From Patescibacteria group bacterium (GTDB taxonomy: Bacteria > Patescibacteriota > Minisyncoccia > Phycocordibacterales > GWA1-40-21), in contig JAGWZI010000004.1 in the NCBI GenBank assembly GCA_018968925.1, positions 1 through 39,959 on the forward strand: 39,959 bases of DNA, in the 5' to 3' direction. The notes below the pieces were generated by a model. That model was not told the origin of the DNA. It saw only the letters and a program-made list of their open reading frames with translations, and did not search any database. The position numbers and the translations under genes were made by a program. Positions 1-39,959 of the stretch are shown here, piece after piece; the stretch's first letter is position 1, and every line of letters starts with the position of its first letter.

Positions 1-46
1 GCCCTTCGGGCGCGCCGCTTTTTTCATCCGCACGGACCGGAAAAAA

Positions 47-715
47 TTATTTTCCCGAAATTTCGCCGCGGACTTTCTCGATATACCGAGCCGCCGCTTC
101 CTGGCCGCCGAGACCGAATGCGAGACCGAATGCGAGCGCGACGGCGATCAGCACCGGCGTCACGATCACTTGGACGATCGACGGGAAAAGGACCTGGAGC
201 ACCGCAATGATGGCGAATGCCCAGATGGCCCATTTGGCGATCTTGCCGGCGAAATTGGCCGACGAGACGTTCGCCGCCTTGGCGGTGCCGATAACGAGCT
301 TCTGCACCGTTTCAGCGAGGATCGCCGCGATCAGGACAACGAGAACCGCGATGATGACCTGCGGCAGAAAGCCGACAACGATGGTATTGAGGAACGCCGT
401 CACCGCCGTCAGGCCGAGCGTATTGAGCGCCGCGACCAAAAAGAGGATGATGGTGAACCATTCGACGAGCTTGCCAAGGAAATAGCCCGAATCAAGCTTG
501 AATCCCGCCCGTTCGACGTATTTCTCGATGCCGGCCGCCCGCAGGGCGCTGTCGACGCGCGCAAGCTTGACGAGCTCCGATACGAGCCTGAAAAGGATCG
601 CACCGACGATCCAACCGACGATGGCGATGATGATCGCAACGACAAGCGACGGAATGAAGCTCGCGATGCCGCCGGAGAGATTGCTCCACGACTGCTTCAA
701 AAGATCTATCCACAT
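47..715 (-). CDS. Multi-TM protein, mechanosensitive-channel / conserved TM-helix repeat family
   Basis: ORF 47..781; likely start MWIDLLKQ at 715; repeated hydrophobic helices and glycine-rich end FGLAFGLGGQEAAARYIEKVRGE typical of MscS-like/TM-helix proteins. Confidence 0.7.
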   Translation of the reverse strand: MWIDLLKQSWSNLSGGIASFIPSLVVAIIIAIVGWIVGAILFRLVSELVKLARVDSALRAAGIEKYVERAGFKLDSGYFLGKLVEWFTIILFLVAALNTLGLTAVTAFLNTIVVGFLPQVIIAVLVVLIAAILAETVQKLVIGTAKAANVSSANFAGKIAKWAIWAFAIIAVLQVLFPSIVQVIVTPVLIAVALAFGLAFGLGGQEAAARYIEKVRGEISGK

Positions 716-840
716 AAACTGTTCTGTGTTTGTTAGTACTGATAATTTGATAAAAACGAACGACCTGTGGTAACGGGACAAATTATATCATGGAAAAAGC
801 GCCGCTTGGCGCCGGGGAACGTCCCGTGTGGATAACGGGA

Positions 841-1455
841 TCAGAAGATCCGATCGAAGAGCACCTGGTGGGGATAGTCGAGGATGTCGCGGACGAGCTT
901 GTCGTACATGCCGAGGCGATAACGGAATTCGTCCGTTTCGAACCATGCGTAGAGAAGTTCCCGTCCGAGCTCGGCTTCGATCGACTTCATGACGCCCGAA
1001 ATGACGCCGCCTTTCAGCCGGTCGCCGACGATGAGAATGTCGAGCCGGCTGTCGGGATTCTGGGTAAAGACGCCGGCGACGGCGACGAATTTCAGCTTGC
1101 CGGCCTTGCCGAGGCGCTTGACGATGTCCCCGCCGGCAAACGCCTTGGTGTTCGCGACAAGGGCGCGCAAAGCGGCAAGATGCGGAAACGATGGGTTCGC
1201 CATGAAGCCGTGGGCGCTGACTTTCTTTTCGACGGTCTTTTTGCCTTTCTTGCGGCGGACGGTCTTCGAGAAGCTCTTCGCATGCACGAGCCCCATCTTC
1301 GCAAAAAGCGCGCATTCTTTTTTCGCAACAGACAGGCTCACTTTCGATTTTTCGGCCGCCGTCTTGGCATCAAACGCGATATCCGGATTGAAAACGAAAA
1401 GGCGAATGAGCTTCACCCGCGCTTCACTGCCGAAGAGCCTGCCGAGGATTTCCAT
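841..1455 (-). CDS. Winged-HTH-like transcriptional regulator (MEILGRLFGSEARVKLIRLFVFNP...)
   Basis: ORF 841..1464; N-terminal wHTH-like segment; TATACT box 8 nt upstream of the ATG at 1455. Confidence 0.6.
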   Translation of the reverse strand: MEILGRLFGSEARVKLIRLFVFNPDIAFDAKTAAEKSKVSLSVAKKECALFAKMGLVHAKSFSKTVRRKKGKKTVEKKVSAHGFMANPSFPHLAALRALVANTKAFAGGDIVKRLGKAGKLKFVAVAGVFTQNPDSRLDILIVGDRLKGGVISGVMKSIEAELGRELLYAWFETDEFRYRLGMYDKLVRDILDYPHQVLFDRIF

Positions 1456-1473
1456 ATGGGGCAAGTATACATG

Positions 1474-1503
1474 AAAAAATCCCCGCTGTCGCGGGGATTT
1501 TTC
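1474..1503. terminator. Intrinsic terminator after rplL
   Basis: AAAAAATCCCCGCtgtcGCGGGGATTTTT hairpin with A/T tails. Confidence 0.8.
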
Positions 1504-1526
1504 TGCTTTCGGAATGCCGAGCGAGC

Positions 1527-1919
1527 TTATTTCAACGCAACTTTTCCGCCTGCGGCTTCGATGTCCTTTTTCAGCTTCTCTGCGTCCTCCTTCTTCATAT
1601 CGGTCTTGAGCACTTTCGGAGCGGCGTCGACGAGACCCTTCGCTTCGGCGAGGCCGAGGCCGATGGCTTCCTTGACGACCTTGATGACGGCGATCTTCTG
1701 CGCGCCGGCATCGGTAAGCTCGACGTTAAAGGTCGATTTCTCTTCCGCCGGAGCTGCGGCTCCCGCCGCCGGTGCCGCCGCGACTGCCGCCGCGGAGACG
1801 CCGAACTTCTCTTCGAGCGTCTTCACGAGCTCGTGGAGGTCGATGACTGACATTTTTTCGATCTCGGCGACGAGTTTCTCGAACTTCGCCGGAATCGTGA
1901 CTGCTTTCTTTTCTTCCAT
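1527..1919 (-). CDS. rplL: 50S ribosomal protein L7/L12
   Basis: [46 protein letters not shown]...[14 protein letters not shown]. Confidence 0.97.
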
Positions 1920-1942
1920 GATTGGTTCGTTAGTGCTGGTAA

Positions 1943-2434
1943 TTATGCGGTCTTCGTGTTCGCGATCTGATCAAGCACGACCGCGAAGCGCTGGATCGGT
2001 GAATTGATGAGATTGACGAACTGCGCGTAGAGCGTCTTCTGCGACGGGATGGCCGCGATCGCGGTCATTTCCGCAACGCTCATGTATTTCCCTTCGAAGA
2101 TGCCGCCCACGATCTTCACGCGGTTCTCGTACTTCTTCTGGAAGACGTAGAATTCGCGCGCCGGAGCGGTAAGATCGTCGCCGTAGACGATCGCGAGCTC
2201 TTCCTTGAATTCCGGCATGTCGCCCGCGACGTTCGCTTCGGCAAGCGCCCGCTTGGCGAGCGTCTTCCTGACGACCGCGTAGCCGACGCCTTCTTTCTTG
2301 AGCGCGCGGCGCATGGACTGCTCGTCCGCGACGTTCACGCCGTGGAAATTGGCGAAGACGACCGATTTCGAACCGGTCACCGCCTTCACGATGCCCGCGA
2401 TCAATTCCTTTTTCTTTTCTTTGGTAAGTGCCAT
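1943..2434 (-). CDS. rplJ: 50S ribosomal protein L10
   Basis: [34 protein letters not shown]...; directly upstream of rplL. Confidence 0.95.
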
Positions 2435-2466
2435 TTGTTTATTTGAACAAAATGAAAAAAATCGAC

Positions 2467-2551
2467 CATAAGGCCGACAAAAAGAGTGTCGTATGACCTC
2501 GACCGGTCCTTTCGATTATGGCTTTCGCCACCGGTTGTCTTTGGCCTTATG
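2467..2551 (-). promoter_or_regulatory. Ribosomal protein L10 leader RNA (rplJL autoregulation)
   Basis: Minus strand reads CATAAGGCC-AAAGACAACCGGTGGCGAAAGCC...GGACCGGTCGAGGTCATACGAC...GGCCTTATG: 9-bp closing stem, paired ACCGGT and the AGACAnCnGGUG / CCGGUCGAGGU signature of L10 leaders, just upstream of rplJ. Confidence 0.82.
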
Positions 2552-2633
2552 AAAGGATAATAGCAGGAATAAGGAGAAAAGTAAAGTAGTATTCTTTACT
2601 TCATTAATAAAAATAAGATGTTAGAATGCCGTC

Positions 2634-3167
2634 ATGTTTAGATTTATAAAAATGTGGCTTCTATTGCGTATTTTAGCATATCAAGAAGAATGTATATTTT
2701 CTGAACAAAAAGATTCAGCTCAAGAATATCAAAATGGTTCGGTATTGTATGCTAATCAAAAAGGATTTATTACTGATGCCACAACATACAATTTATTCAG
2801 AGCAATTTTGCCAGAAAGATTTCGAGTATCACTTAAACCAAAAAAACAAGGAGAGAAAACACGGGTTAATGAATCGAGAATTAGAGAATTAGATTCTTTG
2901 ATTGAACTAGCAAAAACAAAAGGTTTTATTGATTCTCCGAAAGAAGGAATGCAGCCAAAAAGCATTGTTACAAAGAAACCACAAAAAATAAATAGACCGG
3001 CTATTAGACTCTCTCCTCTTGGGGATCAATTCATTACCTACTGGGGAGGACTTGAGATTTTTATAAAAACTTTTCCAGGAGTATGGGGTATAGTTGGTAT
3101 TTCTTTAGTTCCTTGGTTAATCATAAATTACCACTCAATTTCAAACTTAATAAAAAATATTTTTTAA
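2634..3167 (+). CDS. Hypothetical protein with C-terminal TM segment, AT-rich
   Basis: 177-aa ORF in an AT-rich stretch; terminal hydrophobic segment GVWGIVGISLVPWLIINY; no recognised family. Confidence 0.6.
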   Translation: MFRFIKMWLLLRILAYQEECIFSEQKDSAQEYQNGSVLYANQKGFITDATTYNLFRAILPERFRVSLKPKKQGEKTRVNESRIRELDSLIELAKTKGFIDSPKEGMQPKSIVTKKPQKINRPAIRLSPLGDQFITYWGGLEIFIKTFPGVWGIVGISLVPWLIINYHSISNLIKNIF

Positions 3168-3202
3168 AATATTATGAGATAGTTTATAATTATAATAAGC
3201 AC

Positions 3203-3233
3203 AAAGCGGCGCACCCGATGGGTGCGCCGCTTT
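3203..3233. terminator. Bidirectional terminator between the AT-rich ORF and rplB
   Basis: AAAGCGGCGCACCC gat GGGTGCGCCGCTTT perfect stem. Confidence 0.8.
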
Positions 3234-3255
3234 ACTTTTGTTGATTCGATACGGA

Positions 3256-4107
3256 TTACTTACCTTCCTTCTGCTTGCCCACTTTTCTGCGGGAAACAAT
3301 GAGGTAGTTAGAATATTTCTTCGGCGTGCGGGACTTCTGACCTTTGCCCACGTGTTTGCCCCACTTCGTCTTGGCATAGCGGGTACCGCGCGGCTGTTTG
3401 CCTTCGCCGCCGCCGTACGGGTGATCCATCGGGTTCATGACCGAGCCGCGAACCGTCGGGCGGATGCCCATCCAGCGCGAGCGGCCGGCTTTGCCGACGT
3501 TCACGAGCCAGTTCTCGTCGTTTGAGACGGAACCGACGGATGCCCATGCGTTCTCCGGAATTTTGCGGACTTCGGACGACGGCATCTTGATGTGGACATA
3601 GCCTGCGTCGTTTGCGACCACCTGGGCAAAGCTGCCCGCCGAGCGGACGAGCTTGGCGCCGCCGCCAACTTTAATCTCGATGTTGTAGACGAAGGTACCG
3701 ACCGGGATGTTCTTCAAAAGCGTCCGGTTGCCGGCCTTGAGCTCGGCTTTCTCGGAAGTGAGAAGCGTGTCGCCGACCTTCACGCCTTTCGGCAAAAGGA
3801 CGTAGCGTTTCTCGCCGTCGGCGTAGTTCACAAGGCCGATGAAACCGGTGCGGTACGGATCGTACTCGACGGTCACGACCTTCGCCGGAATGTCGTGCTT
3901 GTCGTAATTGAAATCGACGAATCGGTACGCCTGCTTGTGGCCGGAACCCTGGTGGCGCATGGTGATCCTGCCGCGATTGTTGCGACCGGCGTTCGCTTTC
4001 TTGCCCTTCGTGAGCGCCTTGTACGGCGTGTCTGTCGTGAGCACGCCGCGATACGTGACGAACGTCATGTGCCGGCGCGAGGGCGATGTTGGTCTGTGTG
4101 TCTTCAT
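3256..4107 (-). CDS. rplB: 50S ribosomal protein L2
   Basis: GRNNRGRITMRHQGSGHKQAYR...RWMGIRPTVRGSVMNPMDHPYGGGEGKQPRG. Confidence 0.98.
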   Translation of the reverse strand: MKTHRPTSPSRRHMTFVTYRGVLTTDTPYKALTKGKKANAGRNNRGRITMRHQGSGHKQAYRFVDFNYDKHDIPAKVVTVEYDPYRTGFIGLVNYADGEKRYVLLPKGVKVGDTLLTSEKAELKAGNRTLLKNIPVGTFVYNIEIKVGGGAKLVRSAGSFAQVVANDAGYVHIKMPSSEVRKIPENAWASVGSVSNDENWLVNVGKAGRSRWMGIRPTVRGSVMNPMDHPYGGGEGKQPRGTRYAKTKWGKHVGKGQKSRTPKKYSNYLIVSRRKVGKQKEGK

Positions 4108-4111
4108 GGTA

Positions 4112-4402
4112 TTAGATGAAAGCTATCTTGTCCCCTTTCTTCAGGCGGACGAGCGCCTTTTTGACGCCCGAAACGCGCGAGGGTTTCCCCCGGCGCATCT
4201 TCGTCTTGCCTGGCATGGTGATGATGTTCACTGCGATCGGGTGGACCTTGTAGAGCTCGGCGACCGCTTTCGCGACCGTGTGTTTCGTCGCGTCTTTCGA
4301 CACGGCGAAGGTGTAGACGTTCTTCGATTCCGCCGCGATGCCGGATTTCTCCGAGATCTTCGGCCGGAGGATGACTCCCGAATGTTCGTGTGCGTGTGTC
4401 AT
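4112..4402 (-). CDS. rplW: 50S ribosomal protein L23
   Basis: VILRPKISEKSGIAAESKNVYTFAVSKDATKHTVAKAVAELYKVHP; between rplD and rplB. Confidence 0.95.
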   Translation of the reverse strand: MTHAHEHSGVILRPKISEKSGIAAESKNVYTFAVSKDATKHTVAKAVAELYKVHPIAVNIITMPGKTKMRRGKPSRVSGVKKALVRLKKGDKIAFI

Positions 4403-4408
4403 ATGTTT

Positions 4409-5131
4409 TTATTTCATCTTCCGCTCGAGGAACGCGACGGCTGCGGCCGGCTGCTCGATGACGACGTATTTCATGTTCAAGATGTCGACCGGATTGATAT
4501 TGCGCATCTCGTCCACCTTCACGTTGCCAAGATTCGCAAAACTCTTCTCGACCGCCGGATTCTTTTCCGCGACGGCGATGTAGGCGCTGTTCTTTTTCTT
4601 CGTGAAGAGATCGGCATAGCCTTTGACCGACGCCAGCGATTTCAAGATGCCGATGGCGTCTGTCGTTTTCGGTTTGGCGATGGAAATGTCGCTGACAAAG
4701 AGCACTTCGCCGTCCTGCATCTTTTTCGACAGGACCGTGAAGAGCGCCTTTGCCTTCATTTTCTTGTTCACCTTGCGGCCGTAGTTCTTCAGGTTGTTCG
4801 GACCGTGCGCGACGCCGCCGCCGACCCAGATGGGGCTGCGGGTCGAGCCGTGGCGGGCGCGGCCGGTGCCTTTCTGCTGCCACGGCTTTTTGCCGCCGCC
4901 GCGGACCTGGCCGCGGTTCTTCGTGTGGGCAAAAATCGTGCGACGATCGGAGAGCATCGAATGGACGACCTGATGGACAAGATCGGCGTTCCACGAAAGG
5001 CCAAAAATATCGGCCGGCAATTTCACGTCGCCTTTCGACTTGCCCGACTGGTCGTAGACCTTCGCCGAGATTTCAGAGGCGGTTTTCGCCTTCGGCGCGG
5101 CCTTTGTCATTGTTTTCTTTTTCGTTTCCAT
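4409..5131 (-). CDS. rplD: 50S ribosomal protein L4
   Basis: GRRTIFAHTKNRGQVRGGGKKPWQQKGTGRARHGSTRSPIWVGGGVAHGP; start METKKKTMTK at 5131 avoids overlap with rplC. Confidence 0.96.
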   Translation of the reverse strand: METKKKTMTKAAPKAKTASEISAKVYDQSGKSKGDVKLPADIFGLSWNADLVHQVVHSMLSDRRTIFAHTKNRGQVRGGGKKPWQQKGTGRARHGSTRSPIWVGGGVAHGPNNLKNYGRKVNKKMKAKALFTVLSKKMQDGEVLFVSDISIAKPKTTDAIGILKSLASVKGYADLFTKKKNSAYIAVAEKNPAVEKSFANLGNVKVDEMRNINPVDILNMKYVVIEQPAAAVAFLERKMK

Positions 5132-5141
5132 GATAGTGGTA

Positions 5142-5747
5142 TTAGCCGCGCACTTCGACGAGCGTTCCCCGGCGGCCCGGCACGGCGCCACTGATCAGAA
5201 GCTCGTTCGTTTCCGGATTGACGCCGACGACCGTCAAGTTCTTCACTGTGATCCTTTCACCGCCCATGCGGCCGGCCATGCGCATGCCTTTCGGCACCTT
5301 GTTGCGCAGACCGCCCGAAATGGAACCCGGCGCGTTCTCGGAATGCTTCTGACCGTGGGATCTCGGCTGGCCGGAGAAACCGTGCCGCTTGATGACGGAC
5401 TGGTAGCCCTTGCCTTTCGAGACGGCCGAGACCTCGACGAGATCGCCCGCGGCGAACGCCGAGAGGTCGATCCTGTCGCCGACTTTGTACGCGGACGGAT
5501 CCGCCGTGCGGAACTCCTTGATGAAGCGCGCATTCACGCCCTTCAGGTGGCCGCGAACGGCTTTCGAAATGTTCTTTTCCTTGCGCGAACCGAAGGCGAC
5601 CTGCACGGCGTCGTAGCCGTCGGTCGCTTTCGTCTTGACCTGCGTGACCGTCATCGGCCCCGCGGAAAGAACGGTCGCCGGGTGCACCGCGCCGTCTTCG
5701 CTGAAGACCTGGGTCATATGCTGTTTTGTACCGAGTGTAAATTTCAT
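5142..5747 (-). CDS. rplC: 50S ribosomal protein L3
   Basis: MKFTLGTKQHMTQVF...KGKGYQSVIKRHGFSGQPRSHGQKHSENAPGSISGG...MAGRMGGERITVKNL. Confidence 0.97.
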   Translation of the reverse strand: MKFTLGTKQHMTQVFSEDGAVHPATVLSAGPMTVTQVKTKATDGYDAVQVAFGSRKEKNISKAVRGHLKGVNARFIKEFRTADPSAYKVGDRIDLSAFAAGDLVEVSAVSKGKGYQSVIKRHGFSGQPRSHGQKHSENAPGSISGGLRNKVPKGMRMAGRMGGERITVKNLTVVGVNPETNELLISGAVPGRRGTLVEVRG

Positions 5748-5766
5748 GGTGATTGCTGACGCAGAG

Positions 5767-5797
5767 GATGGCGCGCGGCCGGAGGCCGCGCGCCATC
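5767..5797. other. Perfect 14-bp GC hairpin between rpsJ and rplC
   Basis: GATGGCGCGCGGCC GGA GGCCGCGCGCCATC; no T-tract. Confidence 0.8.
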
Positions 5798-5814
5798 ATG
5801 CTCCGTATCGTTCG

Positions 5815-6201
5815 TTAATTCATCTTCACATCAATGTTCACGCCGGACGGCAGGCTCATGTTGGTCAGAGCCTCGATGACCTTCGCCGAAGGATTGACGA
5901 TATCGATCAATCTCCGGTGGATCCTCATCTCGAACTGTTCTCGCGCGTTCTTGTAGACGAAGGATGCCCGGTTGACCGTGTACTTCTTGATCTCCGTCGG
6001 CAGGGGCACGGGGCCGATGATCTCGGCATCGTGCCGGAGCGCCGTTTCGATGATCTGCTTGACCGATGCGTCGAGGATCTTGCTGTCGTACGCCCTGACG
6101 CGGATCCGCAGGATCGCGGCGCCGTCCGTTTTTGCGGCTTTCGGCATCTTCACTGCCGGTTTCGCCGCCTTGGTATTCTTTTTTGCTGGTGCTGTTTCCA
6201 T
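5815..6201 (-). CDS. rpsJ: 30S ribosomal protein S10
   Basis: ILRIRVRAYDSKILDASVKQIIETALRHDAEIIGPVPLPTEIKKYTVNRASFVYKNAREQFEMRIHRRLIDI. Confidence 0.97.
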   Translation of the reverse strand: METAPAKKNTKAAKPAVKMPKAAKTDGAAILRIRVRAYDSKILDASVKQIIETALRHDAEIIGPVPLPTEIKKYTVNRASFVYKNAREQFEMRIHRRLIDIVNPSAKVIEALTNMSLPSGVNIDVKMN

Positions 6202-6253
6202 CGTGACTGGATTTCATTCCCGAAAAGCGGACGAACCGCCCATCGGAAACGAG

Positions 6254-7465
6254 TTAGGCGACCACTTTCGTGATGACGCCCGAGCCGACCGTCTTGCCGC
6301 CTTCGCGGAACGCGAAGCGCATCTTGTCTTCAAGAGCGACCGGCGCGACGAGTTTCACCTTGAAGGTGACCGTGTCGCCCGGCATGACCATCTCGACGCC
6401 CGACGGGAGCGTCACGTCGCCCGTGACGTCGGTCGTGCGCATGTAGAACTGCGGCTTGTAGCCGGAGAAGAACGGCGTGTGGCGGCCGCCCTCTTCCTTT
6501 TTCAAGACGTAGACTTCGGCCTCGAATTCCGTGTGCGGGGTGACGGAACCCGGCTTGGCAAGCACCTGGCCGCGGTGGACGTCTTCTTTCTTGGTGCCGC
6601 GCAGGAGAATGCCTGCGTTGTCGCCAGCCTGGGCGCTCTGGAGAGACTTGTTGAACATTTCGACGCCGGTGATGGTCGTCTTCGTCGTCGGCTTGATGCC
6701 CACGATCTCGACTTCCTCGCCGACTTTGGCCTGACCGCGCTCAACGCGGCCGGTCACGACCGTGCCGCGGCCTTCGATCGAGAAGATGTCTTCGATCGGC
6801 ATGAGGAACGGCTTGTCGATGTCGCGCGTCGGGAGCGGGATGTAGCTGTCGAGAGCGGCCATAAGTTCGGTGATGCACTTCGCGCCTTCGTCGGTCGCCG
6901 ACTTGGCTTCGAGCGCCTTCGTGGCCGAACCGCGGATGATCGGCGTGTTCGCGCCGTCATACTGGTATTTCGTCAAAAGGTCGCGGATCTCGGACTCGAC
7001 GAGGTCGAGGAGGTCCTTGTCGGTGACGAGGTCGCACTTGTTGAGGAAGACCACGATCTTCGGCACGCCGACCTGGCGGGCGAGCAGAATGTGTTCGCGG
7101 GTCTGCGGCATCGGGCCGTCGACCGCGGAAACCACGAGGATCGCGCCGTCCATCTGGGCGGCGCCCGTGATCATGTTCTTGACGTAGTCCGCGTGTCCCG
7201 GGCAGTCCACGTGCGCGTAGTGCCGGTTCTCGGTCGAGTACTCGACGTGCGAGATGGCGATCGTGATGATCTTGGACGCGTCGCGGCGGCCGGCGGATTC
7301 CGATGCTTTCGCGACGGAGTCGTAGGCAACGTCTTTCGCCAAGCCTTTGAGAGCCTGGACATGGGTAATGGCCGCGGTAAGAGTGGTCTTGCCGTGGTCG
7401 ATATGGCCGATCGTGCCGACGTTCATGTGCGGCTTCGAACGGTCGAACTGTGCTGCATCTGCCAT
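6254..7465 (-). CDS. tuf: Elongation factor Tu
   Basis: [24 protein letters not shown]...[28 protein letters not shown]; start [13 protein letters not shown] at 7465. Confidence 0.98.
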
Positions 7466-7672
7466 AATGGCTGTTGTCGGTTCACTGCCTCGACAGGACG
7501 CGCGAGAACGCTCTCCCTGTCTAAACAACGAACCTTGTTTATCCCATCATTCGCGATAGTGCGAACTGGGAGCTGATAAATTTCGACTGTGCAACTCCCC
7601 GCTTTTTTCACAAAAAGAAAAACGCAGAGCGTGTACCGCATATCGTAGCAAAAGAGCCGGAAAGAGTCAATG

Positions 7673-7710
7673 ATACGAAAACAGCCTCGGCGTCGAGGCT
7701 GTTTTCGTAT
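7673..7710. terminator. Terminator downstream of fusA
   Basis: ATACGAAAACAGCCTCG gcg TCGAGGCTGTTTTCGTAT (near-perfect symmetric hairpin). Confidence 0.8.
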
Positions 7711-7728
7711 TTCTGAATATCAGGTGCC

Positions 7729-9897
<2,169 letters not shown>

Positions 9898-9909
9898 GAT
9901 TTTGCAAAA

Positions 9910-10380
<471 letters not shown>

Positions 10381-10392
10381 GGGAGTGGAAAA

Positions 10393-10809
10393 TTATTTCG
10401 CCGCCTTCGGCTTCTTCGCGCCGTAGGAGCTGCGGTCCTTCCGGCGTCCCTCGACGCCCTGCGCATCGAGCACGCCGCGGACGATCTGATAACGGAGACC
10501 GACGTCCTTGACGCGGCCGCCGCGCAAGAGGACGACCGAGTGCTCCTGCAGGTTGTGTCCCATGCCCGGGACATAGGCGGTGACTTCCATGCCGTTCGAA
10601 AGGCGCACCCTCGCAATCTTGCGGATGGCGGAGTTTGGCTTCTTCGGCGTCTTCGTGGTCACTTTGATGCACACGCCGCGCTTGAACGGCGAATTCAGGT
10701 ACGTCGGGCGGTTCTCGAGCGTGTTGAAGCCGCGCATGAGCGCGACGGACTTCGGCTTGCGCTTCGCCGTTTTCCGATTCCTCTTGATGAGCTGGTTGAT
10801 GGTTGGCAT
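10393..10809 (-). CDS. rpsL: 30S ribosomal protein S12
   Basis: [21 protein letters not shown]...[48 protein letters not shown]. Confidence 0.98.
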
Positions 10810-10951
10810 TTGATAAACGGTTATATTTGTCTCCAAAATAAAAAGCACATACTCCCGGTATTCGGGCCTGTGCAACTCGTGATACCCGTGCCACAGCCAT
10901 GTGGCACCAAGCGTCGGGAACATACTACTACAGAACTTCAAAAAAGCAAGT

Positions 10952-11578
10952 TTAGAAATGCATGCCCGTGAACAGGGTGAACAATGACGACACGATCGGC
11001 AAGATGACGCCGGGAAGGAAAATGACGACAAGAATGATGAGAAGCAGGCCGTACCGTTCGGCAAAGGAGGAAAAGACGAGCCGGCGGTCGACGGGGATGA
11101 TCGAGAACAGCACTTTCGAACCGTCGAGCGGCGGAATGGGAATGAGATTGAAGACGGCGAGCGAGAGATTTACGAGAACGATAAAGCCGAAGACGAGCGC
11201 GAGCGTCTGTCCTGCCGCGCCGCTTGTATTCGCAAGCATGCGCACGAGAATGGCGAATATGCCGGCAACGATGAGATTCGATGCCGGACCCGCGAGCGCC
11301 ACGAGCGGCTCGGCGATTTTCCTGTTCCGCAGGTTATAGACGTTGTACGGCACGGGTTTCGCCCAGCCGATCATGATACCCGTGCCGGACAGGTAAAACA
11401 GGGCCGGCAGGATGATCGAACCGAAGAGATCGATGTGCGCGAGCGGGTTCAGGGTCAGCCGTCCCTCGTATTCCGCCGTCCGATCGCCGAACGCGAGCGC
11501 CATAAGACCATGCGAGATCTCGTGGATCATGACAGAGAAGATCAGAATGAAGATTTGGAAGATAACGCTGATGCCCAT
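10952..11578 (-). CDS. Site-2 protease family (M50) intramembrane metalloprotease
   Basis: [14 protein letters not shown] (HExxH) and [15 protein letters not shown] (NxxPxPxLDG). Confidence 0.92.
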
Positions 11579-11635
11579 ATTGCCGAAATTACCGTTCTAT
11601 GATAGCATGCGGTCTCTCGAAAGAGAACGAAATCC

Positions 11636-11878
11636 ATGCAGATCTGCGCCATCACCAAACGCTCATCGATCGTCGGCGGCGGCTACTCGAACCGCACCCG
11701 CGCCACGCAGTTCAATCCGACCGGCAAGGTCAGGAAGTATTTGAACGTGCAGAAGAAGCGCATCTACGTGCCGGAACTGAAAAAGACCTTCGTTCTCAAG
11801 ATCTCGACCCGCGGCCTCAAGACGATCCAGAAGAACGGCGCGTACGCGACGCTGAAGAAAGCGGGGATCATCAAATAA
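11636..11878 (+). CDS. rpmB: 50S ribosomal protein L28
   Basis: MQICAITKRSSIVGGGYSNRTRATQFNPTGKVRKYLNVQKKRIYVPELKKTFVLKISTRGLKTIQKNGAYATLKKAGII. Confidence 0.9.
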   Translation: MQICAITKRSSIVGGGYSNRTRATQFNPTGKVRKYLNVQKKRIYVPELKKTFVLKISTRGLKTIQKNGAYATLKKAGIIK

Positions 11879-11895
11879 ATTCGACGAATTCAAAT

Positions 11896-11929
11896 AAAAA
11901 GGGCGGCCGCTCCGCGGCCGCCCTTTTTA
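11896..11929. terminator. Bidirectional terminator
   Basis: AAAAAGGGCGGCCGC tcc GCGGCCGCCCTTTTT in the convergent gap. Confidence 0.9.
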
Positions 11930-11951
11930 TTTCTTTATCCCGAATGAGGGC

Positions 11952-12371
11952 CTATTTTTTCGTTGGCGTCGTTGTCGATGTCTGCGCCGCCGGCTGCTGG
12001 AAGACCGGACCGACGTTCACGATGATATTGCGCGACGGCGAGTAGACGATCGCTTTCGCCGCTTTCTGGTAGACGATCACCACGTCGCCGTTCTCTGCGC
12101 CCGTGTAGAAAGCCTGCTGTTTGACGAGCGTCGCCGCATCGTTGATCGTCGCGACGATCGGCTGTTCATCCGACGGCAGAATCACGAGCTTGCCGACCTT
12201 GGCGATAAGATCCGAAACCTGGGCCTGGTTCGCCTGGCTGACGAGATCCTGGGTCGACGGGTTATTGAAATGATTCCACGCCCAGAGACCGCCCACGCCG
12301 ATGATGATGCCGATAACGAGACCGATGAATACCGAACTGCCGCCCTTCTTCTTCATGTCCTGATTCTCCAT
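11952..12371 (-). CDS. Hypothetical protein, single N-terminal TM segment
   Basis: MENQDMKKKGGSSVFIGLVIGIIIGVGGLWAWNHF... Confidence 0.65.
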   Translation of the reverse strand: MENQDMKKKGGSSVFIGLVIGIIIGVGGLWAWNHFNNPSTQDLVSQANQAQVSDLIAKVGKLVILPSDEQPIVATINDAATLVKQQAFYTGAENGDVVIVYQKAAKAIVYSPSRNIIVNVGPVFQQPAAQTSTTTPTKK

Positions 12372-12484
12372 GTGTTTGATTGCTACAGTTGTAAACCGAA
12401 GCGAATAATGCTGATAAATGCCCTCGCGGGTTTTGTCTTACCAGTATACAAAATCCGGGAAAAAGCGACAAGACGGATTGTTGA

Positions 12485-13279
12485 CTATTCCCGCCGAAAC
12501 GGCGTGCCGTCCGAAACGAAACCGATATCGCCGCTTGAAGTCTCAACCGTTCTGGCGCCGGAACCCGCGATCGCATCGAGCGTCGTTTTGTCTGGGTAGC
12601 CGTACCGATTCTTCGAACCGACCGATATGACCGCATATGCCGGATGCGCCGCGGAAAGGAATGTGTCCGAAACGGAAAGCTTCGCGCCGGCATGCGGAAC
12701 AAGCAAGACGTCGCTTGCGACGTCCGTTGCCGCGGCGAGCATATTCTCTTCGTTCCCCGTCATGCCGTCGGGCAGGATTGCCGCCCGCGCGGCGCCGTAT
12801 GAAATTTCGAGCGCGAGCATGCCGTCGCGGACAAAAATGACTTTCGCGGACGCGCCGCCGCCAAGATCGATCGCATCGTTAAGCCCGAGGATCGTTTCCG
12901 GCGCGCCGGCATTCGCGATCGATCGTTCCACGACCTTGTTTTCACCGCCCGCATCCGCTACCCCGCGCACGCGGTATCTCGCGAACACGTCCGGCGCGCC
13001 GCTCGTCGAAGCCTGGTCCGTATCGGTAAGGACGAGCAGATCGATCGTCCGGTCGTAAAACGACATGGCACGGCCGAGCGCGCGCAGAACGGATGCGTCT
13101 TCCCCGGCATCGATCAGCACATGCTTTCCATCCGGCGTTTGAATAAGGATTGCCCGGCCGTCGCCGACATCGAGAAACGTGACGCGCATGCTCGCATCGC
13201 TTTCGCGCCGCGCGGCGTATCCGGCAAGCATCGCGGCGGCAAAAAATATCCCGAGAAAAATGAAACGGCGCTTATGCAT
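12485..13279 (-). CDS. ComEC C-terminal-like metallo-beta-lactamase-fold protein
   Basis: VTFLDVGDGRAILIQTPDGKHVLIDAGEDASVLRALGRAMSFYDRTIDLLVLTDTDQA; overlaps the upstream competence-domain gene by 8 nt. Confidence 0.85.
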   Translation of the reverse strand: MHKRRFIFLGIFFAAAMLAGYAARRESDASMRVTFLDVGDGRAILIQTPDGKHVLIDAGEDASVLRALGRAMSFYDRTIDLLVLTDTDQASTSGAPDVFARYRVRGVADAGGENKVVERSIANAGAPETILGLNDAIDLGGGASAKVIFVRDGMLALEISYGAARAAILPDGMTGNEENMLAAATDVASDVLLVPHAGAKLSVSDTFLSAAHPAYAVISVGSKNRYGYPDKTTLDAIAGSGARTVETSSGDIGFVSDGTPFRRE

Positions 13280-14771
13280 GATGTGCTTTTTTCTGTTCCC
13301 GCCAGATCCAGACCGCGATCACGGCATACGCGATCGCGCAGCATGCGGGCGAGAACCAGGGAACGAAGATCGACGAGAGCGGCAATCCGGCAAAAAACCG
13401 TGCGACGAAAATCATATACGCCGCGATCGCCCAGGAAATCCAGGCGAAGGGCAGTGCGACGATGCGGAAAACCATGCCGATCGCTCCCGCGAGGAATCCG
13501 AAAAACATGGACGCCGGGACGACGGGCAGGACAAGAATGTTCGCCGGCAATGCATAGACGGACAGCTGTCCCATATCGAGCAGGATGAGCGGCAAGACGA
13601 GGATCTGCGCCGCAACGGTCGTCGCGACGATGCCGCGCAATCCGCCGCGCTCGGTCACCCATGAAAATTTCCTTTCAAGGATCGGCGAGACGACGATGAC
13701 GGCGAACGTGGCGAGAAACGACAATTGAAAGGATATGTCGGATGCGAGGATGGGCGGATTCACGACGATCATGAGAAGCGCCGCGGCGATGAGCGCGCGC
13801 AAAGCGTCGTATTTCCTGCCCGTCGCTTTCGCGAGAACGGCGATGAGCGCCATGATTCCCGCGCGGATCGCCGTCGAGGACGAGCCGGACAGGAGAACGA
13901 ACAGGATGACGCCGAGAGCTCCGCCCGAAAGCGCGACCGCGTGCGGCAGAAATGAAAGCAGGATCGCGATCGCGGAGACGACGATCGTGACGTTATAGCC
14001 GGAAAGCGCGACGATGTGCGAAAGCCCCGCGACGCGGAACGCATTCGCCGTATCCGTATCGATCGAACTTTTCGCGCCGAGAATGACGCCGGCGAGAAAC
14101 GATGCCTCCGGTTCCGGCACAAGCCGGCCGATCGCCATGATGAATTTTTCTTTCACGGAAAACAAAAATTCCCGGATCGGATTCCCTTTGCCGCTCGAAA
14201 TGAGCGACACGCGCGCAAAATCCATCGTGAAGAGGATACCGTCTTTCGCAAGATATGCCGCATAATCGAAATCCTTCTGTCCGCTTGTCGATGCACGGGA
14301 AAAATTCTGCGGCGTTCCGATCTTGCCCGACACACTTACGAGATCGCCGTAGGAAAACGCGGGGTATCGGCTGGTCCGCACAAGTATCTTTCCCGAAGCC
14401 TGCGTGCTCGTGCCGCCGAGAACCGCATGATCGACCTGGACGACAAACGATTGGCTCGATTCCGAGAATGACGGCTCTACAGAGACCGTGCCGCGGAGGA
14501 TCACCTCCTTTCCTTCCGCCGCGGCAAGCACCGGATCGGCCTTCGGTCGCGCCGCATCGGAGCGCAAGATGCCGAGCGCAAAAAAGACGATGAAGAGTGC
14601 GGTAAGAAAAACGGGCCGTTTGCCGCCGATGAACCGCCGGTACGCGAACAGCGCGATGGCGATAACGACAAGCGCTCCGGCAAATGAAAAGCTTGCGGGA
14701 AAAAATGAACAGAGAAAAATCGCCGAAACGAATCCGGCAATCGGAACGAGGAGTGGCGTGTCGCGCTTCAC
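13272..14771 (-). CDS. comEC: ComEC/Rec2 competence-domain DNA-uptake channel
   Basis: GLSHIVALSGYNVTIVVSAIAILL, LSGSSSTAIRAGIMALIAVLAKATGRKYDALRALIAAALLMIVVNPPILASDISFQLSFLATFAVI; GTG start at 14771 with TATGAT 6 nt upstream. Confidence 0.9.
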   Translation of the reverse strand: MKRDTPLLVPIAGFVSAIFLCSFFPASFSFAGALVVIAIALFAYRRFIGGKRPVFLTALFIVFFALGILRSDAARPKADPVLAAAEGKEVILRGTVSVEPSFSESSQSFVVQVDHAVLGGTSTQASGKILVRTSRYPAFSYGDLVSVSGKIGTPQNFSRASTSGQKDFDYAAYLAKDGILFTMDFARVSLISSGKGNPIREFLFSVKEKFIMAIGRLVPEPEASFLAGVILGAKSSIDTDTANAFRVAGLSHIVALSGYNVTIVVSAIAILLSFLPHAVALSGGALGVILFVLLSGSSSTAIRAGIMALIAVLAKATGRKYDALRALIAAALLMIVVNPPILASDISFQLSFLATFAVIVVSPILERKFSWVTERGGLRGIVATTVAAQILVLPLILLDMGQLSVYALPANILVLPVVPASMFFGFLAGAIGMVFRIVALPFAWISWAIAAYMIFVARFFAGLPLSSIFVPWFSPACCAIAYAVIAVWIWREQKKAHHA

Positions 14772-14783
14772 GCGGAAATCATA

Positions 14784-14822
14784 GCATAAAAAAAGCTCCG
14801 TACCCTTGCGGGCGCGGAGCGG
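14784..14822 (-). terminator. Terminator of the 14836..15261 gene
   Basis: Minus: GCTCCGCGCCCGCAAGGGTACGGAGCTTTTTTTAT. Confidence 0.8.
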
Positions 14823-14835
14823 AACAAACTTCTTT

Positions 14836-15261
14836 TCAGGCGGTGACGGCGCAGATCCATTTCCCGAGCATCTGTTCGCCGGTCTCCTTGACGACAACCT
14901 CCCTCTGTCCATCGTACCTGTGGAAAAACACGATGAACCGTTCTTCTTCGGTGATAACGACGAGCGTCTGGCCAGGATCGCGAAGAACTTTCCTGGCGCG
15001 AAGGGCGACGCGCTTGATCAGCCTCTCGGAAAGGAAAACGGTTTTGTATCCCATTCTCTGGAGAGAAAATCGGGAGCAATGGAACGATCCGCTCCCTGCT
15101 TTCTCGACCAACTCGACCCTGGCGCGTCCCTTGGCGGGCACACGGCGCAAGATTTCCCTGGCTGAAGGGTTGACCGTCCATCCGAAACCTTCAATGATCG
15201 GAATGATCCCCTTCTCCCCTTGTTTCGTCATTTCCCCCGACTCTTTTACCGCAGTAGTCAT
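14836..15261 (-). CDS. Hypothetical protein, basic
   Basis: 141-aa ORF MTTAVKESGEMTKQGEKGIIPIIEGFGW... followed by a terminator. Confidence 0.6.
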   Translation of the reverse strand: MTTAVKESGEMTKQGEKGIIPIIEGFGWTVNPSAREILRRVPAKGRARVELVEKAGSGSFHCSRFSLQRMGYKTVFLSERLIKRVALRARKVLRDPGQTLVVITEEERFIVFFHRYDGQREVVVKETGEQMLGKWICAVTA

Positions 15262-15441
15262 AACTCTGCCTTTCCACAGTCAAAAATTTTGCATCCCCGA
15301 TGCAAACCGGGTCCCCAAACATCGTCCCGGCCGGAAGCTTCCGAACGCATCGGACCCTTTCGGCCAAAACGATATGGGACAATCGTCGTTTGCAAAGAAC
15401 TGGCCGTGAATGATACGACTTTCTTATTGTTTGTCAACTCA

Positions 15442-16128
15442 TCACGATTCCCACGCAGCGACGATCCGCCGCTCCTCATCGGCGTTCCGCGCCTTCTTGA
15501 ACTTCGCGCCGGATGCGCCTTTCACCCGCGCTTCGCATTCCGCCCAGGTCGGGTGCGTTTCGATCACGCCGTCCACCATGCTGACATACGAGTATGCCGC
15601 GCCGGATTTCCGTGCCGGATCGTCATTGGCTGGCGCAAGCACGGAAAGATCGACCGGATAATCGGCCGACTTGCCGCGGAAAAGCGCCGGCGGTACGCCG
15701 TCGGCGAACCCGGTGGCGATCGCGTCGCAGCGCTCGTTGCCCGGCACGCCGGCATGCCCGGGCACGCGGTTCCATTTTATTTTCTTGCCTGCCGCCGCGG
15801 CGATGAGCGCTTCCCAGAGATCGCGGTTCGACACCGAATCCTTCTGCACGGTCTTCCAACCGTTCTTCTGCCAGCCGAAGATCCACTTCGTCATGCCGTT
15901 CACAACATACGCCGAATCGGTGTTGACGGCGATCTCCTTGTCCGCATTGCCGACGAGACGCAAGGCGTGTATCGCGGCGAGCAGTTCGACCTTGTTGTTC
16001 GTCGTGTGCGCCTCGGCCGCGCCGAGCTCTGACACCTTGCCGTGCATCGAGACGATCGCGCCCCAGCCGCCCGGTCCCGGATTGCCTCTCGACGATCCGT
16101 CGCAGAAAATGATGATGGTATCGCTCAT
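15442..16128 (-). CDS. rnhA: Ribonuclease HI with C-terminal viroplasmin-like domain
   Basis: FCDGSSRGNPGPGGWG, NNKVELLAAIHAL, NTDSAYVV, GNERCDAIA; then YSYVSMVDGVIETHPTWAECEARVKGASGAKFKKARNADEER. Confidence 0.92.
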   Translation of the reverse strand: MSDTIIIFCDGSSRGNPGPGGWGAIVSMHGKVSELGAAEAHTTNNKVELLAAIHALRLVGNADKEIAVNTDSAYVVNGMTKWIFGWQKNGWKTVQKDSVSNRDLWEALIAAAAGKKIKWNRVPGHAGVPGNERCDAIATGFADGVPPALFRGKSADYPVDLSVLAPANDDPARKSGAAYSYVSMVDGVIETHPTWAECEARVKGASGAKFKKARNADEERRIVAAWES

Positions 16129-16568
16129 TACAAATGGTCCGCCTTGTCCTTCTCGGCGTCTTTTTTCGTCCTGTGCACAACGCCGTCCTTATGATGCGGC
16201 GGCATGTAGAGCGTGTAGAATTTCAGGTCCTCGGTCTTCGACGTGTTCATGACGTTGTGCTTCGATCCGGCGGGCACGACGATCGCATCGCCGTCCTTCA
16301 CGACATATTTCTCGCCGTCGATCGTCACCTTTCCCTCGCCCGCCTCCACGCGGAAGAACTGGTCGCTGATATCGTGCACTTCAAAGCCGATCTCCTCTTC
16401 AGGCAGGAGCGACATAAGGACGATCTGCGCGTTCGTCGAGGTGTAGAGCACCTTTCTGAAGTTCTTGTTCTTCAGCGCCTCGTTTTCTATGTTCGCATAA
16501 AACGGTTTCATAGAGTTTGTATTAAACTGATATGCCTCCATTATATCACGCGTGATGATACGGCTCAT
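16128..16568 (-). CDS. Cupin-domain protein
   Basis: GFEVHDISDQFFRVEAGEGKVTIDGEKYVVKDGDAIVVPAGSKHNVMNTS; start may be the internal MEAYQF. Confidence 0.9.
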   Translation of the reverse strand: MSRIITRDIMEAYQFNTNSMKPFYANIENEALKNKNFRKVLYTSTNAQIVLMSLLPEEEIGFEVHDISDQFFRVEAGEGKVTIDGEKYVVKDGDAIVVPAGSKHNVMNTSKTEDLKFYTLYMPPHHKDGVVHRTKKDAEKDKADHL

Positions 16569-16989
16569 GCTTGATCACTGACATCGCCCGATAGACGGAT
16601 TCGGCGAGAAGCAGGCGCGCGAGCTGGTGCGGCAGAGTAAGCTTCGACAAGGACCAAACGAGATTGGCTCGCTTCAATATGCTGTCATCAAGCCCGTACG
16701 CTCCGCCGATGGCAAATGCAACCGTGCCGCCGCCCGTGATCATCCTCTTTTCCAAAAATTGCGACAGCTCGCGCGTGCTCATTTCCTTTCCTTTTTCATC
16801 GAGGGCGACGAGGAAATCCTCTGGTTTGAGCGATTTCAAAATCCGTTCCGCTTCCGTTTCTTTGTCCGATGACGGAATGATCTTCCATTCCGTTTTCAGA
16901 TGCCGCGAAATGCGCGCGGTGTATTCCGCGATCGCGTCCGCGATGTTCGCATCATCATTTTTGCCGACAGAAATGAAAAGGAATTTCAT
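16546..16989 (-). CDS. rlmH: 23S rRNA (pseudouridine1915-N3)-methyltransferase RlmH
   Basis: MKFLFISVGKNDD...LDEKGKEMSTRELSQFLEKRM...FAIGGAYGLDDSILKRANLVWSLSKLTLPHQLARLLLAESVYRAMSVIKHEPYHH. Confidence 0.95.
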   Translation of the reverse strand: MKFLFISVGKNDDANIADAIAEYTARISRHLKTEWKIIPSSDKETEAERILKSLKPEDFLVALDEKGKEMSTRELSQFLEKRMITGGGTVAFAIGGAYGLDDSILKRANLVWSLSKLTLPHQLARLLLAESVYRAMSVIKHEPYHHA

Positions 16990-17025
16990 GCGGAAAGTAT
17001 AGCAGATCCGTGCTAGGATATCCGC

Positions 17026-17751
17026 ATGCTCACGAAAGCCGAAACGAAACTCATCCGGAGCCTCCGAGAGAAAAAACACCGCGCCGAGACCGGACTCTTC
17101 CTCGTCGAAGGGGCGAAAAGCGTCGAGGAACTTTTGCGTTCCAATTTTGCAATCAGCTTCATCGTCGCGACGGATGCGTTCGCGAAGACATTGAAGACCA
17201 AAATGCGCGTTGAAACGGTTTCGGCGGACGAACTTGCCAAGCTCGGCACGCTCGAAGCGAACGATGCCGCGATCGCCGTCGTGAAACAGAAATCCGCGCA
17301 AACGGCCGAACAGAAAAATCAGGGGCTTATCCTCGTCCTCGACGAGGTGAAGGATCCGGGCAATCTCGGCACCATCATCCGCATCGCGGACTGGTACGGC
17401 GTGAAACGCATACTTGCTTCGAAAGGCACCGCCGATTTCTACAATGCGAAGACGATCGCCGCGTCGATGGGATCCTTCACCCGTATCGCGGTCGAATACG
17501 CCGATCTCGCAGAATTTTTCTCGAAAAACACGTTGCCGGTTTTTGGCGCATATCTCGGCGGCGAGAACGTCCATGAAATGAAATTTCCGTCAGACGGCAT
17601 TCTCGTCATGGGCAACGAATCGAACGGCATCTCCGCGCATCTTGAAAAATTCATCACGAAAAAGATCACCATTCCCCGCTACGGGAGTGCCGAATCGCTC
17701 AATGTCGCGATCGCGACCGCGGTGATACTCGATAATTGGAAAAGAAAATAA
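17026..17751 (+). CDS. SpoU/TrmH-family RNA methyltransferase
   Basis: LILVLDEVKDPGNLGTIIRIADWYGVKRIL...LVMGNESNGIS...TIPRYGSAESLNVAIATAVI. Confidence 0.94.
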   Translation: MLTKAETKLIRSLREKKHRAETGLFLVEGAKSVEELLRSNFAISFIVATDAFAKTLKTKMRVETVSADELAKLGTLEANDAAIAVVKQKSAQTAEQKNQGLILVLDEVKDPGNLGTIIRIADWYGVKRILASKGTADFYNAKTIAASMGSFTRIAVEYADLAEFFSKNTLPVFGAYLGGENVHEMKFPSDGILVMGNESNGISAHLEKFITKKITIPRYGSAESLNVAIATAVILDNWKRK

Positions 17752-17752
17752 A

Positions 17753-17783
17753 AAAACTTCCCGGGCATCGCTCAGGAAGTTTT
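17753..17783. terminator. Terminator between convergent genes
   Basis: AAAACTTCC cgggcatcgctca GGAAGTTTT. Confidence 0.75.
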
Positions 17784-18599
17784 GTCTCTTCGGACAAGCT
17801 CGTGCAATTTCGCCAAGCCCGCAAGAAGAGTCAGCTGCTGGATCGAACTGTCGGTGTTGTGCGGCGCGAGACAATAGCCCCTCTCCGGAGTTTCATCCGA
17901 ATAACTCGACGGATCAAGGCCGCACGCGTTTCCCGGAACGGTCAAATTTATCCATTTCGGCTGGCGACATGCCGCCCGAAATTCATATACCCTCGGGATA
18001 AATCGCGGATTGTTCCAGAGATGCCGATCGGTTTTTTGCATCGCCCGCTCGACTTCGACAAGAGATGAATGATCCTCCTGTCGCGACAGCCACCGCGATA
18101 CGGCCGGGGTCAGCGTCACTGACAGCGCCCCGCCGTACATTTCCCGATCGACCCGCAAACCTTCCACGAGCATGAGCTGCGGCCGATCGCATTTCGTATC
18201 CCCTTCAAAAAGCCAGAGAGCGGTGAAAAGGATGGCGAGCGTCGCGCGGACCGCCCATGGCAAGTCCTTTTCGCTCTCCAACGCTCCGAACATGGCGGGA
18301 AGCTCGCACACATATCCTCCCCATGAAGGATCTTCCGTAACAAGCGGGGCGAGACAATCCGCGAATCCCCATTTTGATTTTCCGTCAGGTATCGTGAATT
18401 TCTGAAAAGACGGATGATCATGAAATTCCTTTTGAAAAACGGGAACGACCGGAATATCGGCCCGGATCGTCTCGTGGAGGAAATCGACGGCCTTCCGGTG
18501 GATCGGTACGGCCAACGTTTTCCTGTTTTTCATGGCAAGTTCGTACCACGCCGGAATATCCGTCATTTCCGGATATCGATCTGTCGTTTTCATTCGCAC
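17772..18599 (-). CDS. Hypothetical protein
   Basis: 275-aa ORF MRMKTTDRYPEMTDIPAWYELAMK...; GGAGGT ribosome binding site before the ATG. Confidence 0.65.
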   Translation of the reverse strand: MRMKTTDRYPEMTDIPAWYELAMKNRKTLAVPIHRKAVDFLHETIRADIPVVPVFQKEFHDHPSFQKFTIPDGKSKWGFADCLAPLVTEDPSWGGYVCELPAMFGALESEKDLPWAVRATLAILFTALWLFEGDTKCDRPQLMLVEGLRVDREMYGGALSVTLTPAVSRWLSRQEDHSSLVEVERAMQKTDRHLWNNPRFIPRVYEFRAACRQPKWINLTVPGNACGLDPSSYSDETPERGYCLAPHNTDSSIQQLTLLAGLAKLHELVRRDKTS

Positions 18600-18698
18600 A
18601 CCTCCGAGAACATTTACAACCTGCTTCTGCCCTGTACGCTACACGCAAACAAGCGAAAAGGCAAGGCGACGAGCAGTGCCTGAAAATCGCAAGAGAAA

Positions 18699-19250
18699 CT
18701 AGTTTGCTTCGAGCGATTTCGCACATTCCTCCAAATGCGTGCCGACAAGAATGGCATCGGCTCCACCTTTGATATCTGCAATCGTTTGTATATTGCTCGC
18801 CTGGCAGAGCCAGCCGTTCCAGACCTTCCTCGCTTCCTCAAATGTTTCTTTTTTCAAACTGCCATCTTTCAGATCGCGGCTGTTCCAGACGACTTTTGAT
18901 TCTCCAGGAATATTTTTTAATTCTGCAAGCCTGAGCGGTTCGATCAGGCATTTGTCGATATGGATTTTCGGAATTCTGCCGACAACGAGCACATAATCTG
19001 CACCCGCATCGATCGCTTTTTGTATTTCTGTATCCGTCGCGTGGATGCCTTTTGCAAGGATCGGTTTTTTCGTCATCACTCGCGCCTTTTTCACAAGCTC
19101 AAATGAACCGCCCCAACGCGGATCCGTATGAATGGAAATGATATCGCCGATCTTTTCCGCAATGGTGAAAAGTTCGTCCCAGGATTTTTCCGCCGAGAAA
19201 CCGAACGGCGATTTCGTCTTCACTTCGGCGATGATGAGCTGCTTCTTCAT
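18699..19250 (-). CDS. Indole-3-glycerol-phosphate synthase-like TIM-barrel protein
   Basis: LIIAEVKTKSPFGFSAEKSW...ILAKGIHATDTEIQKAIDAGADYVLVVGRI...VVWNSRDLKDGS...GGADAILVGTHL. Confidence 0.7.
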   Translation of the reverse strand: MKKQLIIAEVKTKSPFGFSAEKSWDELFTIAEKIGDIISIHTDPRWGGSFELVKKARVMTKKPILAKGIHATDTEIQKAIDAGADYVLVVGRIPKIHIDKCLIEPLRLAELKNIPGESKVVWNSRDLKDGSLKKETFEEARKVWNGWLCQASNIQTIADIKGGADAILVGTHLEECAKSLEAN

Positions 19251-19267
19251 GGAAAAATCATACCATG

Positions 19268-19300
19268 AAAATAAAACCGCTCGGCCGAAAGGTCGAGCGG
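19268..19300 (-). terminator. Terminator of nitroreductase gene
   Basis: Minus: ACCGCTCGACCTTTCGGCCGAGCGGTTTTATTTT. Confidence 0.7.
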
Positions 19301-19322
19301 TATGTCGTGTTCCTGTGCAAAA

Positions 19323-19946
19323 TTATTTCTTCGAGAAGAGCTCGCTTTTGGGGAATCGCACTTTCGGCCGTTTCGCCGCTTCGTCGTCCGCGGCGCGATA
19401 GCCGACGGCAAGCGCCGCCTGGACATGCAGGTTCTCCGGCAGGCCGAGGATTTTCTCGAATGCCTTCGCGTCGAAACCTTCCATCGGGCAGGCATCGAGA
19501 CTCATCTCCGCCGCCGCGGCAAGGCCGAAACCGAGGGCGATGTATGCTTGCTTGGCCGCCCAGGCCGTCGCCTGTTCCGTATTCGCGCGAGAGGCCGGAC
19601 CTTTCATCATGTCCTCGTACGGTTTCAGCGCTTTCCGTTTTTCCGGATCCTTGTCCGACACGATGTCGAGAAATTCGTCGATGCGCTGCACGAGATCCGA
19701 ACGAACCGCGATAATGAAGAGAAGCGGCGCGTCGGTGAACTGGGGCTGGTTCCATGCGTTCTTTTTCAATTCCTCGCGGAGATCTTTCGACTCAACCTCG
19801 AACACATGGAACGGCTGGTAGCCGAAGGAAGTCGGCGCCATGCGGATCGCTTCCATGACCGCGAGACGGTCCTGTTCCGCGACCGGCTTTTTCGGATCGA
19901 ACTTCTTGGTGGCATACCGCCAGGCGAGATTTTTCACAAATGACAT
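19323..19946 (-). CDS. Nitroreductase family protein (NfsB-like)
   Basis: WRYATKKFDPKKPVAEQDRLAVMEAIRMAPTSFGYQPFHVFEVES...QAYIALGFGLAAAAEMSLDACPMEGFD. Confidence 0.93.
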   Translation of the reverse strand: MSFVKNLAWRYATKKFDPKKPVAEQDRLAVMEAIRMAPTSFGYQPFHVFEVESKDLREELKKNAWNQPQFTDAPLLFIIAVRSDLVQRIDEFLDIVSDKDPEKRKALKPYEDMMKGPASRANTEQATAWAAKQAYIALGFGLAAAAEMSLDACPMEGFDAKAFEKILGLPENLHVQAALAVGYRAADDEAAKRPKVRFPKSELFSKK

Positions 19947-19986
19947 AAATATGCGTTTATGATTGATAATGCTCGCATCATGATAG

Positions 19987-20026
19987 CCCTGCTGCTTTAC
20001 AAAGTAAAGTACTTTCCAAAGCAGGG
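19987..20026. promoter_or_regulatory. Candidate HxlR-type operator, nested palindromes
   Basis: CTTTACaaaGTAAAG (19995-20009), AAAGTACTTT (20006-20015), inside CCCTGC...GCAGGG (19987-19992/20021-20026), between divergent starts. Confidence 0.6.
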
Positions 20027-20041
20027 CACACGTGCTACCAT

Positions 20042-20350
20042 TTGTCCATGACTCCTCGAGGAAAGAAACTTCCGTCCGGCGCTTGCCCGATCAAAAAGAC
20101 CGCCGAGCTCCTCTCCGACACGTGGACGATCCTCATCGTCCGCGACCTGCTTTCCGGCGGCAAGCGCTTTTCGGAGCTCGAGCGCCATCTCGAAACGATC
20201 AGCACCCGCACGCTCGCCGTCAAGCTCGAACGGCTTATCCGCGAAAAACTCGCTAAAAAATCCGGCGTCGCCTATGCGCTCACCGCAAAAGGCCGGCATC
20301 TCGGCGCCATCTTCGACGCAATGAGCAAATACGGGAAAAAATATCTCTAG
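20042..20350 (+). CDS. HxlR/DUF24-family transcriptional regulator
   Basis: CPIKKTAELLSDTWTILIVRDLLSGGKRFSELERHLETISTRTLAVKLERLIRE. Confidence 0.95.
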   Translation: MSMTPRGKKLPSGACPIKKTAELLSDTWTILIVRDLLSGGKRFSELERHLETISTRTLAVKLERLIREKLAKKSGVAYALTAKGRHLGAIFDAMSKYGKKYL

Positions 20351-20443
20351 TGGGTGCCGTGATAGAGGATGTTAGGACTATTTTTGAAAAGAGAAACGAT
20401 GCGAGTATTTATATTCCAAGTTTTTACCATACCCTGTGATTCA

Positions 20444-21121
20444 CTATATCTTTTGTCTTTCCCACCGTGCTTGAGCAAGTTTTTCAGCATTTATTTTTGT
20501 TCTCTCCCAATCGGTTGGTATTATGCTAATCACCTTTTTATTTGGAATATCAACATTAAAAACCATATCCTTTAATTTCCAATTTCTGTGTAAACCAATG
20601 CTTTCATATTTTTGTTGTAAATCTGACATTATAGATTCGGCTTGTGCAATTAAATCTTGTTTCTCTGCTTCCGTGAGATTAGAATTATGAATAGGTTTCA
20701 TTCCTTCATCAGTCCAACGAATACCATCTATCTTTTTCATAACAATGAGATGTTCGTTGTTGTGAGTTATCTTTGCAATTGGTATAGGGGCTGGTAAGCC
20801 AAATTCTTTAGCAATCTCCATAATTGAATACTCATAAAACGGGTCTCCTGATTCTCCAACCTTTCCTTTAGCAAGATTTACTTTTTTCCCCACCGTATAT
20901 AATTCTTCATTTTTTTGATTTTTCCAAACCGGCAAATCTTTTACAGCGGTTGGGTCTTCTTTTATTTTATTTTCCGAATTATAGAGTATTTCTCCAGACT
21001 TTATATTACTTCCATATTTCTCAAAATACTGTAATGGATTGGTAACAAACTCTTCGGGAATAAAGTCCTGAAAATCATTTTCTATACTGATTTCTGGTTG
21101 AGGTGGAATTTCAAAATTCAT
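20444..21121 (-). CDS. AT-rich orphan, kinase-fold-like protein
   Basis: 225-aa ORF; EYSIMEIAKEFGLPAPIPIAKITHNNEHLIVMKKIDGIRW and GLHRNWKLKDMVFNVDIPNKKVISIIPTDWERTKI resemble hinge, catalytic loop and DFG region. Confidence 0.6.
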   Translation of the reverse strand: MNFEIPPQPEISIENDFQDFIPEEFVTNPLQYFEKYGSNIKSGEILYNSENKIKEDPTAVKDLPVWKNQKNEELYTVGKKVNLAKGKVGESGDPFYEYSIMEIAKEFGLPAPIPIAKITHNNEHLIVMKKIDGIRWTDEGMKPIHNSNLTEAEKQDLIAQAESIMSDLQQKYESIGLHRNWKLKDMVFNVDIPNKKVISIIPTDWERTKINAEKLAQARWERQKI

Positions 21122-21192
21122 ACTAAAAGTATACTCGGGTAGAACCGAAAAATCAAAGTGGAATATAGCTAAATTTCCAAAAACTAACGCTG

Positions 21193-21264
21193 GGTGACTA
21201 TCGGGAGTTGAACCCGAACTAAAAGCTCCACAGGCTTCTGTGCTACCGCTACACCATAGTCACC
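21193..21264 (-). tRNA. tRNA-His(GTG)
   Basis: G-GTGACTA acceptor with encoded G-1; anticodon arm GAAGC CTGTGGA GCTTT; T arm TCGGG TTCAACT CCCGA. Confidence 0.95.
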
Positions 21265-21323
21265 ATGTTATAGAACACGCACATGAACGCCTTTTTATAA
21301 CAGATTTTCGCGGGAAAATCTAC

Positions 21324-21872
21324 CTAATACGTCGGCGGGGTTTCCGGAGTGCCTGCGATGTGCGCGGCATGGCGGGCGAGCGCGTAGAGGAGCGAGGAAA
21401 GCCGGTTGAGGAAGCGGAGCGTTTCCGGTTTTGCCGCGACGATCTTTTCATCATGCACGGCGACGATGCGGCGCTCGGCGCGGCGGACGAGCGTGCGGGC
21501 GAAATCGAAATGGGCGGAAATCTCGTCCGCGCCGGGAATGAAAAAGCTCTTGATCGGCGGCAATGTCTTTTCGATCGCGTCAATGATGCCTTCCAAAAAC
21601 TCCGTTTCCCCGTCCGGAAGCGCCTTGTCCGCGCCGGCGATCTCCGCCTGGACGATGAAGAGGTCGTTCTGGACGCGATGCAGGATGGCGGGAACGGTTT
21701 CGCCGCGGATTTTTTCCGTATTGCCGACGCACATCTTTTTCAGCACGCCGAGATACGAATTCGCCTCGTCGAGCGAGCCGAGCGCTTCGGCCGCAGGAGA
21801 GCTTTTTGAGATCCGTTCTTTGGCGCCGAAGGTTTTCGTCGTGCCGTTGTCGCCTTTTCTCGTGTACAACAT
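21324..21872 (-). CDS. PduO-type cob(I)alamin adenosyltransferase
   Basis: MLYTRKGDNGTTKTFG...SLDEANSYLG...FARTLVRRAERRIV...RFLNRLSSLLYALARHA. Confidence 0.93.
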   Translation of the reverse strand: MLYTRKGDNGTTKTFGAKERISKSSPAAEALGSLDEANSYLGVLKKMCVGNTEKIRGETVPAILHRVQNDLFIVQAEIAGADKALPDGETEFLEGIIDAIEKTLPPIKSFFIPGADEISAHFDFARTLVRRAERRIVAVHDEKIVAAKPETLRFLNRLSSLLYALARHAAHIAGTPETPPTY

Positions 21873-21881
21873 GGCAAAAAA

Positions 21882-22283
21882 TCACCGCAACCCGTGATCG
21901 TTGAAGCAACGGTGATATTTCTTGTCCGAATAGCTGATATGGTCTCTCAGCCAGTTGCCCATGAATTCGGCGAGGTCCTTGGCGACTTTCGCGTCGCCGG
22001 CGTCATGCCTGCTTTTCATTTTTCCGACCGTCTCCTCGTAGTGCCGGTGCTCTTTCTTGTGGTTGTCGGCGTCTTCATACTTGAACAGGTCGAAATACTT
22101 CTCCTCGGTGGCGAAATGGTATTCGGCGTACGCAAACAGCTGGCGAAAGATGTCCGGCAGCATGGCGACGGCCTCAGGCGTACCCGCCGACGCACCGACC
22201 TGATTGATGAGATCGAAAAAGCGCTTGTGCTGGTCGTCGATCTCCTTGACCCCGACGCTGTAGATATTGCTCCAGACGATCAT
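21882..22283 (-). CDS. Bacteriohemerythrin
   Basis: VKEIDDQHKRFFDLIN...YAEYHFATEEKYF...HKKEHRHYEE...WLRDHISYSDKKY. Confidence 0.95.
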   Translation of the reverse strand: MIVWSNIYSVGVKEIDDQHKRFFDLINQVGASAGTPEAVAMLPDIFRQLFAYAEYHFATEEKYFDLFKYEDADNHKKEHRHYEETVGKMKSRHDAGDAKVAKDLAEFMGNWLRDHISYSDKKYHRCFNDHGLR

Positions 22284-22298
22284 GACGATCCGATTATA

Positions 22299-22982
22299 TC
22301 ACGCACCCTGCAAAAAAACCGACGGATGCGCCGGCCCGAGCGTCCAGAAGGAAACGGCGAGCAGCACATAGAAGGCAAAATGGATCATGTAGCTCCAGAC
22401 AAAACCTCGGCGCGATCTGGTGATGCAATACGAGAAGATGACGCCGGCGAAAAACGAGACCGCGAAGAGGATCTTGCCGGACGATGTCGGCACGAAGAGG
22501 ATCGGCACGTGGATGAGCATGGTGTAGACGCCGAAGAGAAGCATGTCCGCGATCCGCGATACGTTATTGTCGAAAAGATAGTAGATCGAGATCATGAAGA
22601 AGCACTGCTGGAACATGATCTCGAAGGATTTCGTGATGAGGAATCGGTAATCGAGCTTGAGCGCGTCCGGAATCCGGTCGCGCAGGAAAAAGAGCGGCGA
22701 ATGCCCGGCGTACGCCGCAGTCACATAATAGACGACCGATACGAACACGGCGAAGAGCGTCATGGCAAGCAGGTCGGACGGCTCGAACCGGTCGACGTAC
22801 GCGCCGATCTCGTCCTTGAACGCGTTCGTCATGTAGACGATGACGAGGAGAAAATAGAGGCTCGTGATGACGTAATTGTGGACGTAGTCGATGCCATGCG
22901 GCTCGAGATACAGGATGAGAAATCCCCAGACGGAAAACCAGAGGACTGACAGGCCGAGGACTTTTTTGACGGAACTTTTCAT
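22299..22982 (-). CDS. Multi-TM hypothetical protein
   Basis: Start MKSSVKKVLGL at 22982; several hydrophobic helices. Confidence 0.65.
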   Translation of the reverse strand: MKSSVKKVLGLSVLWFSVWGFLILYLEPHGIDYVHNYVITSLYFLLVIVYMTNAFKDEIGAYVDRFEPSDLLAMTLFAVFVSVVYYVTAAYAGHSPLFFLRDRIPDALKLDYRFLITKSFEIMFQQCFFMISIYYLFDNNVSRIADMLLFGVYTMLIHVPILFVPTSSGKILFAVSFFAGVIFSYCITRSRRGFVWSYMIHFAFYVLLAVSFWTLGPAHPSVFLQGA

Positions 22983-22986
22983 GCTG

Positions 22987-23070
22987 TGCACGGGAGAGGA
23001 CTCGAACCTCCAAAGCCTTGCGGCCGCTACCACCTCAAGGTAGTGCGTCTACCAATTTCGCCACCCGTGC
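22987..23070 (-). tRNA. tRNA-Leu(GAG)
   Basis: GCACGGG...CTACC TTGAGGT GGTAG, long variable arm GCGGCCGCAAGGCTTT, GGTTCGAGTCC, CCCGTGC-A. Confidence 0.95.
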
Positions 23071-23110
23071 AATACGGCGCATCATATACTGAAAAACGCC
23101 TTTTTTCAAG

Positions 23111-23145
23111 CAAAAGCCGCGCCCTCCGGGCGCGGCTCTTTTTGT
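23111..23145 (-). terminator. Terminator of rplS
   Basis: AGCCGCGCCC tcc GGGCGCGGCT with flanking A/T runs. Confidence 0.8.
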
Positions 23146-23153
23146 TTTGATTT

Positions 23154-23570
23154 TTATTTCCCTTCTACCTTCGCTTCCTTTTTCTCCTCTTTCTTCTTCG
23201 TGTCGGTATTGCCTTCCTGGCGCGCCCGGAGGAGTTCGCTCTTCAGGTGCTTGCGGAGCTCTTTCGTCGCCTTCTCGCGGACATAGTAGAGCTTGGCGCG
23301 ACGAACTTTGGCGCGCTTCACCACTTCGATCGAATCGATGGCCGGCGAGTAGAGCGGAAAGATGCGCTCGACGCCGATCTGATCGACGACGCGGCGGACC
23401 GTGAAGGTCGCGCCGGCCTCGGTGCCGTGCTTGCGCGCGAGCACCATGCCTTCAAAGGCCTGGAGGCGGGTCTTGTCGCCTTCTTTGATCTTCTGCCAGA
23501 CGCGGACGGTGTCGCCCGGTTTCAGGTCCATGGTTTTCCGCTCCTCGATGTTGACCGGTGAAATTTTCAT
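23154..23570 (-). CDS. rplS: 50S ribosomal protein L19
   Basis: [34 protein letters not shown]...[45 protein letters not shown]. Confidence 0.95.
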
Positions 23571-23622
23571 ATAGCCGTTGCAATCTAGCACATCTTTCCG
23601 CGGTTCGCAATATGCGCCGCGG

Positions 23623-24354
23623 CTATTTCTTCGTCATCTTTTTCACCGCCGCTTCAAAATCTTTCGGATACGGCGCGACGATTTTGAGAAGCGTGCCGGA
23701 CGGCAGCATAATCTCGAGCTCGCGCGCGTGGAGCGCGAGGCGCTTGAAACCGAGCTGGTTCCTCTGCTCGAGGAAAAACCGCGGCGCGTAGAGCGGATCC
23801 TTCAGCACCGCGTGGTTCCGCGCCGTGAAATGCACGCGGATCTGGTGCGTGCGGCCGGTCTTCGGCATGACCTCGAGGAACGTGACGCCGTCTTTGCGCG
23901 CGAGCGTTTTGAAATACGTCACCGCCTCGCGCATCTCGCCGCGCGCGCCGCGCTGGGCCGACCATTTGCGCACGTCGTTCGGGCTCCGGCCGATCGCACG
24001 GTCGATCATGCCGCGGTCGTCCTTGACGGAACCGTAGACGAAGGCGTGATAGATCTTGTGGACTTTCCGATTCTGGAATTGCTCTTTGAGAAATGCATAC
24101 GCCTTCTTGTTCTTCGCGATGATGAGACAGCCGGTCGTATCGCGATCGATGCGATGCACGATGCCGGGACGCAAGATCTTCGCGCCGCTCTCAAGCGCCA
24201 TCGGCTCGCCGACATTTTTCGCCGACGGATATTTCTGCAAGATCCAATCGACGAGCGTTTTCTCCTTTGACTTGCCGTCCGGATGAACGTTCAGACCCGT
24301 CGGCTTGTTCACGACGACGACGTCCTTGTCTTCGAATATGATGGGAATTTTCAT
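23623..24354 (-). CDS. RluA/RluD-family pseudouridine synthase
   Basis: [20 protein letters not shown]...[22 protein letters not shown]...[12 protein letters not shown]. Confidence 0.95.
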
Positions 24355-24368
24355 GTTTGATTTTTGTG

Positions 24369-24441
24369 TGGGCGATGCAGGATTCGAACCTGCGACATCT
24401 TCAGTGTAAATGAAGCGCTCTACCAACTGAGCTAATCGCCC
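24369..24441 (-). tRNA. tRNA-Val(TAC)
   Basis: GGGCGATTAGCTCAGTTGGTAGAGC; CTTCA TTTACAC TGAAG; GCAGGTTCGAATCCTGC. Confidence 0.96.
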
Positions 24442-24503
24442 GAAACATTTTATCTCAATCTGGGAGCTCGCGTACTAAACCAAAACAGCGAATCGCGTCC
24501 TAG

Positions 24504-24575
24504 TGCCTCCGGTAGGAATCGAACCTACATCAAGGCCTTAGAAGAGCCCTGTTCTATCCATTGAACTACGAAGGC
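24504..24575 (-). tRNA. tRNA-Arg(TCT)
   Basis: GCCTTCGTAGTTCAATGGATAGAAC; GGGCT CTTCTAA GGCCT; GTAGGTTCGATTCCTAC. Confidence 0.93.
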
Positions 24576-24596
24576 GTCGGCCAAACAATACCACGC

Positions 24597-24917
24597 CTAG
24601 AGCGACGGGTCAACGAGATGCGGCGGGGACGATTTGCCGATCGCCGCAGAACGCGCGGAAAAATCGGCGACGACGCCGTTGAGCGTGGAAACGTTCACCT
24701 TCGGCGCCGTCATGGTGCCGGCGACCGATACGTACATCTCGCCGCTCGCCGTCTCGAAATAGATGGCCGCGTCGTATGCAAGCACGATGACCGAGAAAAC
24801 GGCAAGCGCGGCGAGCATGATCTTCCAATCGCGCGCCGGTCGGATGGCATGCCTGCCGCCGAGCAGATTTTTCCCGAACGATCCGGCGGTGCCGTTTTTT
24901 TTCACATCGGTTGTCAT
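24597..24917 (-). CDS. Hypothetical membrane protein in the pilus locus
   Basis: One TM segment (MLAALAVFSVIVLAYDAAIYF); co-directional, directly after the PilO-like gene. Confidence 0.6.
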   Translation of the reverse strand: MTTDVKKNGTAGSFGKNLLGGRHAIRPARDWKIMLAALAVFSVIVLAYDAAIYFETASGEMYVSVAGTMTAPKVNVSTLNGVVADFSARSAAIGKSSPPHLVDPSL

Positions 24918-24922
24918 GGTTT

Positions 24923-25477
24923 TCAGTTATCTTTTAACTTGAGCACGGTGAATTCGACGTCGAGCGACCACTGCGGCACCTGCCTGCCGCGCACGGTATA
25001 GCTCGAAAACTGCCGCATGCTTGCCGACCGGATGTCGATCTTGAGCGGATACGTCTCGAGAAGCGTCAGGAAATATTCGATGTTGTTCCAGGCGCCGGTG
25101 GCGCTCGCCTTCACGTCGACCAGTTCCATGCCGGCCGGCGCGCCCCCGGCCGTAACGCCGATCGAACCGACATCGGCCTTCACGCCGCTCGTCGCGATGA
25201 TGCTGTCGAGCGTCGTGATGAAATCGACGATGCCGTTCTGCGGCACTATGTATGCGGCAAGGGCCGCGGCGTTCGAAGCGCTGTCGGCAAGGCTCGTCTG
25301 CATGGCGGAAAGAGCGCGGGTTTTGCCGATGACGAGCGCGATCTCCGCCTTTCTGCTGACCACGCTGGAAACTTTCCCGAGGAACATGCCACGAAGCGCG
25401 ATGAATGCGCCGGCGGCAAGCGCGGCAAGCGCGAGCATGATCACAAATCCGGCAATGGTTCGTTTCGTCGGCAGCAT
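24923..25477 (-). CDS. PilO-like type IV pilus assembly protein
   Basis: Short cytoplasmic N-terminus, one TM, Ala-rich periplasmic domain; directly downstream of PilM/PilN; pattern-based. Confidence 0.65.
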   Translation of the reverse strand: MLPTKRTIAGFVIMLALAALAAGAFIALRGMFLGKVSSVVSRKAEIALVIGKTRALSAMQTSLADSASNAAALAAYIVPQNGIVDFITTLDSIIATSGVKADVGSIGVTAGGAPAGMELVDVKASATGAWNNIEYFLTLLETYPLKIDIRSASMRQFSSYTVRGRQVPQWSLDVEFTVLKLKDN

Positions 25478-25478
25478 A

Positions 25479-26981
25479 TCAGTTCACTTGGCGGTTTAAC
25501 GTGATGGTAAAGGGCTCGTTCGCCTCGGTGATCAGGCTTGCGATCGGCAGATTGACGTTCGTGAAGCCGCTCGTCGCCTTGAGCGCCGTGGCGAACGCCG
25601 TAAGGCTGTCGCGATTTCCCGCGGTGCCGGACAGGGAAACGTCTTCCGACCGGCCGGATGCGTCCGGCACGATTGATATGCTCGAAATGGCGATGTCTTT
25701 GTTCTGTGCGGAGACGATGCTCGCGATGATATCGGTCGTCACGGTCGGCGGAACGGCGTACGACAGCGCTTTCGCCTGCCCGTTGACCGCGGTAATTGCC
25801 GATGCGGCCTTGTCATACGCGGCAATACTGTCTCCGCCGGCGGTCTCAGCCTGGCTCGCAACCGTCCGGTAAGCGTAATCGGCGAAGAAATAAGACGGCA
25901 GGAAAAAAGCAATGAGCACGATCGCGGTGGCGAAAACGCCGCCGAGAAAAACCGTGCCCGTGCGCAAAAGATATTCGAAACCGAGCGCCCGGCGTTCTTT
26001 CGACAGAAGAAACCGCGGTTCGGCTCCGGGAAGGGCGAGACCGACCGCGGCGGCAAACCGGAGCGAATCGGCGAATGCGAGGCGCGGTACGGCGACATTG
26101 ACGTCGAACGCATTCTTCCAAACGTTGGCTTGGATCGCCGGGGCGCCGGCGGCGCGGCCGATCGCGGCGGCAAGATGCGGAATGTTCGCTCCTGCGCCGG
26201 AAAGAACGACTGCATCGAATGCCGCCGGCAATGCGACATTTCCGCCGTCTTTCGACGAAAGGTAACCGGAGAATTTGCCGATCTCGCCGGAGAGAAGCGC
26301 CGGCTCGGCTTCGGCCGCCTGCCGCGTCACGTCGGCGATCGAGCTGAAACGGGCGATACCGTCCGCGACAAGAACGAGGAGCGTGCGGTCCTCGCCGATA
26401 TCGACGAGCAGGAGGGCCCGCCGGTCGCCGGTCGGCACGACCGCGCGGGCGATCATGGACGATTCAAGCTCGAGACCGGCAAGCGGAAATCCGGCCTTCT
26501 CGCATGCGTCGGCAAAGGCCGCAACGGTGCGCTTCGGCATGACCGATACGCTCGCCGCGAGCGATGCGTCGGTTTTTTTGATCACGTCATATTCGAAGGC
26601 AACTTCTTTTTCCGCGAGCGGCACGTTCTCTTCGATCTTGAAGCTGACCGATTCGGCGACATTGGTTCCTTTGACGACGGGAATGTCGGTATCGAACAGG
26701 TATGTCTTCTCCTCGGGCACGGCAATTCGGACAAAGCTCTCGCCGATATGCTTGCGGACCTCCCCGAGAGCTTTCACGACCATGTCCGGATCGGCAATGT
26801 CGCCGTCCTTCATGGCGCTCGTCGGCAGGGCGATCTCGCCGAACCGATCGAGCCGGATGCCGCCGCCGGATTCGGCGAACGAGACGTACCTGATGGACCG
26901 GCCGCCTATGATGACGCCCGCCGAAGCAAGCGAAAGATAACGGGGAACGCGGAAGAGGCCTTTGGAAAAATGGATCTTCAT
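25479..26981 (-). CDS. Fused PilM-PilN type IV pilus assembly protein
   Basis: N-terminal actin-like PilM fold (FKIEENVPLAEKEVAFEY, LLVDIGEDRTLLVLV, VVLSGAGANIPHLA) then TM and PilN-like segment (ISSISIVPDASGRSEDVSLSGTAGNRDSLTAFATALKAT). Confidence 0.8.
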   Translation of the reverse strand: MKIHFSKGLFRVPRYLSLASAGVIIGGRSIRYVSFAESGGGIRLDRFGEIALPTSAMKDGDIADPDMVVKALGEVRKHIGESFVRIAVPEEKTYLFDTDIPVVKGTNVAESVSFKIEENVPLAEKEVAFEYDVIKKTDASLAASVSVMPKRTVAAFADACEKAGFPLAGLELESSMIARAVVPTGDRRALLLVDIGEDRTLLVLVADGIARFSSIADVTRQAAEAEPALLSGEIGKFSGYLSSKDGGNVALPAAFDAVVLSGAGANIPHLAAAIGRAAGAPAIQANVWKNAFDVNVAVPRLAFADSLRFAAAVGLALPGAEPRFLLSKERRALGFEYLLRTGTVFLGGVFATAIVLIAFFLPSYFFADYAYRTVASQAETAGGDSIAAYDKAASAITAVNGQAKALSYAVPPTVTTDIIASIVSAQNKDIAISSISIVPDASGRSEDVSLSGTAGNRDSLTAFATALKATSGFTNVNLPIASLITEANEPFTITLNRQVN

Positions 26982-27020
26982 GGGCTTCGCCCGAAATTAT
27001 AGCACGGATGCGCGGTTTGC

Positions 27021-27632
27021 CTATTTCCCTTTCCGCCGGGCACCGGCCATTTCAAGGACGATCGGTATGAAGGAGACGGCGATGATGACGAGGACGATCG
27101 GCAGCAGGTAGCCGTCGATGCCCGGGATCGCCTTGCCGAGGAAAAATCCGGCCAAAAGGACGCCGACCGACCAGGCAAAACCGCCGGCAACGTTGTACGA
27201 AAGGAATGCGCGGTACGACATGCCGCCGACGCCGGCGAGGATCGGCGCGAACGTGCGCACGATCGGCACGAAGCGCGCGAGAAAGATCGTCTTGTTGCCG
27301 TATTTCGCGTAGAAATCCTTCGTCCGATCGATGTATCTCTTGTTGAAAAAGAAAGAATTTTCCTTATGAAAAATCTTCGGCCCGACTTCCCTGCCGAACC
27401 AGTAGCCGACCGAATCGCCGATGACCGCGCACAAAAACGACCCGATGACGATGACCGTGATGTTCAAAATCCCCTGCGACGCGAGAAATCCCGCGGTGAA
27501 GAGGAGCGAATCGCCGGGAAAAAAGAAACCGAAGAAAAGACCGCTCTCCGCGAAGACGGCGAAAAAGAGTCCGGCGACGCCGAGCGTCTTGATGAGCGTG
27601 ACCGGTTCGAGGAGCGCGAGGAGTGAATGCAT
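27021..27632 (-). CDS. DedA-family membrane protein
   Basis: FAESGLFFGFFFPGDSLLFTAGFLAS...GREVGPKIF...IFLARFVPIVRTFAPILAGVGGMSYRAFLSYNVAGGFAW. Confidence 0.92.
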   Translation of the reverse strand: MHSLLALLEPVTLIKTLGVAGLFFAVFAESGLFFGFFFPGDSLLFTAGFLASQGILNITVIVIGSFLCAVIGDSVGYWFGREVGPKIFHKENSFFFNKRYIDRTKDFYAKYGNKTIFLARFVPIVRTFAPILAGVGGMSYRAFLSYNVAGGFAWSVGVLLAGFFLGKAIPGIDGYLLPIVLVIIAVSFIPIVLEMAGARRKGK

Positions 27633-27633
27633 A

Positions 27634-28383
27634 TCAGCCGAGTTTTGTGCCGGGCGCAACATCCGGCATTTCGACGAGCGCGAGCGCTTCGTCCGCATGC
27701 GCGGCAAGGATCATGCCGTTCGATTCGAGACCCATCATGGTGCGCGGCTCGAGGTTCGTCACGAAGACGACGTGCTTGCCGACAAGCGCGTTCGCATCGG
27801 GGAAAAATTTCGCGATGCCGGACAGGATCTGCCGCGGCGAGCGTTCCGCAAAATCGACCGAAAGCTTCACGAGCTTATCCGATCCGGCGATCGGCTCCGC
27901 CGAAAGGATCCTGCCGACCTTCATTTCCACTTTGGCAAAATCGTCGATCGAGATTTTGCCTCTGCCGTTCGCCGCTTCGTCCTTCTTCTTCTTTTCCTGC
28001 CGGGATTTTTCCTTGTCGAGAAACGTCTGCAGGACGATCGCCGCGGCGGACGCGTCGAGCATGCCGGTTTTGCCGAACGTCTTCTCCACCTGCATGGATG
28101 ACATGAATTCCGGTTCGAGGAAGATCGGCAGGGTGATGGCGTTCCCAAGTTCCCGCTTGAACGAAATGATGGCAGGACTTATCTTGTTGTCCGCGCCTTG
28201 ATAATCCTTCGATTCGCCGACGACGATCACCTCCGTCTTCTCCGCCGCGGCGAGATCCGAGATCTTTTTCACGAGATCCGGGCCGTTTTCAATGACGGTC
28301 TTCGGGAATGCGACCGTGCCGTTCGCATCCGTTGCCGCGATGCCGACCCGCTTTTCGCCGTAATCGATGCCGAGATATTTCAT
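27634..28383 (-). CDS. RuvX/YqgF Holliday-junction-resolvase-like domain fused to a C-terminal MetRS-C/Trbp111-type tRNA-binding domain
   Basis: MKYLGIDYGEKRVGIAATD...EVIVVGES...MLDASAAAIVLQTFLDKEKS-linker-ISIDDFAKVEMKVGRILSAEPIAGSDKLVKLSVDF...RQILSGIAKFF...LVGKHVVFVTNLEPRTMMGLESNGMILAA, in one frame. Confidence 0.9.
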   Translation of the reverse strand: MKYLGIDYGEKRVGIAATDANGTVAFPKTVIENGPDLVKKISDLAAAEKTEVIVVGESKDYQGADNKISPAIISFKRELGNAITLPIFLEPEFMSSMQVEKTFGKTGMLDASAAAIVLQTFLDKEKSRQEKKKKDEAANGRGKISIDDFAKVEMKVGRILSAEPIAGSDKLVKLSVDFAERSPRQILSGIAKFFPDANALVGKHVVFVTNLEPRTMMGLESNGMILAAHADEALALVEMPDVAPGTKLG

Positions 28384-28454
28384 GCGGCGTATCATAGCAT
28401 ACTTTCCGTCCGTGCTTTTCAAATGGACCGTTTGGAGGTAGAATATTCCGTATT

Positions 28455-28676
28455 ATGACAAACACTGACATTGCCGCGTATGTCACCGGGCATCCGTGGC
28501 TCATCATTATCGGGGTGTGGGAAGCGGTCTGGAAGCTCATCGCGCTCTGGCAAGCGGCGCGCCGGAACCATCTGACCATGTTCATCATCATGGCGATCCT
28601 CAATACCGCCGGCATCCTGCCGATCGTCTACCTCCTCTGGCTGCATTTCAAGAACAAGAAACAACAGGCCCAATAA
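28455..28676 (+). CDS. Small membrane protein, DUF5652-like
   Basis: MTNTDIAAYVTGHPWLIIIGVWEAVWKLIALWQAARRNHLTMFIIMAILNTAGILPIVYLLWLHFKNKK. Confidence 0.75.
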   Translation: MTNTDIAAYVTGHPWLIIIGVWEAVWKLIALWQAARRNHLTMFIIMAILNTAGILPIVYLLWLHFKNKKQQAQ

Positions 28677-28766
28677 AAAACAGCCGCGCGAGGCGGATCA
28701 TTTTTGCGAGGCGGGGCAAGGTCTGGTCAGCAAAAAATGATTCGCCGAGAAAGCGGCTGTTTTTTA
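28675..28766. repeat. Conserved-loop hairpin element, copy 1 (probable bidirectional terminator)
   Basis: AAAAAACAGCCGC...ATCATTTTTGC-[GAGGCGGGGCAAGGTCTGGTCA]-GCAAAAAATGAT...GCGGCTGTTTTTT. Confidence 0.9.
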
Positions 28767-29039
28767 TTTTCGTATCCTGTTTCCAATGATCTTTACCCCT
28801 TCCTTTTTCAGGATCGCGCGTTTCATTTTTGCGCCGCGATTGTAGCCGCCGATGAATCCGTCGCTTCGCACCACGCGATGGCACGGGATCCGCGGATCGT
28901 GGTTCGTATGCAGAGCGTTCCCGACCGCCTGGCCCGCCTGCGGGTGTCCCGCGCGGCGCGCGACTTCCGCATAGGTCAGCACCTTCCCTTTCGGGATCTT
29001 TTTCACGACCGCGAAAACTTTTTCGACGAATGCGGACAT
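28764..29039 (-). CDS. MGMT-family DNA alkyl-cysteine transferase-like protein, short form
   Basis: FVEKVFAVVKKIPKGKVLTYAEVARRAGHPQAGQAVGNALHTNHDPRIPCHRVVRSDGFIGGYNRG; PCHR motif present. Confidence 0.92.
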   Translation of the reverse strand: MSAFVEKVFAVVKKIPKGKVLTYAEVARRAGHPQAGQAVGNALHTNHDPRIPCHRVVRSDGFIGGYNRGAKMKRAILKKEGVKIIGNRIRK

Positions 29040-29040
29040 A

Positions 29041-29346
29041 TCACCTGTTCGATCGGCTGAGCACGAATTTCTGCGACGGGGAGAGCGGCTTGTCCGTCCG
29101 GTGCATGCAACCCGGCCAGCAGCACGGCCGGCGCATGCCGTCTTTCAATTCGGAAACGACCCGTGCGACATGCTCCTTCCTCGTCTCCGGCGTTTTGACG
29201 GAAATCGTCCAACAGATCCATTCGTTCTTCGCAAGCGGCGTGATGTCCCGCCACATGGCGCTCGCCGCACGATCGGCGGCGAGCGCTTTTCGCAGATCCG
29301 CCGGCATCGCATGCATGAACGGTTTTTTGGTTCTTCCGGCGGGCAT
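29041..29346 (-). CDS. YdeI/OmpD-associated family protein
   Basis: DLRKALAADRAASAMWRDITPLAKNEWICWTISVKTPETRKEHVARVVSELKDGMRRPCCW. Confidence 0.8.
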   Translation of the reverse strand: MPAGRTKKPFMHAMPADLRKALAADRAASAMWRDITPLAKNEWICWTISVKTPETRKEHVARVVSELKDGMRRPCCWPGCMHRTDKPLSPSQKFVLSRSNR

Positions 29347-29354
29347 GTTCCTTT

Positions 29355-29510
29355 TTACCTGAACGCGAACGCCAAAAGGACGATCGTCAAGGCGTTCAGC
29401 GCGACCAGCACGAAGGCCATCTGCGCTTTCGTCGCGAGCGGATGGTTCAAAATATAGACCGTATAGATGATCGCCACAATCGCCGCACCGAGAAAATTTC
29501 CTTTGATCAT
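29355..29510 (-). CDS. Small 51-aa membrane protein, not in the supplied ORF list
   Basis: MIKGNFLGAAIVAIIYTVYILNHPLATKAQMAFVLVALNALTIVLLAFAFR*, two predicted TM helices, between the YdeI-like gene and tRNA-Ser. Confidence 0.65.
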   Translation of the reverse strand: MIKGNFLGAAIVAIIYTVYILNHPLATKAQMAFVLVALNALTIVLLAFAFR

Positions 29511-29561
29511 ATGCAAAAGACAATGAGACTGATAATGCCTGTATTATAGCAGAAGATTTTG

Positions 29562-29648
29562 CGGAGAGGGCGAGATTCGAACTCGCGAGGCCCTTGCGGA
29601 CCCTCCGGTTTTCAAGACCGGTGCATTCAACCGCTCTGCCACCTCTCC
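29562..29648 (-). tRNA. tRNA-Ser(TGA)
   Basis: GGAGAGGTGGCAGAGCGGTTGAATGC; CCGGT CTTGAAA ACCGG; long variable arm; CGAGTTCGAATCTCG. Confidence 0.95.
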
Positions 29649-29757
29649 GTGCGCACACTGTATATCACTTCGCCCCGGCAAGCAAATATGCATTTGACAC
29701 GGCTGATAAATCCGCTATATTCCGGCAAGAAGCAGGTCCATTCCAGGAGGTGAGAAC

Positions 29758-30351
29758 GTGGAAATACTTCCCCCAAGAACAGAGATCATATCCGTGAGCG
29801 GTCAGGCCGGGAGCGGCAAAAGCACGCTCGCGAAATCGATCTCGACGCGTATGCGCTTCACGCATTACTCGTCCGGCGATTATGTGCGCGAGCGGGCCGT
29901 GCAAGCCGGGTATCCGTCAGTGACCGATTTCCTGGACCACTGCCGCAGCACCGGTTATCCGATCGACAAAGAAACGGATGACTGGGTCGTGGCAAAGGGA
30001 AGCGAGCGTTTCATTGTCATCGACTCGCGCCTTGCGTTCCATTTCATCCGCAATTCGTTCAAGGTGCTTCTGACGCTCGATCCGCGCGTTGCGGCGGAAC
30101 GGTCGTTCAGGGATGCGAACAGATTGCGCCGGGAAAGCGAGCGGAACAAGACGCTTGAAGAAGCGGTTGCCGACATCAAACGACGGCAGGCCAATGACGT
30201 CGAAGCGTACTGGAAACTGTACGGCATCGATGATTACATGGACTCTCGGCATTACAATCTGGTCATCGACACCGGCTCACCGACCTATGACGGCAGACCG
30301 GAAGCGGTGCTTGATCGTGTCCTTGCCGCATATCGGGAATGGTGGAGCTGA
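29758..30351 (+). CDS. Cytidylate-kinase-like P-loop nucleotide kinase
   Basis: IISVSGQAGSGKSTLAKSISTRMRFTHYSSGDYVRERA...FIVIDSRLAFHFI; GTG start with AGGAGGTGAGAAC SD. Confidence 0.82.
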   Translation: MEILPPRTEIISVSGQAGSGKSTLAKSISTRMRFTHYSSGDYVRERAVQAGYPSVTDFLDHCRSTGYPIDKETDDWVVAKGSERFIVIDSRLAFHFIRNSFKVLLTLDPRVAAERSFRDANRLRRESERNKTLEEAVADIKRRQANDVEAYWKLYGIDDYMDSRHYNLVIDTGSPTYDGRPEAVLDRVLAAYREWWS

Positions 30352-30394
30352 GAAAAAAGATGAGCCGGTGCAGTCCCATGCACCGGCTTTTTTC
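30352..30394. terminator. Bidirectional terminator
   Basis: AAAAAAgatGAGCCGGTGCagtcccatGCACCGGCTTTTTT. Confidence 0.88.
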
Positions 30395-30398
30395 TTTC

Positions 30399-32123
30399 CT
30401 AACAGATATCGACGATCCGCAATCGGATCTCTTCCCTGCCGAGAAAATGGCTCTTTTCGACATTGGCAAGCAAGGTGACCTTTTCTCCCGGCCCGAGCTT
30501 CGCGGAAAAATCTTCCGGCTTCTTGAAGAACGCGATGGCGGAAATTTTCCGGCCGTTCGACTGCGCAAAATCGAGCCTGAGATGGTCTTTCTTCTTGCCG
30601 AAGATTGAAACGGCGACGGGTGTGACGTTCTCGAACACGAACAGCGGCTTCGGATTCGCCATGCCGAACGGCGCAAGATCGGCGATCATGCCGGCAAGTT
30701 CGCGCGTGACTTCGTCGATGGAAAGCTTCGCATCGGCGAGGGTCTCTTTTTCTTCCACGTTCGCGCCCAGTTTTTCATGGGCCGCCTCGAGTCGGTCGGC
30801 AAGGTCGGCAACCGCGTCGAATTTCACCGAGAATCCGCCCGACGCCGCATGGCCGCCCGATTCCTCGAAACAGTCAGCGCATTCGCGCATGAGCGCGACC
30901 ACGTCGGCGGCGCCGTTCGCCCGGCACGAACCCTTCAGATTCTTCCCTTCGCCGCGGCCCCAGAGGAAGATCGGCCCCGCATGGTCGTCGGCAAGCGACG
31001 ACGCCGCGATGCCGAGAAGCGACGGCCTCCAATCCGGATTGCCGAGGGTGAGCACGCGGCGCTTTTTCTCCGGATCGACCTTCTGCCAGGCTTTTTTCAT
31101 CTCTTTCACCATCGTCGCGACGAGGACTTTGCGCTCGTCGTTCACCTTGTTCAAATGTTCCGCGTACGCGGCGGCTTTCGCCGCATCTTTTTCGACAAGC
31201 ATGAAAAACGCGTCCTCCGGATCGCCCATGCGGCTCGCCGCATTGATGCGCGGCGCGATCATGAAACCGATATCGTCTTCCGTGATGTGTTTCTGGTCGA
31301 CGCGGATGACGGACAGGAGCCTCTGGAGTCCGGGCCGCGGCGACTTGCGAAGGACCGTGAGACCGTATCGCGCGAGGATCCGATTCTCGCCGGCGAGCGG
31401 AACCATGTCGGCGACCGCCGCGACCGCCACCATGTCGAGGAGCCATTTTTCCCAGCCCGCCGCGACGCCGAATTCTTTTCCGTGCGTCTTCAAAAACGCC
31501 TGGACAAGCTTGAACGATACGCCGGACGCCGAAAGCACCGATTCCGGATAGCCGCAATTTTCTTTTTTGTGGTTCAGCACGGCAAGCGCGTGCGGCAAAA
31601 TTTCTTTTCCATTCTCGATGACCGGCTCATGATGGTCGATGACGATCAAATCGATGCCGTGATCCTTTATTTTCTCCGCTTCGGCGAGATTCGCCGTGCC
31701 GCAATCGACCGTGATAATGAGCTTCGCGCCGCCCGCCGCGAAAGCATCGATCGCCTCGACGTTCAGGCCGAATCCTTCGAGCACGCGGTGCGGAATGTAG
31801 TTTTCGAAATTTCCGTAGCCGATCTTCCTGAAAAAATCATGGAGTATCACTGCCCCCGGAATGCCGTCGGCATCGTAGTCGCTGTAAATGATTATCTTTT
31901 CGCTGTTTTGTACCGCATCAAAGATCCGTTTCACCGCCGCATCCATGCCGGCGAGCGAAAACGGATCGTGATTGTCTTCGAAAACCGGATGGAGGAATTT
32001 TTCCGCCGCTTCGGCGGTCGTGATGCCGCGGTGAAAGAGCAGCGAGCGGACGATCTCCGGATGCGCGGCAAGTTCGGCATGCGCCTTTTTCGGAATGTCC
32101 GGCCGGACGGAATACCGCTTCAT
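30399..32123 (-). CDS. recJ: Single-stranded-DNA-specific exonuclease RecJ
   Basis: KIIIYSDYDADGIPGAVILHDFF...LIVIDHHEP...GGHAASGGFSVKFD. Confidence 0.95.
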   Translation of the reverse strand: MKRYSVRPDIPKKAHAELAAHPEIVRSLLFHRGITTAEAAEKFLHPVFEDNHDPFSLAGMDAAVKRIFDAVQNSEKIIIYSDYDADGIPGAVILHDFFRKIGYGNFENYIPHRVLEGFGLNVEAIDAFAAGGAKLIITVDCGTANLAEAEKIKDHGIDLIVIDHHEPVIENGKEILPHALAVLNHKKENCGYPESVLSASGVSFKLVQAFLKTHGKEFGVAAGWEKWLLDMVAVAAVADMVPLAGENRILARYGLTVLRKSPRPGLQRLLSVIRVDQKHITEDDIGFMIAPRINAASRMGDPEDAFFMLVEKDAAKAAAYAEHLNKVNDERKVLVATMVKEMKKAWQKVDPEKKRRVLTLGNPDWRPSLLGIAASSLADDHAGPIFLWGRGEGKNLKGSCRANGAADVVALMRECADCFEESGGHAASGGFSVKFDAVADLADRLEAAHEKLGANVEEKETLADAKLSIDEVTRELAGMIADLAPFGMANPKPLFVFENVTPVAVSIFGKKKDHLRLDFAQSNGRKISAIAFFKKPEDFSAKLGPGEKVTLLANVEKSHFLGREEIRLRIVDIC

Positions 32124-32872
32124 TTTCCGAGCTCGTTTACGAGTTCGGCGAATTCGTTTGCTTTCAGGCTCTCGCGCCCGACAAGCAATCCGTCGACATT
32201 TCCCTGCTCGACGATGTCGCGCGCATTCTGTTTCGTCACCGAGCCGCCGTACAGGATCCTTATTTTTTCCGCCGCCGTCTTGCCGAAGATGTCGTTCGCC
32301 ACCCGCCGGATGAAAATGGCGGTTTCATGCACGTCCGCGGACTGCATTGCGGATGATGCGCCGATCGCCCAGACCGGTTCGTACGCGACGACGAGCTTCG
32401 GCAGGAATTTTTTCGGCAAACCGCGGACCGCATGCTCGAGCTCGCGCTTGATGTCGGAAAAATAGCCGCCGTGCAGGTCGCGCTCCTTTTCGCCGATGCA
32501 GAGGATCGCCGTCACGCCCGCCTTGAGAACAGCGAAAAGCTTCTCTCGCACCGTCTCATCGGTCTCGCCCGCCGCGCGGCGTTCCGAATGGCCGACAATG
32601 ACATATTTCGCACCGGCATGCTTCACCATTCCGACATCGACTTCGCCGGTATGCGCCGCGCCCTTGCCGGCGAAAGCGTCTTGTGCGCCGAGAAAAACAT
32701 GCTTTGACCTGCCGATCGCCTTCGCGACAACACTCATATATATGAACGGCGGACATATGACAATGCGCGCACGGCCTTTCGCGCGGCGGACGATGCCCTG
32801 TGCGATTTGCGCGGCGGACGCCGCGTCTGCCGGATTCATCTTCCAATTCGCGACGACGAGTGTGTGCGCCAT
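32120..32872 (-). CDS. tpiA: Triosephosphate isomerase
   Basis: VVANWKMNPADAAS...VGHSERRA...VVAYEPVWAIG...RILYGGSVTKQNA...DGLLVGRESL. Confidence 0.97.
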   Translation of the reverse strand: MAHTLVVANWKMNPADAASAAQIAQGIVRRAKGRARIVICPPFIYMSVVAKAIGRSKHVFLGAQDAFAGKGAAHTGEVDVGMVKHAGAKYVIVGHSERRAAGETDETVREKLFAVLKAGVTAILCIGEKERDLHGGYFSDIKRELEHAVRGLPKKFLPKLVVAYEPVWAIGASSAMQSADVHETAIFIRRVANDIFGKTAAEKIRILYGGSVTKQNARDIVEQGNVDGLLVGRESLKANEFAELVNELGK

Positions 32873-32917
32873 ATTGCGCGATTATACCATTTCGCCGGAG
32901 TTTGCTATACTTGCCGC

Positions 32918-33379
32918 ATGGAACGGAAGATGTCCTGGCACGCGCTTGAGTACAAGCAGAAAGAAAAGACCGCCGACTGGTATTGGGCGGTCGGCATCAT
33001 CGCCCTCTGTCTCGTCGTCATCGCCATCATCTCGGGCGACGGGCTTTTCGCCGTCTTCATCATCCTTGCCGTCGCCATCCTCATCGCATTTTCCGTCCGC
33101 GAGCCGAAGCTCGTGCCGATCACGCTCGACGAACGCGGCGTCACGGTCGGCACAGACGCGTATCCCTTCGCCACACTCCATGAATTCTGGGTCGATATCA
33201 GCGAGCCCGAGAACGAAAAGATCCTCCTGCGGTCGAAAAAATCGTTCATTCCGCTCGTCGTCATCCCGATTACGGACCGCGATCATTTGGCGGTACGCGA
33301 ATTTCTGCTCAAACATCTGCCGGAAAAAGAACTGCGCGAGCCGCTCGGCCGGAAAGTGATGGAAAAGCTGGGATTCTAG
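32918..33379 (+). CDS. Hypothetical two-TM membrane protein
   Basis: MERKMSWHALEYKQKEKTADWYWAVGIIALCLVVIAIIS...; TATACT 6 nt upstream of ATG. Confidence 0.75.
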   Translation: MERKMSWHALEYKQKEKTADWYWAVGIIALCLVVIAIISGDGLFAVFIILAVAILIAFSVREPKLVPITLDERGVTVGTDAYPFATLHEFWVDISEPENEKILLRSKKSFIPLVVIPITDRDHLAVREFLLKHLPEKELREPLGRKVMEKLGF

Positions 33380-33421
33380 CTTTTTCCCGATTCTCGTGAT
33401 ACATTTGCCGCGTTCGCTTCC

Positions 33422-33493
33422 GCCCTCATCGTTCAATGGATAGGACGCAAGATTGCGGATCTTGCGATGTAGGTTCGATTCCTACTGAGGGCA
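33422..33493 (+). tRNA. tRNA-Arg(GCG)
   Basis: GCCCTCA-TC-GTTCAATGGATAGGAC-G-CAAGA TTGCGGA TCTTG-CGAT-GTAGG TTCGATT CCTAC-TGAGGGC-A. Confidence 0.93.
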
Positions 33494-33497
33494 CAAA

Positions 33498-33532
33498 AAG
33501 AAAACGCGGATCATTCCGCGTTTTTCCTTTTC
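33498..33532 (-). terminator. Terminator of rpsT / tRNA-Arg
   Basis: AAAACGCGGatcattCCGCGTTTTT. Confidence 0.75.
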
Positions 33533-33545
33533 CATTTTTCTTTTT

Positions 33546-33818
33546 TTATTTCTTCCCCTTTACCGAGTTGACGAGCCGGGCGAGTTTTGACTTCGCGCGG
33601 GCGGCGGTGTTCTTTTTCCAGAATTTGACCTTGACCGCCTTGTCGATCGCCTGATAGGCCTGCGGGAGCGCCGCGGCGGCGTCTTTCGCCTTGCCTTCTT
33701 TGACGAGCTTTTTGATGAGACGGGTTTCGCGGTCGATCGCGGTCTCGCGTTTCGCGTTGAAAATGCCTTTGCGGCGCGCGACGCGGAGGGCTTTTTTCGC
33801 GGATGATGTGATTGGCAT
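33546..33818 (-). CDS. rpsT: 30S ribosomal protein S20
   Basis: MPITSSAKKALRVARRKGIFNAKRE...AAAALPQAYQAIDKAVKVKFWKKNTAARAKSKLARLVNSVK. Confidence 0.95.
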   Translation of the reverse strand: MPITSSAKKALRVARRKGIFNAKRETAIDRETRLIKKLVKEGKAKDAAAALPQAYQAIDKAVKVKFWKKNTAARAKSKLARLVNSVKGKK

Positions 33819-33928
33819 GTCGATACGCTAGCACAATCTTTTCTTTTTTACAACCGCGATTGACTTTTTCCGAATCGGTATTAGTCTTTCAAACAGAATG
33901 TATCGAAAGAAACCTGCGGAGGTGTTTT

Positions 33929-34240
33929 GTGAGCGAGCAACTGCTAAAACAAATAAGAAAGATATTGAATTCATCTTTCTGGTTGTCAAGTTTGACCGCC
34001 GATACCGCGTATCGACGCATTCATGATGATCACGATGGAACATGGAAAGGGCATCTATCCGTCTTGATCGATCATCATGGCGATGCATACATCAGCACAG
34101 AGGGGTTGCCTTTACGATTTCGGCCGCCTTTCTCCGGAGGAGGTGTAAGTCCGCGAGTGAGAACTGCTCTCGTTATTCTCGCGGAAGCGATACGGCTTGA
34201 TAACGAAGAACGGCCGCTTGAACCGCCGAAAAAATTGTGA
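33929..34240 (+). CDS. Hypothetical protein (103 aa, GTG start)
   Basis: VSEQLLKQIRKILNSSFWLSSLTADTAYRRIHDDHDGTWKGHLSVLIDHHGDAYIS...; GGAGGT SD upstream. Confidence 0.6.
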   Translation: MSEQLLKQIRKILNSSFWLSSLTADTAYRRIHDDHDGTWKGHLSVLIDHHGDAYISTEGLPLRFRPPFSGGGVSPRVRTALVILAEAIRLDNEERPLEPPKKL

Positions 34241-34248
34241 GGAATCGA

Positions 34249-34282
34249 ACGCCTTTTCCTGGATGTGAAAAGGCGTTTTTTG
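34249..34282 (+). terminator. Terminator
   Basis: AACGCCTTTTC ctggatgt GAAAAGGCGTTTTTTG. Confidence 0.8.
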
Positions 34283-34307
34283 TATGGAGATATGCTAAAA
34301 TAAACTC

Positions 34308-34871
34308 ATGATTGCGAAACTCGAGGGTATTGTGTGGGACGCCAACCCGAAATTCCTCACGGTCGGCGTCGGCGGCGTCGGTTTCAAAGTGTACGCGACG
34401 AATGAAACGAAATCCGTGGCACAAAAAGGCGCGAACATTTCGCTCTTCACACACCTCGCCGTGCGCGAAGACGCGCTCGACCTGTACGGTTTCCTTTCGG
34501 AAGAAGAGCTCGATCTCTTCGAGCTCCTCATCGGCGTCTCGGGCATCGGCCCGAAGACGGCACTCGGCGTCCTTTCCGCAAGCTCGCCTGTCGCCATCAG
34601 GACTGCGGTCGCAAGCGGCGAGACCGCGCATCTCACGAAAGTCTCCGGCATCGGCAAAAAGATCGCCGACAAGATCGTCCTCGAATTGAAAGACAAGATC
34701 GGCGCAAGCGGAAGCGGCGAAGCGCTTTCCGGCGACATCGACGCGATCGAGGCCTTGCAGTCGCTCGGTTATTCGCACGCCGACGCGCGCGACGCGCTTA
34801 AAAAAATATCGAAAGAAATCGCGAAAACCGGCGATCGCGTGAAAGCGGCGCTGAAAATTCTCGGAAAGTAA
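34308..34871 (+). CDS. ruvA: Holliday junction branch migration protein RuvA
   Basis: MIAKLEGIVWDANPKFLTVGVGGVGFKVYA...LLIGVSGIGPKTALGVLS...KVSGIGKKIADKIVLELKDK. Confidence 0.95.
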   Translation: MIAKLEGIVWDANPKFLTVGVGGVGFKVYATNETKSVAQKGANISLFTHLAVREDALDLYGFLSEEELDLFELLIGVSGIGPKTALGVLSASSPVAIRTAVASGETAHLTKVSGIGKKIADKIVLELKDKIGASGSGEALSGDIDAIEALQSLGYSHADARDALKKISKEIAKTGDRVKAALKILGK

Positions 34872-34940
34872 ATCGGCGGACAAATCATTTTTGCTGACCA
34901 GACCTGGCCCCGCCCCGCAAAAATAACTTGTCCGCCGATT
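34871..34940. repeat. Conserved-loop hairpin element, copy 2 (probable bidirectional terminator)
   Basis: AATCGGCGGACAAATCATTTTTGC-[TGACCAGACCTGGCCCCGCCCC]-GCAAAAATAACTTGTCCGCCGATT; loop is the reverse complement of copy 1 at 20/22 positions. Confidence 0.9.
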
Positions 34941-34947
34941 TTGATTG

Positions 34948-35451
34948 TTATCGGATCCAGGAAACGACGCACGTCTGCGGCGCCGTCGGCGTCACCGGAT
35001 AATACGTGCCGTTCACTGCGGCGCAGGCTGCCTGGTTCGCGCCGACGATCTCGCACTCCGTGCCCGTCCATGTGCCGCCGACATTTCCGCAATTGCCGGC
35101 ATTCGCCTGCGTCGGCTGCGCCATATATGCCGGATACGGAACCGGATAATTGGGCGCGGAATACGCCGATCCGTTCGGATTGTTTATCGGACGGCCGCTC
35201 TGATCGTAATAAATGATGCCGTTGCCGCTCGGCTGATAATTCGCGCCGGACGGCTCTGAAGAATAGTCCTGCGACAGCGACGGCAAATTGACCGTCTGGT
35301 CGCCCTGCTGATTCGCCGAATTCGTCGTGAAATTCCCCGCCTTGAACGCATTCCAGAACGCGACGAGAAACCCGAGGAGAATGATGATGCCGATGAAGCC
35401 GAGAAACGGATTGCCTCCCGAGCTTCCCTTGCTGTCTTTTTTGTCCGCCAT
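34948..35451 (-). CDS. Hypothetical single-TM protein with Asn/Gln/Tyr/Pro-rich C-terminal region
   Basis: NPFLGFIGIIILLGFLVAFWNAF then low-complexity region and Cys-containing tail. Confidence 0.7.
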   Translation of the reverse strand: MADKKDSKGSSGGNPFLGFIGIIILLGFLVAFWNAFKAGNFTTNSANQQGDQTVNLPSLSQDYSSEPSGANYQPSGNGIIYYDQSGRPINNPNGSAYSAPNYPVPYPAYMAQPTQANAGNCGNVGGTWTGTECEIVGANQAACAAVNGTYYPVTPTAPQTCVVSWIR

Positions 35452-35454
35452 GCT

Positions 35455-36363
35455 TCAATTATATACCTCCTGGTGTTTCGGGCAAAAGTGCGCGCTCCGG
35501 CCGCCGACGAGGATCCGTTTGATGATGCCGCCGTCGCGCTTCGGGCACGGCTTGCCCGTCTGCCGGTACGCCTTGTGGATATTCTGATAGCCGCCCTTTT
35601 TTCCGAGAGGATTGCGGTAATCCGACTGCGAATCGCCGCCGACGGCGAGCGACTCTCGCAAGATGACGCCGATGTTCTTGTACAGCTCGCGCAATTTCCT
35701 TTCGGGAATTTTCCCCGTGCGCGAGAGCGGATGAATGCCGCTCCGCCAGAGGATCTCGTCCGAATAAATGTTGCCGATGCCGGAAATGATTTCCTGGTCC
35801 ATCAAGACGGTTTTCACCTTCCCGTGCGGTTTCCGCGCCAGGCATTTCTTGAACACGGCATAGGTGAAATGTTTCTCGAGAGGTTCGGGACCGAGCTTCG
35901 CGATATCGTCGGCGGCATCGAGCGTCTTCGTATCAAGGACGGCGACTTTCGCGAATTTGCGCATGTCCGAGAGGACGAGCGTCGTCCCGCCCGACAGTGA
36001 AAACGCGAGATGGATGAAACCGTTGAACGGATCGTCAAGCGCCGTGCCGTGCGGAGGAATCCATTTCCCGCCTTTGAAAATATATTTTCCGTACAAAAGA
36101 TGTCCGGTCATCTTCATGTGGACGAGGATCGTCTTGTTTCCCGAAACGTCGATGAGAACGTTTTTCGCCCGTCGCCGCGCGCCGAGGATCCTTTTTCCGA
36201 TGGTTTCCTTCTTGAAATATGAAAAATAATTCTTGTCCTTTATGTTCTGCTTGCCCGTATGGAATGCGGAACCGTAATCCGTCCAGACGTCGCGTATCGT
36301 CCGGCCGGTGACCGTTTTCTGCAAAATGCTGACCGTCGTCTGGACTTCTGGCAGTTCCGGCAT
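35455..36363 (-). CDS. mutM: Formamidopyrimidine-DNA glycosylase
   Basis: MPELPEVQTTVSILQ...LMDQEIISGIGNIYSDEILWRSGIHPL...CPKRDGGIIKRILVGGRSAHFCPKHQ. Confidence 0.97.
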   Translation of the reverse strand: MPELPEVQTTVSILQKTVTGRTIRDVWTDYGSAFHTGKQNIKDKNYFSYFKKETIGKRILGARRRAKNVLIDVSGNKTILVHMKMTGHLLYGKYIFKGGKWIPPHGTALDDPFNGFIHLAFSLSGGTTLVLSDMRKFAKVAVLDTKTLDAADDIAKLGPEPLEKHFTYAVFKKCLARKPHGKVKTVLMDQEIISGIGNIYSDEILWRSGIHPLSRTGKIPERKLRELYKNIGVILRESLAVGGDSQSDYRNPLGKKGGYQNIHKAYRQTGKPCPKRDGGIIKRILVGGRSAHFCPKHQEVYN

Positions 36364-36437
36364 GGTGAAATTCTAAGGAAAAACGGCCCGAAATGCAAAA
36401 GCTTCCCTTCCGCGGGCCGGTGGCGTATAATTGCGGC

Positions 36438-36845
36438 ATGCTACTCAACGTCTTCCCCGGTCTTTTGACCTACGGCATCATCGCGCCGCTCATCCTGCGG
36501 ATCGTCCTCGGTCTGATCGCCATCGACCTCGGCTTCCTCAAGCTCGGCAAGGAGCGCCGCGAATGGCGCGAGCTTTTCGATACGATCCATTTCCGTCCGT
36601 CGCACGTCTTCGTGAAACTTCTCGCCCTTATCGAGATCGTCGGCGGCATCATGCTCATTCTCGGCGCATACACGCAGATCGTGGCGATCGTCTTCGCCAT
36701 CGCCTTCTTCTCGGAATCCGTCGTCGAGTACCGCGAGGAAAGCCTGGAGAAACGAAATTTCCCGTTCTACATGCTTCTGCTTGCCATCTCGCTTGCACTC
36801 GTCTTTCTCGGTGCCGGCGCGTTCGCGCTCGACTCGATGCTCTAA
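36438..36845 (+). CDS. DoxX-like membrane protein
   Basis: GIIAPLILRIVLGLIAIDLGFLKLGKERREW...FVKLLALIEIVGGIMLILGAYTQIVAIVFAIAFF. Confidence 0.8.
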   Translation: MLLNVFPGLLTYGIIAPLILRIVLGLIAIDLGFLKLGKERREWRELFDTIHFRPSHVFVKLLALIEIVGGIMLILGAYTQIVAIVFAIAFFSESVVEYREESLEKRNFPFYMLLLAISLALVFLGAGAFALDSML

Positions 36846-36855
36846 GCAACCATAC

Positions 36856-36889
36856 AAAAGGGCGGCCGCGAAGCGGCCGCCCTTTTTCT
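36856..36889. terminator. Bidirectional terminator
   Basis: AAAAGGGCGGCCGC gaa GCGGCCGCCCTTTTT. Confidence 0.9.
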
Positions 36890-36894
36890 TTTTC

Positions 36895-37125
36895 CTACAT
36901 CTTCTTCATGTCGTTGCAGCACTTGCAGCCGCCCCTCATGAGCTTTTTCAAGCCCCAAAGGATGAGCAGGATCGGCCAGAGGATGTTGAACCAGTTGCCG
37001 AGCGCCACGCCGAGCGATTGGAGCAGGAAGAGCACGCCGACTGCGACGATCACGAGAGGAAAAATCTTGTGATGCGGGCAGGTGCACATCTTGCCTTCGC
37101 CGTTTTGCATTTCCATACGCTTGTA
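36895..37125 (-). CDS. Small membrane protein with LiaF/DUF5668-like TM pair and Cys motifs
   Basis: MCTCPHHKIFPLVIVAVGVLFLLQSLGVALGNWFNILWPILLILWGLKKLMRGGCKCCNDMKKM; exact start uncertain. Confidence 0.7.
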   Translation of the reverse strand, partial: YKRMEMQNGEGKMCTCPHHKIFPLVIVAVGVLFLLQSLGVALGNWFNILWPILLILWGLKKLMRGGCKCCNDMKKM

Positions 37126-37184
37126 ATATTGGATATATAAAGGATAAGAATATCGACCTGTCGCCATTATACCACGCAAAATAA

Positions 37185-37210
37185 AAGCCCGGGTATTCCA
37201 CCCGGGCTTA
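37185..37210. terminator. Terminator hairpin
   Basis: AAGCCCGGGT attcc ACCCGGGCTT. Confidence 0.75.
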
Positions 37211-37221
37211 CCGCTATCGCT

Positions 37222-37401
37222 TCAGGACGCTTTTGTTTCCTGGCGTGCCTCCAACACGTGCTCGCGATAATTCGACGTCTCGCTCCAACGACCCTTTTCC
37301 CCTCTTTCTGGGTGCTGGGGCGAGATATAACAGACGCCGCCTCCTTTAGGAATTCTTCGATCCGGGTCCGGCAATTTCTTTCCGGGAATCTCCACATTCA
37401 T
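37222..37401 (-). CDS. Small hypothetical protein
   Basis: MNVEIPGKKLPDPDRRIPKGGGVCYISPQHPERGEKGRWSETSNYREHVLEARQETKAS; GGGAG SD upstream; terminator downstream. Confidence 0.5.
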   Translation of the reverse strand: MNVEIPGKKLPDPDRRIPKGGGVCYISPQHPERGEKGRWSETSNYREHVLEARQETKAS

Positions 37402-37497
37402 ATTTTCTGTCTCCCAAAATATGAGTTGAACCTTCGAAGACCTCCTTCCGGATACAATTATAAACCGCTTATTTCCGCCGTCAAACACTGCATAGGT

Positions 37498-39840
37498 CTA
37501 TGCCGCCGACTTGCGCGCATATGACAGTTTCACCCCTTCCGAAACCTGCATCCAGAAAAACGCCCAGACCCAAATCACGGCGACCCAGAACAGCGGCGCG
37601 GCGGCCATGAACCAGCCGAAGAGCGCGCAGAGCGTGGCGAGAATCTGGGTGATCGTCGTCGCGAGAATGACGGGACGGCTCGGCAAGAAGCGCCACCACG
37701 GTTTTTCGGTATGCGCGACATAGATGAGCATGTGCCCGCCGATCGTGAGCTTCAGGAAGAAGAGCGTTTCGACGACCGGAAGCGGCAGATGGAACACGCT
37801 CGTGGCAAGAAAGAACATCAGGAGACTGTTGACGACGCCGATGAGACCGAAGAGACTGCTCAAGGTGAAACGACGAGCAACATTGATCGATGACGGGCTG
37901 TTCGCCGCGGCAACGCGATTGAACGCGAGCGAGATGATCGGCAAATCGTTGAGGAACGCGATCAGGATGAGCTCGACCGGGGTCAACGGGTACGCGCCGT
38001 AAATGACGCCGAGCACGGCGATCGTCACGATGAGGCGCAGGCTTTCCGAAATGCGATAGACCGAATAGCTGTAGAGACGGGCGAAGATCTTGCGCGCTTC
38101 GATGATGGCCGTCTCGATAACGGCAATGCCCGGAGTCAGAAGAACGATATCCGCCGCGCTTTTGAGCGCGTCGACAGCATTCGAGACGGCGATGCCGACG
38201 TCGGCGATCTTGATCGCCGGCAGATCGTTCACGCCGTCGCCCGTGACGGCGACTTCGAAGTCGCGCTTGGCGGCTTCGACGAGCTTCAATTTGTCTTCCG
38301 GCAGGATCTCGGCAAACACGTCCTTGTCGCCCCACCACGGCGCGCCGATGACGGACAGGTCCGCCGCATCGAGATCCTTTTTTGAAACGACGCCGTCCGG
38401 CAGGCCGAGCTTGTTCGCGATGCGTTCGCTCACCGCCACGCTGTCGCCCGTGAGTATCTTCACGCCGATGCCGTTTTCTTTCAAGAACTGAACAACATTC
38501 GGCGCGTCGTCGAAGAGCGAATCGGACAGGAGAATGAGCCCGAGGAATTGCATGCGCTCTTCTTTGTCGCCTGCTGCTTCCGCGACCGCCAGGCTCCGGT
38601 AGCCGTTTTTTGCGGATTCGTCCGCATCGTGCCGCACGTCCGCCGCGAACGGTGCGGCCGCACCAGAGAGGCCGAGAACCGTTTCGACCGCACCGACCGT
38701 CACGCACGAGCGCGCGCCGCGTTCATCGGTAAGAACCGCCGTACTGCGCTTGCGTTCCGAATCGCCGGGAATGATCCGGACAACGGACCTGTCGTTCCTG
38801 ATGCCGAGTTCGTTGCACTTGCCGACGATCGCCTGGTTCAGCGGATTCTTCTCCTGGCTCGCCGTCGCGAGCGCAAGCCGCAAGAGATCCGCGTCGGAAT
38901 GACGGTCATCATAGCGGATGATCTTCTCGACGGTGATCGCATTTTTTGTCAGCGTGCCGGTCTTGTCGGACAGGAGCAGGTTGACGTTCGCGAGGTTTTC
39001 AAGGGCGGACAGACGCCGGACGATCGTCTCGCGCTTCGACAGTTCGAGCACGCCGAAGCCGATGATAAGGCTCATGACGGTCGGCAGGCTGATGGGAATG
39101 CCGGCGATGACGAGTGCGAGATCGAGCGTCAGAACCTCGAGAAACGGCGCATGTTGTCCGATGAGAATGGCCGAAAGGATGATAACGGCAATAAGGCTGA
39201 GAACGGACAGGAATTTCGAGATGCGCAGGATGTCTTCCTCGAGCAAACTGCGGCGGCGGACGTTTTCGACGAGCGTCATGGTCTTGCCGAAATTCGTCCG
39301 GGCGCCCGTCGCGGTCACTCGGGCGACGGCGAAACCGGTCGTGATGAACGAACCGGAATACAGCGGGTCGCCGAGGTGTTTCTCTTTCGGCAAGCTCTCG
39401 CCGGTCAGCTGCGATTCGTTCGCCGTAACGTTTTCCCCTTCGACGATCGCCGCGTCCGCCGGCACGATCGCGCCGACATCGAGACGGATCGCGTCGTCCG
39501 GCACAAGATCGCCCGCCGGGATCCATGCCCACGCTCCGTCGCGGAGCGTCTTCACTTCGACGGAAAGCTTCTTTTCCAGTTTTTTCACTGCGTCGTCCGC
39601 CTTTCGTTCCTGCCAGAAGCTTACGAAAAAGTTGAGCAATGCGAGAACGAGAATGAAATAGAAATCAAAGACATTGCCGGCCGCAAGCGAGAGGAACGCC
39701 GCGGCAAAAAGCATGAGCGCGATCGGCGAAACGAGCCATGACAGGAACTTCAGGAGCGCGCTCCGCTTCTTCTCGGCGATTTCGTTTGGGCCGAATCGTT
39801 TGAGATTTTCTTTCGCTTGTGCCGCCGTCAAACCTTGCAT
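37498..39840 (-). CDS. P-type ATPase, P3A (H+-ATPase)-like
   Basis: MQGLTAAQAKENLKRFGPNEI...NESQLTGESLP...RRLSALENLANVNLLLSDKTGTLTKN...VAVTGDGVNDLPAIKIADVGIAV. Confidence 0.93.
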   Translation of the reverse strand: MQGLTAAQAKENLKRFGPNEIAEKKRSALLKFLSWLVSPIALMLFAAAFLSLAAGNVFDFYFILVLALLNFFVSFWQERKADDAVKKLEKKLSVEVKTLRDGAWAWIPAGDLVPDDAIRLDVGAIVPADAAIVEGENVTANESQLTGESLPKEKHLGDPLYSGSFITTGFAVARVTATGARTNFGKTMTLVENVRRRSLLEEDILRISKFLSVLSLIAVIILSAILIGQHAPFLEVLTLDLALVIAGIPISLPTVMSLIIGFGVLELSKRETIVRRLSALENLANVNLLLSDKTGTLTKNAITVEKIIRYDDRHSDADLLRLALATASQEKNPLNQAIVGKCNELGIRNDRSVVRIIPGDSERKRSTAVLTDERGARSCVTVGAVETVLGLSGAAAPFAADVRHDADESAKNGYRSLAVAEAAGDKEERMQFLGLILLSDSLFDDAPNVVQFLKENGIGVKILTGDSVAVSERIANKLGLPDGVVSKKDLDAADLSVIGAPWWGDKDVFAEILPEDKLKLVEAAKRDFEVAVTGDGVNDLPAIKIADVGIAVSNAVDALKSAADIVLLTPGIAVIETAIIEARKIFARLYSYSVYRISESLRLIVTIAVLGVIYGAYPLTPVELILIAFLNDLPIISLAFNRVAAANSPSSINVARRFTLSSLFGLIGVVNSLLMFFLATSVFHLPLPVVETLFFLKLTIGGHMLIYVAHTEKPWWRFLPSRPVILATTITQILATLCALFGWFMAAAPLFWVAVIWVWAFFWMQVSEGVKLSYARKSAA

Positions 39841-39887
39841 GCATGCAGTATAGCAAACCGCCGTTCGGCACAAGGCACGCCAATCTG

Positions 39888-39959
39888 TGCGCCCAGTAGG
39901 AATCGGACCTACGACCGTCTCCTTAAAAGGGAGCTGCTCTACCAACTGAGCTATGGGCG
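39888..39959 (-). tRNA. tRNA-Lys(TTT), 5' nucleotide cut by the window end
   Basis: CGCCCATAGCTCAGTTGGTAGAGCA GCTCC CTTTTAA GGAGA CGGTC GTAGG TCCGATT CCTAC TGGGCGC-A. Confidence 0.88.

Follow-up and report, generated by a model that had tools for sequence, protein, structure and literature searches.

The window analyzed here, a 39,959-nucleotide stretch of a Patescibacteria contig (JAGWZI010000004.1), carries two hairpins about 6 kb apart at the positions given by the sequence-only reading, each in a gap between convergent genes and each with its stem 2-9 nt from a stop codon. Copy 1 (28675-28765, plus strand throughout) runs from the stop codon of a DUF5652 gene to the T-run of the gap, on the far side of which lies the convergent gene for a methylguanine methyltransferase DNA-binding domain protein. 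Its outer stem, terminator-like and specific to this copy, is formed by AAAAAACAGCCGC (28675-28687) and GCGGCTGTTTTTT (28753-28765). An internal loop (GCGA at 28688-28691 on the 5' side, GAGAAA at 28747-28752 on the 3' side) separates it from a middle and inner stem comprised of GGCGGATCATTTTTGC (28692-28707) and GCAAAAAATGATTCGCC (28730-28746), the latter with one bulged A, and the conserved apical loop, GAGGCGGGGCAAGGTCTGGTCA, occupies 28708-28729. Such a purine-rich internal loop is kept in some copies, copy 1 among them, where the purine-rich 3' side resembles that of copies in another genome, G159. Copy 2 (34871-34940, minus strand throughout) lies between ruvA on the plus strand and a convergent, unassigned gene on the minus strand. 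Its apical loop, GGGGCGGGGCCAGGTCTGGTCA (34895-34916), is closed by an inner stem with one arm nearer ruvA (34884-34894, plus strand ATCATTTTTGC) and one opposite (34917-34927, plus strand GCAAAAATAAC), with two of its pairs being G.U when read on the minus strand, and by an outer stem of 34871-34883 (plus strand AATCGGCGGACAA) and 34928-34940 (plus strand TTGTCCGCCGATT).

Twenty of 22 positions are the same in the loops of the two copies (28708-28729, plus strand, and 34895-34916, minus strand), and the outer stems are unlike in sequence yet pair in both; on each point the earlier reading was confirmed. The predicted folds are far more stable than those of dinucleotide-shuffled sequences (z = -8.4 for copy 1 and -10.5 for copy 2), with none of 200 shuffles reaching either value. 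Two matches to the loop pattern, allowing three mismatches or fewer, are present in the window against 0.13 expected. At the gathering threshold Rfam gave no match at the hairpins, and relaxed searches returned only weak miRNA noise. Elsewhere in the window, 2445-2562 (minus strand) matched the Rfam ribosomal protein L10 leader at 45.6 bits, just above the gathering score of 44.

Few dispersed repeats are expected of streamlined, very small genomes. A search of the genome from which the window comes (579,453 bases in 31 contigs, 92.9% complete) for more than the two copies available to the sequence-only reading found 14 true hairpins. A scan with the loop pattern at three or fewer mismatches gave 15 places, 14 of them the hairpins, while the reversed pattern used as a control gave six matches; ten of the 14 copies match GGGGCNAGGTCTGGTCA exactly. 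With these 14 copies as its basis, a covariance model (R1) recovered all of them and, beyond them, nothing except their opposite strands. All are intergenic, none overlapping a called gene, and in 12 the distance between a stop codon and the start of the stem is 0-22 nt; of the remaining two, one lies at a contig end, 33 nt from the nearest gene, and the other is 83 nt from its nearest gene. Five of the six copies in tandem gene contexts are in the gene sense, a bias that alone is not significant, and no close pairs occur among the 14. The genes beside them, which include ftsH, ruvA, glyRS, ruvC, yebC, ftsX, rpoD, parB, rny and HU, share no theme, and a regulon of flanking genes was ruled out because these neighbors are unrelated housekeeping genes.

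The tip of the hairpin is its conserved part, and the arms are free to change provided that pairing persists. Over 22 nt in the 11 ungapped copies of this genome, the loop (GAGGYGGGGCNAGGTCTGGTCA) is 92% identical, compared with 62% for the left arm and 58% for the right. Compensatory stem changes are abundant: double changes occur in 15 of 26 consensus stem pairs in the own-genome alignment and in 14 of 17 outer pairs in a cross-genome alignment, the observed values of which were reached by none of 500 shuffles. That loops were conserved while stems drifted implies either selection at each copy or continued turnover. Within the inner tip, YKGGG is able to pair with UCUGG through G.U pairs; in the cross-genome alignment four of the seven tip pairs vary on one side and none on both, with switches between C-G and U-G and between G-U and G-C. 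On the loop strand, G.T combinations outnumber A.C by 13 to 3. This asymmetry stands on the first 20 stem pairs only, the counts over whole arms, with the less certain outer stem included, being similar (24 and 20). The preference for G.T over A.C hints that the loop strand is what folds, as RNA or as single-stranded DNA, and the earlier suggestions of a protein site or an RNA motif stay viable on account of this tolerance of G.U over A.C. Four GG tracts are present in every loop type examined, so that the sequence would permit a G-quadruplex tip, but ViennaRNA favors it in just one copy, from genome G373.

The hairpin has relatives in other genomes. R1 detected homologs in four of 397 genomes of the order (G146, G159, G244 and G373). 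A second covariance model, of the core (R2), found copies in six genomes of the same sample (two in G146, one in G152, two in G159, three in G244, one in G368 and four in G373), one further copy among 384 genomes of the class (in G440) and none among 380 genomes across the phylum; the three samples overlap. The carriers outside the own genome are therefore seven of the roughly 770 order and class genomes sampled, with one to four copies each and belonging to different families. Common to all is a tip core, GG[CT][GT]GGG N1-5 GG[TG]CTGG, atop a palindrome specific to each copy, and one clade closes this G-rich apical core by TTTTTGC/GCAAAAA. The loop is identical in the three copies of G244 and in the two of G159, identical or nearly so within G373, and different between genomes. 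Tandem contexts outside the own genome comprise three copies in the sense orientation (L161, L162, L168) and four in antisense (L154, L160, L166, L178). Scanning GTDB contigs and IMG/VR for the exact loop brought up no hairpin that carries it; three IMG/VR matches to a first loop pattern are not hairpins. No earlier description of this hairpin element was found in the openly licensed literature.

None of the outcomes that would have refuted the sequence-only reading was observed, given the 14 copies, the covarying stems and the homologs in other families. Within the genus, none of five genomes carries a real copy, whether sought by covariance model or by loop pattern. The weak model matches that turned up in these congeners and in G028, G041 and G109 proved to be coding sequence or unrelated palindromes. 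G028 (L043, C10:119960-120037) and G041 (L045, C24:43256-43329) have in common one nearly perfect palindrome, GCGGCAAATTATTTGGCGGAC...GCAAATAATTTGCCGC, which seems to lie within a coding region. Aligned DNA between the congeners is about 67-69% identical over longer matches, so they are not close relatives. The suggestion that the loop might be an uptake-type tag does not fit a sequence with 14 copies per 579 kb that is absent from five congeners.

Among orthologous gene ends that were readable and bear a hairpin, the congener G002 has plain short-loop hairpins followed by T-runs at the ends of ftsH, ruvA, glyRS, ruvC, rpoD, rny and the DUF5652 gene. G002 also has repeated terminators of its own, AAAAGGCGGGTTCGCGAAGCGAACCCGCC and AAGAGCGGCGCCGAAGGCGCCGCTC (L113-L143, for example C2:19833-19885 and C2:37983-38047), which indicates that near-identical terminators recur inside these genomes. 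Another hairpin occurs five times in the genome of the window (11892-11932 and 36856-36886 of the window, and G000 C15:16184, C30:19802 and C30:35707). Its stem is conserved and its loop is 3 nt long (AAAGGGCGGCCGC ... GCGGCCGCCC), and it resembles an ordinary terminator with a single common sequence.

Some copies lie within transcribed units. Of the G146 copies, one (L163) falls in the helix 25 region of a 23S rRNA gene and another between the 23S and 5S genes. The G146 assembly is a MAG whose contamination is estimated at 4% and in which several divergent 23S copies occur, a caution for the 23S placement. In the same-genus genome G080 the base of helix 25 matches (GCATCACATTG...TGTGATG), and the tip differs and is without the core. 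Three divergent 23S copies of G146 (L194-L196, on C55, C41 and C56) each have a different long expansion of helix 25, and these divergent copies may reflect a mixed bin. A group I intron was also seen in a 23S gene (L155). In G159, one copy separates an ABC ATPase gene from the gene for its permease; another copy is directly ahead of a start codon. The copies in 23S rRNA helix 25 and in the ABC-transporter operon imply that the element is not essentially a terminator.

Inverted ends (TTGAATTACRAAA and similar) enclose the copies of G244 and G159. In G244 the ends TTGAATTACRAAA also flank palindromes of 43, 62 and 139 bp that do not contain the core, which suggests that this genome has modular palindromes with exchangeable tips. 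These palindromes, with the same ends and other centers, are at C47:3440-3482, C56:1133-1194, C20:3300-3438 and C43:2322-2460 (among L239-L244); two of the L239-L244 palindromes have a common apex, GAGCGCGACGGCGCGAG, on unrelated paired stems. When nine genomes were searched with the G244 end sequence for a parent transposon, nothing but short palindromes came up, and the one 2.4-kb pair of ends, in G244, falls on ordinary genes. No target-site duplication was seen by eye at the G244 and G159 copies, where the flanks often prolong the palindrome, nor did any empty site from the same species come to light. No convincing candidate for a reverse transcriptase or a HUH protein emerged from a crude motif scan.

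With moderate confidence, we interpret these hairpins as a new family of small (about 50-110 bp), interspersed, palindromic and non-autonomous mobile-like repeats with a conserved tip. The dispersal of the copies, the conservation of the tip and the covariation of the stems are direct observations. We infer mobility from distribution and context: the patchy occurrence, the genome-specific loops, the mixed orientation outside the own genome and the copy in 23S rRNA argue for a mobile-like element, and for the same reasons a mobile-element core was the best fit among the functions initially proposed. In such an element, a folded single strand of the G-rich-core sense, either single-stranded DNA or RNA, would be recognized by a trans-acting protein. 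The tip of that strand would fold as a short G.U-rich helix, and copies would have settled at sites tolerant of hairpins: the ends of genes, terminators, the apex of helix 25 in 23S rRNA, and palindromic repeats of other kinds. A more specific version is that the element is a mobile hairpin tip, a G-rich core of about 40 nt that would spread by capping hairpins already present, whether terminators, palindromic repeats or rRNA helix 25, with the variable but fully paired stem taken from the target or rebuilt by fold-back copying and the folded strand recognized by a putative protein; we regard this version as speculative and, as a full account, rather doubtful. If the element is mobile, it would point to a mechanism, not described so far, by which short hairpins spread, rRNA helices included.

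The main rival is an RNA hairpin that serves the host at the 3' ends of mRNAs, its G-rich tip bound by a lineage-specific protein that stabilizes or processes transcripts or helps to terminate them. The short gaps to stop codons in all own-genome copies except two and the gene sense of five of the six tandem ones suit a 3'-end function and count against a mobile element, as does the failure to find a transposase, a target-site duplication or a same-species empty site. The favoring of G.U over A.C on the loop strand, the alternation of C-G with U-G and of G-U with G-C in the tip and the retention of the loop across diverged stems are also consistent with a functional RNA. A shared 3'-end role is harder to reconcile with neighbors that are unrelated housekeeping genes, with the mixed orientation elsewhere, with one copy in 23S rRNA and one ahead of a gene, and with a patchy distribution in which the same gene ends of a congener bear plain terminators. 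We consider the host-functional explanation possible but less likely than a mobile-like element; were it correct, an RNA tip at gene ends would be recognized by a putative protein.

It is improbable that the hairpins are functionless DNA palindromes, kept paired by mutation through quasi-palindrome template switching and with tips swapped by gene conversion. The stems are indeed long and mostly Watson-Crick, double changes far exceed single ones, and both G244 and rRNA helix 25 show nested palindromes with differing tips. Both the excess of G.T over A.C and the tip core common to distant families nevertheless need more than neutral correction.

The possibility that ordinary intrinsic terminators were duplicated and then diverged, with the loop as a passenger, draws on the gene-end position, on the clear T-runs after the stem in four of the 14 copies (L001, L002, L007, L011) and on some outer arms (AAAACCGC) that resemble the plain terminators of the genome. 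The other ten copies have no clear U-tract, and a loop of 22-24 nt is out of keeping with ordinary terminators: among 111 intergenic perfect hairpins in the own genome (stem of at least 10 bp) loops are mostly 3-8 nt, and those of 22-24 nt belong mainly to the conserved-tip family. This bears out the original remark that the conserved loop exceeds what a terminator needs. As the loop is also far more conserved than the stem, across families too, and homologs sit inside 23S rRNA and an operon, this origin is very unlikely.

A REP/REPIN-type identity, with movement by a RAYT (TnpA-REP) transposase, is largely refuted: the hairpins are palindromic, interspersed, intergenic and mainly downstream of genes, as REPs are (PMC3733652), but the own genome has no Y1 transposase (PF01797; none at E <= 1, with 10 of 14 control genomes positive), the tip rather than a constant GTAG or CGTC foot is conserved, and the 14 copies are neither high in number nor arranged in close inverted pairs.

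Comparison with known systems places the family beside several of them. Like intrinsic terminators, the hairpins form stem-loops straight after stop codons, in four cases with clear T-runs; unlike them, they have a long conserved loop, mostly lack a U-tract and have homologs within transcribed rRNA and an operon. Intervening sequences of 23S rRNA insert in helices 9, 25 and 45, with helix 25 a hot spot (PMC4990558). They too are patchy hairpin insertions at a helix tip, and one G146 copy shares the helix 25 site; they are confined to rRNA, whereas the tip described here is found mostly at the ends of protein genes. MITEs resemble the family in being short, non-autonomous inverted repeats, and conserved inverted sequences (TTGAATTACAAAATG) form the outer ends of the copies in G244 and G159. 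The copies of the own genome differ from MITEs in lacking conserved ends, with the center as the conserved part and no target duplication seen, and no parent transposon was found.

A further likeness is to REPs and REPINs with their RAYTs, which are short, interspersed, intergenic palindromes, mostly 3' of genes and family-specific per genome (PMC3733652, PMC8266576). The defining feature of REPs is a GTAG or CGTC tag, and those of the GTAG type are proposed to move via RAYT transposases that act on folded single-stranded DNA (PMC3733652, PMC8266576), a proposal that resembles the folded strand envisaged here. The present hairpins differ in having no such tag (a constant tetranucleotide at the foot is absent among the 14 copies), no RAYT found, a low copy number and variable stems. 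The element works like a REP or a MITE, and membership in neither is claimed. In REPs the foot of the hairpin is conserved and here the tip is, so that a 579-kb genome keeps 14 hairpins with a fixed tip and a free stem, the reverse of the tag-at-foot design of REPs.
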